Made by a program: the position numbers and the translations under genes. From the NCBI RefSeq assembly GCF_965363235.1, contig NC_134847.1, forward strand, positions 55,584,439-55,648,438: a stretch of 64,000 nt of DNA. Direction: 5' to 3'. Of this stretch, positions 1 through 64,000 are shown in pieces (the first letter of the stretch is position 1; every line of letters begins with the position of its first letter). This stretch comes from Mytilus galloprovincialis (taxonomy: Eukaryota > Mollusca > Bivalvia > Mytilida > Mytilidae). A model generated the notes under the pieces. The model did no database searches, was not told the origin of the DNA, and saw only the letters and a list, made by a program, of their open reading frames with translations.

Positions 1-1149
1 CATATGCAAAATTTATAGGAAATCCACAGCCTTTCCAGTTGTACACCCATATTTTGCAATTGGGTGCTTGATAGATAGTGGTTTATTGCATGCAGTGCTA
101 GTAATGATTTCCTAAAAACAAGTTTTTATATTTAGATATTGGTTAAACAAAGATAAAAATGGATCAATTCAAGTACACCTTCTAGGGTGCACTGGACTTT
201 AGTAACTCAACATGAGTTGTTTTTTGGATGTAAAGGTTGTAAAGGACTTTTTGTAAACAATGAAAGTTAACACATCATGGACAAATAAGTGAGTAATCTA
301 TGTTTGAAATTTTATAAAGAAAATCTCTGTATTCAAATCTGTGCATTTCTACAAAAATTTTGCTTTTATTTGCCCAGAAATCACCATTTTCTGTTAAATG
401 CAATAAAACAATAAATAATAATGTTATGCACGAATTTTCCCTTTGGTATATGTACAAAAAGGCTCATCTCTATCATTCATTTTCTTTGCTGTTTTGATAC
501 TATTGCAGTTTGAAAATTTGGTAATTCATATGTCTACTGAAGGGGTCAAAAACCTTAAAGCTTGTATACAAATATTTTATTGTTTTCCCTATCAATCTGT
601 TGAAGGAAATTCTTTGTCAACTTAATTTTTTCTAAAGGTAAATGTTACACAGGGAGAAAACAAGCAATTTATCTATAATAAAAAAAAATAGGTCACTATC
701 AGGCCTATGAACAACAAATAGTTTTGGAAACCTATTTTTGCCAAAAAGATATATAATTTAAACTGCTTTGTATGATTGTTAGATTAATTTAATGCTGACA
801 TTAATATTGTTGATACATATTACCCTATAAACCAGAATACATAAAGTAAGCTATAAAAAAGAAGATGTGGTATGATTGCCAATGAGACAACTCTGCACAA
901 GAGACCAAAATGACACAGAAATTAACAGCTATAGATCACTGTACGGTCTTCAACAATGAGGAAAGCCCATACCACATAGTCAGTTATAAAAGGCCCCGAA
1001 ACCCGAAATGAAAATGTAAAACAATTCAAACAAGAAAATTAAGGGCCTAATTTATGTAAAAAAAAAATGAACAAACATAAGTATGTATAAACACATAAAC
1101 GATAGGTTTTTATTGACAGTTTGAATATATATATATTTTAATATTACAG
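1..1149. other. Intron or 5' flank before the first visible receptor exon
   Basis: No exon can be supported here. A stretch after a TTGCAG at about 509 stays open to a stop at 623-625, but no usable donor lies before the stop and the other two frames stop at once. The right part holds a copy of dispersed repeat family A. Because the first exon at 1150 begins in mid-codon, upstream exons must lie to the left of the window. Confidence 0.6.
858..1105 (+). repeat. Dispersed repeat family A, copy 1
   Basis: Starts with GAAGATGTGGTATGATTGCC, runs through a conserved 'GTCTTCAACAATGAG' stretch and 'AAAAGGCCCCGAAA', and ends in an A-rich tail. Related copies lie at 1917-2345 and 6530-6780 (+), and at 7295-7445, 35878-36312 and 58478-58655 (-). 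The class of this element is unknown to me; no coding capacity is seen. Confidence 0.75.
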
Positions 1150-1269
1150 TTGTGGAGGTTGGGAAGGTACAGAATGAGGATATAACTTTTCCTGATAGAA
1201 CACAATTACAGCCATCATGGATAACTAAAACAAAAACTACATGTAAATTACAACGGTCATCATTAATAG
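1150..1269 (+). CDS. Receptor exon a: GAIN domain segment
   Basis: Follows ATATTACAG and ends at GTAAGT. The first two bases finish a codon begun in an upstream exon outside the window. It reads NEDITFPDRTQLQPSWI, a typical GAIN-domain stretch, and ends in phase 1. Confidence 0.85.
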
Positions 1270-4200
1270 GTAAGTTAGATAAGCCATATTGGCTTACTGA
1301 GACTGTACAATTTATTTGAATTTATTGGTTGCCAGTGTTATTTGTTGGTTAAGAGTACTTTTATTGTTAACAATAATCCAACCATCAATTTTTGAAGTTA
1401 TTAACCATCTTTATGATATACCATATGATGAATTGAGCTCATTGGAAGATCCAGGGGAAAGGGGGGGGGGTCCAGGGGTTGAAACACCTCCTTTTTTTGT
1501 GCCGATCAATGCATTTGAATGGGGACATATAGTTGGAACCTCCCTTTGTCCTGGGTTGAGACCCCCCCCCCCCCTTTTTAAAATGGCTGGATCCGCCCCT
1601 GTGAGCTGTATCATATTTGTCAGCAAAATATTTTAATTAAAATAAAATTGAGAATGGAAATGGGGAATTTGCTAAAGAGACAACAACCTGACCAAAGAAC
1701 AGACAACAGCCAAAGGCAGGCAACCAAAGGGTCTTCAACGCAGCAAGAAAAAATCCTGCACCAAAAGATAGTCCTCTGCTTGCCCCTCAATAAAATTGTG
1801 TACTAATTCATTGAGAATGAACCTCACAGTAAACTACCTTAATGTAGAAATTCAACGAATGGCATGGCATGATGTCATTTACTTTTTAGGGAATGAACAA
1901 TCATATTTTAAAAATAAGAAGATGTGGTATGGTTGCCAACGAGACATCTCTTCACAAGAGACAAAATCAGAAGTTAACATTTATAGGTCATCATACAGCC
2001 TTCAATAATGAGTAAAACTTATACCGCAAAGTCGGCCATTAAAGGTCCTGAAATGACAAAAATGTAAAACAATTCAAACGATAAAACTTACGGCCTGATT
2101 TATGTACAAAATAATGAACGAAAAACAAGTATGATACACAGCAACAAATGACAACCACTGAATTACAGGCTCCACCCTTAGTACAGGCACATACAGAATG
2201 TGGCAGGATTAAACTAGTTTAAGGTGTGCCAACCCTCCCCTAACCAGGGGCAGTCCGACAGGTGTAACAGTACAACACAAGATCAAACTATAAAAATCTG
2301 TTGAAAAAGGCTCAACTCATCGGATGGATACAAAATAAAAATACATCCAACATAAACATGTGGATGTAGCAGGGTACTTATACATCTCCACTACAAAAAG
2401 ACACTATATACAGATCTGATAGTACTCCCAGTTACTGACAGCTAGTTCAAAGCCAATGACATATATTGAAAAAATTCATGCATCTAAGAATAAAATAGTC
2501 TTGGTCCTGTAGATTAATCAATATCAAATCAGCAATTTGAATCTTTTAATACTATATTGGCAGACAGCTCCATAAATAAAAATTAATTCTACGGAATTTT
2601 TCAATTGAAATTTACATCTTATTTTTTTTAGGCAATCAACCATTTGGATTTGGAACCGCTTATTACAGAAACATATCAGATCTTTTCCCTACTTATTTGT
2701 TGAAAAACAGGTATGCACAACTACAACTTGTCAGCTCAATTCTAGGGTATACAATGTTATTTGGTGCATTAAGCTTTATCAGATATGATCACTTTGTGTC
2801 CACCTGCCAATTGTTAGACAATTTACTTTTTCAAAAATTATCTCTGAAGCTACAATTTCCATTTGAATTCAATTTGAAAATTAAAAAATATGAATGGTCG
2901 TTTACAAATAGTAATCCTTTCATTTTGATCAGATGAAAAACATGACTACTGGATTCAATATTTGGATTTGCCCAGTCAAATTTTAATACATTGTAACACA
3001 TATCTGTTTCTGTTCTCCAGAAAAACGCATAATGCTTTTGAAATAAAGCAGATGATTGGAATAACTTTTTGATTAAATGGCACATTATTCTCAATGAAAC
3101 CGCATTAAAATATAACATTTTTATCAACAAACTACTAGTCCTTAATACATGATCATCATTTGGTTCCAAATAGTTCAATATCCCTATAGTGCCTCAAATT
3201 TAGGTACTGAAATATAATATGTAAAAAAAAGTCAATGTAAAGAAACAATGGACATGTTGTAATTTAAGCAAGTGGCTGACCTTTAACCATTAATGCTGAT
3301 TTGAAGAGCAGAGGACCATAGAATAAAGTTAGAAAAAATATGGAGATATAAAATGCTTTTATAATTTACTAAAACCTTCTAAAAAAGTGATTGTTCAGAT
3401 AATTCAGTGACATATAGTTATCAAAAGTACCAGGATTATAATTTTATACACCAGACGCGCGTTTCGTCTACATAAGACTCATCAGTGACGCTCAGATCCA
3501 AATAGTTAAAAAGCCAAACAAATACAAAGTTGAAGAGCATTGAGGACCCAAAATTCCAAAAAGTTGTGCCAAATACGGCTAAGGTAATCTACTCCTGGGG
3601 TAAGAAAATCCTTAATTTTTCGAAAAATTCAAAGTTTTGTAAACAGAAAATTTATAAAAATGACCATATAAATGGATAAATTCTATGATTTCTTTCTTTC
3701 AGAGATGTACAGGACATTGAAGGTAGTCTAGAAGTGAATTCTGATGTGGTGGACTTTTCTATTTCTCCTCCTTTACCTTATATTAATCCACCTCTAGTTA
3801 TACAATTTGAGTATTTAAATGTAAGTTAGTTGTATATATATATAAATAGATGATCATTATATTATATGTACTGTAGATGAATAAGAACAGCAGAGTGTGG
3901 TTTAGTCTGTCTTGTTCGTTGTGATTATTTGAACTCTTCAATAACATTGGCACTCATACTTTTTAGCTCACCTGGCCCAAAGGGCCAAGTGAGCTTTTCT
4001 CACCACTTGGCGTCCGTCGTCGTCGTCGTCCGTCGTCGTCGTCGTTAACAATTTACATTTTGAACTTCTTCTAGAGAACCACTGAATGGAATGGAACCAA
4101 ACATGGCATGAATGTTCCTTATGAGGTGCTGACCAAGTGTTGTTACTTTGTAGCCGATCCATCATCCAAGATGGCCGCCAGCGGGGGACTTAGTTTAACA

Positions 4201-7200
4201 TAGGACGCTATTGGAAATGCATACAAATAACTTCTTTTAGAGAACCACTGAATGGAATGAATCCAAACATGGCATGAATGTTCCTTATGAGGTGCTGACC
4301 AAGTGTTGTTACTTTGTTGCCGATCCATCATCCAAGATGGCCGCCAGCCGTGGACTTAGTTTAACATAGGACCCTATGGGAAATGCATACAAATGACTTC
4401 TTTTAGAGAACCACTGAATGGAATTAAACCAAACATAGCATGAATGTTCCTTATGGGGTGCTGACCAAGTGTTGTTACTTTGTAGCCGATCCATCATCCA
4501 AGATGGCCGTCAGCGGGGGACTTAGTTTAACATAGGACCCTATGGGAAATGTATACAAATGACTTCTTTTAGAGAACCACTGAATGGAATGAAACCAAAC
4601 ATGGCATGAATGTTCCTTATGAGGTGCTGACCAAGTGTTGTTACTTTGTTGCTGATCCATCATCCAAGATGGCCACCAGCCGGGGACTTAGTTTAACATA
4701 GGACCCTATGGGAAATGCATACAAATGACTTCTTTTAGAGAACCACTGAATGGAATAAAACCAAACATAGCATGAATGTTCCTTATGGGGTGCTAACCAA
4801 GTGTTGTTACTTTGTAGCCGATCCTTCATCCAAGATGGCCGCCAGCGGGGGACTTAGTTTAACATAGGATCCTATTGGAAATGCATACAAATCACTTCTT
4901 CTAGTGAACCACTGAATGGAATGAAACCAAACATGGCATGAATGTTCCTTATGTGGTGCTGACCAAGTGTTGCTACTTTGTAGCCGATCCATCATCCAAG
5001 ATGGCCGCCAGCGTGGGACTTAGTTTAACATAGGACCCTATGGGAAATGCATACAAATGACTTCTTTTAGAGAACCACTGAATGGAATGAAATCAAACAT
5101 GGCATGAATGTTCCTAATGTGGTGCTGACCAAGTGTTGTTACTTTATAGCCGATCCATTATCCAAGATTGCCGCCAGCGGGGGACTTAGTTTAACATAGG
5201 ACCCTATGGGAAATGCATACAAATGACTTCTTTTAGAGAACCACTGAATGGAATAAAACCAAACATTGCATGAATGTTCCTTATGAGGTGCTGACCAAGT
5301 GTTGTTACTTTGTAACCGATCCATCATCCAAGATGGCCGCCAGCAGGGGGACTTAGCTAACATAGGACCCTATGGGAAATGCATACAAATGACTTCTTTT
5401 AGAGAACCACTGAATGGAATAAAACCAAACATGGCATGAATGTTCCTTATGAAGTGCTGACGAAGTGTTGTTACTTTGTAGCCGATCCGTCATCCAAGAT
5501 GGCCGCCAGTGGGGGACTTTTGAATGAAATTAAACATGTTCCTTTCCTTATAAATGAGGTTGTGTTGTCACTTTTAGCCAAATTTTATATTTTTTTATAT
5601 GATTTCAAAAACCCAAGTAGAATCAGGTGAGCGATACAGGCTCTTGAGAGCCTCTAGTTATCTATCAGTATTTTACGTGATTGTTTACTGTTAAGTCATA
5701 AAGGCCATGCATATCCTTATGTAAGGTCATTCAGGACATTGAGTTGTCTACGACAGATAAAGTTCAACTGAATTATTATGTCAAACTCCAAATATTACCC
5801 AGAGTGTAACACAAATTTGAATTTATTTAATTGTGACCATCAGATATCTTTCTTCAAAATAATACCTGTGAAAACTGAAAAGTAAAAAATATATTAAGGT
5901 AAAAAAAGATATCAATAGACAAAGATGAGGTCAAAGAAGGGAATGTCTGTACATGTACAGTCAAATCTGATACATGTATAAAGGTCTCCACTATTAAGCA
6001 AAAACTTGTATTGGCAGGTCACACTCTTCTTGTTCCACTATAGTTATACCTATAATTTTAGAACTTCAACCCAAAAGTCACCTCACTTATACATCCTTGA
6101 CTTTCATATATTTAGCATTGAGTGTTCCTGATGAAGGTAAATCCAGAAAAGCACTTCTAAAGCTTCAAATTTATAACATGATGTTTTCATTTTTGTAAGG
6201 GCAGTTTTCTGTCGTCCTAAGGATGGCCTTTAGTTTATATACAGCTTGACTATGATGTTTGGCATGTAACACCTGTGGTCTTCAGCTGTTTTTCGCTCTT
6301 TGGTCAAGTTGTTGTTTCTTTAATCTTTGACACATTCCCCATTTCCATTCTTAACTTTATGCTATTTTACTTTCAGACTGGATTAACTAAACCTGTATGT
6401 GGATTCTGGGATTTTAATTTACAGTAAGTAAATATAGCTGATTTAATGGTAAAATGGAATACATGTAGTCAGTTACACTTTATCAGATCACAAATTTACG
6501 AACAGATCATCGCTTAATCTTATAAAGATATAAGAAGATGTAGTATGAGTGCCAATCAGACAACTCTTGCTCCAAGCCACAATTTGTAAAAGTAAACCAT
6601 TATAGGTCAAAGTATGGTCTTCAACACAGAGTCTTAGCTCACACTGAACAGCAAGCCTTAAAGGGCCCCAAAAGTGACTAGTGTAAAACAGTTCAATGGG
6701 AAAACCAACAGTCTAATCAATATAAAAAACGAGAAATGAGAAACATTTATGAACCACATCAACAAATGACAACTAAAAGGATTTGATCCTTTAATAAACC
6801 TGTTGATAGATACAAATAACACTAACTGTGAAAGTATTTAGATGACCAGTTTTTTCTAATTAAATTTGTCAAGATCACCTTATTGATACTAAATGTGACC
6901 TTTATCTTTTTATGATACAGTAGTAGGTATATTATGTTTTCTTGTCTTAATGTGTCTTTTTGTCTCTCTATCCCATATCAGTCCATCTTCTTAGTTAAGG
7001 TAAATAACACTTTTTACAGGACATGTCTAGTGCTAATTTCAATGACAGGTAAGGTATAAGTGAAAATAATTTTATTTCATGCAAAACTACATTTTAGAGA
7101 AATGATGATTTTAAATTGAAAACCTAGTTTGTAAGAACACATAGTATACCTGAACATTAGGACCTCTAGTTGTGTCTACATCAATATGTGCTGTATACCT

Positions 7201-10200
7201 GAACATTAGGACCTCTAGTTGTGTCTACATCAATATGTGCTGTATACCTGAACATTAGGACCTCTAGTTGTTTTTACATCAATATGTGCTGTATCAGGCT
7301 GCTAGTTTTCTCACTGGATTTTTTTTTCATTTGTAATTTCATGGCCTTTGATATCTGACTAAATGTTGTATTGGGATTTGCTGAATGTTGAAGGCGGCGG
7401 TACAGTGACCCATAGTTGTTAACTTCTATCATTTGGTCTCTGGTGTAAAACTATGTTCTTGCTATTTAATTAACATTGTTTGGATTTTTTGGTTTTTACC
7501 TTTAGGTAATCACACCAAGTTTTCTTTATTAATATATATATATATGTTTAAACAATCTCAGGTTAGTATGAAAATTATTTATTTATATCTTCTTTTTGCT
7601 TTTTTTAGAGCCTGGTCGACTGAAGGATCTAGATTGACTCAAGCCTCAGATGAACTAGCAATTTGTGAATATGATCACACCACAAATTTTGCCTTGTTGA
7701 TGAGTCCAATAGGCACTAAGGTTTCTCATATATTTAACATTTATATCGTTTTTCTATCATGAATATGGGGGGGGGGAGGGGGGGAACAAGAATTTTTATA
7801 GGGTTTTCAAAAATGTCATTTTAAACTATATGTCTTTCATAAGTGAATAGAAAAGTAGGTGTTAGCATGCAAATTTTCAAAAATACTTGAAAAATATTAT
7901 TTTTAACTTTCATAAGGGAGATAATTCAGAAAAATTTAGTTTCTACAACTAACTATTTACAATCAGGTTTTTTACCTAGCTCCCTGAGATTTTGTTTGTA
8001 GCAGTGTACAAGATCATAAAACATTCTATAAGGGAACATGTTAAGTGATGTTTCAACATCCAATCAGACCTTGACCTTCAAAAGTTTCATATTTCTTACT
8101 AAAAACTGTGAAAAACATAATCAGGTAAACTGCATTATTTTTCTGAATATAATCCTGCAAAACTATGTTCTAAATATTTAATTTACATTTTTTTGACTTT
8201 ATGCATTTACCTTATTGTAAACATTTCTCAACTTAGCTAGTTAGTTTTTTATTGTTTTATTCACATAATATATTGTGAGACGATGAGACATTTAAACAAT
8301 ATGGCAGTAAAACTTTGTGTCAATCCAAGTTTGAAGCCTGTCACTAGAACTATTTGAAATTGGGATACAAAGTCCTCTTAGCACAACCCATTATGGAATG
8401 TTTCCAGATCTTACATGCAGAGACAAACATAACTAACTATACAGATTGTTTCTACAATGGGTTATACTTTAAAGACTAAACAGCCTATTCAGTTTTACCT
8501 ATATTATTTTTACATTTTTGGAATGAAGGGTTTCTCAACAACTGTATTTTGTCATTTTGCAATTTTGTCTTTTTGAGTGTTTTCTTTAAATGAAAATTAC
8601 TGATGAACTGCTTTAGATATAAACTAATCAATAAAAATTTAATCAGAACCATGTATTTTTTTATACAACAATCAGAAAAATATTTATTTTTCAGGTGACT
8701 GAACATAAAAAAGCATTGAGTTATATATCCGCCATTGGTTGTGGTATATCAATCCTGTTTTTAATTATTACTCTTGTAGTATACTTTAAAAATTGGAAGT
8801 AAGTTTTCTGGAAGTAAAGTTATTTGAAGAGATTGGGTTAATATCTCTTAATTTTTACAGTAATACATACCTTATATAGCTAGTAATAACAAAAGGCAAT
8901 TGCTGAACAAGGAAATAACAGCAAACAGAGATTTAAATGTTTTTTGTTGTTAATTTGGGGTTTTACGAATGTTGGATGGGCATTCATATCCAACAGGTTC
9001 AATGCATTTGTTTTTTAACAGTTGAAAAATGCTATTTATATTTTATGTGTTGTTACTAATAATAAAATAAAAGTCAAGTTTGGTATCAACAATTTTCACT
9101 TTTGTTATTCAGGAGTTTATATATTTATATATTGTAAAATAACCTTTATCAATAAAAACCTGGAGACAATTTTCCATAAGAGACTCACTTACATAACTGT
9201 AAATCTAAAGGTCATTATATAACCTTCACCAATATTGAACATTTCTGATATTGTATAACATGGACTTAGACATTTTTTGAAAAAAAGATAGAGTAAATAT
9301 CAATTGATAAGCTCTGCATCATTTTAATGGAAATGTTCTATTTTATTTCAGTCAGATCAGATCAGACAAGGCAAAAATCCAGGCCTACCTATGTATAGCA
9401 TTGATACTTTCTTATTCCTTGTTCTTATGCTTGTGGGCACCATTATCAGACATAAGGGTATGTATAGCAATGATACTTTCTTATTCTTTGTTCCTATGTT
9501 TGTGGGCACCTTTATCAGACATAAGGGTATGCATAGCATTGATACTTTCTTATTCCTTGTTCCTATGTTTGTGGGCACCTTTATCAGACATAAGGGTATG
9601 TATAGCATTGATACTTTCTTATTCTTTGTTCCTATGCTTGTGGGCACCATTATCAGACATAAGGGTATGTATAGCATTGATACTTTCTTATTCTTTGTTC
9701 CTATGCTTGTGGACACCATTATCAGTCATAAGGGTATGTATAGCATAGATACTTTCTTATTCTTTGTTCCTATGTTTGTGGGCACCTTTATCAGACATAA
9801 GGGTATGTATAGCATTGATACTTTCTTATTCCTTGTTCTTATGCTTGTGGGCACCATTATCAGACATAAGGCTATGTATAGCATTGATACTTTCCTATTC
9901 TTTGTTCCTATGTTTGTGGGCACCATTATCAGTCATAAGGGTATGTATAGCATTGATACTTTCTTATTATTTGTTCCTATGCTTGTGGGCACCATTATCA
10001 GACATAAGGGTATGTATAGCATTGATACTTTCTTATTATTTGTTCCTATGTTTGTGGGCACCATTATCAGACATAAGGGTATTTATAGCATTGATACTTC
10101 TTATGCTTTGTTGCTATGCTTGTGGGCACCATTATCAGTCATAAGGGTATGTATAGCATTGCTACTTTCTTATTATTTGTTCCTATGTTTGTGGGCACCA

Positions 10201-13200
10201 TTATCAGTCATAAGGGTATGTATAGCATTGATACTTTCTTATTATTTGTTCCTATGTTTGTGGGCACCATTATCAGACATAAGGGTATGTATAGCATTGA
10301 TACTTTCTTATTATTTGTTCCTATGTTTGTGGACACCATTATCAGTCATAAGGGTATGTATAGCATTGATACTTTCTTATTATTTGTTCCTATGTTTGTG
10401 GGCACCATTATCAGACATAAGGGTATTTATAGCATTGATACTTCTTATGCTTTGTTGCTATGCTTGTGGGCACCATTATCAGTCATAAGGGTATGTATAG
10501 CATTGCTACTTTCTTATTATTTGTTCCTATGCTTGTGGGCACCATTATCGGACATAAGGGTATGTATAGCATTGATACTTTCTTATTCTTTGTTCCTATG
10601 CTTGTGGACACCATTATCAGTCATAAGGGTATGTATAGCATAGATACTTTCTTATTCTTTGTTCCTATGCTTGTGGGCATCATTATCAGACATAAGGGTA
10701 TGTATAGCATTGATACTTTCTTATTCTTTGTTCCTATGCTTGTGAGCACCTTTATCAGACATAAGGGTATGTATAACATTGATACTTTCTTATTCCTTGT
10801 TCTTATGCTTGTGGGCACCATTATCAGACATAAGGCTATGTATAGCATTGCTACTTTCTTATTATTTGTTCCTATGCTTGTGGGCACCATTATCAGTCAT
10901 AAGGGTATGTATAGCATTGCTACTTTCTTATTCTTTTTGCTATGCTTGTGGGCACCATTATCAGACATAAGGGTATTTATAGCATTGATACTTCTTATGC
11001 TTTGTTGCTATGCTTGTGGGCACCATTATCAGTCATAAGGGTATGTATAGCATTGATACTTTCTTATTCTTTGTTCCTATGCTTGTGGGCACCATTATCA
11101 GACATAAGGGTATGTATAGCATTGATACTTTCTTATGCTTTGTTGCTATGCTTGTGGGCACCATTATCAGTCATAAGGGTATGCATAGCATTGATACTTT
11201 CTTATTCCGTGTTCTTATGCTTTTGGGCACCTTTACATTAAGGTAAATTACTTTCACTGATAGAATAGAAGAAGAAAGAAATAGGTACATTTTTGTAAGA
11301 TTGAAAGCAAAATATTGAACTGCAAAACAGCAAAAATATGCAAGGTCACTGTATATTTACAGCATTAAGGAGGCACTTTGTAATTTCTTGAGTAAAAATG
11401 TGTATCACAAACAATTGTTCATAGTACCACTTAATACAAAAGGTTATGAGCTTCTTTATTAATAAGATAGGATTTAGAAACCAATGAGTTGATAACCCAA
11501 CAAATCAGACAATTAGAATAATCATATGATATAGTAAGCTTTGAAACATTAGCCAGTTAATATTTATATGTTGCAAATAATATCAATAAATTCACCAAAT
11601 AACAAAAGTTCACAATACCATGTTTTAGCTGCAGTGGGATTCCTATCTAGAAAGGTATTTAAGTTAAACCAGTGCTTTGAGCTGAATGGCTTTAGTTAGG
11701 CCGGCAAACATTTCTGCTCTATGTTGATTGTTGAAGGCCTCATGCATTGTGAGTTTAAGATTTAGAACAGCAATTAAAGCAGTGTAACAGTTCCGTTTGC
11801 TCATGTAGTGATTTTAGTTCAAGAATAGATACACTATATCCTTTCTTCTCTATATTTTGTACAGGCACTGTGTACAACCTTTGCAGTATTACTACACTAT
11901 ATTTTCCTGGTGGATTTCTCTTTGATGTTAGCCATGGCTATAGAAATTGGATTCCAAGTTCTTTATGTTTTACCAACAAAGTCTAGAGTCAAATGGTTGA
12001 TCCCAATTTGTTGGAGTAAGTAGTATCTGAAATAAGAATTTGTTGTAAAATTCCTAGAGAATGAAGCTAGGAGTCTTTGTATACCAAACAGGTTAAAATA
12101 AGCCATCTAGAAATTACAATGGTTCATTTATTTGTTGTTTGTTGTTCTAGTGCCATCATACTTTGTCTAGTCTGCTCAACATAGTTGAAATCCTTTCTTA
12201 AATATATGCTGTCTGCTGATGTTCATACATATTATTTTTGAAAAATATATAATTTTCATAATCATATGAGAAGTAAAAAATACATAGAAATAATAAGTAA
12301 ATTAAAATCATATGTATATGTATGTAAATGCTTTCAGTTATTCCAGCAGTGATTGTGGGTATTTCAATGGGAGCAACACAATTAGAAGGATATGGGGATA
12401 CTTCAGATATGTAAGTTTGTCTTGATCTTAAATTGTTTTTTAACAAGTTGTTCACCTATTCAAATAAATTGAAAATATAGCTATGTTTATACTATATTTA
12501 GGAAATAACACAACTAGTTGTAGTATAAATCTTAATACATTGTGTGAAATATCTTGAAACACTGTGTGTTATTTCTAAATACGTTGCGTTTTATATTGTA
12601 ATACATTGTGTGTAATATCTTAATACATTGAGTGTAATATCTTAATACATTGTGTGAAATATCTTGAAACACTGTGTGTTATTTCTAAATACGTTGTGTG
12701 TTATATTGTAATACATTGTGTGTAATATCTTAATACATTGAGTGTAATATCTTAATACATTGTGTGTAATATCTTTCAGTTGCTGGCTGTCTGTAGATAA
12801 TGGACTAATATGGGCATTTATAGGACCTGCTTTAGTTATTGTGTTGGTATGTATGAGATCATAGATCAAACTTTTGAGGGAATAAAGCCCTTGTATATAT
12901 GATTTATATATAAAAACAATGTCAACATTTTTTGACTTTATCTTATACTTCATAGAAAAATAAAATTAAAAAATGGGGTCACCATCCATTTACCCTCACA
13001 ATCTGCCTTCGAAAGAAGCATACATTTTTGTAAAAGTACTTATTTTCTGTTGAACTGATAGAAGAAAAGAGGTAATATTGAAATAAAAAAAGAACTAAAT
13101 TACAGAAATCGCTAAAATTTTACACTAGTTTAGTTTAAATACAGCTTATTTGAAAAATAATAATAAAAAATATAGGTCACCGATGATTGAAAAAAGATAT

Positions 13201-16200
13201 TTCAATTTTAATACCAAAAAATGGCAACTTTGCATCAAAGGGAGATAATTTGGAGCTTTTTCAATGATACATACATTTTAAAAGTCATCTGGGGCCAAAA
13301 CGAATTGATTTATTTAAAAGCTCGACATAGGGATAGTGATCCGGCTGTGGTGGCGTTAGCTAACTTCCTAAAAGCATTATATTTAAGAAGGTGGAAGACC
13401 TAGATGCTTCATACTTTGTATATAGATACCTCATGTTACGCAGTTTCCTTCAGTCACATGTCCAATGTCCTTGACCTCATTTTCATGATTCAGTAACTAC
13501 TTGAAAAAAAAGTTAAGGTTTTTTGTAATGTTTAATTCTCTTTTATTATAAGTAATAGGATAACTATATTAGGTATGTGCGTACCTTGCAAGATCCTCAT
13601 GGCAGTCAGACAGTTTTCACTTGACCTCAACCTCATTTCATGGATCAGTAAACAAGGTTAAGTTTTGGTGGTCAAGTCCATATCTCAGTTACTATAAGCA
13701 ATGGGTCTAGTATATTCTGTGTATGGAAGGAATGTTAGGTGTACATGTCCAACTGGCAGGTGTCATCTGACCTTGACCTCATTTTCATGGTTCAGTGGTT
13801 ATAGTTAAGTTTTTGTGTTTTGTTGAAATGATGAATGTTGAATTTTTATACCCTCGAGCCTCCTTAAAGGGCTGTTATATGATATAGGCATGTTTCCTGA
13901 AAGTGGTGTTAAATTAACTCCAACAGCAGAATAAACATAACAGTAAGAACAATACCTCTAAATCTTAAATCAAGAATCGTTCTGAATACGTATCAACTCC
14001 AGTAATTTTTTTTTTAAATTTATTTCAGGTGAATCTTGTCATACTTGTTTTAGTTATAAGGACTTTGTTTAGGACTATGAGTAGTAAACCTGGGAGATCA
14101 CAACAATCAAAATCTAGACTAGAAAAAACAAAGTAAGTGTACTTGTACTTTTTTAATATCAGCGCATCTGTATTACAGATAAAAAAAAATCCAATTACCA
14201 ATCCATAGATTATTCTTATTTTTATGAGAAATAAAATTGACTTTTTTTATACATAGATATCCATGTAACTAGTATAATCATCAACAGGTCATAGAGTCAA
14301 TGTTATCTAGTTGTTGTGAAAAATCAAAAAATGATTTTGCAAGGCTTATTGAGATAATGATGATATGCTTGTTTTGATGTTTTGCTGTATTTGTTTACCT
14401 GGAACTCCAATTTGAAGGATATGTTCCATAATACAAAATATGTTACCCTATTTTTATTTTACATCATTAAATGGAAATTAATGTAGTGGTATTTGTAGAT
14501 TTTGTGATTTTTAAGAAAACAACTTAAGAATTTTGTCAATTTTATGTGTCTTGTATACAATTCTTTATCAATTTTGAAAGAATTCTTCAGGAATATTTCT
14601 GAAAGGTATAGGGTAATGGTATAATTTTTTCAATTTTGGTTCTAACATGGCACAATCTTATGCAAAGCACTGTATCCTAACTGTAAACTGTTAAATGGAA
14701 AAACAAATCTACATCATTGTGAAGATTTCTTGGTTGCTGGCTTTTTTCAATGTTACAAGACCCTCAATTTTGCTGGTTTCTTGCATTCCAGTTAAAGACA
14801 TTTCTTAGACATTTTACAGATATTGTTTGTATAATTATAGTAAAAATGAACTTTTTTTTGTTTTTAGGTCTGGCGTAAGAAGTATTTGTGTATTGGCTCC
14901 TTTGTTTGGTGTCACATGGGTTTTTGGCGTACTATCTATGTCAAAAGATTTGGTAGTATTCCAATATCTTTTTGCAATATTCAACTCTTTACAGGTATGT
15001 TCTAAGGATTATTCTTAAATAATTTTATTTTGGATGTAACACATCTTCTGATTATCTGCCAGTGTTTTGTCTATCAGCTCATAGACGTAATTTTGTCATG
15101 TGACTGTGACGTCATCAACATTTTTTCATGATTTACTCTGGTTAAAAATGCAATTTAGAATTAATTATAGGGAATGACTAATATTTTTTCTGTCTATTTG
15201 ATATATCATTAAAAATGTTGTGCACACTTTTAACAAAATAACACGCTATGCAGGTTATTCAGTGTGCACCACATTTATGATGTTATATCTTCATAGACAG
15301 AAAAATATTACAGTCATTCCTTAGATATTGTATGATAATTAATGGTAGAGAAAAGAACAGATACTAAAATGGCAGTCTAAGACCTGGACCAGTCCAATAG
15401 TAAAAAAATGAGGGGGAAACTAAGATCAAATAATACAAATCAGACTCTTAAAAAAATGTGGGTACTGTAAGTGTTAAGGAAACAAATGCAATAGTCAATT
15501 CATACTACATTTTCCTTTAATTTTTCAGTTATTTTCAACATACATCATGTACATTTGTTAGTAAATATTTTGAAATACTCAATATAAATCATTGAATATT
15601 GATCTTAGAATAAAATCAAGTTTCTTCTTTTTCAGGGATTTTTTATTTTTGTTTTTCACTGCCTAATGGACAAAAGGGTAAGCATGTAAAGAAAAAATAA
15701 AGTATAGAGAGATACATTTTCACTCAGAGTAAAAGAAGTTTAGAATGATAACAGCTGATAAAATGAGCATCTTCAAAAAGGTCTCATATGAGATTATAAC
15801 AAGTTACAAAACAATTAGGCAAACTTCCAATCTGATTTAAATACAGCACCTATTCAATTACTATGCTTACAGGGTTCTAACAACCCTCTCTTCTACTAAT
15901 CCCATAATTTGTCATAAAGAGAAACAAATCTAATCTTGAATTTGAAGGCAGATATTCATTAGTTGATTTGAAAAGGTATCAAAACAGATAAAAATAGGTC
16001 ATTGTCAGATCAACACATGATCTGGTTTTTTTTTCAGACTAAGACTTATACATCGTTCTTGCTTGACATAAACCAGTAATGTAATAAAGATATTATAAAT
16101 CTTATTATTAGAACAAAAAAGGGAACAAAATATAAGACCACCAAAAAAGTGATTTGATGGGAAACTTTTAGCTTGTTATATATAGTTCAGCTTCTTTATA

Positions 16201-19200
16201 TAAATTTGAAGAACAAAAGAGAATTAGCAAAAAGAACACATCAAAAACATGTGCCAAGAGAATCCCCATTGCTAATCATACTTAATAGTTGAAAATATGA
16301 TACCAGTAATGCTAAATAAAAACAAAAGGACCAAAGTTTACCAACCATGTATTTATATGTTCAGATTTGTGGGGAAACACTGCTATTTTAAAAGACTTGC
16401 ATAATTTAAGAAAGTCAGATGCAACATATTTTTTTTTATATTTGAAGGTTAAAGAGGCAATAAAACATCATAGTAAGAAGAGAAAAGCAGCTCGTATGGA
16501 TTCATTTTCTTACACAGTAAGTCATTCACACTATTATAATTTTATTTTTGATACCCAAATAATAACATACCTTCATTTCTTCAGTCAAACTTTTTGTGTC
16601 AAAAGCTAACATCAAGAACACATCAGTTGAGATGAAAAAAATAATATGGTTTGAATGCTTTTGGAGAGTTAAATATTGTAGGGATTTATCACAATTCTGA
16701 TCTCTTTGACTTTCGCACCTAGGATCAGCTGAAATTTAGAATAAGCTAATTTCAATTATTTTAATGTGAGTAGTGTCCCCTTGTCATATGTGTGATATGG
16801 TAAAATACAGTAAATCTACTGGGGACATTGGTTACTCTGTTAAAATCTTGTTATTGTGCTAATGAAAATCTAATTTCATACAAACAAAACATTTATTGAA
16901 TAGTCCACTTAAAAGTTATAATAAATGAGTGACCAGTGAAAAATAATGTTATTCCAATTCTTGAACCAATGCATACAAACATCATAAACTTAGTCTTCTG
17001 TGCACAATTTAATCATTTTATTAGCATAAATTTCGTATAATCATTAATTTTTTTTTTCAATCGGATGGTGGTGTTGTGAAAATATGACAGGTAATTAAAG
17101 TTCGTGTTTTGAAGCCGAAGTTTAAGGATTGTCACCTGTTTGTCAACAATCAACAAAAAGCATGGATATTGAGCACGTGGTTAACATGTACAATCAGATA
17201 ATAGTTTATTTTAAGGACATCCATGTGTATTCTGATCACCGGATTTTTAGGAGATGGGTCACACTGAGGTCACTTTGCATACGGTAAATATGTTGGGGAA
17301 TTGTTTCCTGGAAGGAAGCAATTAAAATAAAGTAAACTTCTTTTAAATATGAACAAATTAAAGAATTTTTTTCAGAAAAAAGTATATGTACATAAGTTTT
17401 ATAATGAAGACTATCCCTTGAGTTATTAAAAAACATATGCATTATTTTTTTTAATTTGAGGTTTCTTATGACTTTAACAACATCTATATTTTTATTTCAG
17501 GAATCAAAGACGAGAAAAACATCCGAGACAAGTGCTATTGATTTAACTCCAAAGGCAAGTCCAAAAAGTAAGTAACTGCTTATTAAGGTAGACCGAGGCT
17601 CTAAAGTAAAATTGATGATTTATATAATAATTTTCCAAAATGCAGTTTATAAAGATCTATCAATATTGAAATTTGGTTTTATTTTTTTCCATAAATCTTA
17701 TTCATGTAACAGATAATTTCCATGACTGCTGCTTATGACTAACAATTATGTCATGACTTTAACCCAAAGTCAAATTTCCATGTTCTGTGAACAAATAATC
17801 TAGGTCATACCTTTAATTTGATATATGATTTCAATGGCAGATCCAGAAATTTTCATAAGGGGGGCCTGACTGACTGCCCAAGATGGGCGCCCATTCCTCA
17901 GTAATTTCTCATAAAATTAAAATAAAAATCACACAAAGGTGGGGTGTCTGGGTATTCTGGTCCCCTCCTTAAATCCACCTCTGGATTTAAAAAGTTTACA
18001 ACATAATGAACATAATGGCCAAGTTATAAATTGATAAGACCACAACTTCATGGTAAACTTCTTTTACCTGACACAGGACAAATAAAGGGCTGCGCTTTAG
18101 CGCATGATACGCCCGTTGCTCTTTTAACTTGTCTTTTATGCTTTAAATGAATTTATATGATCAACTAGAAATATATATACAAATCAAAAGGGATGTTACA
18201 TTAATATATTCACCAAAGTTTCATAAAATCCCCCTTTTTTAAGTATAAAAATTCATTACTTAAGAAAACGTAAAATCTGAAATTTATAAAAATGGAAAGA
18301 GAGCTTATGTCAATAGATATAAACAATTTATCAAAGTTGCATAAAATTTTGTGAAAGTGTTAGTTATTGTCCCAAAATTGGAAAATCCCCCCTTTTTTAA
18401 GCATAAAAATTCATAACACGGAAATGTAAAATCTTAAATTTATAAAAATTGAAAGGGAGCTTACATCAATAGATATAAACAATTCACCAAAGTTTCATGG
18501 ACATTGGTGAAAGCCTTTTTGAGTTATTGTCCAAAGTGTTGAAAATCCCCCTTTTTTTTATGAATAAAGCCCCATAAATCCAAAACTTAAAATCTGAAAT
18601 TTATAAAAATTGAAAGGGAGCTTACATCAATAGATATAAACAATTCACCAAAGTTTCATGGACATTTGTGAAAGCCTTTTTGAGTTATTGTCCGAAGTGT
18701 TGAAAATCCCCCTTTTTTATGAATAAAGCCCCATAAATCTAAAACTTAAAATCTAAAATTTATAAAAATTGAAAGGGAGCTTACATCAATAGATATAAAT
18801 AATTCACCAAAGTTTCATGGACATTGGTGAAAGCCTTTTTGAGTTATTGTCCGAAGTGTTGAAAATCCCCCCTTTTTTATGAATAAAGCCCCATAAATCC
18901 AAAACTTTAAAAAATCTGAAATTAAAAAAAAACGAAAGGGAGCTTACGTCAATAGATATAAACAATTCACTTCAGTTTTATGGGAATTGGTGAAAGTGTT
19001 TTTGAGTTATTGTCCGAAGTGTGGACGACGGACGGACAGACGGATGGACGGACAGACGGACAATGGTATACCATAATACGTCCCGTCTAAAAGACGACGG
19101 GCGTATAAAAAATTATGGATGCAGGGATGTACAGAACGGAAAACACAATGCCACCTTCAATTGAAGGAGAGGCATGACATGTTTACTTGATTTAGAGTTG

Positions 19201-21800
19201 ATGTGTAACATTCATAGTACTACCAGTAAATTATTGTGGCATGATTCACGAAATACATGAAAGATCTATTTACACAACAGGAATGAGTATTTGTGTTAAT
19301 ATGTATAAAACTATTTCTGCAATTTTTCTTCAATCTTTGGAAATCACTGAAAAAAATACAAGAACCTCTGAGATGTTAGCTTATGTTTTGTTCACTTTGA
19401 TTACACTTTATTTCAGTATCAAAGTCTAATTTGTTTACCAATGACCTAACAAAGCTATATCACAATAATCTGAATAATAACCTTTATAACAAACAGGTTA
19501 GTATACTGTATAGTATGGTATTTCTGTTTGCATTTTTTATTTTGATTTTTGGAAAATGGAGAATTATGCATGATTAATCATTGTGAAATCTGCATTATGT
19601 TTATAAGATATCAGAATCCAGGTTTTATTATTGCGATACTGGACATCCAATCGCATTATTTAATGTAATTGAACCTTGCAATAATTTCTGAATCTGCAGT
19701 ACTGTAATCTTTATTGATATACGAATGAAAGGAATAAGTAAAATATAAAATATTTGAAACTTTTTAGGTGGTTTGTCTTGAGTTGAGTTAATACCAAAAT
19801 GCTCAAGTGGTAGAATGTTTGTTTTGTAGCAGATTGATTGCATTGATTGTCAATTGAGAATTCTATTTGTAGTAAACTTCTCTATAGTCAGTGTTTACTG
19901 CTTCTTGATATTAAGCACAAAGAGTACTTACAGGTTCTTTGGCACTAGGAGAATGTTTTGTGGATTGAATATTTATATTCAGCAGTTGCTAGTACAACTT
20001 TTTTATTTTGTGTTTTGACACACATATAAATATTTTCTTTCTAGCACACACCTATTTCCTGTATTGTCTGTATTTCATTTGACAGAATATTTATTTTCAT
20101 CCTGTTTTGCCCTGTCATGGTTAAAACTATATACTTGAAGGTTTTAAAAGTCCAGAATATTTATTTTTAAAATCCTCCTTTAATTGTGGATACATAATTG
20201 TAAATTATAGTTGAAAATTGTAATGCATGCTGTACTATATTAACAGTTTAAAAGTCAGTGAACAATTATAAATGTACTGTGAACTAGTTTTAATTTGATC
20301 CCAGTTTGTGCTTATTCCATTTTCACTGTGAAGTTTATATATTTATTGGTGAAATATATCATTGCAGTCAGAAAGAAAGGGATCACTCTTCAATAAGTTT
20401 GGACAGTCAATCATTTCAAAAAACCAGCAGGTAAAAATTATATTTATTTCATGAAATTATCTTATGTTATGTTCAGATATCAATAGCTTGGGCTATACAC
20501 AGGGATCACTTTTGTCTTTGTGAAGTAGTGTTTGTGTCATCCACATAATACTTTGTTAATCTGCATGATAATCCCAAAATCATTTTAACAATTCAATAGA
20601 ATTCAACCCTAATTGCACAGATTCTTTAAGGGCATACGATACAGTTACAGGGAAGGTAATGACGTTGCTAACGTAAAATGTTATTTTGGCGACGTCAAAC
20701 TCGGACATATCGGGAAAAGATGCATTTTTCGACCAATTTTTATCATTCAAACTGATTTAATTTGAAAACGAGTGCATGGACCCCTATTTTTTAAAACAGC
20801 AATTTGTTTCATTTTGCAAGGACATTATGTGACCCAAATTTTATAAAACTGTAAATAGCGCATTTTTTTTAATTTTGATAAACATGCAGCAAAAAATGAC
20901 ATTTTTCCTCTATTCATGAACGTTTGATAAATATAGAGTTATTTCGGAATAAAAATTGCATAATTTTTAATGATACTTATAAAATACAGAAATTACCAAT
21001 TATTTAACAAAAAACATTTTGTGTTTATCTTTTAAAACAAAAAAGTTATGTCTTTCTTTCGAAAAAGAAAATACGGACACAAATCTGAGTTTTGAGCAAA
21101 TACACAAAATTTCGAACTCATTTTACTCAAAAAGTAGCACATGAAGGTATATTTTTTATTACATATTTGATTTAATGAGGTAAAAAATAGCCTATATGCA
21201 AATTTTCATCAACTTGTAAATACAGGTTCAAAAATGTATCGTATGCCCTTAAGATTCTTCTGAAGGACCTAAAGTTGTTAGCCTACATTTTGTTTTGTTA
21301 CCTCATCTGGTCCATTGTCCATTGTCCTTTGAATTAAACTTTTAACCTGAAACTACTCGGTTGATTCATAGCAAAGCTTGTCTTCTCCACTCCATCTGTA
21401 TGTTGTAACTACAAAGTATGTAATCAACTAACATGGTAGCCTTGTCTAAATGTAAAACATAGGGTCAAACTACAGTTTATCATTAAGATGTAATAAACAA
21501 TCTGAGAAAAACATCATTGAACTTGTGCACATTGATGTTTACCTTGCGTGGATAAAAAAAAAATATTCAAAATCACAACTTGGCTTGCAGAATGTCCTAA
21601 TAAATCTGTAGCTAATGTTCTTATCATTTCAGTCAAAAGGTAGAAGATCTGCATCTCCTAAGAATCAGCTCTTGACAGCAAACCAACAAGAAGAAGGTTA
21701 CAGTCCATTTGGACGGGTACACAGTCCAATGAGGTTGTCTCCAGGGCACCTACCAGCAAGTCATTGGCAGCCAATCACTATTGACCTTGGAACTTTTTAA
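1150..21800 (+). CDS. Adhesion G-protein-coupled receptor, 3' part of gene (18 exons, 5' partial)
   Basis: Cell-surface receptor of the adhesion GPCR class (family B2). The extracellular GAIN domain normally cleaves itself at the GPS, and the seven-helix part then signals through G proteins. Eighteen exons sum to 1697 nt and join in one frame to 564 visible residues (numbered from the first full codon, 1152): end of GAIN 1-105, GPS 106-152 (C-G-F-W at 113-116, HTT at 144-146), TM1 about 167-190, TM2 205-228, TM3 231-262, TM4 273-292, TM5 312-336, TM6 361-385, TM7 388-410, cytoplasmic tail 411-564. TM6 reads LAPLFGVTWVFGVLS and TM7 NSLQGFFIFVFH, both class hallmarks. Exons: 1150-1269, 2632-2710, 3703-3820, 6377-6423, 7609-7720, 8695-8798, 9352-9457, 11865-12015, 12338-12410, 12780-12846, 14029-14132, 14868-14994, 15636-15677, 16448-16516, 17501-17567, 19417-19496, 20368-20430, 21633-21800. 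The ligand-binding N-terminus lies outside the window, so the subfamily cannot be named. Confidence 0.92.
1446..1605. mobile_element. MITE-like 'GGATCCGCC' element
   Basis: Short element with G-runs at the left (GATCCAGGGGAAAGGGGGG) and C-runs followed by CTGGATCCGCC at the right, so the ends are roughly inverted. Relatives lie at 17838-17990, 23251-23396, 24258-24412 and 25798-25955. It lies in the intron after exon a and explains the C/G homopolymers. Confidence 0.6.
1637..1800 (+). repeat. Dispersed repeat family B, copy 1 (partial)
   Basis: Begins AAATTGAGAATGGAAATGGG and continues through 'AGAGACAACAACC.GACCA' and 'AACAGACAACAGC'. The best copy is 58980-59475 (+). Other copies are 6245-6352, 40590-40990 and 51735-51950 (-) and 54387-54485 (+). 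Confidence 0.7.
1917..2345 (+). repeat. Dispersed repeat family A, copy 2 (long)
   Basis: Fuller copy starting AAGAAGATGTGGTATGGTTG and running past 'CCAACCCTCCCCTAACC' to 'GGCTCAACTCATCGGATGG'. It matches in reverse the copy at 35878-36312, which sets the family length at about 430 bp. Confidence 0.75.
2632..2710 (+). CDS. Receptor exon b: GAIN domain segment
   Basis: Acceptor ATTTTTTTTAG, donor GTATGC. It joins exon a by a split glycine codon and reads FGFGTAYYRNISDLFPTYLL, a GAIN-type 'YRN...LFP' segment. Ends in phase 2. Confidence 0.88.
3417..3676 (+). repeat. Dispersed repeat family C, copy 1
   Basis: Starts AGTTATCAAAAGTACCAGGA, with the core CCAGACGCGCGTTTCGTCTA, ACTCATCAGTGACGCTCA and AAGTTGAAGAGCATTGAGGA. 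At least five other copies lie in the window: 39078-39352, 45338-45655 and 63505-63787 on -, and 47621-47925 and 60189-60510 on +. Confidence 0.8.
3703..3820 (+). CDS. Receptor exon c: end of GAIN domain
   Basis: Acceptor TCTTTCTTTCAG, donor GTAAGT. It completes a split arginine codon and ends in phase 0. It reads ...PLPYINPPLVIQFEYLN, the usual 'P-V-x-I-x-F' beta strand just before the GPS. Confidence 0.9.
3965..5657 (+). mobile_element. Helentron/HINE ('pearl')-like non-autonomous element A
   Basis: Left end AGCTCACCTGGCCC with a hairpin (GGCCC AAA GGGCC). Then comes a CGT-repeat microsatellite (about 4009-4046), nine tandem 166-bp units, and a right part AGGTGAGC followed by the hairpin GGCTCTTGAGAGCC and CTAG. 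The terminal GCTCACCT and the subterminal AGGTGAGC are inverted copies. Stem-loop plus CTAG fits the Helitron CTRR end rule, with insertion between T and T. Short open frames on the minus strand simply follow the repeat and are not genes. Confidence 0.75.
4056..5545 (+). repeat. Nine-copy 166-bp tandem repeat (core of element A)
   Basis: The marker 'ACTGAATGGAAT' (with small variants) recurs at 4081, 4247, 4413, 4579, 4745, 4911, 5077, 5243 and 5409, exactly 166 bp apart each time, so no indels have been fixed between those points. Each unit also carries 'ATCCATCATCCAAGATGGCC'. Confidence 0.92.
5660..6244. other. Intron sequence, no feature
   Basis: AT-rich intron sequence between element A and a family B fragment. 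No exon, RNA gene or clear repeat is seen. Confidence 0.5.
6245..6352 (-). repeat. Dispersed repeat family B, fragment
   Basis: Reverse-orientation fragment ending CCCCATTTCCATTCTTAA, the reverse of the family B start. It lies directly upstream of the GPS exon. Confidence 0.6.
6377..6423 (+). CDS. Receptor exon d: first half of the GPS
   Basis: A 47-nt exon with acceptor TTTACTTTCAG and donor GTAAGT. It reads TGLTKPVCGFWDFNL; C-x-F-W-D is the start of the GPS motif. Ends in phase 2. Confidence 0.9.
6530..6780 (+). repeat. Dispersed repeat family A, diverged copy
   Basis: Starts AGAAGATGTAGTATGAGTGCC and contains 'TATGGTCTTCAACACAGAG' and 'AAAGGGCCCCAAAAGTGA'. Clearly older than the other copies. 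Confidence 0.6.
7145..7291 (+). repeat. Three-copy 49-bp tandem repeat
   Basis: Three nearly identical units starting TATACCTGAACATTAGGACC at 7145, 7194 and 7243, exactly 49 bp apart, within the intron between the two GPS exons. Confidence 0.9.
7295..7445 (-). repeat. Dispersed repeat family A, fragment
   Basis: Reverse-strand fragment recognised by 'GTTGAAGGCGGCGGTACAGTGACCC' -type sequence and 'AGTTGTTAACTTCTATCATTTGGTC'-type sequence, which match the 35878-36312 copy. Confidence 0.55.
7609..7720 (+). CDS. Receptor exon e: second half of the GPS with cleavage site
   Basis: Acceptor GCTTTTTTTAG, donor GTTTCT (weak but GT). It reads AWSTEGSRLTQ... and ICEYDHTTNFALLM. The cleavage tripeptide is H-T-T (predicted cut between the two T). 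Of the four usual GPS cysteines, the one in 'GC' is serine and the second of 'CxC' is tyrosine. Ends in phase 0. Confidence 0.9.
7763..8694. other. Intron before TM1, no feature
   Basis: Only a G-run at 7768-7783 and AT-rich intron sequence are seen. Confidence 0.5.
8695..8798 (+). CDS. Receptor exon f: TM1
   Basis: Acceptor TTATTTTTCAG, donor GTAAGT. It begins VTEHKKALSYISAIGCG and continues with a hydrophobic helix ending in VVYFKNW. Ends in phase 2. Confidence 0.92.
9352..9457 (+). CDS. Receptor exon g: TM2 (also unit 1 of the tandem array)
   Basis: Acceptor TTTTATTTCAG, first donor AGG|GTATGT at 9458. It reads QIRSDKAKIQAYLCIALILS and then the rest of TM2 ending WAPLSDIR, in phase 0. 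This joins exactly to the phase-0 TM3 exon, giving the usual TM2-loop-cysteine spacing. The last 69 bp (9389-9457) are the first unit of the 27-copy array that follows. Confidence 0.88.
9389..11243 (+). repeat. 27-unit minisatellite made from the TM2 exon and its splice donor
   Basis: Unit starts: 9389, 9458, 9527, 9596, 9665, 9734, 9803, 9872, 9941, 10010, 10079, 10147, 10216, 10285, 10354, 10423, 10491, 10560, 10629, 10698, 10767, 10836, 10905, 10973, 11041, 11110, 11179. Most units are 69 bp. Those starting at 10079, 10423, 10905 and 10973 are 68 bp, and the last is 65 bp and degenerate. Each unit is a copy of the second half of TM2 (23 codons), and nearly all begin GTATGT or GTATGC directly after AAGG, so each brings its own possible donor; units 9872 and 10836 start with C and lack it. 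The receptor frame is open through units 1-5 and meets TAG at 9746-9748 in unit 6. Long open frames on both strands in other phases follow from the period and are not taken as genes. Confidence 0.95.
11865..12015 (+). CDS. Receptor exon h: TM3, loop 2 and start of TM4
   Basis: Acceptor TATTTTGTACAG, donor GTAAGT. It begins in phase 0 with ALCTTFAVLLHYIFLVDFS. The cysteine is the conserved TM3 cysteine that bonds to extracellular loop 2. The class motif W-M-L-x-E after 'F-S' is L-M-L-A-M here. Ends in phase 1 within LIPICW. Confidence 0.92.
12338..12410 (+). CDS. Receptor exon i: TM4 and extracellular loop 2
   Basis: Acceptor AATGCTTTCAG, donor GTAAGT. It reads IPAVIVGISMGATQLEGYGD. Split codons at both ends close correctly. 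Confidence 0.92.
12528..12778 (+). repeat. Minisatellite directly abutting the TM5 exon acceptor
   Basis: Imperfect subunits of about 22 bp (TAATACATTGTGTGTAATATCT and variants) arranged in two larger units of 110 bp: 'ATCTTGAAACACTGTGTG' recurs at 12551 and 12661. The last subunit runs straight into the acceptor TATCTTTCAG. Confidence 0.85.
12780..12846 (+). CDS. Receptor exon j: loop 2 and TM5
   Basis: Acceptor ATCTTTCAG, donor GTATGT. It reads CWLSVDNGLIWAFIGPALVI. C-W-L is the conserved loop-2 cysteine motif. Ends in phase 0. Confidence 0.92.
13390..13845. repeat. Diverged ~150-bp tandem repeat (element core relic)
   Basis: 'GACCTTGACCTCATTTTCATGG' -like markers recur at about 13470, 13622 and 13770, roughly 150 bp apart, in the intron after TM5. 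The layout resembles the tandem core of a pearl/HINE element without recognisable ends. Confidence 0.55.
14029..14132 (+). CDS. Receptor exon k: end of TM5 and intracellular loop 3
   Basis: Acceptor AAATTTATTTCAG, donor GTAAGT. It reads VNLVILVLVIRTLFRTM followed by a basic, serine-rich loop. Ends in phase 2. Confidence 0.92.
14868..14994 (+). CDS. Receptor exon l: TM6 and start of TM7
   Basis: Acceptor TTTGTTTTTAG, donor GTATGT. It reads SICVLAPLFGVTWVFGVLSM and FQYLFAIFNSLQ, both strongly conserved in adhesion GPCRs. Phase 0 at the end. Confidence 0.94.
15636..15677 (+). CDS. Receptor exon m: end of TM7
   Basis: A 42-nt exon with acceptor TTCTTTTTCAG and donor GTAAGC. It reads GFFIFVFHCLMDKR, the class TM7 ending. 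Too short to be found by open-frame length. Confidence 0.92.
16448..16516 (+). CDS. Receptor exon n: proximal cytoplasmic tail
   Basis: Acceptor TATATTTGAAG, donor GTAAGT. It reads VKEAIKHHSKKRKAARMDSF, a basic juxtamembrane tail, phase 0 at both ends. This is the last exon upstream of the duplicated cassettes, so its donor could serve either. Confidence 0.85.
17501..17567 (+). CDS. Receptor exon o, tail cassette copy 1
   Basis: Acceptor TTTTTATTTCAG, donor GTAAGT. It reads ESKTRKTSETSAIDLTPKAS. The exon in copy 2 (25468-25534) is identical base for base. Confidence 0.88.
17838..17990. mobile_element. MITE-like 'GGATCCGCC' family member (inside cassette copy 1)
   Basis: Runs from GGCAGATCCAGAAATTTTCA to CCACCTCTGGATTT with inverted ends. 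It is present at the same place in copy 2 (25798-25955), so it was inserted before the duplication. Confidence 0.6.
18084..19106 (-). mobile_element. Helentron/HINE ('pearl')-like element B
   Basis: Read on the minus strand it starts ATACGCCCGTCGTC with a hairpin (CCCGTC...GACGGG). It continues with a GTCC-type microsatellite (plus strand GACGGACGGACAGACGG, about 19025-19060) and five ~160-bp tandem units. It ends with an inverted AACGGGCGTAT followed by the hairpin GCGC TAAA GCGC. Copy 2 of the cassette lacks it (empty site near 26045-26055). No coding capacity. Confidence 0.75.
18225..19018 (+). repeat. Five-copy ~160-bp tandem repeat (core of element B)
   Basis: The marker AAAATCCCCC followed by a T-run recurs at about 18225, 18382, 18542, 18702 and 18862, that is every 157-160 bp. 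Confidence 0.88.
19417..19496 (+). CDS. Receptor exon p, tail cassette copy 1
   Basis: Acceptor CTTTATTTCAG, donor GTTAGT. It reads SKSNLFTNDLTKLYHNNLNN and ends NKQ. Copy 2 has Y-D-N-D where copy 1 has Y-H-N-N. Confidence 0.85.
20368..20430 (+). CDS. Receptor exon q, tail cassette copy 1
   Basis: Acceptor ATATCATTGCAG, donor GTAAAA. It reads SERKGSLFNKFGQSIISKNQ. The protein sequence is the same in copy 2. Confidence 0.85.
20630..21248. mobile_element. 619-bp TTAA-target MITE (piggyBac-type ends)
   Basis: Perfect 13-bp terminal inverted repeats GGGCATACGATAC / GTATCGTATGCCC, flanked by TTAA on both sides (20626-20629, 21249-21252). The unoccupied site is seen in cassette copy 2 at 27560-27563. 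TTAA duplication is the hallmark of piggyBac transposases. There is no long reading frame, so it is non-autonomous. Confidence 0.88.
21633..21800 (+). CDS. Receptor exon r: terminal coding exon, cassette copy 1
   Basis: Acceptor TTATCATTTCAG. It reads SKGRRSASPKNQLLTANQQE, then a serine/proline-rich end finishing in TIDLGTF and TAA. The distal tail carries several SP sites (RSASP, YSPF, HSPM, LSPG). Copy 2 differs at two residues (L to Q, I to T). Confidence 0.9.
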   Translation, partial: SKGRRSASPKNQLLTANQQEEGYSPFGRVHSPMRLSPGHLPASHWQPITIDLGTF

Positions 21801-22443
21801 AACTATAGTTCCAATAAAACTATTAAGATTTTGGATCCGTCCTAATATTATTGGTTGTGGAACAGTATTTTTCATTAATTTTTTTTTCTTTACATTTAAA
21901 TTTAAAAATCTTCATATGCACAAATGAAAAGTAGGACATTTTTATCTTGAATTTAAAAAAAATCGTTGAGGGGGGATAAATCAATGATTCATTCATGTAT
22001 TTCTTATTCAAAAAAGAAACCAGCTAACTTCATTGGAAGTGGGGTTTTATTTTTGCTGTTTTACAAAATACCCTTATTGTGCTCTTAGAATATAGGGAAC
22101 AGATATTTCTATTGATTTCAAGATGTTGTGTTTAGCAAATGAGAGATTGGGTAATCTTTTATCAAAGAAAGAAAATTTTCTAAGCTAAAAATTAAATATA
22201 AACAATCTACAAAATTAATTTACACACTTATAAAGGATATTGAATGAAAATGAACATCTTGTAATAATAATTTGTTTTCTATTAAAATCTTCATGTCTAC
22301 ACATTAATACATTTGTTATTTATTTATTAAATTATTACCATTGTGATGAAATACTACTGCGGTATATGTTATTGTTTTTTTTCTTGTCATATATATATAC
22401 ACAAAAGATTTTTTACTCACTGTTTACCCTCTGTGACTGATGC

Positions 22444-22449
22444 AATAAA
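22444..22449 (+). terminator. Poly(A) signal, cassette copy 1
   Basis: AATAAA 644 nt after the stop codon; the same site is conserved in copy 2 at 28753-28758. Copy 1 also has an AATAAA at 21813-21818, only 13 nt after the stop, which is AACAAA in copy 2. Confidence 0.6.
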
Positions 22450-22585
22450 TATGCAGTTTACAAAAAACTTGTTTGTTTTTCTATCATGTCTATTTTAACA
22501 AAGTATTAGAGATAAAAGTTCAGTATATACATTAATTAAAGTCACCTAATTTGATTTTACCGGTACAATGATATCATTCAAACAG

Positions 22586-22735
22586 GATTAAACTCCTTTT
22601 TAAAGGAAATTTTTGGTATATAAACTGAACCAATTCACTCACATACAAATAAAAGTCCAAGGGACTTTTATGATATTTGTGAGTGACTTAGTCCAGTTTA
22701 TACACCAATAAACTCCTTTAAAAGGTGTTTAATTC
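22586..22735. mobile_element. Foldback MITE, ~150 bp
   Basis: Two ~60-bp arms meet at AAGTCCAAGGGACTT: the left arm holds TATAAACTGAACCAATTCAC, and the right arm is its imperfect reverse complement (GTGACTTAGTCCAGTTTATA). Almost no loop. Confidence 0.8.
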
Positions 22736-23250
22736 TTATAATTCTTTAAAATTGGAGATAGGGAATTTATTTTTCCACACTCGTAACCTCTATAACACTT
22801 TAGTTGTATATTTGTGTCATTGAATTGGCCTAGTGCATGAAAATATTTGTTGGTTAAAGCAAAATATGTAACTCGTGTAATTTGTTATCTGATATAAAAA
22901 TAATTACAAAAACTCTTATTTTCATTCAAATGAATGTTTTGTATTTATAATTTAATTTAACAATTAACGCAAAGTGAAAATAAATAGTTTTAAAGTCAAG
23001 GTGGATTCTGTGTTATTATCGCCGCCATCTTGTTTACATTGGTTACTAAAAAAAGTTTGGTCAACATAGTCTATCGAAAAATAAACAATGTAAAAAAAAA
23101 CTACCGGAAGTCCTCTCGACCATTCATTTCAAACTGTTTTTTAATATGCAAATCATATAAGAACTATTGTACAAATACAGGTTCACAAATAGCATGTGCA
23201 ATATTTATGTAGTTTACAAATAATTTTATCTGGTGCACTGCTTTTATTGC

Positions 23251-23396
23251 AGAGGCGGATTTAGGGGGGGGGGGGGCAGGGGGCCAGGGCCCCCCCCCCC
23301 CATTTTGGGAAAAAATTTGGTTGCTTATATAAGGAATCACTGAAGCGTGACTGGAGCGGGCCCCCACTTATGAAAATTCCTGGATCCGCCACTGTA
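23251..23396. mobile_element. MITE-like 'GGATCCGCC' element with G and C runs
   Basis: Left end GAGGCGGATTTAGGGGGG, right end CCTGGATCCGCCACTG; inverted ends with long homopolymers. Related to the element at 24258-24412, sharing 'GGTTGCTTATATAAGGAAT'-like interior sequence. Confidence 0.65.
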
Positions 23397-23634
23397 TTGA
23401 AAGTGAATAGAAATACTGACCAAATGATAAGTGCAGATAGTTAGAAATAGCTGTACTTTTGAGATCAGAGTCCTTATTGCATTTTTGAAATGATAATAGT
23501 TTATAAAGTATGTATAAAAAGAGATTTAAGGCATTTACTAGTGAAGAAAGCCTCACCATCTAAGCAAAAGCCTAACTTTAAAAAAAGCTCTTTGTTTAAA
23601 CAGGTTGCAATTGACTAAAAATAGAAAGTAATCT

Positions 23635-24060
23635 ACAACAAAAATACTGAATATTGTCGCAAGTGTAAGTACTCATTAAATGCTACAACAAAAAATACTG
23701 AATATTGTGTCAAGGGAGATAATCAGTAAATGCTACAGTAAAAATACTGATTATTGTAACAAGGAAGATAGTAAATGCTACAATAAAAATACTGATTATT
23801 GTGACAAGGGAGATAAGCATTAAAGATACAACAGAAAATACTGAATATTGTAGTCAAGGGAGATAATCATTAAATGCTACAATAGAAATACTGAATATTG
23901 TGAAAAGGGAGGTATTCAAAATGCTACAAGAAAAAGTACTAAATATTGTGACAGGGGAGGTAATAATTAAATGCTACTAAAGAAAAACCGAATAATGTGA
24001 TAAGGGAGATAATCATAGACTGCTTTAGAAATACTGAATATTGTGACAAGGGAGCTTCTT
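23635..24060 (+). repeat. ~50-bp satellite array, first locus
   Basis: About eight imperfect units of 45-52 bp with the core AATACTGAATATTGTGACAA, GGGAGATAATCATTAAATGC and TACAACAAAA. The same family forms a second array at 31185-31708. Confidence 0.85.
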
Positions 24061-24257
24061 TTACTACTTAATCTTTATATTTATGAAATTATCAAAGAAA
24101 TAATCCACAACAAAAAATCATGAAAGAAGGAAAAGCACTATATATTTTCAGCATTTCTTTAGAAGAGAAATTCCCTGGAATAAGGGCCTGATAGAATAAT
24201 ACATAAAAAGATAAATTATTATATTTAGATGTACTGTTCATTGATTATTGTTCACCA

Positions 24258-24412
24258 TTCAGAGGGGGATTAAGAGGGTTTTTCTGAGGGCCCTGGCCCC
24301 CTTTTCTCGGAAAAAAAGGTTGATTACATAGGAATTGCTAAAGCATGACTGGAGCAGGCCCCCTGTTAGGCAGTCAGTGGGCCCCCACTCTTAAAAATTT
24401 CTGGATCCGCTG
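24258..24412. mobile_element. MITE-like 'GGATCCGCC' element
   Basis: Left end AGAGGGGGATTAAGAGGG, right end TTTCTGGATCCGCTGTGC, with 'GCATGACTGGAGCAGGCCCC' inside as in the 23.3-kb copy. Confidence 0.6.
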
Positions 24413-25467
24413 TGCACTGTCATTATAAGGTTAACTATACTACCCTCCTTTTGGAGTAGTTTTGTCCTTAAGACAAGATAGATTGGTTACCCGTCAGACT
24501 AGTCTACTCTTAAAGGAGGGTGGTATACCTAGCCTAATGTCTTCATGGTTCAGCTAGCAAGCATGCTAACCAAAGACATTACCTTTACCTACACACTCAA
24601 GTCGTTTTGCTGTAAACAAATCTCGCTGACCATATACAAATATTGTAGGGATTTATCACAATTGTGATCTCTTTGACTTTCGCACCTAGGATCAGCTGAA
24701 ATTTAGAATAAGCTAATTTCAATTATTTTAATGTGAGTAGTGTCCCCTTGTCATATGTGTGATATGGTAAAATACAGTAAATCTACTGTGGACATTGGTT
24801 ACTCTGTTAAAATCTTGTTATTGTGCTAATGAAAAGCTAATTTCATACAAACAAAACATTTATTGAATAGTCCACTTAAAAGTTATAATAAATGAGTGAC
24901 CAGTGAAAAATAATGTTATTCCAATTCTTGAACCAATGCATACAAACATCATAAACTTAATCTTCTGTGCACGATTTAATCATTTTATTAGCATAAATTT
25001 CGTATAATCATCAATTTTTTTTTGCAATCGGATGGTGTTGTTGTGAAAATATGGCAGGTAATTAAAGTTCGTGTTTTGAAGCCGAAGTTTAAGGATTGTC
25101 ACCTGTTTGTCAACAATCAACAAAAAACATGGATATTGAGCACGTGGTTAACATGTACAATCAGATAATAGTTTATTTTAAGGACATCCATGCGTATTCT
25201 GATCACCGGATTTTTAGGAGATGGGTCACACTGAGGTCACTTTGCATACGGTAAATATGTTGGGGAATTGCTTCCTGAAAGGAAGCAATTAAAATAAAGT
25301 AAACTTCTTTTAAATATGAACAAATTAAAGAATTTTTTTCAGAAAAAAGTATATGTACATAAGTTTTATAATGAAAACTATCCCTTGAGTTATTAAAAAA
25401 CATATGCTTTATTTTTTTTAATTTGAGGTTTCTTATGACTTTAACAACATATATATTTTTATTTCAG

Positions 25468-25534
25468 GAATCAAAGACGAGAAAAACATCCGAGACAAGT
25501 GCTATTGATTTAACTCCAAAGGCAAGTCCAAAAA
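25468..25534 (+). CDS. Receptor exon o', tail cassette copy 2
   Basis: Identical to exon o; acceptor TTTTATTTCAG, donor GTAAGT. It could be reached from the donor at 16517 by skipping cassette 1. Confidence 0.75.
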
Positions 25535-25797
25535 GTAAGTAACTGCTTATTAAGGTAGACCGAGGCTCTAAAGTAAAATTGATGATTTATATAATAATTT
25601 TCCAAAATGCAGTTTATAAAGATCTGTCAATATTGAAGTTTGATTTTATTTTTTTCCATAAATCTTATTCATGTAACAGATAATTTCCATGACTGCTGCT
25701 TATGACTAACAATTATGTCATGACTTTAACCCAAAGTCAAATTTCCATTTTCTGTGAACAAATAATCTAGGTCATACCTTTAATTTGATATATGATT

Positions 25798-25955
25798 TCA
25801 ATGGCAGATCCAGAAATTTTCATAAGGGGGGCCTGACTGACTGCCCAAGATGGGCGCCCATTCCTCAGTAATTTCTCATAAAATTAAAATAAAAATCACA
25901 CAAAGGTGGGGTGTCTGGGTAATCTGGTCCCCTCCTTAAATCCACCTCTGGATTT
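25798..25955. mobile_element. MITE-like 'GGATCCGCC' family member (inside cassette copy 2)
   Basis: Same element as 17838-17990, carried along in the duplication. Confidence 0.6.
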
Positions 25956-26358
25956 AAAAAGGTTACAACATAATGAACATAATGGCCAAGTTATAAATTG
26001 ATAAGACCACAACTTCATGGTAAACTTCTTTTACCTGACACAGGACAAAAAAATGATTGATGCAGGGGTGTACAGAACGGAAAACACAATGCCCCCTTCA
26101 ATTGAAGGAGAGGCATGACATGTTTACTTGATTTAGAGTTGATGTGTAACATTAATAGTATTACCAGTAAATTATTGTGTCATGATTCATGGAAATACAT
26201 GAAAGATCTATTTACACAACAGGAATGAGTATTTGTGTTAATATGTATAAAACTATTTCTGCAATTTTTCTTCAATCTTTGGAAATCACTGAAATAAATA
26301 CAAGAACCTCTGAGATGTTAGCTTATGTTTTGTTCACTTTGATTACACTTTATTTCAG

Positions 26359-26438
26359 TATCAAAGTCTAATTTGTTTACCAATGACCTAACAAAGCTAT
26401 ATGACAATGATCTGAATAATAACCTTTATAACAAACAG
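26359..26438 (+). CDS. Receptor exon p', tail cassette copy 2
   Basis: Acceptor CTTTATTTCAG, donor GTTAGT. It reads SKSNLFTNDLTKLYDNDLNN and ends NKQ, with two substitutions relative to copy 1. Confidence 0.75.
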
Positions 26439-27302
26439 GTTAGTATACTGTATAATATGGTATTTCTGTTTGCATTTTTTATTTTTATTTTTGGAAAATG
26501 GAGAATTATGCATGATTAATCATTGTGAAATCTGCATTATGTTTATAAGATATCAGAATCCAGGTTTTATTATTGCGATACTGGACATCCAATCGCATTA
26601 TTTAATTTAATTGAACCTTGCAATAATTTCTGAATCTGCAGTAATCTTTATTGATAAACAAATGAAAGGAATAAGTAAAATATAAAATATTTGAAATTTT
26701 TTAGGTGGTTTGTGTTGAGTTGAGTTAATACCAAAATGCTCAAGTGGTAGAATGTTTGTTTTGTAGCAGATTGATTGCATTGATTGTCAATTGAGAATTC
26801 TATTTGTAGTAAACTTCTTTATAGTCAGTGTTTACTGCTTCTTGATATTAAGCACAAAGAGCACTTACAGGTTCTTTGGCACTAGGAGAATGTTTTGTGG
26901 ATTGAATATTTATATTTAACAGTTGCTAGTACAACTTTTTTATTTTGTGTTTTGGCACACATACAAATATTTTCTTTCTAGCACACACCTATTTCCTGTA
27001 TTGTCTGTATTTCATTTGACAGAATATTTATTTTCATCCTGTTTTGCCCTGTCATGGTTAAAATTATATACTTTAAGGTTTTAAAAGTCCAGAATATTTA
27101 TTTTTAAAATTCTCCTTCAATTGTGGATACATAATTGTAAATTATAGTTGAAAATTGTAATGCATGCTGTACTATATTAACAGTTTAGAAGTGTGAACAA
27201 TTATAAATGTACTGTGAACTAGTTTTAATTTGATCCCAGTTTGTGCTTATTCCATTTTCACTGTGAAGTTTATATATTTATTGGTGAAATATATCATTGC
27301 AG

Positions 27303-27365
27303 TCAGAAAGAAAGGGATCACTATTCAATAAGTTTGGACAGTCAATCATTTCAAAAAACCAGCAG
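27303..27365 (+). CDS. Receptor exon q', tail cassette copy 2
   Basis: Acceptor ATATCATTGCAG, donor GTAAAA. Same protein as exon q; one silent change noticed (CTC to CTA). Confidence 0.75.
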
Positions 27366-27945
27366 GTAAAAATTATATTTATTTCATGAAATTATCTTAT
27401 GTTATGTTCAGATATCAATAGCTTGGACTATACACAGGGATCACTTTTGTCTTTGTGAAGTATTGTTTGTGTCATCCACATTATACTTTGTTAATCTGCA
27501 TAATAATCCAAAAATCATTTTAACAATTCAATAGAATTCAACCCTAATTGCACAGATTCTTAAAGATTCTTCTGTAGGACCTAAAGTTGTTAGCCTACAT
27601 TTTGTTTTGTTACCTCATCTGGTCCATTGTCCATTGTCCTTTGAATTAAACTTTTAACCTGAAACTACTAGGTTAATTCATAGCAAAGCTTGTCTTCTCC
27701 ACTCCATCATGTATGTTGTAACTACAAAGTATGTAATTAACTAACATGGAAGCCTTGTCTAAATGTAAAACATAGGGTCAAACTACAGTTTATCGTTAAG
27801 ATGTAATAAACAATCTGAGAAAACATCATTGAACTTGTGCACATTGATGTTTACGTTGCATGGATAAAAAAAAAAATATTAAAAATCACAACTTGGCTTT
27901 CAGAATGTCCTAATAAATCTGTAGCTAATATTCTAATCATTTCAG

Positions 27946-28113
27946 TCAAAAGGTAGAAGATCTGCATCTCCTAAGAATCAGCTCTTGACAGCAAACCAAC
28001 AGGAAGAAGGTTACAGTCCATTTGGACGGGTACACAGTCCAATGAGGTTGTCTCCAGGGCACCAACCAGCAAGTCATTGGCAGCCAACCACTATTGACCT
28101 TGGAACTTTTTAA
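27946..28113 (+). CDS. Receptor exon r': terminal coding exon, cassette copy 2
   Basis: Same 168-nt length as exon r, open to TAA at 28111-28113, ending TTIDLGTF. Two amino-acid changes from copy 1 and no frameshift, so it is not an obvious pseudo-exon. Confidence 0.78.
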   Translation, partial: SKGRRSASPKNQLLTANQQEEGYSPFGRVHSPMRLSPGHQPASHWQPTTIDLGTF

Positions 28114-28752
28114 AACTATAGTTTCAACAAAACTATTAAGTTTTTGGATCCGTCCTGATATTATTGATTGTGGAACAGTATTTTTTTTTTATGATTTTTT
28201 TGTTTAATTTCTAATTGAAAAACTGTAAATACACAAATGAAAAGTACGAATGCGACATTTTCATCTTAAAAAAACAAAACATTATAGATTGTAGTTAAGG
28301 GGAGATAAATCAATGATTCATTCAGTATTTCTTATTCAAAAAAGAAACCAGCTAACTTTATTAGGAGTGGTTGTGTTTGCTGTTTTCTTTAAATATGATG
28401 AACAGATCTACCTTTTGATTTCAAGATGTTTCGTACAGCAAATGAGAGACTGGGTTATCTTTTAGCAAAGAAGGAAAAACTATCCATTAAAGATAAAAGT
28501 TTAAAAATATCTACAATTTGCAAAATTAATATACACGCTTATAAAGGATTTTGGATGAAAAATAAAATCTTGTCAGGATTATTTGTTTTCTATTCACATA
28601 GTTATATCTTCATGTCTTCACATTAACATATTTGTTATTTGTTTATTAAATTATTATCATTGTGATGAAATGATACTGCTGTATATGTTATTGTTTATTT
28701 ACTTATACACAAGAGGTTTTTTAACTCATTGTTTCCATCCTGTGACTGGTGC

Positions 28753-28758
28753 AATAAA
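28753..28758 (+). terminator. Poly(A) signal, cassette copy 2
   Basis: AATAAA at the same relative place as 22444-22449 in copy 1. Confidence 0.6.
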
Positions 28759-29106
28759 TGTGCAGTTTCCAATAAATATTGTTGGTTTTTCTTTCATGTC
28801 TATTATAACAAAGTATATGAAATAGCAAAAAGTCAAAAATAAACAATTTACAATGCATGCCCTTGATAATGGGCGCAGGACATTTTAGCTATAATTTTTA
28901 AACTACAAGGGGACATCTTAGCACAGACATTAGAGCCCATTTTAAGGCAAGGTTAAATCCGTTCACCTGTATTTTTTGAAACCCCATTTTAGTGAAAAAC
29001 TTACCTGGTTAAGATGAAAGCAAATGAATGAGTGGTTTATATGGCATAGCATTTCTAGATGACCAAGATGTATCTGATTGTTTTCTGAAAAGAGTTCATG
29101 TCCGTT

Positions 29107-29205
29107 CAGTCTAATTAAAATTTAGACCTCTGATTTTCTTATACTAATACTACATATGAGTCATGTAGTATAAACAAATCAGAGGTCTATATTTTAGTTA
29201 GACTG
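29107..29205. mobile_element. Palindromic MITE, 99 bp
   Basis: Left arm CAGTCTAATTAAAATTTAGA and on to CCTCTGATT; right arm is its near-perfect reverse complement ending TTAGACTG. A short inner palindrome (ACTACAT ... ATGTAGT) forms the tip. Confidence 0.85.
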
Positions 29206-29589
29206 ATAATGGTTGAACTTCTTTTTTTTTTTTTATTATTAGTCCTGCTTTTTCAAACCCTGTAAATCACCACCTGACTATTGTGTTAAGGGGTTTGATA
29301 TATAAAACACAAAATTAATTAATTGACTACATTTTTTCTTCTTCTACTGTGAATGTATATTATATGGATATCAACATTATAGTAAAAAGGGGTTGAACTA
29401 GCAGATAAGAGATGTGTGGACTTTGCAGATTATCTTACCGAATACTATGTAACTGAAGATTCTATGTTTCCACCTCATCTTTGAACAGAAGGCCCATGTA
29501 ATTCAAAACCAACACATAATGGTCCAGAGTTGTTCCATGTCCATACTAATGATCAATTTTATAGGTGTCACCCAGCTATTTACATTTTT

Positions 29590-30684
29590 AACCGGATTTT
29601 TGTGACAAAAATGTCGGTTATTGATTTGGGGATGTACGGCGGGCGGGCGGGCGGTCGGGCGGGCGGGCGGGAATCAAATGTTGTCCGTGCATTAACTCAT
29701 GAACCGTTCAACCAAAGCTTTTAAAATTTTTATATGTTGTTACTGACAACTAAATGAAGGTCAAGTTCAATAATGGCGATTTTGACTTTTACCGTTCAGG
29801 AATTATGGTTCTTGAAAGATTGAAAAATGGAGTTTCCAGTCGTGTCGGTGCATTTACACATGAACTGTTCTACCTAAGCTTCTCAAATTTTAATATGTTG
29901 TTACTGATGACAAAATGGAGGTCAAGTTCAATAATGGCGATTTTGACTTTTACCGTTCAGGAGTTATGGTTCTTGAAAGATTGAAAAATGGAGTTTCCAT
30001 TCGCGTCCGTGCATTTACGCATGAACTGTTTTACCAAAGCTTCCCAAATTTTAATATGTTGTTACTGATGACAAAATGGAGGTCAAGTTCAATAATGACG
30101 ATTTTGACTTTTATCGTTCAGGAGTTATGGTTCTTGAAAGATTGAAAAATGGTGTTTCCAGTCGTGTCCGTGCATTTACGCATGAACTGTTTTACCAAAG
30201 CTTCCCAAATTTTAATATGTTGTTACTGATGACAAAATAGAGGTCAAGTTCAATAATGACGATTTTGACTTTTACCGTTCAGGAGTTATGGTTCTTGAAA
30301 GATTGAAAAATGGTGTTTCCAGTCGTGTCCGTGCATTTTCTCATGAACCATTCAACCAAAGCTTTTGAAATTTTTATATGTTGTTACTGATGGCAAATTA
30401 GAGGTCAAGTTCAATAATGACGATTTTAACTTCTACCGTTCAGGAGTTACGGTTCTTGAAAGATTGTGAAATGGCGTTTCCATTCACATTGTTGCATTTA
30501 CTCATGAACTATTCAATCTAACCTTTTCAAATTTTAAGATGTTGATACTGATGACAAAATGGAGGTCAAATTTGATATTGACGATTTTCACTTTCACCAT
30601 TCATCAGTAATGGTTCTTGTGATATTGCCAGGACACAAATAAATATTAATAAATCCGGTTTGCTGTCGTTGTGACAGCCTCTTG
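29590..30684 (+). mobile_element. Helentron/HINE ('pearl')-like element C
   Basis: Left end AACCGGATTTTTGTGAC, CGGG-type microsatellite (about 29637-29671), six 161-bp tandem units, an inverted AATCCGGTT near the right end, then the hairpin GCTGTC GTTGT GACAGC and CTCTTG. Same layout as elements A and B but different sequence. No coding capacity; short open frames across it follow the repeat. Confidence 0.75.
29750..30640 (+). repeat. Six-copy 161-bp tandem repeat (core of element C)
   Basis: 'TCAAGTTCAATAATG' (with variants) recurs at 29761, 29922, 30083, 30244, 30405 and 30566, exactly 161 bp apart each time. Confidence 0.92.
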
Positions 30685-30689
30685 TTCTT

Positions 30690-31184
30690 TATAGTATCCT
30701 CAAATTTCAAACAACAACATATATAAAAATATGAAGTATAGATGAGTGTGCACCACAGTCTAGACAAGATAAAAAGAAAGAACAGTTCCTACTGCAATTT
30801 TATGAACAGTATTGTACAGGGAGTATATCCAGATCCCATAAAGTACATTCTCTAGGATAGCTAGAATGGACTTTAACATTTTATTTAATGGATAAGAACT
30901 TTAGTACTGTATTTTGATGGACATGATATTTTTCATATTGTGCTGTCTTCATTCTATTATTTTTTTGTTTATTATTCATTATTTATTATAAAATAGGTTG
31001 AAATATTGCGCTAAAATGGGCATTGATAGTTTTCATTTGTGCTAAAATGAAATGTTGATCTAAAATAGGTTATACTTTAGCGTTACAAAGTCCGATTTTT
31101 TTTTGCTAAAATGTCCTCCACTGTTAATTCTATGTGTTAAAATTTCTTTTATATTTTAGTCTTGATGCCATTTAATTAACTACA
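30690..31184. other. Intergenic, no gene
   Basis: AT-rich sequence with no exon, RNA gene or clear element recognised. Confidence 0.5.
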
Positions 31185-31708
31185 GAGGTAATAATTAAAT
31201 GCAACAGTATAAATACTGAATATAGTGTCAACAGGAGTAATCATTAAATGCAACAGTAATCATAAAATACTACTCCAGAAATATTGAATACTGTGACAAG
31301 GGAGGTAATCATTGAATGCTAGAACAGAAATACTTAATATTGTGACAAAGTAGACAATTATTTGATGCTACAACAGAAAATAGTGAATATTATGTCAAGG
31401 GAAGTACTTATTTAATGATAGAACAGAAATACTGAATATTGTAACAAGGGAAGTAATCATTAAATGCTACAACAAAAATACTGAATATTGTGACAAGGGA
31501 GATAATCAAAATGCTACAACAAAATACTGAATATTGTGACACGGGAGATAATTATTAAATGCTACGACAGAAAATACTGAATATTGTGTCAATGGAGATA
31601 ATCAAAATGTTTCAACAAAAATACTGAATATTGGGACAAGGGAGTTAATTAAAATGCTACAACAAAAATCCTGAATATTGTGACAAGGGAAATAATCATT
31701 AAATGATA
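31185..31708 (+). repeat. ~50-bp satellite array, second locus
   Basis: About ten imperfect units of the family at 23635-24060, with 'ACTGAATATTGTGACAAGGG' as the most regular stretch. It ends directly at a telomere-like run. Confidence 0.85.
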
Positions 31709-31710
31709 CA

Positions 31711-31732
31711 ATAACCCTAACCCTAACCCTAA
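31711..31732 (+). repeat. Short interstitial telomere-like run
   Basis: ATAACCCTAACCCTAACCCTAA, about three CCCTAA units, the vertebrate/mollusc telomere motif. It lies at the edge of the satellite array. Confidence 0.85.
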
Positions 31733-31859
31733 ATTATACTTCTCAAAATACTATGATTTTTAATTATGGGAGACACTGAATATTCAATATTACTGCAGGT
31801 TTTATTTAGTAGAATATGTGAAATAACAATGCAGATTGTTTTGCTGGCCCCCTCACTCC

Positions 31860-33180
31860 TGGACTATTGACTTTGAAAAGAGAGGGGCGAAAGATACCAG
31901 GAGTCGATTTCACAAAAAAACTTACGACTAAGATTGGTCTTAAGTCATGAACAAATCAGTATACTTACGATAAATCTTAGTCGTAAGTTTTTTTTGTGAA
32001 ATTGACTCCTGAGGGACAGTCAAACTCATAGATCGAAAATAAATTGACAAAGTCATGGCTAAAAAATGAAAAAAAAGACAAACAGACAAATCATAGTACA
32101 CAAAACACAACATAGAAAACTAAAGACTAAGCAACACAAACCGAACCAAAAACCGGGGGTGATCTCAGGTGCTCCGGAAGGGCAAGCAGATCCTGCTCCA
32201 CATGTGGCACCCGTCGTGTTTCTAATGTTATTACAAACCCCGTAAACAGTTTAATTCGTAGGTCACATTCGTGAAAAGGGAAGGGACTGTAATTACGGCA
32301 TAAGGAACAAATCCGATATCATCTGTGAAACGGTTATTCCATAACGGTCAACCAACACGTGATGATTTCAACTTCTTGGTTTAATAGCTACCTTGTTAAC
32401 AGCAACCCTCTACCAAGAAAATCATGCTAGGAAATACAAGCCCGAGAATATCATATCAATTGGGAGATATATACTTAGTATGCACGCGCTGCTGCAATGT
32501 TGCTACATAGAAATAGAAAGTTCACTATTGGGAAGCTGAAATCATCTCTTTTGTCGTAAAATTTTGTTTTCAACCGACCCTCATTGTAAATTTCTAGATG
32601 TGAGTCAATATATGAGGCAGACTTAACTGTATTTGTTGTATCCTTCATCTCTAGTTTGAGAGGATAGATGCGTTCAACACGGTCACCAAATTTTGAATTA
32701 TTTTAAGTGAGGGAACATCATTTATATAGCGAAAAGTAAAGTTAAAGGATATTGCTTATTTATTTTCTATCTCCATACGAACAACCTGTATGAAGTCAGC
32801 CTCATAATAATAAAGGAAAAAGTCAACAAGAAGAGGGGCACAATTGGTTCCCATTGGCAATCCCAGCAATATACCGTTGTTTGTAAGGACACGTATGTAG
32901 TTTAGGTATCCGATACAGTGATGGAAGATCCAGTTCTTCGTCTTTGGTTGAAATTCAACATAAAGGAACACACTTATGATAATCCATGATTTCCTCTTCG
33001 GTAAGTGTCGTGAGGGGATATGTTGAGTTTCCAAGTGAATTGTCAATACCTAATTCATTAATCAAGCAGTTTATGTAATAAGAATTACACACACAAACGA
33101 TGTTTTTTGTGGCTTTGTCTACAGGAACAACAACATATTTGTCATGGAGGAATGACAAGTGTTAAGCAACATTTTGGTCT
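31860..33180 (-). pseudogene. Penelope-like reverse transcriptase relic 1
   Basis: The minus strand has overlapping broken frames. 32955-33158 holds HDKYVVVPVDKATKNIV, and 32756-33046 holds GLPMGTNCAPLLVDFFLYYY, a reverse-transcriptase motif of the type seen in Penelope-like elements. The left part (32020-32350) is non-coding and matches the 3' parts of relics 2 and 3. Frameshifts and deletions make it inactive. The exact RT class is a judgement from motif style. Confidence 0.65.
31899..32010. mobile_element. Foldback MITE, 112 bp, nested in a retroelement
   Basis: Left arm AGGAGTCGATTTCAC then CTTACGACTAAGAT; right arm ATCTTAGTCGTAAG then GTGAAATTGACTCCT. It splits the sequence 'AAGATACCAG | AGGGACAGTC', which is uninterrupted at 49862-49880 and 53250-53265. 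Confidence 0.88.
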
Positions 33181-33600
33181 TTGTATGATTAGGTCAGTTT
33201 ATGAGGAACCACTAGTGGTAGGTCAATATTATTGGGTATGCAGTTGTATTAGCAGTGGCACATATAATTTCAATTGAGATTATTTGGCCCAACCCCCTCA
33301 GTCATGATCTATTGACTCTGAAATATTTGCTTAATTTACATGTATTAGTTTGTGATTAGATCAGTTTTTAAAGATAAACCACTTATATTAAGTCAATGAT
33401 ATTTTGCATGTAATGTATTGGCATTTGCAAGTCTTGTGTACATGGAGATTACTTTTACATAGTTTACAAGTTAATGTTTTTGTTTAGGTTTAGGTTTGTT
33501 GTAAGGTATTTGGTATTCAATTTTATAAGCATTGACACATCTCATATCCCTGATATGGCGATTGTTTAGACATGTGCCTTCAGACAGTCATTAATCACTG
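33181..33600. repeat. Diverged tandem/dispersed repeat ('GGTATGCAGTT' family)
   Basis: Three degenerate stretches sharing 'GGTAGGTCAATATTATTGGGTATGCAGTT' -like sequence and 'TTTGGCCCAACCCCCTCAGTCATGATCTATTGACT'-like sequence. The same family recurs at 43355-43575, and a fragment is at 31845-31880. Confidence 0.5.
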
Positions 33601-34690
33601 ATTATGAATATTTGTATAACTTACATGTTAAAGTATTGCTATTTTATTTCAACATTTGCATTATCAAAATTTCAAAAAAAGCAAGACATATCTCTGTGTT
33701 AACATTTTTTAAAATTTATCATTAGCTTTCCTTTGAGACTTGAATCCTGCTTCATGGTTAATATGAAATGCTGATTGTTCTATAATTTGTCTATACTTAT
33801 GTGTAGTGTTAGTAATAACTTATTCGAAAGTGTTTAATTCCCGTAGTCAACTTTGGTATTAAGGGTTACGCTTGACCGTCCATACTTCTGTTATCCCATT
33901 CAAAAGTCAGTCCCATGTTTGTTACAAAGCTTGAGCGAGTGCATTTGTGTCCTCAGACATTCTTTTTTAATTTAGTTTTTGGAAAATGACGCTTTCAGCG
34001 TCTTGTTCCAATACTGCTGACCTGAACTTCCATTACATTTCTCTGCCTTTCGCGCTTGGTTTCGTATATTTTCTTCCCCATTACATTTCTCCGCGCTTGG
34101 TTTCGTATTTACTATTCTACATACAAACTGGAATCTGCTTGTATCATCATGTATAGAAATCAAACGGGAACCAGTTTACATACCTCCGGTCCTTCTTATT
34201 ACCAAAAAGATCGAAGTGTACCAACCAATGTAGTTAAGATACTCATAAATCTATTTTTATAACTTTATTGATTTAATGTGAAGTAAAACTAAAACATTGT
34301 TAAAACATTAAAGATATATAATTAATCGGGGAATACTTGATAGTCTTTTCGTTTTACAAACAACTGCCTTTTTTATAAGAAAATATAATATGTCCGTGTT
34401 GGTCCACTTTCTACAGACTGAAGTACCGGAAATCCGACTCAATCTTTGTTTACAAAGTTACACCTGTAGAGTCTGTAACAGACTGTATCTGTATGACATG
34501 TGAATAAATTGTCGATATAGATGCTGGCTTTAATACAACGATTTGAGAGAGCGCCGCCGATTTATTGGCGGGGCGGGAAAACAGATTTGAAGCTCTCTAC
34601 GTTTGATGCGTGCACAACAGTGTCGTCATAGCTGATTCGGCGCGATCACTGTCTTACAAAGGATGAGTTTGCATAATGTACGGTGTTTTA
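33601..34690. other. Intergenic, no gene supported
   Basis: No exon chain is recognised. A locally GC-richer stretch at about 34540-34660 (GCGCCGCCGATTTATTGGCG) stands out against the AT-rich background but has no identifiable function. Confidence 0.4.
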
Positions 34691-34699
34691 ATGTGAAGT

Positions 34700-34860
34700 A
34701 AGTTTTTGACAGTTGTTATCCATTCGTTTGATGTGTTTGGACTTTTGATTTTGCCTTTTGATTTTTGATTTTCCTTTTTGAATTTTCCTCGGAGTTCAGT
34801 ATTTTTGTGTTTTTACTTTTTACTTAGTGAAATGTCAATAAACTCACAGTAAGAGTTATT
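34700..34860 (-). repeat. Dispersed repeat family E, fragment
   Basis: Contains 'TTGACAGTTGTTATCCATTC', 'TTCCTCGGAGTTCAGTATTT' and 'TTTTTACTTTTTACTTAGTG'; it is the reverse of sequence at 38575-38700. Confidence 0.55.
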
Positions 34861-35634
34861 CTTTACTTGCTTTTCCATTGTTTTCCACAATAATTGTTGC
34901 GTGGTATTCTTTGAATTTCTCTGCAAATATGGTTCTCTTTGGACATGCTTTTTTGAGGAATTCGTCTGGTTCAATAGCGTAAATCAGCCCCTCAACTACT
35001 TTTTACATAAATACTAACTTTGGCTTCAACTCCTTGTTCGTCCTTGTCTGGAGATCTTGTTGAAGTTCCAGTTTGGCAAGCATGTTGGAGACTTGTTCAT
35101 CCTCTCTTGACTTGTAATCTCTGGAAATAAATTTTGCCGCTTGACATGTTTTATTTTATTTCCGGGTAGGGGTATCCAATCTGACACAAATTTCAATAAC
35201 TGGAATGCCATCCAAGTTGAATATATGGTGACCCACTATTACAGCATAATTACTTGGAATTGTGCTTAATACCATGATGGTTCAAAAGCATAAACTTAAA
35301 TGGAGACAGAAATTTGACATGAAAGATTGTGGATTAGTGTAAATCAAAAATTAGCTTACTATGATATATGGTTAAAGAATGAATATCAAATAGGGCAGAG
35401 TTGTTATAAAATATCAATATGGCAGAGAAGTGGTTTCAAGTTTCATATAAAGGGACCTGACTGACATGAAATAAAAAATCAAAGGAGTATCCCTATTTGT
35501 CTAATCTTCAAGATGAAATAAAACAAGTATAACAATATTATGCTATTGTATAAATCTACAGAAATAGAATTTGCTTCAAGTAACAGAAATAACTATGTCA
35601 CTAGTAACTTATTTAATAAGTATGTGGGTAATTA

Positions 35635-35814
35635 GTCCTATAACATATGACCTCGGGTCCCGGGAGCATTATTTACTATTTCTATTTACTGTTCTGATAA
35701 AAAAAATTACTATCAATGTGTCACACTTCGATTTCAAAATTAAAAAAATAATGAAAATATCAGTATCAAAACGTTAAAAATTTAATAAGAATGCGAAGTC
35801 ATATGTTATAGGAC
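35635..35814. mobile_element. 180-bp MITE with 17-bp inverted ends and TA target
   Basis: Perfect ends GTCCTATAACATATGAC / GTCATATGTTATAGGAC, with TA on both sides (35633-35634, 35815-35816). TA duplication suggests Tc1/mariner-type mobilisation. The 57-aa open frame across it is not a gene. Confidence 0.85.
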
Positions 35815-35877
35815 TAGTGGAGTATAAGAGATTGTTACAACAGGCTCTTTGTAATCATTTGGTTTGAAAGGATACTA

Positions 35878-36312
35878 GTCCACTTGTATTTTTGTCCGTC
35901 TGATGAGTTAAGCCTTTTTAACTGATTTTGAGAGTTCGCTCTTATGTTGTACTGTTATACCACTGTCCGAGGTTAGGGGGAGGGTTGGGATCCCGCTAAC
36001 ATGTTTAACCCCGCCACATTATTAATGTCTGTGCCTGTCCCAAGTCAGGAGCCTGTAATTCAGTGGTTGTCGTTTGTTTATGTGTTACATATTTGTTTTT
36101 CGTTCATTTTTTTACATAAATAAGGCAGTTAGTTTTCTCGTTTGAATTGTTTTACATTGTCTTATCGGGGCCTTTTATAGCTGACTATGCAGTATGGACT
36201 TTGCTCATTGTTGAAGGCCGTACGGTGACCTACAGTTGTTAATGTCTGTGTCATTTTGGTCTTTTGTGGATAGTTGTCTCATTAGCAATCATACCACATC
36301 TTCTTTTTTATA
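35878..36312 (-). repeat. Dispersed repeat family A, full reverse copy
   Basis: Runs from 'TTGTCCGTCTGATGAGTTAA' to 'ATCATACCACATCTTC', the reverse of the copy at 1917-2345. Confidence 0.8.
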
Positions 36313-36380
36313 GTAGTCTGTATTCTTGATTTAGAAAAATGTAATTGCAAGAAAAAAATTACACATTACTTAGAGTACTT

Positions 36381-36660
36381 TAGATCATTCAGGTAGTCGT
36401 TTTTTAGTATGTACAAATGAACAGCTAGTAATCATTGGATATTGTAGATCATTCCAGTATTCTTGATCACCTATTTATTTGTACCAAAAAAACAGCCAGT
36501 AGTCATTGGATACTGTAGATCATTCAGGTAGTCTTGACTTATTTATTTGTACAAAAAAAAACAAGCCAGTGGTAATTGAATACTGTAGATCATTCAGGTA
36601 GTCTTGACTCTTGATCTGTTCATTTGTATTAAAAAAAACCAGTCAGTTGTCATCTCGACT
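36381..36660 (+). repeat. Four-copy 64-71-bp tandem repeat
   Basis: 'TAGATCATTCAGGTAGTC' (one copy with CC) recurs at 36381, 36445, 36516 and 36586, each followed by 'TTTATTTGTA' and an A-run. Confidence 0.8.
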
Positions 36661-36887
36661 TCACACACGCATATACGAATATCAATTAGATGCTTACGAG
36701 ACATGTTGCAATGTTAAACTTTTTACGGTATGTGAAAATCAAGACTTGCATAAAAAATATCCCAATATTAGAAGCAGTGGCGTCATTTTTCCTCAGAGCT
36801 TTCAGCTCTTTGATTATTTACATTTTTTTAAGAGACTTCTATCTTTGGACATCTAATGATTAGGTATATGATTTTCTTCCTTTCCAG

Positions 36888-37030
36888 TGATTCCTATCTA
36901 TTCACCATTTATTACATCATTCAAACTAACAGCCAGAGAGTTTGAACAAAAGCTGAATAACAAATCTTCCAGAAAAATAACACTTATCATTAGTTGGATA
37001 TCTATTCTCATGTATTTCCTGGGCAAATAA
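36888..37030 (+). CDS. Candidate terminal exon, unidentified gene
   Basis: A good pyrimidine tract and acceptor (TTCTTCCTTTCCAG) precede 47 open codons ending in TAA. With two leading bases of a split codon it reads IPIYSPFITSFKLTAREFEQ, and its last part ITLIISWISILMYFLGK is hydrophobic, as in a C-terminal membrane segment. I do not recognise the protein and found no upstream exon in matching phase. It may be chance. Confidence 0.3.
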
Positions 37031-37035
37031 AGGCA

Positions 37036-37400
37036 ACAGTAGTATACCGCTGTTCGAAATTCATAAATCTATAGAGAAAAAACAAATCCGAGTTACAAAC
37101 TCAAACTGAGGGAAACGCATCAAATATAAGAGAACTACGACACAAGAAACACAACATTAAAATGTAATACACACAGAAACGAACTATATATATATATGAT
37201 ATAACAATGGCCATTTCCCTGACTTGGTACAGGGCATTTTCAGATAAAAATTGTGGGTTGAACTTGGTTTTGTGGCATGTCAAACCTCCTGCTTTAATGG
37301 CAGTGTTAATTATAACATTAAGATTACAATATCACATGACAGGACTACAATACAAATAAATGGGAGAAAATATAGGACAAAGAAACAAACAAAAATTTAG
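37036..37400 (+). repeat. Dispersed repeat family E, copy
   Basis: Contains 'AGTATACCGCTGTTCGAAAT', 'AACTGAGGGAAACGCATCAA', 'CCTGACTTGGTACAGGGCAT' and 'AACCTCCTGCTTTAATGGCA'. Related sequences lie at 38575-38750, 46125-46345 and, reversed, 63800-64000. Confidence 0.6.
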
Positions 37401-37554
37401 TCCTTGTATATATGATGAGTTTATTTAATAGCCAACAACAGGTACCTGGTTAACAATTTAATACGCTAACACACATTAAAATGCTTAGGGATTACCAATT
37501 TTGAAAAGAAGTGTATGCAAACGTTGGCAGAACAATCAAATCTACATACACGTT

Positions 37555-37990
37555 TGATGTCCAAAGTTGTCAATTGACCCTTAAGGACTTATTGCCCTTT
37601 AAGGACAATTTTACACAATTTGTTTATCATGATTTCTAACTTTAAAATATCTCCTTCTTTGAAACTACTGAACCAATTCCAATTAAACTTTAGATGAATT
37701 AGTCTTAGGGTATCTAGAATAAATTCTGTGTTTCATTGTTTGTTTCATCAAACAAACAAAAAAAGCAGCCATGGCCAAAAATAGAATATAGGGTTAAAAT
37801 GTAGTTTTTGGCTTATATCTCAAAAACTAAAGCATTTAGAGCAAATCTGATCTGACTTCACAATGTTCTTTAAGTCAAGTTCTATCAGCCATGAACATTT
37901 TAGATGAATCTAACATTCCATTGTTGGGTTGCTGCCTCTAAATTGGTAATTGAAGGAAATTTTGCAGTTTTGGGTTATTATCTTGAATAA
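37555..37990. repeat. Diverged element-core sequence
   Basis: Contains phrases such as 'AAAACTAAAGCATTTAGAGCAAATCTGA' -like sequence, reminiscent of the tandem cores of bivalve pearl-like elements. No ends or clear second unit can be set by eye. Confidence 0.35.
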
Positions 37991-37994
37991 TATT

Positions 37995-38545
37995 AACAAT
38001 AACACGAACCCAACCAAAACTGGAGGTGATTTCATGTGCTTCGGAAGGGTAAGCTAATCCTGCTCCACATGTGGCACATGTCGTGTTGGTCATGTTATTA
38101 CAAAGCCGGGAAATAATTTTAAATCAGTAGGTCACATTCATATAATGGGAAAGAGGTTATAGTTTCTCGATAAAGAACATATTTGATATAATCAGTAAAA
38201 CAGATATTTCATAACGGCCAACAAACTCATAATGGCGTCCGTAAAATTTACAAAGTGATGATATCAACTTCACAATTTGGAACTCTTGGTTTAAGAGCTT
38301 CCTAGTGAGCAGTAATCCTCTATCAAGGAAATAATGATAGGGAATACAAGACGGGGAATATCGTATCAATTGGGAGATATATACTTCGTATGCAGCCGCT
38401 GCTGAAATGTTACTATTTAAAAATGGAAAGGTCACAATTGGGCTTAAATCATCTCTTTTGTTGTAAAGATTTTTTTCAACCGACCCTCATTGTCAATTTC
38501 TCGATGTAAGTCAAGATAGGGACAGACGTAACTGTATTGGTTGTA
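37995..38545 (-). pseudogene. Penelope-like reverse transcriptase relic 2
   Basis: The minus-strand frame 38157-38435 holds [18 protein letters not shown] and [15 protein letters not shown], the region downstream of the RT catalytic motifs in relic 3. The plus-side flank 38020-38150 matches the non-coding 3' part of the other two relics. The upstream part is missing. Confidence 0.65.
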
Positions 38546-38574
38546 TCCTTTATCTCTCTAAATAAAGGCAACCG

Positions 38575-38750
38575 CAGTATAAGTAAAATTATAAAAAAAA
38601 CTGAGCTCCGAGAAAAATTCAAAACGGAAAGTGTATAATTAAATTGCAAAATTAAAACACATTGAACGAATGGATAACAACCGTCATATTCCTGACTTGG
38701 TACAGGCATTTTCTTATGTAGCAAATGGTGGATTTGACCTGGTATTATAG
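38575..38750 (+). repeat. Dispersed repeat family E, related copy
   Basis: 'AACTGAGCTCCGAGAAAAAT' to 'CCTGACTTGGTACAGGCATT', joined directly to relic 2. Confidence 0.55.
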
Positions 38751-38919
38751 CTAGCTGACTAGAAGACTAGACTCATTAAAGAACATTTCAACAAATTTAT
38801 GTAAATGCATTTAAAAGAAGTAACATAAATAAAAAATGTGACTGACACTTAATCAATTTATAGAACTACACTTAGGGAAGGCAACTCCAGATCAATTTTT
38901 TTCTCCATTTTTTATGCCC

Positions 38920-39077
38920 CCATGTATGGGCATTATATTTTCTGGTCTGTGCGTCCGTTCGTTCGTTCATCTGTCTATCCCACACCAGGTTTACGTTTTT
39001 GGTCAAAGTAGTTTTTGATGAAGTTCAAGTCCAATCAACTTCAAACTTAGTATACACGTTTCGTATGATATGTAGCC
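38920..39077 (+). mobile_element. Pearl/HINE-like 5' fragment
   Basis: TTATGCCCCCATGTATGGGC hairpin-type start, then 'GTCTGTGCGTCCGTTCGTTCGTTC' -like microsatellite and a single core unit, cut off by family C. A similar start is at 51053-51090. Confidence 0.5.
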
Positions 39078-39352
39078 CAGTAGTCTACACTCTGGTGTTG
39101 ACATGAATATCCATTATATGGTCATTTTTTTATAAATTAACTGTGCGGAAAAGTATGAATTATTAAAAATGCTAAGGATTTTCTCATCCCAGGAAATGAT
39201 AATGTTTGGAATTTTGGGTACTCAATGCTTTTAAATTTTATACTTATTTGGCTTTATTACTATTTTGAACTGAGCGTCACTGATGAGTCTTATGTAGACA
39301 AAACGTACGTCTGGCGTATTAAATTATAAGCCTGGTACCTTTGATAACTATA
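39078..39352 (-). repeat. Dispersed repeat family C, copy 2
   Basis: Reverse copy containing 'GTTGACATGAATATCCATTA', 'GAGCGTCACTGATGAGTCTT' and 'GGCGTATTAAATTATAAGCC'. Confidence 0.78.
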
Positions 39353-40213
39353 TATGATAGTTCTAATTTGAATGCCAAATTAGAGTATTGGCCCCAATTT
39401 CACGGTCCATTAAACATAGAAAATGAGAGTTCGAGTCGGGCATCAGTGTACTGTGGACACATTCTTGGTTCTAACTGCATTGATATTATCTCGAAGTTTC
39501 TTTGTTCTTCCAAAAGGGAGTACAATAATTAAGATACCGTAATTTTGAAACCGCAAAAATTTTCAGATGAAAGAATCCAAATTTCCTTTCATCCGATAAT
39601 TTTGAACATATTTAAAAATAGAATTTTAATTAGACAGATGTTGAGATCTTGTATCTTTTAGAGCAGGACATTTGAAAAAAATGTAGTTCGTCTACAGCTG
39701 CATTTTAACATAGCTTATACACTTTCTGTCTTCAGCTTTTATACCAATATGCCTCACTCTCTCAATTTATCTGTTATCAATTTCCATAACTGCAACAAGT
39801 GTATTTTTTACAGTCAAGACAGTTAAATTTTAATATTCAAAGAGCGAAGCTTGCCGAGCTTTTTAAATAATTAAAATTTAACTGTTGAGAGTGGAGAAAT
39901 ATCGTAATACACGAGTTACAGTGGTGGAAACAGTTTCTCTTATGGTTTTTATCCATTCTTTTCAAAGATTTGAAGTGACGTCATCAGGCATGGTCACCTT
40001 TTTTCATGACGTCATCAGACATGGTCACAATAAGAAAATTCAGAAGAAAACAAGAAAATTTAACGTCACAATTACATTTCAACCAATCATATGCTGAGAA
40101 CAGATTTTTCACTAGTGAGGAGAAATATTTTCTCACACCGGTCAGGAAACGTGAAAATGAAGCAAAATTAGAAAAAACAAATGTATCATAAATCAGAAGT
40201 ACTACACATTTTT

Positions 40214-40219
40214 TTTATT
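40214..40219 (-). terminator. Putative poly(A) signal of the metalloproteinase gene
   Basis: TTTATT on the plus strand, i.e. AATAAA on the minus strand, about 40 nt past the stop. It would give a short 3' UTR. Confidence 0.4.
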
Positions 40220-40259
40220 CACAATAGTTAATTAACATAGGTCCTATGAGACAAATATT

Positions 40260-40387
40260 TCATGAAATGATGAAAATGTCAAAATAGTACAATATAGGTA
40301 CCATGCTTAGTAAAATGGAAATGTTTCCTCTAATCACTAGTGAAGCTGAACAAGGCAGTTGTTTAGAGGTCGTACCAGTTCCACTGC
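40260..40387 (-). CDS. MMP exon 7: C-terminal tail
   Basis: Minus-strand acceptor TTCTTCTTATAG; it completes a glycine codon and runs to TGA (40262-40260). It reads [20 protein letters not shown] and then [18 protein letters not shown] plus three residues. The pattern of small residues, a short polar spacer and a hydrophobic end is typical of a GPI-attachment signal; a plain membrane anchor is the alternative. Confidence 0.8.
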
Positions 40388-43300
40388 CTATAAGAAGAAA
40401 GTTTGAAATTGAATGAAAGTACATATAAAAATGAAAAACCATTTCATAATAAATTTTTGCGTACCCCTCCCACTTGGTTCAATACACAAAGATACAATCA
40501 ATATCATATAGATTTTGTCAATAAGACATTCAGTACAAAAAAATACATAAGGTACATAAGGACAGAGATTTCAAGTTGTTCATTTTAAAGAGGACTTATT
40601 TGTGTTTTACTGTGGGTTAGTTTAATCCACATTGGCTAGATTTATAGCAGTAGAGTTGATATCTCACAAAACATGTTTAACCCTGACAGATTTGTGTGCC
40701 TATTCGCTTTACTCTGTTTGCCCATACTATTGCACTAGGTGACCCAATATCGCCAGGAACCTGCAGTCTTTCTAGGTAGTCTTGTTTCCCAAAATTGTGG
40801 TACATTTGTATGTTTTGGAGTTATAAGTGTTGTATCCATTTCACTGAATTAGTATACTTAATTGTTTTCTGGCCAGCTTCAGCTGCATGTGCGCGATTTT
40901 CTAGCTACATTGAAAACCCGTTGGTAGCTTTGGGCTGTTTCTTTTTTTTTTTTACCTTTTTTGACACGTTGCCAGTTTCCTTTTTCTTTTCTATTAAGTG
41001 TAAATAAAACATGCACATAGGACTTCGACCATAATATACAGCACAATACAAAAAGATTGATATTCGGATAATTGTCTTACTCCATAGTCTGATAGTAAAA
41101 CATTATAAAATGAGATTCTAAATTGTTTTTTTATTATTCCAGTTGCATATATATATATATTTGTTAAGGGACATTGAATCTTAATTCATTTGATTTGTTT
41201 CCTTCTTTCTGAAATAATAATGAATGTATATGTTTTATATGTTAATTTGTGTTGGTTACGTAAATATATATTTTGTATATGAAAATTCAATTGCATTAAT
41301 TAATTGAAATTTAAAAGGAATGAATATAAAAGATTCTGGCTACAAATAACGAAAATTTTGAGGACGTAATGACAGGTAGTTTCTTCGTGACCACAGAAGC
41401 ATGTGCCTTTTCAATTTGATTAATTTTGATATATGGCCCCTTTGAAAAGTACTCTTGAGGCTCAAATCCTCCAAACATAATTGTTCTCTTCTAGTGCCTA
41501 GGTTTAATTGCAACTGTCTTAATGTTATCTTGGTACATCATGTGACGAATTTTGCTGCTTCTAGTGGCAAGTTTTTACATAATCAGGCATATTATTGTAT
41601 TAAACATACCTTCGGAACTTAATTAAAGAAAAACAATATGAAAAAAATAGTTTTTTTTTAAAGAAATAGATGACGTTTATCAACCGATAAATCATTAGTT
41701 GTTACAAATATAATTGATACATTACCATAGTGAGCAATGATTGCAGCTCTATCATATGCTTGAATTGTATAACCCGCTGTATAACCAGGGTAATATGGAT
41801 ACATCAAAGCTGACGTATCATCAGTATGGCGAAGTCCTAACAGATGTCCTACTTCATGAGCACCAATAATGAACAAGTCATATCCTGCTCTATTTATCAC
41901 CCATGTTTCACTGTCATCAAAATGACACATTCCACCTGGTGGGTAGAACGCATGAGCTAAAACTCCACCTGAAATATACTCCCTGTCATTTTCGTAATGT
42001 TCTCACAGATGATAAAAGAGAAAACATAACTTCATACAATTGCTTCATTTGTAAAATTGATGACGTTTTCCAAAAATTTTATTGGTTACAAGAAAGCAGA
42101 AAAAGTGAAAATATTGTATCTATGACATTTCAAAAGGTCACACAATGTTTGCGTAACTACTAACTGGACAACATGTAACAAGTGTTATGGCACTAACAAT
42201 TCATCGTTTGTAAGGAAGTATTGTTGTTTGTCTGAAAATAAATGTTTCAGAAGGAAATACAGATAAAATCCTTATTTCCATTTAGGAATTAAGTTGAAAA
42301 TTCTTCATCATTTTCTATTAGATGTCTTATTTAACATGTTTAGATTTTAAGTAAAGGACGATCATATAAAAAAAAATCCGATTTCTGCATTGATGAATAA
42401 AAATATTAGGGAATCTTTTTCAATTGAAGATGTCAAGAAATATAATAGGCATTTGTTTGCAGAATAAATATTTTACTTTTTCAATTGTCTACTGTGACAT
42501 TTTAGTGAGTTTTTATTTGTTGCGTTTTGTTAGCCACTGATTATGGTCATCCTTGTAGATATATTAAATTTTATAGTTAACTCCTATTGGAAATTCTCCG
42601 CTTCACAGTATCTAGAATATGTAGTGCAAATATTACCTTCTCCATCAAAAGGATTTCCATCATTGTGATCCCAAGTTTCAAACGATATGACAATATCACT
42701 GGTGGAACAAGACGTTTCGGTAATCTCAATATCTGCTACATCTGTCCAGAATTTGAATGCTCTTGCGATCTCAGACCTAAAAAATATTTTTCTTCAAACT
42801 TCCTGTGTCATAAATTATTTTATACTAAACTGTTTTTCAAGCTCTTGTTTCTCCTTAAATGAAATCTTATTGTGCTAAATGCTAGGGAGAAGGGTTATAT
42901 TGAAATATATTATCCTGATTATGAAATAATCTATTTATTTTGAGATGCATTTTACGGTTAATATTATGATAAGATAGAAGCTGAAATAATCAAACAATCT
43001 ATTCACCGAGATAACTTGATGTTGCTTGATTAAAGGTAAATGTTAAAATTACCAATCTCTCGATAAGGATTCGGTGCATTAATCAGAAATGAGAGTAATT
43101 GCCACTAAAACAAATTTTAAGTGACAATAAATCATCTGTCTGAAAATTTGCTGTAAATTATCGTTTTGTAGATTTGTTGTAAAGGGTTACTTAATTGACT
43201 AGGATTGTCAGTTTTCTGCGAAAGGTGTTTGGTTTTCTCCAGGCACTTCAGCTTCCTCCACCAAAAAAACCTGACCACCACGAAATAGAACAATGTTGTT

Positions 43301-46300
43301 GAAAGTTGCGTTAAAAACAAAAAAATTTGACTAAAGTAAAGTCCATGATATTTGGTATGCAGTTATGTTACCATTAGAACATTTCATCTTTATGGAAATT
43401 CGCTGATTTGGCCCAGTCCCTCAGTCATGGTCTACTGGTTTTGAAACTTTTGCCTACTTTATATGGATTAATTAGTGAATGGTATTTGATATACAGTTTT
43501 ATAAGCATTGGCATTTTTCATTTCCATAGAGGTTATTTGACAATGCACATTCAGTCATGGTTCATTCACTTTGAAAGTTTTGCATATCGTCGCTGGGCTT
43601 CTAAAATGTCGTATATGCCTATTTTGGCTAAAAATACTTTTTGACACCAATGGTCTGGGCGGGAGGAAATCTTTGGTATTACAAAATAGAATATAGTTAG
43701 ACCAATCAAAATGTGTGAAATAAGACATATTACAAAACTGCCAATGTCAGTTGTTTGTAAAGTTTGCTTCCAAAATATTGTACGATAACTTGAAAATCGT
43801 TGTAGAATGGCTTTGGGAAAAAAATGATTGTTCATTTCTTTATTTCTGTGAAAACAATTTAAGTTCTTAGATAATCCATAAATGTCAAAGTTTTTATTTC
43901 ACTGCTATTTACAAAAATGTTCAAGTTCACATACGACATTTTGGAAGCATGCATTTTGCCAAAATTTTCAAAGCCTGTTTGTGAGATATTTTTTTCTTGA
44001 ACAATTTGTAATTTACAGCATTTTAGAAGCCCAGCGACGATATACTTTACACGTTGAAATATTGCCATTTGAAATTCATCATTTCCTTATACATGTTATA
44101 CTATCAAAATTTAAAAAAAAAACAGATATCTGTATGAATTCAACTCAATATGTCGAGAGTCCAATCTAGACCAAGCTACATGTAGCATCATAAAATTGAA
44201 TCGTTTGAGTTTGATCTATCAGTTAGACAATTATACCTGATTGGAGCTGAAGATAAATCATCTGTTTCTCCAGTAATTCGGTACGTAAGAGACTTTTTGC
44301 TCCATTTTGTACCTTCAATAAGAAAGATTTAATTGTCATCATCACAATTCAACAAATATGTATAGTATTTTTAAAAGCCAATCTACTGATGATACAGTCC
44401 TAACCACCGTTCTTGTGTGGAATCCAGCAATTGTTTTGTGTGTTTGACCCAAAAATACTATTCACTTTAGAACGAGAAAATAGACAGCACTAATTCATGC
44501 ATGCAACTGCTTGTATCATTTTCACATTCCCATACAAAATGTTAACTATACTGGTCAAATTTTCAAAGGATATACACTGATATTCCTTCATGTTTACGCA
44601 TACTGCATTTGATATGTTTGTTATACTTGATTTTTCAATGTTTTTCATTAAAAACAGTTTTTTCCCTTGAATACAATGATTTAAATTGAATGCACTAGTT
44701 TATGATTATTGAAATTCTTGTGCCGCTGGGTTGTTGTTCGTTCATTTTATATTGCACATCTACATATCTTGTACACACATATGCATGCATATTATGAAAG
44801 ATTATAACTCAACAGTCCGTTTATCAGTAACGATATCGTCTCTTGACCTGAATCCTCGCTACATGATTGAAACTGATATGTAAAATGGGACATAACACAG
44901 AGATGCTGATAATGATCATTCACAAACATACCTAATGCATAAGTACCCTTTGGTATCTTATCATCTGGAAGTCCGCAGCGGGGTGTATTTATCAACTTGA
45001 GTGTTGTATTATCCAGCGTACCCGTTATGTTTAAGCTGTTGTATCTTTGGAATTCCCTAAATATAAAATAAATAAGGGGTCAATATCTGAAAAAGCTTGG
45101 TTGCACTATTTGTTAATATTCAATGTAGCGTGTTAAAGGAATCCGAAAAGAATACTATAGGAGGAGTTAATTACAAGCAATAGATATATAAATAAAAATT
45201 GTAGAAGCATAACTTCAACATGTGTGAAATCTGTGACGTCTTAGGAATTTTTATTTAATTATAATTGATAAAAGCGAATTATTATATTACTATTTCACTT
45301 TTGTCGTGGTCCATGCCACTTCTTGTGGACGTTTCGTTCCCAAGGGATCACCAGCCCAGTAGTCAGCACTTCGGTGTTGACATGAATATCAATTATATGG
45401 TCATTTGTTTTTATATTTCCTGTTTACAAATTATTGAATTTTTCGAAATACTAAGCCGGGATTTTGCTTTCAAAGGCATTGATTACCTAAGCCGTATTTG
45501 GCACAACCTTTTGGAGTTTTGAGTCCTCAAATCTCTTCAACTTTGTACTTGTTTGGCTTTGTAACTATTTTGATATGAGCGTCAGTGATAAGTCTCATGT
45601 AGACGAAACACGATCCAGGCGTATTAAATTATAAACCTGGTAACTATAATAAATGGTTGAACAAATAAATCATACTTCAGATGTTTGTATGTATCTTGTA
45701 GCTGGTGTTTCTTTTTTAAATAAGAGTTAGATAGGACTGAAATATGTTTAAACAGACGTTTAAACATTTTTTCTCAGCCATTGTATTGTTTTGTCGCATG
45801 ATTTTGTAGAACTGAGCACGCCCAATTTTACAATTGATTGTTGAACTGGGCATGTATTGGTTGTTTTTTTTTAAGATCTGTTCATCATGCACAATTTCCC
45901 AGGTGTATAAGTGATCATATCTTATATGTATGTAAAGTGATGAAGCCTTGATCATTAAACAATCGTAAAGTAATGGCACCAGGTTTGTCATACAATTTTA
46001 AAACTGTATATGCTTTGATATTTGCGGAATGCCCAGTTTAACTGAAGTGTTTCTTAACTGGGCATGCATTGTTTTAGTTTTCATATAATCTGAAAACTGG
46101 CACAGTTCTTTTTGAACAAATAAAAAAAGTAAAATCACAAAAATACTGAACTCAGAGGAAAATCAATTCGGAAAGTCCCTAATCACATGGCAAAATCAAA
46201 TGACAAAACACATCAAAAACGAATGGACAAACACTGTTGGTACAGGCATTTTCAAATATAGAAAATAGTTATTAAACCTGGTTTTATAGCGCTAAACCTC

Positions 46301-49300
46301 TCACTTTGTACGACAGTCTCATCAAATTCCGTTATATTTACAATAATGCGTGAACTAAACAGACATAATAAATAAAATAGTCTAAATATGGGTACAGCAG
46401 TCATCATCGTGTTAAAATTTTAAAAGGAAATACATTGCTTCACATCGCTGCATGACGTCAGAAAATTTTATACGTCACATATTTTTGTCGTTCAATGTTT
46501 ATATAAATAACTAGAACACACCCGTGATATCGCGGGTCTGTGACTGAATTAAAGAATATAACTATGCGCAAGCCTTATCTTAGTATTAGTACTGTCATCT
46601 GATAAAGTCATGCCGATTATAAGATACACAATTTTCTCTGCTTTCAAATCTTTCTGTTTGAACCCATCGAACTGGAACTTATCAATTATTGGTAATATTA
46701 AATATTTGTAAAACAAAAGGTCCTGGAATGGAGTATTTTTTAATCAACAGCATTGTCCTATATTAGTTATAAATAAAGTTGAATTCTTTGATTCGCTGTT
46801 TTACGTCATGCCCGCTAACAAATTGAAACTTATTTTTAGTCCAGATTTTTAGTATTCGTATTGTTATCTTAGAAAGTCTTACGGATTAAAATACTACAAT
46901 AGGTAACAATTTGACAATTTAGTAGTGTCAACCCTGTGATTACATGTATGACCAGTTTATATAGCATATTAATCCTGAATAAATCGTTTGGTGGTGCGCC
47001 TGTCAGATGCGGAACGTACAGAAAAGGTAATAGGTAACAGGTGATTATACTATTGGTATCGATATCGGACTCCACCCGGAACTTCCTAATTATTGGCGAT
47101 ATTAATTACGTGGAAAACAAAAGGGCCTGGAGTGGTGTAATTTTAAATCTACACCTTTGTACTATATTAGTTGTATATAAAGTTGAATTCTTTGATTCGT
47201 CGTTTTTACGTGATGACGGCTGACAAATTGGACCTCGTAATTTTAGTATTATAGATTTTAAAATTTCACATGGGCAATGTTAGCATACAGGATTAACAAA
47301 TCAAAAGTATGTAAGAATTAATTTCAGAAATAGACTGAGCGAGATTTAAAAAAGTCCAAAAGTTCTATAGAATTTATAAGAACCCACAATGGTTCATTTC
47401 ACTACGCGATTGAATAATTTTGACGTTTGTGGTTAAACGTATTTTCTAATTTATAATAGAAAGATAACATAATGACATATTATAGAACAATGACATACTG
47501 ACAGGATATTTTAAAGTACAGAGTCACATTATAAGATCAAAAGAAACACAAAAAGTCGCATATACAAATCACACCTGCAAAAATGAAAGATAATACATAC
47601 ACATAAACTCATTTAAGATACCAGGCTTGACATTTTGCATTTGTGTAGACGCGCTTCGTCTACAAAAGACTCATCAGTGACGGTCAAATAAAACAAATGT
47701 TAAAAAGGCCAAATAAGGTACGAAGTTGAAGAGCATTAAGGACCAAAATTTCTAAAAGTTTTGCCAACTACAACTAAGGGAATCTATTTCTCAGGTAGAA
47801 AAACCTTTAAATTAGTATTTCAATAATTAAAAGTGTTGGAAACAGTTAATTTATAATTGTGACCATATCAATGATAATTCATGTCAGCACTTAAATGCTG
47901 ACTACTGGGCTGGTACCCTCGGGGAATAAAAATTCTACCAATAAAATGAATGAAATTGTGCAAGATTATGAAAATAATTGTATAACTGTGCGCTTGAATT
48001 AAATCGATGCATAAACATGCAATATGTTTTAAAACTGTGCATTTGAATTCTAATCATTTTACTTCAATAAAGCATGAAATAGGATTTATGCACCATTTTG
48101 CTAAAAGTGTGTAAATGTAACCGTAGCCAGTGCCTTTAAAAAATGTTCAAAAATTTATATTATAATTATTGGCACGTTATCTACAACTTAAGGATCAAGT
48201 AGGGGGTCTTTTTCTGATGTTTATCGTACCCTTCCCTTTGGTTTCTATTTCTACCTGTTTTACTTCAATAGACAGTGTCAGTGTTTTCATTTTCCCTTTT
48301 AAATGTTAAATGTACATTTTATTATCAGTGCCAAAAAGCAGCCACTAAAAACAAGCGCATTGTTGAATAAACAAGTATATGCTTATCTACTATAATTATT
48401 GGCATGTCTTCAGTTATTACTATAACTTTAGGATCAAGTTGGGGTTTTTTTCCTGATGTTTATCGTACCTTTTCCTTTGTTTCTATTACTTCCTGTTTTA
48501 CTTCAATAGAAATTGTCATTGTTTTCATTTTTCTTTTTTTAATGGTAATTGGAAAGCATATACTTGTATTTACAATAATGCACTTGTTTGTAATTGACTG
48601 CTTTTTAACACTGATAATAAAATGTAAAGAATTTATTCATGTGCATGCCAAATACTGACAAGTCTTGATGAGTTGTGGTTTGTAGAAATCTAATTTTGTC
48701 AAATACAATTTTGCTTTATTTCTTAGTGGCAGGCCTTTATTCTAGTGTTCCTGTTTTGCAATATTTTCAAATCCGTATCAATTTTGGAACACGTTTTTTT
48801 TAAATCGTATTGTTATTGCTTACAACAGCTATGCACGAACTTTAAAAGAGAAATTTGCAATTGTTTTATGTCAATGTAACCATAGCCAGTGCTGTTACAA
48901 AAATGTAAAACAAAAAATATTATAAATATTGGCACGTCTTCTTTAACTTTAGGATCAAGTTGGGGTTTTTTTCTGATGTTTATCGTACCTTTTCCTTTGT
49001 TTCTATTACTTCCTGTTTTACTTCAATAGAAATTGTCATTGTTTTCATTTTCTTTTTTTAATGGTAATTAAAAAGCATATATTTGTATTAACAAAAACGC
49101 GCTTGTTTTTAATTGACTGCTTTTTAACACTGATAATAAAATGTAAAGAATTTATCCATGTGCATCAAGTTTGGGTGTTTTTCGATGTTTATCGTACCTT
49201 TTCCTTTTGTTTCTATTACTTCCTGTTTGACTTTAATAGAAATTGTCATTGTTTTAATCCATGTGCATGCCAAATACTGACAAGTCTTGATGAGTTGTGG

Positions 49301-52300
49301 TTCGTAGAATTCTAATTTTGGCTAATACAATTTGGTTTTTTTGTTAGTGTCAGGCCTATTCTTGTGGTCACTTTTGGCAATATTTTCAAATTAGTATTAA
49401 TTTTGGAACACGAGGTTTTAAATCGTATTTGTTTGCTTAAAATCGCTATACACGACCTTTAAAAAGGGAAGAAAATGATAAAAAAAAAAAAATATCTTTT
49501 GAATTAACATAAAGTACAAATTGATTTTTTCTATTTATTAACATAAATGTATGTTGTTGCGTGGCAATGTATGTCTGGCTCTTACAGAAAATTGCATGAT
49601 GTTAAACACATTTTATCGTTTAAAGAAATTATTAACCTATACATCTATCTTAAGTATTTTTAGTGCCATATTGTGAAAGATATGTATGGTTAAATTTTAG
49701 CTCACCTGGCCACTATAACTACTGGGCGTAGTTGATATATCAAAGAGATAATTGTAAGCAGCAAGAATATTCAGTCAAATAAGATCTATAAACACATCAC
49801 CATCACCATGACACAATTTTGTCATGAATACATTTCGTCCTTTGTTTAAAAGAGGGACGAAAGATACCAGAGGGACAATGAAACTCATAAAACGAAAATA
49901 AACTGACATTGCCATGGCTAAAAATTATAAAAAAGACAAACAGACAAACAATAGTACATATGAAACAACATTAAAACACTAAAAAACTAGGGATGATCTT
50001 AGGTGCTACGGAAGGGTAAGCAGATCCTGCTCCATATGCGGCACCCGTTGTGTTGCTCATGTTATTACAAATCCGGTAAATAGTCTAAATCGGTAAGTCA
50101 CATTCATGAAAAGGGAAGGGGGGTTGTAGTTACGACGTAAGAAAAATATCCGATATCATTTGTGAAACGGCTATTCCATAAAGGTCAACCAACTCGTGAT
50201 GGCGTCCGTAAAATTTACGAAGTGATGATTTCAACTTCACCATTTGGAACTCTTGGTTTAATAGCTTTCTTGTGAGCAGCAACTCTCTATCAAGAAAATG
50301 ATGATAGGAAATGCAAGCACGGGAATATCGTATCAATTGGGAGATATATACACCGTATGCAGGTGCTGCTGGAATGTTGCTACTTAGAAATGGAAAGTTC
50401 ACAATTGGGAAGCTGAAATCATCTCTTTTGTCGTAAAGTTTTGTTTTCAATCGAACCTCATTGTCAATTTGTAGATGTAAGTATCTGTTTTATCTTTTAT
50501 CTCTAGTTCGATTGGATAGATGCGTTCAATATGGTCACCAAATTTTAAATTATTTAGTGAAAGAACGTCATCTATATAGCGTAAAGTAGAGTTAAAGGAT
50601 ATTGCTAACTTCTTATCTTTCTTCATGAGAAGTTCCTGTATAAAGTCAGCCTCATAATAATAAAGTAACAAGTCGACAAAAAGAGGGACACAATTTGTTC
50701 CCATTGGAATGCCGAAAGTCTGTTGAAAAACACGTCCTCCGAACGTAACAAATATGTTGTCAATCAAGAAATCAAGCATCTTGATAATGTCAGTTTCGGA
50801 GAATTTTTTGTTTGAATCAGAGTGATTCTTAACAAAGAAGAAGTTATCCCTCCCTAAGACAAGATACTTGTTTCTACGTTGGCCATTCTTTTTTATTAAA
50901 CAAAGCAATACCAACTCTTTCAATTTGTCTTTTAGCTTGGAATGTGGAATACTTTAAAATGCACAGAGCCTCTAGATTTTTTTTGTTTACATTCCCTTGA
51001 TAGTAACTAAAAACAAACTCACAACTTCTTTTTCAAAGAAAAACACATTTTTTTTATGCCCCTGCAACTTAAAGTTAGGGGTTTATCTTTTTATCCCTGT
51101 TCGTATGCCTATTATGGTTATATAGTTATTAGTCCAGCAGATAGGTGCAATATATGAAGAAATTGTGCACTTCGTGTTAAAAGCACCAAATTTTGCTGAA
51201 ACATACTTTTATTTACACTCTTTAATTTAAGATATGGAGGCAAGTTGGAAATATAGTTAACTTCTGGTAAAATCCAAAATGGCGGATGCATGTTAAAATT
51301 TCAACTTTTCTTAATTCTCTCTCATTTATTTTAGTTTTAACTACAAGACCTGATGGTTTAATTGATCTGAATCACATTAATTTGTTTTCAGTATTTTTCA
51401 AGCAGCAATTAGGTGACGTTTGGTCAAGTTCCGGTCAAAATTTCATGTTAAAATTCAAGAAAAATGTCGACTTTTAATTTGCAAAAAGTGAGAAGAAGGA
51501 TGTAATAGAATCATGTATTTATTTATTTATTTGGAGACCATTAAAATTCAATTCATATGGTGAACAATATTGTTTCATTATTATATTTGAATGCAGATAG
51601 ACATACACTTTATAAATCAAGAGTCTAAATAACAATTCAAAGATGAGCTCTCAAAGATTTAAACTTATTGAGACATCAGATGATCAAAGACCAGGTAGTT
51701 CTTCCACAAATGTTGTAGAGGTTGGCTGGACTTTATTTAAGTTCATCTTTATGTTTTGGAGTTTAGTGTGACATCCATTTTCACTGAACTAGTACACAAT
51801 TTTGTATAGGGACCAGCTGAGGACCACCTCCAGGTGCGGGAATTCCTCGCTTCATTAAACAACCATTGGTGCAATCAGCTGTTGTCTGCTCTTTAGTCAG
51901 TTTGTTGTCTCTTTGATATCTTCCCCATTTCCATTCTCAATGTTAAATGTATAATTTGTCAAAATATGACAGACGAATAGCTGCAATGCTCTACACCTCC
52001 AAAGTGTATCAATATTGGTGCCGGATATGTTACTTTGGCGGGAAAGAACTTCGATGTTAACCGTCTATGACCAATCTGTATACACAATATGATGGCAGTG
52101 GTCTTCCTTGTACCATGCAAAAAAAAACAATGCCACATGGCATAAGGCCTGCCATCTTAACACAGAACTAAAATTAGACATCAAAAGATACAGATGATAT
52201 GTAAAAAAAAAACAGGCAATCGCAGCTGCAAACCAGCTTATCATGAAAATTAGCAATGAAAGAATGTGTATGTTACTTTTAATGTTCGTATAAACCAGGT

Positions 52301-55300
52301 GAAAACCTCCACGAAGAAACAACAAGTAATGTTGAAATCCCTTTTCGTCGATGTGTACTAAAGCTTCCGTACACAACTTTATTAGAGAATATCAGTGATT
52401 GGGACCTTATTGTACAAGAAACGAAATATCATGTCCAATAACTTGCTAAACTTAATCGGCAGGCACCAAAAGTCTCTAGTGAAGATGAGACTGAATAAGG
52501 AAGAGACACACGAATAAGCCATGGAATCGCATTAGCTGAATTCATCAGCTACATTGAAGATTCCATAACCGAAGAAGATTTAGCACCATTATTCAAGATG
52601 CCTTGGCGAATAAGGAATCTAGGTGTTGACATTGAAGACAGAGTTCATAGTACAAGATGAAAGAGTAGAATTCTTTCATTTTACATTTATGGGTTGTTTG
52701 CCTGTGAGAGAGCTTTTACGTGCTTTCAAAGATGATATAGGACCCTCGTTTCAGAAAGGAGGTGACGATGACTTTGACTCAAACTAAATGCAGATTTATA
52801 AAGCAGAAACAATTATTCGCAGCGACATGTTTATTGTTACATTTAGGTTTGACAGTAGTTTTCCAGTGCACTGTGAGGAGAATTATGTCCCAAGATCTCT
52901 CGTAACTCTTGTTAGTTTGTTGTTGTATGGACAAGCTATAACAACCGGGTACTTATTAGCAGAAAACACTAACGATTGCTTAGATGTTAATATTCAACAG
53001 CTACAAACGAATCCTTAACGTTTACTCTCCAAAGATCCGTCATCATGCATCTAAAGAAACCTCTTTCATATGCACTTAGAAATAATGATTGACTATCAGA
53101 CAAACAACATGAAATAAACATGTTGTTAAGTCATATTTCATATATATCATAGGCACTTTTAACAGAAAACCCATAAGCCCTGCGAAGATGGATGATAGCT
53201 TGACAAGAAATTGCAAGACGTGTTAAAGAGTTTGAGAAGAGGGGCGAAAGATACCAGAGGGACAGTCATATATCGATTTCTTGATGAAGAGGACACAACT
53301 GACCATGAACAGAAACTAAGTGCTCAAAACTGTTTATCCATAATGTAGCTTCTGTAATAGAAGAGTTAGGAAATCAATTTCTTGAAGACAGCAACGAACT
53401 GCTTGTTCTGTATACCAATTAAATATATAGCTCCCTCAGCAGTTGTTGATACTATTCGTCGTTCGTTGAACAGAAATAGATGGACAGTACCAGTATGAAA
53501 AGTTTATCTAAGAGGAAACTTAGACGAGTCCTTTAAACAAAAAAATCACACCCATCCACCAGCATTTAGTCTAATTTAGTTTAATATAAAGTCTTTCGAA
53601 ACATTGACAGGATGTAACTATTGTAGACTATATAACGATTGACGATACAAAGAGACGTTATCAAAGGCAAACATGCTAACCACGAAATTGATAGAGTTTC
53701 TCAGGTGTAGATAAAAACAAAACAGAGTTTATTCTATTTCTGTCAAATTATAAACTGATGGATGAACACATTTTCGGGAAGAAAATTATTGCTACAGTTG
53801 ATACCGATGTAGTAGTACTTGTTGTGTCCTGCTTTCATGTCACAAATGCAGCTGATATTTATGAGTTTAAGGACTGGAAAACACTTCGGATGCATTTCAT
53901 GAGCTTGCTATTTTTTTAGGACAAGAAAACGCATATATGCATTGCCTCTTTTCCATACCTTCATTGAATTCGACACTGTGGCATCGATCGCTGATTAAGA
54001 AAAAAAACAGCATGGGATACATGGATATCATTTAATGGTGTCACAAGAGCATTCATCGTTATAAGAGACCAGGATTGCGTTCAATATCGTAGCAGCTAGC
54101 CTACGTAGTGCTACGTACATGTTTGTCTACAGAACTAGTAGTGTGCTAGCTGCTATCAATATTTATGTAGCAGCTAGGATAGCTTCACGTTCAATAGTCA
54201 TAATCTACGTAGCCCTATGTAGCCGCTACGATATTAATCGCAGCCCTGGCGAGTACTCTGAATGTCGGAACCACTATTACACAATTAATCGAACGATTCG
54301 TTATTCTGATGTATGATCGAACAAATATATCAGAGAAGGTCAATGATATTAAACCTTTTTTTTGACAACATTGCTTATTTTCATTAATAAATAAAATAAA
54401 ATTGAGAATGGAAATGGGGAATGTGTCAAAAAGACAAAACCCGACCATAAAACAGACAACAGCAGAAGGTCACCAACAGGTCTTATTAAACATATGTATT
54501 TCGTCTCTAAATTACGTTTTCATGTGATATTTTTTACCGGAAGTGACAAAATTCTGAATAAAACACCCTGAGGGTTTCAAAGAAATGATACATTATTTCA
54601 AACCATGAATACACAATAATATTGTAGTCTACACAGCAAACTTTGACTACCAGTTGTGAGAATTAAATAACCATTAATCAGTTATCAAATGCATGTCCGC
54701 CATTTTGATGATAAAACCAGAAGTGAACAAAATCAATCTTGCCTCCATATCTAATTTTGTTTAGAACGGTTCAAACTATGATTCTACCAAATTTTATGCT
54801 TTTAACACAAAGTGCACAATTATTCACCTATCTGCATAACTCCTCTTACAGTTTAAATCTAAGAAGTTTATACTTTGCTGGCTGTTCACACATATAGTCA
54901 CAAGGTGTGCATGTGGTCAAGGTTTTAATATTTATCAATACTAGCTCTTTTTGGGGATAGTTGAACTTTGTCATTTTTCGGAGTATTTACTTGCATAAGA
55001 GGAGCGCGATCAAATGCTAAACTTTGTGAGTTTTAGAATAACCCTTTGCATCAGCGCGGCATCAATTGTGTCTCCCAGACACAATAGTATCTCAAAGAAA
55101 TTCCTACAGTACATTGACTTTGTCATAATACAGTTACTTCAGAGTTAAGTGCGTGGGCATTACTTTGTCTAGTTAGTCGATCCTTCTTATTTTCATAGAA
55201 CATGGCTTTCCATTCACTATGCAATGCATTACACGAATGACTTTTCATTGTTGATTAATTATAAAAGTGAACTCCTAATAACAACACTAATGAAGTGAAC

Positions 55301-58300
55301 AATGCCCTAAGGCATTGTGTATTAAAGATGAAAGAGAATAGTGTTATAAATAACATTTGAATATTGAATATGTTTATAATGCTACATATATAGAATAACG
55401 GCAAAAAAATAAATAAATGAGGGCAAAGGTGTAGGTTAAATAGTCTTTAAATTAATTTAAATACCCGAAATTAGAGTACATGTTTTTTTCCAAGAAAACA
55501 ACGTCAGACTGCTGCTATATAAACAAGGGAATGTTTCGAGAAGAAACAAATGATACCAATAAAAAGTAAGCATCTGATTTTGAATGATCGTTATTCTTGT
55601 ATTTATTAAGTGAGTTTTACAGTTACAAAAATAATCTTTACATATGTCAGTATCACAACAATAATTTTTATTTCGTTTACAATGTAAATTCAGCAAACGG
55701 AGTCAAACAATGTGAACGGAGTTGTACATTTATGGGATGTAACAAATAGCAAAGGTAAAACATTTTTGAAAATTATGCTTTATTGATACTTATTTATCTC
55801 CACTCACTTATTGTATCTTGGCCATGTGAAAATCACGATCTTACATGTAAAGTGTTTGAAGTTAGTTTTAGCACTTTATGTAGAAATTTTAATTACCGTT
55901 TATGTCAATTAGTTTGGATTGTAAGATAATACCATACGACATGATTGATTAATCCAACGTATGCCAATTAGATTGGACTGTTGTTAGATACTTTATCGCT
56001 ATTTTGTGCAGTTTTCTTTTGTCTTTTTTCATATCATGTTAATCGCTTGAGATGGAAAAGTATCGCTTGAAACTAAGGGGAACGTGGCGTTGCTAATGAA
56101 ATTGACATTAACTTGACAACGTCGTCATAGGTAAAATAGCGATAAACATATTATCATTGATACATTTAATGGAGATATTATAGTATATTCCTGTTTATGT
56201 CAAGTTTAAAGACACTTTATGGCATTGTTTATTTCCTACGTATGTGAAGTAAATGAACATATACGTGAGAAGAATGCAATTGAACATGATTAAAGATAAT
56301 TTCAATATATGCCGAAACAGTAGAAGAATATATTATTGGGTACAATATATTTCTACTTATTCAAAGTAGGGGATAAGAATAGCATATGGCATGATATGTT
56401 TCAAATGTACGTGGTACTATAAGAGATCATAAAAGAATATCATAGGAAACAGCGTTCGTATTTGAGGGTCTTCAGATAAAGTATCGGGTATATTATTATA
56501 TCATCTATATATAAATGCTCAAGGAAGCACACAATGAGGCAGGTTTGTTTCCAGGTATGTCAAATCAGCAAAACTATACTTTAAAGTGTATGAATTTTTA
56601 GGAAATATTTTAAGGAAATACATCAGGAATAACTTACCTTAGCTATATCTGACAAAACCTTTTTGTTTTGAACTTATCATGAATGAAGTACGCGTGTGGT
56701 GTACACAATTATAACCGTGGTAACTATGATGAATTTATGAATGTAGTAAAAAGTGGTTTGTCAATGAAATTTGTTAGTTTTAGTTTTAGTTCGAGTATTA
56801 AATAGGTACTTTGGGACAGGACATGTTGTTTGTCCTCCACAATTTTCAAAAATATGTTATTATATGTTTCCTATTTATAAGTCTTTCCACTATTATGTGG
56901 AAAGACCTATTGTTTTTGTTCTAATTTTTTCTTTATTTCACCAAATTTGTTACATGCACCGTTGTTTGGTTCCGTACGATGTTGCTTAGATTTTTTTGCA
57001 TTTGATATCGAACAGTTATTACGCTTTTGAGACTGACCCTGTATAGTAAAAGACCTGTCGTTGTCAGAGTTATCTCCATAAACACTGTTTTATTTGTTTT
57101 GAGATCTCCTGCGTAACAATAAATGAGATAACAAATACATTTGACCAAATCACTTGCTATATCCCCAGGAGTTTTTGTACAATTTTGACGGAAGCGATAC
57201 GAAGACTTCATATCAGAGTTTTTAACCCTCCTGTGTTTGACATAAGGAATACAAAAATGTATAGCATGAATGGTTAATAATAGAGACTTAAGGTATAGTG
57301 ATTTGATGTCATTGGTTCATTTAAATGAAATTGAGGCTTAGGTCAAAGGTCAAGGTCATATTCTAAATTTGGACCATCCCTTGTTCCATGATCTCCACTG
57401 TCACTTTAAAAGATACAAATTAAATAACTAGTGCAAACTGTTTGCTTAGTTGTGATTGAGATATGTTGCATTTGTTTGAAACAATCCAATGACATCTTGT
57501 AGGAATTATTGTACATAAGTTCATTCAATTTGAGGTTAATCAAAATGATTTCTCCAATTTATAACATGATAACGCCATTGAGTCTTTAGCAAACTGTCAA
57601 TTGACATATGACCTTGAAAATATAAACCGTAAGCTAAGTGACATTAAATAAACCGAAAGTAGCCATTTTTAGGTTCTTTAAGGTTTTTTAATTGTATTGT
57701 TTATCGACATGGCGATGGCACATAGGTTACGATACATATAGTTATTCGTGGAATTTAACAAAGATTGGTATATTTTAAAAATATAGTTTTTAACTCCCCT
57801 TTTATAGGATATTTCGCATTGAAATATGAAGGGTATGATTGAAACAGAATACCTCCTATACATTGAGACTGTGTATACTTCATATTTGGGTCAGTAAGCG
57901 TGGTTTATTTTAATACACAGTTAGTAATGATGTTATAACGTTGCGTCATAATAGTTATATTTTCCATACAACGTCAAAATATTAATTTGTTCCCCATAAC
58001 GACGTTCATAGTCTTGAAAAGTCCCAAGATGGATTAAAGCGCTAGACAATGCTGCTCAGTTTAAAACTTTTTTTGCGTACTTTATTTTTAATATATAATT
58101 TTGTACATCGCTTGAAAAGAAACTTTTTTGTATATATATTTTGTATAAATTGTTTTGACTATTTAAATGGTTCGTCTATTTGTTTAGCCGAAACATTTGC
58201 CGACACGATTTCATAACATCATCTCCGCATATTAAAATCTTATATAAATTGCTGTAGTGCAAAATAACAAAGAACCTACTTTTAACGATTGGCTTATTGA

Positions 58301-60999
58301 AATTGAGATAATACATTACCTCAGCGCCTCAGCTCGGGTGGTAGTGGAAACTGTCTTGTCCGATTTATCAGTATTCATATACCCAAATGTCTGTAGATAA
58401 TCCTGTATAATATCGAAATAGAAAGATAGAGTTTTAGCTAACAAAAGGAATAAAATGTTTTTTTATATAGATTACACTGTTGGTTTTCCCGTTTGAATGG
58501 TTTCACACTAATAATTTTGGGGTCCTTTATAGCTTGTTGTTCGGTGTGAGCCAAGGCTCCGTGTTGAAGGCCGTACATTGACCTATAATGGTTTTCTTTT
58601 ATTAATTTTTATTTGGATGGAGAGTTGTCTTATTGGCACTCACACCACGTCTTCCTATATCTATATATTTATCAGTCAATCTCACGTCACATCTCATTGA
58701 TAAAAAAAGTCAGGGTAAGAATAGAGTACGTTCTCATACAGTTTACTTACTCTCCATGTTAACGACAGTAAAACCCTTTGAACAGCGATCCATCCATCCA
58801 TCTCAATGGGGGCATCTGTTTGGTTTTTCGGGGTTCAAACATACGCATTCACGTTCAGTAGGAATGTTAATTTCGATGCCTAATTGTGGAGATACTATCT
58901 GCATGTTGATTATCTTTTCAATCATACTTGGCGGAGTTGTTCTGGCCTGCTGCAGGGCAATATATTTCCCTGTTCCATCATAAAATTGAGAATGTAAATG
59001 GGGAATGTGCAAATGAGACAACAACCCGACCATAGGGCAGACAACAGCAGAAGATCACCAGCAGGTCTTCAATGCACAATCCGCACCCGGAGGTGTCCTT
59101 CAGCTGACCCCATAACAAATATATATACTAGTTCAGTGATAATGAACGCCATACTAATAAACTCCAACTTGTACACAAGAAACTAAAAGTTAAAATAATA
59201 CAAGACTAACAAAGGCAAGAGGTTCCTGGTTTGGGACAGGCGCAAAATTCGGCGGGGTTAAACATGTTTATGAGATCTCAACCTCCCCCTATACCTCTAG
59301 CCAATGCAGAAAAGTAAACGCATAACAATACGCACATTAAAATTCAGTTCAAGAGAAGTCCGAGTCTGATGTCAGAAGATGTAACCAAAGAAAATAAACA
59401 AAATGACAATAATACATAAATAACAACAGATTACTAGCAGTTAACTGACATGCCAGCTTCAGACTTCAATTAAACTGATTGAAAGATTATGTCTTCATCA
59501 TATGAATTTATTACATAGCTTTATTTACAAGTGACTGGTCTACTCCTTTTTCAGGTAAGTCCCTACCTTGCAGAACTGAACGATTGCATTCATTGTTGAT
59601 TGATATAGTTTTTTACCAGTTAATTCAATCGTTAGGTTGTTCTACAATGTAGTAGTTGACCGGGATGAATGGCATATAACCACATTTCAGTACCTTTGAT
59701 TTGAAATCTGTTACTATATATACTGAGAGGTCAAATAATGGAGACAAAGTGTCCTATGTTGCTGTCTTGGCTGACTTCGTGACGGAGCTGCAACTCTCCG
59801 CTTACCTACCTTATACTGCATCCATCTTTACTGCAGAAGTCAAAGGGTGTAAATTTTGGCCTTGCAGTTTATTGCTTATTCCGACAATTCAAATTGTATC
59901 TGATATTCTGATATGTTATTATGTCTTCAAGCAATACAAAAAAAAATTAAAACCCCTTAAATTAAAAAAAGTCCTGTATATAATGAGAAAAACATATTGT
60001 TATGGGTGACAAGTTATACCGACATTTACGGAAACACAGTTGTAAAACAAGAATGTCCTGAACGATCCAATATCTAAATGTGAAAAACCATATCCTGACT
60101 TTAAAATGTTTTATATTGTAAATATATGGAAAAATGCTGAATGGAACGACAGTTTATTGCATGAAATTAAACCAACTTTATGCAAATAGTTATCGAAGGT
60201 ACCAGGATTATAAACGTCTACATAAGAGTCATCAGTGACGTTCATATCAAAATATTTATAAAGCCAGGTTCAAACCATCATTTCTCTTTAAATCCAAACA
60301 AGTGCAAAGTTGAAGAGCATTAAAGATCCAAAATTCCAAAAAGTTGTGCCAAATACGGCTAAGGTAATCTATGCCTGGGAAAAGAAAATCCTTAGTTTTT
60401 CGAAAAATTCAATGTTTTGTAAACAGGAAATTTATAAAAAAAAAAAATGACCACATTATTGATATTCATGTCAACACCGAAGTGTTCACTACTGGGCTCG
60501 TTCAGACCTTTAATGCAAACATTTAATCAAAATTTATAAGCAGGAAAGATCATCGTGTTATTTCTAGATGCCGTATTGGTCATGCTAGAATAGCACACAA
60601 GAATCTTATAAAAAATGAATTTTAACCAGTATGTATACCTATTTAAATAGAATGTATATACTTATTTTCTGATATTCAAAGAAAACATGTCATCTTAAAT
60701 ATTTTAAATGATTTTTTTAATAATATTCTTGTTGAAATAATTGTTTCATTTTTTAAAGAAATTGAATTTGTTGTATTGTTTTAACATGATTTTAAGTTTT
60801 TATCATGTTATCTTATGGATGAATTGTTATTTGTAAGTTGGAGTTTCGGAATTGAAAAGACTTAATATGTTTGATTATCAAGTAAATGGATACTCACGTC
60901 TAAGTCAAATACGCTTGTCTGACGAGTCCCTCTATGAACCGGCAGTCCATTTGAAAAATAACATATAGAAAAAAATATTACGCTATTTCCAATTTTCAT
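40260..60999 (-). CDS. Matrix metalloproteinase, complete (7 exons, 298 aa), hemopexin-less with GPI-like tail
   Basis: Secreted zinc endopeptidase of the MMP family (M10A), expected to cut extracellular matrix or surface proteins. Exons in order on the minus strand: 60999-60898, 58402-58320, 45056-44932, 44312-44237, 42776-42637, 41968-41726, 40387-40260; they sum to 897 nt with all phases matching. Layout: signal peptide about 1-19; propeptide with the cysteine switch PRCGLPD (87-93, C89); catalytic domain from about 101; structural zinc ligands H166, D168, H181, H191; active site [11 protein letters not shown] (213-223) with catalytic E214; Met-turn ALMYP (M231); domain end at HYG (255-257). 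A 41-residue tail then ends in a hydrophobic stretch, with P-C-S-A-S as a possible GPI site. No furin motif follows the propeptide, and there is no hemopexin domain. The symbol is left open because orthology to a numbered MMP cannot be judged. Confidence 0.92.
40590..40990 (-). repeat. Dispersed repeat family B, diverged reverse copy
   Basis: Recognised by 'GATATCTCACAAAACATGTTTAACCC', 'TTTCTAGCTACATTGAAAACCCGTTGG'-type sequence and the T-run near the end, in reverse of 58980-59475. Confidence 0.6.
40991..41640. other. Intron 6 of the MMP gene, no feature
   Basis: AT-rich with a short TA run near 41150 and nothing else recognised. No hemopexin-type exon was found on the minus strand in this intron. 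Confidence 0.5.
41726..41968 (-). CDS. MMP exon 6: active-site exon
   Basis: Acceptor AGTATATTTCAG, donor GTAATG. It reads [20 protein letters not shown], then [18 protein letters not shown] and [10 protein letters not shown], ending AHY plus the first base of a glycine codon. It holds the three catalytic zinc histidines and the Met-turn. The usual 'GDAHFD' is GMCHFD here, adding a cysteine. Confidence 0.96.
42637..42776 (-). CDS. MMP exon 5: catalytic domain, metal-binding part
   Basis: Acceptor AATATTTTTTAG, donor GTAATA. It reads [20 protein letters not shown] and ends [11 protein letters not shown], the structural zinc/calcium loop. It contains C152, not a usual MMP cysteine. Confidence 0.95.
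43130..43325 (-). repeat. Unnamed dispersed repeat fragment (intron 4)
   Basis: On the minus strand 'TTCAACAACATTGTTCTATT', 'GAAGCTGAAGTGCCTGGAGA' and 'ACTGACAATCCTAGTCAATT' follow each other. I recall this type of sequence as common in bivalve genomes, but no second copy lies in the window. Confidence 0.35.
43355..43575 (+). repeat. 'GGTATGCAGTT' family copy
   Basis: 'TTGGTATGCAGTTATGTTAC' and 'GGCCCAGTCCCTCAGTCATG' match the repeat at 33181-33600. Confidence 0.5.
43584..44043. mobile_element. Foldback element with perfect 23-bp inverted repeats
   Basis: ATATCGTCGCTGGGCTTCTA plus AAA at 43584-43606 is the exact reverse complement of 44021-44043. The ~410 bp between contain further 'CGACATTTTGG' fragments in both orientations. 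Confidence 0.7.
44237..44312 (-). CDS. MMP exon 4: start of catalytic domain
   Basis: Acceptor TTTCTTATTGAAG, donor GTATAA. It reads [20 protein letters not shown] and ends SSAPI plus a split arginine. K-W-S-K-x-x-L-T-Y-R-I is the standard first strand of MMP catalytic domains. Confidence 0.93.
44932..45056 (-). CDS. MMP exon 3: propeptide with cysteine switch
   Basis: Acceptor TATTTAG, donor GTATGT. It reads [20 protein letters not shown] and then [15 protein letters not shown]89 would bind the active-site zinc in the inactive zymogen. N71 and N78 are possible glycosylation sites. Confidence 0.95.
45338..45655 (-). repeat. Dispersed repeat family C, copy 3
   Basis: Reverse copy holding 'GATCACCAGCCCAGTAGTCA', 'TTCGGTGTTGACATGAATAT' and 'GGCGTATTAAATTATAAACC', in MMP intron 2. 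Confidence 0.78.
46125..46345 (+). repeat. Dispersed repeat family E, related copy
   Basis: 'ACTGAACTCAGAGGAAAATC', 'AACGAATGGACAAACACTGT', 'GGTACAGGCATTTTCAAATA' and 'AACCTGGTTTTATAGCGCTA'. Confidence 0.55.
46346..47620. other. MMP intron 2 sequence without gene
   Basis: Two diverged copies of one stretch are visible at about 46510-46830 and 46870-47240 ('GTTGAATTCTTTGATTCGCTGTT' and 'GTTGAATTCTTTGATTCGTCGTT', followed by ACGT/GATGxC). A hairpin CCCGTGATATCGCGGG lies near 46519. No exon. Confidence 0.45.
47621..47925 (+). repeat. Dispersed repeat family C, copy 4
   Basis: Forward copy: 'GACGCGCTTCGTCTACAAAA', 'GACTCATCAGTGACGGTCAA', 'CATTAAGGACCAAAATTTCT'. Confidence 0.75.
48172..49340 (+). 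repeat. Locally triplicated block in MMP intron 2
   Basis: 'ATGTTTATCGTACC', 'CTTCCTGTTTTACTTCAATA' and 'GACTGCTTTTTAACACTGAT' recur in copies starting near 48172 (diverged), 48393 and 48905, with a partial fourth at 49165. Short open frames here are duplicates of one another and show no protein-like features. Confidence 0.75.
49850..50990 (-). pseudogene. Penelope-like reverse transcriptase relic 3 (best preserved)
   Basis: The minus-strand frame 50447-50923 holds [20 protein letters not shown] and [20 protein letters not shown] is the RT catalytic box. A second frame, 50130-50450, continues with [19 protein letters not shown] and ends in a stop; a small deletion near 50480 shifts the frame between them. 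The 49850-50130 stretch is the non-coding 3' part shared with relics 1 and 2. N-terminal and endonuclease parts are not seen. Confidence 0.75.
51053..51480 (+). repeat. Unnamed repeat with pearl-like start
   Basis: Starts TTTTATGCCCCTGCAACTTA. Its part 51121-51300 (AGTCCAGCAGATAGGTGCAA ... AAAATGGCGGATGCATG) occurs in reverse and diverged at about 54690-54846. Confidence 0.45.
51735..51950 (-). repeat. Dispersed repeat family B, reverse copy
   Basis: 'GTGCGGGAATTCCTCGCTTC', 'GTTTGTTGTCTCTTTGATAT' and 'CCCCATTTCCATTCTCAATG' match the reverse of 58980-59475. Confidence 0.7.
52490..54045 (+). pseudogene. Decayed transposon-associated ORF
   Basis: Scattered fragments in all three plus frames, broken by many stops: [20 protein letters not shown] near 52845-52905, [17 protein letters not shown] near 53792-53842, and [13 protein letters not shown] near 54000-54038. 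From memory, similar motifs ([18 protein letters not shown]) occur in a large-protein family that accompanies repeats in bivalves and cnidarians. Its enzymatic role is unknown to me. Inactive. Confidence 0.5.
54069..54249. mobile_element. Foldback MITE, 181 bp
   Basis: Left arm CCAGGATTGCGTTCAATATC then GTAGC; right arm GCTACGATATTAATCGCAGC then CCTGG, imperfect inverted arms of about 40 bp, with further CTACGTAG palindromes inside. It sits immediately downstream of the decayed ORF. Confidence 0.78.
54387..54485 (+). repeat. Dispersed repeat family B, 5' fragment
   Basis: AAATAAAATTGAGAATGGAA through 'AACAGACAACAGCAGAAGGT' and 'CACCAACAGGTCTT'. Confidence 0.7.
54860..56870. other. MMP intron 2, no feature recognised
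   Basis: About 2 kb of AT-rich intron sequence. Short open frames on both strands have no protein-like composition or splice context. Confidence 0.45.
56879..56907. repeat. Perfect hairpin, possible end of an element
   Basis: AGTCTTTCCAC TATTAT GTGGAAAGACCT: a 10-bp stem with a 6-base loop. The same style of terminal hairpin is seen in the HINE-like elements, but no tandem core or second end was found near it. Confidence 0.5.
58320..58402 (-). CDS. MMP exon 2: propeptide
   Basis: Acceptor GATATTATACAG, donor GTAATG. It reads [20 protein letters not shown] and ends TTRAEAL plus a split arginine; Y-L-x-x-F-G-Y is the usual MMP propeptide start. Separated from exon 3 by a 13-kb intron. Confidence 0.92.
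58478..58655 (-). repeat. Dispersed repeat family A, reverse fragment
   Basis: 'GTTGAAGGCCGTACATTGAC' and 'TTGTCTTATTGGCACTCACA' in reverse of family A. Confidence 0.65.
58980..59475 (+). repeat. Dispersed repeat family B, longest copy
   Basis: Runs from AAAATTGAGAATGTAAATGG through 'CCGCACCCGGAGGTGTCCTT', 'GGTTCCTGGTTTGGGACAGG' and 'GTCCGAGTCTGATGTCAGAA' to about 59475, and so gives the family a length of about 0.5 kb. Class unknown. Confidence 0.75.
59701..59960 (+). pseudogene. RNase H relic of a non-LTR retrotransposon
   Basis: The reading frame starts [20 protein letters not shown] and continues to [11 protein letters not shown], which resembles the RNase H domain ('IYTDGS...SIFTAE') of LINE-type elements; the first catalytic D is E here. 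After the latter the frame shifts, and [11 protein letters not shown] appears in another frame. Inactive fragment. Confidence 0.6.
60189..60510 (+). repeat. Dispersed repeat family C, copy 5
   Basis: 'AAGGTACCAGGATTATAAAC', 'GAGTCATCAGTGACGTTCAT', 'GTGCCAAATACGGCTAAGGT' and 'TTCATGTCAACACCGAAGTG'. Confidence 0.8.
60898..60999 (-). CDS. MMP exon 1: start codon and signal peptide
   Basis: ATG at 60999-60997, donor GTGAGT after GAC (phase 0). It reads [20 protein letters not shown] and then a short polar stretch ending VFDLD, which runs into DYLQTFGY of exon 2. The hydrophobic core and position make it a convincing secretion signal. Confidence 0.82.
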
Positions 61000-61084
61000 T
61001 TTTGAGCAGTGTTCCTTAACTGTTTATACTTCTTAAAGATTGGCCTCTGTCGCGTTCGTAACGTAATCTCATAAATATATACCC

Positions 61085-61165
61085 CAAACAAGTATGAATG
61101 AAAATTTCCAACCAAATTTGTAGGAAAATTTCCAATCAAGTATATATTGAAAATTTCCAAACAAG
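61085..61165 (+). repeat. Short tandem motif upstream of the MMP start
   Basis: 'GAAAATTTCCAA(C/T)CAA' appears three times (near 61099, 61122 and 61148) within 200 nt upstream of the start codon on the opposite strand. Could be promoter-proximal; no TATA box is assigned. Confidence 0.45.
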
Positions 61166-61342
61166 CTATTAAAAACAGACATTCATCTGATTACTTTAGA
61201 ATGATCACATGTACATATATATTGTCCAATCAATTCATGTTTTAAAGGAATATAACACTCATAATTGAAATTTGTTTGGCATATTTACAGAAACATTGTT
61301 TAAATTAAATATTTTAATTTCTAAAATCAACAAAAAAATAAT

Positions 61343-61795
61343 AATAAGGGTTCCGAGGAACTTAGTGCCCCGTCTACTTTTGCAGTAAGCCACAGGCCCC
61401 CAAAAAAATTTGAAAAATGTAATAAAATATTTTTCTCCAGATGATATATTTTGATCGTAAGAAGCTTTTGTCCAAGTTTGGTAAAAATCAAGGATGGTTA
61501 ATGAAACTAATAAATGTTTTCAAAATTTAAACTACAGACTGTATTTAATGTTAACTGGTAGAGAAACTAAGTCCATTTTTAAGTTATATACGAAAAACAG
61601 GAAATAAATTTTACAAAATTTCCTACCAAATACTCGATTTTGGTCATAAACAAGCTTTCGTCCAAGTTTGTCACAAATCCAGGATAGTTTCAGAAAGTTA
61701 TTAAAATTTCAAGAACATTAACCACAGATTGAATATTTGTGGACGCCGCCGCCGCCGACAGCCCTATGTCTCGCTTTTGCGATAAAAGTCACAGG
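61343..61795 (-). mobile_element. Helentron/HINE ('pearl')-like element D (short)
   Basis: Read on the minus strand: CTGTGACTTTTATCGCAAAA with a CGC/GCG hairpin, a GGC-repeat microsatellite (61743-61758), about two diverged core units sharing 'GTCCAAGTTTG', and the hairpin GTTCC TC GGAAC near the end. Same layout as elements A-C, fewer units. Confidence 0.6.
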
Positions 61796-61799
61796 GTCG

Positions 61800-62930
61800 G
61801 CAAAGATAAGTCAGTCCAACTATTTTGGCGGATCTGAATGTCACACGTTACATGGATAAGCAAGCCTGAATCCCAATTCCAAAGTCACTTTACGTCGATC
61901 GAATGTGAAAAGTCAATATCCAATAATGTTGTCTATTATGGTAAATCGCCGGCTCAAATCCAACTCTGAAATAAAAGAAAATATAAAAAAAAACAGTCAA
62001 CAAATCTAATGGGATAGGGGACGGACACAGATTCGAAAATGTGGGAAAAGTATAAATTAGAAACAAATTTTAGTCTAGCTGTCAATCAAAAATCGTGCTG
62101 TATAAAAAATAAAATTAATTTTATATTAATCCTTTATATACGATAAAGGTTGTCGTTTATTTTTAGCGATATCTATATACAGGGAATTCCGTTGTGTTCT
62201 ATTGTTAAAAGTGCGAGATTGGTTCTGGAATAAAACTTCTCGCATCAGATAAGTCCATTCAGGTTACCTTTATGAAACTTTGAAATTGACCTTTTATAAG
62301 GGAAAGGAGATCGACCTCAATCAAAAAATGTATACGGTATGTTTGATAAGAATATGTATTGTTCCAATTAAGGGCCTATGATTGGCAACGTGCCATTTAT
62401 ATACGTACATAAAACAATACACTATAATTTTGTAAAAAAAAATGAAATATTAAAAGTTCATACAGTTATAAATCTTCACATATTTCTTAATCTTGTATAT
62501 AAATCATTATACATTTTATGGACACATTCTCAAATTTTATTTTATTTTTATGTTTTAATACACTAAATAAGTGTTTTGGTGCTAGCGTTTTAAATCGTAT
62601 TTGCAACATTTAACACGAAAATTGTAGTTGACACGCATCAGACCAAAAAGTCTTCCATATTATCAGCTTTTGGTGTTAATGATTCCAAAGTCATATTCAT
62701 TTAACATGTTTAAGTATAAATACCATTTTAGCAAAATCTGCACATCACATGTATTATTGAAGAAGGTATTGTGTGTAATGATATTTTTAATGCATAAGTT
62801 TTAATTGCTTATATTATTTTTTCTAAATGTATCTCATAATTAAGACAGTAATTCGGTTGAGTACCAATATTTAAATTGAAACATATTTAATTTTCAATTG
62901 CATATCATGTAATTGTGTATTCATTGTACC
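61800..62930. other. Upstream of the MMP gene, no gene
   Basis: AT-rich sequence. A 62-aa open frame (62378-62566) has no protein-like composition. Confidence 0.45.
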
Positions 62931-62934
62931 GTAC

Positions 62935-62998
62935 CTGACCTATTCCAAAATATGACTGGTTTGCCGAGTATGAATTTACATTTCTATACGACCCGTAT
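62935..62998 (-). CDS. Candidate exon rich in Tyr, Asn, Ser and Gly
   Basis: Minus strand, acceptor AATAATTACAG, donor GTACGG; reads YGSYRNVNSYSANQSYFGIG. The composition recalls mollusc shell or adhesive proteins, but a 64-nt candidate with a weak pyrimidine tract and no partner exons may be chance. Confidence 0.2.
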
Positions 62999-63365
62999 CT
63001 GTAATTATTATATCCAACATTCATGTATTTAGTTATGATATTTAAATTATGGGTTCGGTTCGAGTTAATATCTATTTTCCATGGAAGGGGAATTTTGTTA
63101 GTCCAAAAAATAATATGACGTCTTTACAGGATTAATTTCAAGAGGCCTTTCAATGCAGTCATAATCATGATAATTATGAAGACTAGTATTGTGAAAGATA
63201 CATTGTTAACCTTTTTTATCTTGTTCTATTTTTAAAATGTATGATTCTCAAGATTATATATACGTCTCAAAAATACGTCACTGTTTGTTGAGTCCATCGT
63301 TAATGGATTATTTTTGTTGTCATTTTGTGGTTTGCATGTGATTTTTTTTTGGGGGGGAGGGGGGC

Positions 63366-63787
63366 TCGATGCTCTTCAACTTTGTATTTGTTTGGCTTTA
63401 TAACTATTGATTTATGCGTCACTGATGAATCTTATGTATAGTCGCCGTCACGTAAAATTGACACCATGTTTTTTGTCATAATTTTCTTAAATATCGAGCG
63501 GGTATCACCAGCCCAGTAGTCGGCACTTCGGTGTTGACATGAATATCAATTATATGGTATTTTTTGATAAATTTACTGTTTACGAAAGGGTGATTTTTTT
63601 TTAATACTAAGGATTTTCTTATCCCAGACAAAGATTACCTTAGCCGAATTTCGGGGTCTCAATGCTTTTCAACTTTGTACTTGGTTGGCTTTATAACTAT
63701 TTTGAACTTTGCATCACCGATGAGCCTTGTGAAGACGAAACGCGCGTCTGGCGTATTAAATTATAAGCCTGGTTCCTTTGATAACTA
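63366..63787 (-). repeat. Dispersed repeat family C, copy 6 with a partial extra copy
   Basis: A partial unit (63366-63440, 'GATGCTCTTCAACTTTGTAT') is followed by a fuller one (63505-63787) with 'CAGCCCAGTAGTCGGCACTT' and 'GACGAAACGCGCGTCTGGCG'. Confidence 0.78.
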
Positions 63788-63799
63788 ACTGTTATACTA

Positions 63800-64000
63800 T
63801 TTATTTATTTTTGCGTTTCTCTGTGCTTAGGGTTCTTGCCTTTGATTGTTTTGATTGTAGCGATATTTTCAAACATTGACATTGAACGGGAGGTTTGGCA
63901 ATCCATATAACCAGGTTCAACCCATCAATTTGGCAGTTGTTATAAAATTGTCCATTTCTCTATGTTGGCGTTTGTTAATGTTGTACGTTAGTGTTTGTGT
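63800..64000 (-). repeat. Dispersed repeat family E, reverse copy
   Basis: 'TTGCGTTTCTCTGTGCTTAG', 'CGGGAGGTTTGGCAATCCAT' and 'ACCAGGTTCAACCCATCAAT' are the reverse of the 37036-37400 copy. It runs off the window edge. Confidence 0.6.

Follow-up and report, generated by a model that had tools for sequence, protein, structure and literature searches.

The analysed window, a stretch of 64,000 nucleotides from Mytilus galloprovincialis, carries a gene (gene A) encoding a secretin/adhesion-type receptor. The products of gene A and of a sister gene, gene B, match the Pfam model 7tm_2 (PF00002) with E values of 1.3e-46 and 5.6e-47, respectively, and both cover positions 3-250 of the 250 in the model. 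The nearest solved structure is that of ADGRD1, followed by ADGRL2/L3. In gene A, a GPS motif was matched directly before TM1, and this match is marginal (PF01825, E 1.1e-4, 23.1 bits at a cut-off of 22.5). By the 7tm_2 matches of both genes and the GPS match of gene A, the receptors are classed as adhesion-type (class B2) GPCRs. Further exons were noted upstream of the GPS motif. On the + strand, the GPS-motif exon (AWSTEGSRLTQASDELAICEYDHTTNFALLMSPIGTK, 7609-7720, donor AAG-GTTTCT) is followed by the TM1 exon (8695-8798, AG/GTAAGT, conserved in gene B), the TM2 exon (9352-9457), which falls within the 7tm_2 match and ends in phase 0 after ...SDIR, and the TM3 exon placed by the gene model (ALCTTFAVLLHY..., 11865-12015). 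The remaining TM exons (12338-12410, 12780-12846, 14029-14132, 14868-14994 and 15636-15677) all have AG/GT borders and are in frame. When the first donor after the TM2 exon is used, the eight TM exons of each gene chain in frame, with AG/GT borders in both.

The end of the TM2 exon is also the beginning of a tandem array. Its last 23 codons form unit 0, the coding founder (LCIALILSYSLFLCLWAPLSDIR, 9389-9457), which passes without a gap into 26 intronic copies extending on the + strand from 9458 to about 11245, as delimited by TRF and by in-register cutting. TRF describes the repeat (9390-11235) as having a period of 69, 26.8 copies and 93% matches, with a score of 3146. Cutting in register gives 27 units, that is, 22 of 69 bp (the exon unit included), four of 68 bp (copies 10, 15, 22 and 23 of the 26) and a degenerate last one, copy 26, cut at 67 bp. 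The 27-unit array of 68-69 bp described in the initial annotation is therefore present and, by TRF score and register, lies far beyond chance. The same annotation had the array filling the intron, which goes too far, as it covers 1788 of the 2407 bp between 9458 and 11864 (74%). The rest of the intron (11246-11864), which ends in the acceptor ...TGTACAG, does not align to gene B. Outside the array, AGGGTATGT is absent from the + strand of the window's remaining 62,212 bases.

The splice donor recurs along the array. In gene A, GT is kept at 24 of 26 copy starts, which bears out the reported series of about two dozen donor-like sites. Nineteen of the 24 read AGG-GTATGT, identical in 9 bases to the exon; the other copy starts are GTATGC (two), GTATTT (three) and CTATGT, in which GT is lost (two). 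The first GTATGT (9458-9463) is predicted to be the main 5' splice site from the in-frame gene model, the donor score and a cross-exon proximity rule. It adds no residues to the receptor, while the next four donors, at 9527, 9596, 9665 and 9734 (9527-9739), would add 23, 46, 69 and 92. All five are in frame and open, just as had been claimed for any donor in copies 1-5. A product spliced from the following donor, 9803, would include the first in-frame stop of the array, a TAG at 9746-9748 in copy 5; in-frame stops occur in 3 of the 26 copies (5, 18 and 19). On the weights used, the first donor scores 3.16, a value shared with 18 other sites in gene A, and it is exceeded by GTAAAT (AAG-GTAAAT, 11243-11248, score 4.66) at the far edge of the array, past the copy-5 stop. 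A mini-intron within each unit (GTATGT...TTATCAG, 61 nt, followed by the 8 bases ACATAAGG) can also be read in the sequence; in phase 0 the resulting micro-exon contains a stop.

Gene B lies 221 kb downstream of gene A and is its sister in the tree (support 0.998). The two genes differ with a dS of 0.33 and a dN/dS of 0.21, and therefore both look constrained. The corresponding intron of gene B also holds the array, in 33 copies against 26 in gene A, both numbers being taken from one assembly. GT is kept at 20 of its first 25 copy starts. With the same weights, copies 8, 26, 27 and 33 of gene B score 5.48 and four more score 3.33, compared with 3.16 for its first donor. The frame is open through units 1-24, within a stop-free frame of 816 codons. 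Since a second frame of this array likewise stays open, over 603 codons, openness belongs to the unit itself and was rejected as proof of coding. A Pfam search of array reading frames, one stretch from each gene, returned nothing above the cut-off.

When the unit was searched against the species' own 1.385-Gb assembly, all of the at least 61 DNA matches fell, among the matches listed, in the A/B clusters, as did all 50 matches listed for the TM2 peptide. No 69-bp array was found in any of the 14 other receptors examined in the same genome (14/14). The first half of unit 0 is nevertheless homologous to the TM2 of these array-free paralogs, which substantiates the view that the founding unit was coding, namely the end of a TM2 exon. 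The genome was also searched for a retrocopy from which the splice junction could be read, and no match across the exon 2-exon 3 joint was obtained.

The relationship between the two arrays differs from that of the sequence around them. All seven A/B intron pairs fail to align, except for 38 bp adjoining one exon, whereas identity between the array units of A and those of B is about 92%, and copies 3 and 24 of gene A are identical to copy 18 of gene B. The array should therefore predate the A/B split or have been passed between the genes. Units differ by 7.6% between the genes, by 5.8% within A and by 7.5% within B, and exact matches between the arrays reach 89 bp. The arrays have eleven unit variants in common where 2.1 would be expected (hypergeometric 1e-7), and seven of the eleven are found in neither exon. 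The shared variants and identical units disfavour purely separate amplification in the two genes. In the TM2 exon itself, A/B identity is 28/37 ahead of unit 0 and increases to 65/69 within the unit (Fisher p 0.010), the pattern predicted for an exon end that is involved in exchange. Sequence has thus probably been exchanged between the arrays since their origin, the exon end included. This exchange would be limited, since the unit tree contains 7 A/B switches compared with 19.7 for shuffled labels. Strong constraint on the units, in place of exchange, may also account for their likeness. The units still partly cluster by gene.

The signs of selection on the array copies are weak. Silent changes, counted in 69-bp copies, make up 13 of the 31 distinct variants of both arrays, against 8.2 expected (p 0.044 at kappa 2, and 0.019-0.069 across transition/transversion weights). 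After removal of variants found in an exon, p was 0.037-0.109. The excess is clearer in gene B (11/23, p 0.010-0.035) than in gene A (7/19, p 0.14-0.27). Copies compared within A give a pN/pS ratio of 0.48, those within B 0.40, and copies of A against copies of B 0.44. Selection on the donor sites was rejected as inconsistent: variation at the nine donor positions is lower than elsewhere in gene A (0.016 vs 0.039; 21 copies, without the three 68-bp GTATTT copies) and higher in gene B (0.079 vs 0.045; 31 copies).

The explanation that we consider probable is a minisatellite seeded by an exon end and tolerated because, of the many similar donors, exon definition picks the one that comes first. 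The final 69 bp of the TM2 exon would have been duplicated in tandem across the exon's own border with the intron, either in the common ancestor of A and B or in one gene with later transfer. The exon stretch (C/T)TATGTATAG that opens the unit and the donor GGTATGT have TATGT in common. Judged from the present-day sequence alone, this microhomology is a plausible basis for the first duplication. As the stretch crossed the border, each duplication would have recreated the donor at the junction and, with a 23-codon unit and an exon ending in phase 0, would also have kept the frame. Subsequent growth would have proceeded by unequal exchange, with later exchange or conversion of sequence between the two arrays, in which the exon end probably took part. 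The spliceosome would mainly use the first donor, giving a normal seven-helix receptor, while later donors would be bystanders, possible sources of minor isoforms in which at least one TM2-like helix is added. Main use of the donor at 9458 is the most likely outcome by the proximity rule, which derives from human data. In minigenes where two identical 5' sites were set against each other under exon definition, the upstream site was described as used exclusively (PMC9225289); in the work of Reed and Maniatis, as told in the same source, the downstream site won. The first donor is also not the strongest by the weights used, as higher-scoring donors occur in both array regions. This counts slightly for appreciable use of several donors and slightly against the first-donor reading.

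With such appreciable use, the receptor would come in forms that carry 0-4 (gene A) or up to 23 (gene B) added hydrophobic segments after TM2 and before TM3, each about 23 residues long, and some of these would be functional. We regard this as unlikely. The five open in-frame donors of gene A, the open frame and numerous GT starts of gene B, where some donors outscore the first, the lean of array variants towards silent changes and the pN/pS values are all compatible with it, and IFI6 is reported to splice from two downstream repeat units (PMC4526556). However, the second frame of gene B is open as well, and the probability of meeting no stop is about 0.28 (23 distinct variants, 5.4% stop chance each). 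The silent excess varies with the transition/transversion weight, is not significant in A alone and could stem from exchange with the selected exon, and one added helix is expected to invert the remainder of the receptor. Quite unlikely, in our estimate, is a role of the copies as gene-conversion donors that homogenise or diversify the coding TM2 end and ECL1. The greater A/B likeness of the exon end than of the start of the exon would fit such a cassette store, as would the single-base difference that separates unit 0 from copy 6 in gene A and from copy 2 in gene B. The direction of transfer, though, is not readable from one assembly, and unit 0 of A and B is one residue apart (S/A), with no diversification visible. 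It is very improbable that both ideas hold together, with the gene B array as a live coding-exon extension whose donors along 24 open copies produce a ladder of receptors with added TM2-like helices, and both arrays as a shared store rewriting the TM2 end of both receptors. A repeat collapsed or expanded in assembly at one place is the least credible origin, and we give it almost no weight. Tandem arrays are generally error-prone in assemblies, but the second, diverged array in the sister gene, with a different length, different unit order and unrelated flanks, makes an artefact unlikely, and copies about 6-8% apart do not resemble machine-made ones.

The minisatellite of human IFI6 (6-16/G1P3) is the subject of a 1995 paper by Turri, Cuin and Porter (NAR 23:1854). 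Two downstream units of this minisatellite are described as serving as donors, giving three mRNA species (PMC4526556). In human ABCA7, the intron 18 VNTR has a 25-bp unit whose first two bases are the GT of exon 18, and is reported in about 12-427 copies; both the retention of a single unit and the skipping of exon 19 are described (PMC5954066). With repeated donors described in both, the rarity suggested initially for the mussel array is overstated: a tandem array that starts at an exon's donor and repeats it belongs to the already known kind of donor-bearing minisatellites. Like the mussel array, the IFI6 minisatellite lies within a gene and provides several donors through its units. The IFI6 unit measures about 12 bp (4 codons); the mussel unit, however, is 69 bp long, encodes a transmembrane helix and occurs in two sister receptor genes, and downstream donor use is reported for IFI6 whereas the mussel array is known from sequence alone. 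As in the mussel, the ABCA7 array begins at the exon's donor, but its unit, which flanks exon 18 within a low-complexity, C-rich stretch, is given as intronic and is not a multiple of 3, so that one retained unit shifts the frame (PMC5954066). The potato RdRp intron gain described in PMC4974935 likewise involves a duplication across an exon-intron border that copies splice signals plus exon sequence, yet there one duplication gave a new intron, while in the mussel dozens of copies lengthen an existing one. Among the matches listed in a literature search made without most subscription papers, no mussel or receptor case like this array was found. What is new here is the sister-gene array with 33 copies, together with its absence from 14 further receptor genes examined.

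The array offers a natural test of donor choice by the spliceosome when many similar sites stand 69 nt apart; the minigenes described in PMC9225289 compared two. Two arrays of unlike lengths and donor losses in sister genes could show whether splicing always falls to the donor closest to the upstream acceptor, and gene B is informative for this proximity rule, as stronger donors lie further in than the first. The minisatellite seeded by a coding exon end is still recognisable in both genes, whereas the surrounding introns no longer are.

Gene A (window at G000:C10:55584439-55648438 of its own 1.385-Gb assembly) encodes an adhesion-type GPCR. Eight TM exons, with AG/GT at their borders, join in frame behind the GPS exon (7609-7720); in Pfam, 7tm_2 was matched at E 1.3e-46 and the GPS match was barely over the cut-off. 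The TM2 exon (9352-9457, 106 nt) is flanked by introns of 553 and 2407 bp. The proposal of the initial annotation that the end of this exon is the first unit of an intronic array was borne out, as the last 69 bp of the exon (9389-9457), LCIALILSYSLFLCLWAPLSDIR, recur 26 further times, to about 11245. The 27 tandem units were likewise recovered, 22 of them being 69 bp and four 68 bp long, with a degenerate final unit. In the register used, every copy opens with the would-be intron GTATGT, and the predicted series of about two dozen donor-like sites was found as AGG/GTATGT at 19 of 26 junctions, including that of the exon itself, the remainder being GTATGC (2), GTATTT (3) or lacking GT (2). The donors at copies 1-5 are indeed open and in frame, and the sixth takes in a TAG; across the array, stops occur in three copies and four copies are one base short.

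A DNA search of the own assembly gave at least 61 matches (match counts being lower bounds), and all those listed lie in two places, the gene A array and C10:55814630-55817010 on the same contig. The latter fall in gene B, a sister gene 221 kb downstream with the same exons, which diverged from gene A in the TM exons by a dS of 0.33 at a dN/dS of 0.21. Behind its exon stand 33 copies; GTATGT is preceded by AGG at 15 of 34 junctions, CGG at 4, AAG at 4 and AAA at 1, and the others read GTATGC (5) or lack GT (5). Units 1-24 are stop-free and keep the frame (unit 1 being 66 bp), unit 25 has four extra bases, and the open frame through the array comprises 816 codons.

Donors of both genes were scored with vertebrate weights. 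On this scale, the gene A exon donor (3.16) equals 18 other array donors, seven other donors of the gene range over 1.93-5.65, and site 11243 at the far edge of the array reaches 4.66; the first donor is therefore without sequence advantage. When two identical 5′ sites competed in exon-defined minigenes, the upstream site alone was used (PMC9225289). Therefore, from these human data, and assuming exon definition for mussel introns of such a length, the first donor is expected to dominate and to give a normal receptor, and minor receptor forms with 23 additional residues would be possible. Gene B would be a harder test of this rule, since its array holds donors stronger, by the same vertebrate weights, than its first (3.16), namely AAG (copies 8, 26, 27 and 33; 5.48) and CGG (3.33). 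No match spanning the exon 2-exon 3 joint was found in the own genome. The unit also carries an acceptor-like TTATCAG (9443-9457 and the matching place in copies), 8 bases before the next donor and behind a pyrimidine-rich stretch, so that it could in principle be interpreted as an intron of 61 nt followed by a micro-exon of 8 nt.

Donor-bearing minisatellites are already a known kind: in IFI6, two downstream repeat units serve as donors (PMC4526556, citing Turri et al., 1995), and the ABCA7 VNTR unit opens with the GT of exon 18 (PMC5954066). What is new relative to these cases is the coding, helix-sized unit and its occurrence in two diverged sister genes.

Whether the array itself is coding was considered from its distinct variants: 7 silent, 10 replacing and 2 stop in gene A, 11, 12 and 0 in gene B, and 13, 16 and 2 in their union. 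Against an expected silent share of 24-28%, depending on the ts/tv weight, p for a silent excess was 0.019-0.069 in the union, 0.010-0.035 in gene B alone, 0.14-0.27 in gene A alone, and 0.037-0.109 in the union minus variants present in an exon. This silent lean, along with a pN/pS of 0.40-0.48 among copies, is at most suggestive of protein-level selection on the copies. Conversion with the selected exon would yield an equal silent lean, the absence of stops in gene B has a chance of about 0.28 given 23 variants (own arithmetic), and a second frame of the gene B array is also open, over 603 codons.

None of the seven A/B intron pairs aligned, except for 38 bp next to one exon (intron 2 being compared without its array). 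Array units nonetheless differ by 7.6% between genes, where the figure is 5.8% inside A and 7.5% inside B (full-length copies, 21 and 31, those of other lengths being dropped). From a unit to its nearest counterpart in the other gene, the mean distance over 69 sites is 2.1 starting from A and 2.7 starting from B, and 11 array variants are common to both genes, 7 of them in neither exon. Neutral divergence at a dS of 0.33 should not leave such likeness, which therefore calls either for exchange of sequence between the two arrays or for very strong constraint; exchange is preferred because silent differences between the arrays are low too (pS 0.13). This exchange was limited, without free mixing, as the tree of 60 units, exon units included, has 7 A/B switches versus 19.7 with shuffled labels. 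Within the TM2 exon, A/B identity is 65/69 at the end versus 28/37 at the start (p 0.010). Elsewhere, 12765-12858 of gene A matches gene B (21196-21289 of the joined 55800000-55829999 stretch) at 97.9% over 94 bp, covering an exon and a few bases of both introns, whereas array-free matches across the remaining TM exons reach 84-92%; the exon looks as if it had recently been converted. A second minisatellite, built of 22/44-bp units, occupies 12518-12775 and stops 5 bp short of the exon at 12780, its final unit thus extending into the acceptor ...ATATCTTTCAG; in gene B intron 4, no such array was listed by TRF at the matching acceptor.

In the own assembly, 27 places with a TM3 exon were listed; besides A and B, the analysis covered 14 of the remaining 25 and left out 11. 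These 14 come from 15 stretches, one of which, a 147-bp piece overlapping another, was dropped. All 14 carry a homologous TM2 exon whose end resembles ...LFLAGVTQTENK/GT, and TRF detected a 69-bp array in none of them. In a tree with nine of them, A and B are sisters (0.998). Its origin accordingly lies on the A/B stem, unless the array formed in one gene and was then passed to the other. The unit starts in the exon with CTATGTATAG (A) or TTATGTATAG (B), TATGT being common to unit start and donor, and GGTATGTTTTTTAG, which ends the gene B array, looks like the old intron start. Two further receptor loci on this contig, L030 and L031, lie about 94 kb apart with nearly identical TM1-TM3 matches; L031 has a stop near the end of the TM1 match, where L030 has none. 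The window also contains long arrays at 4064-5519 (166-bp units, 8.8 copies) and 29682-30619 (161-bp units, 5.8 copies).
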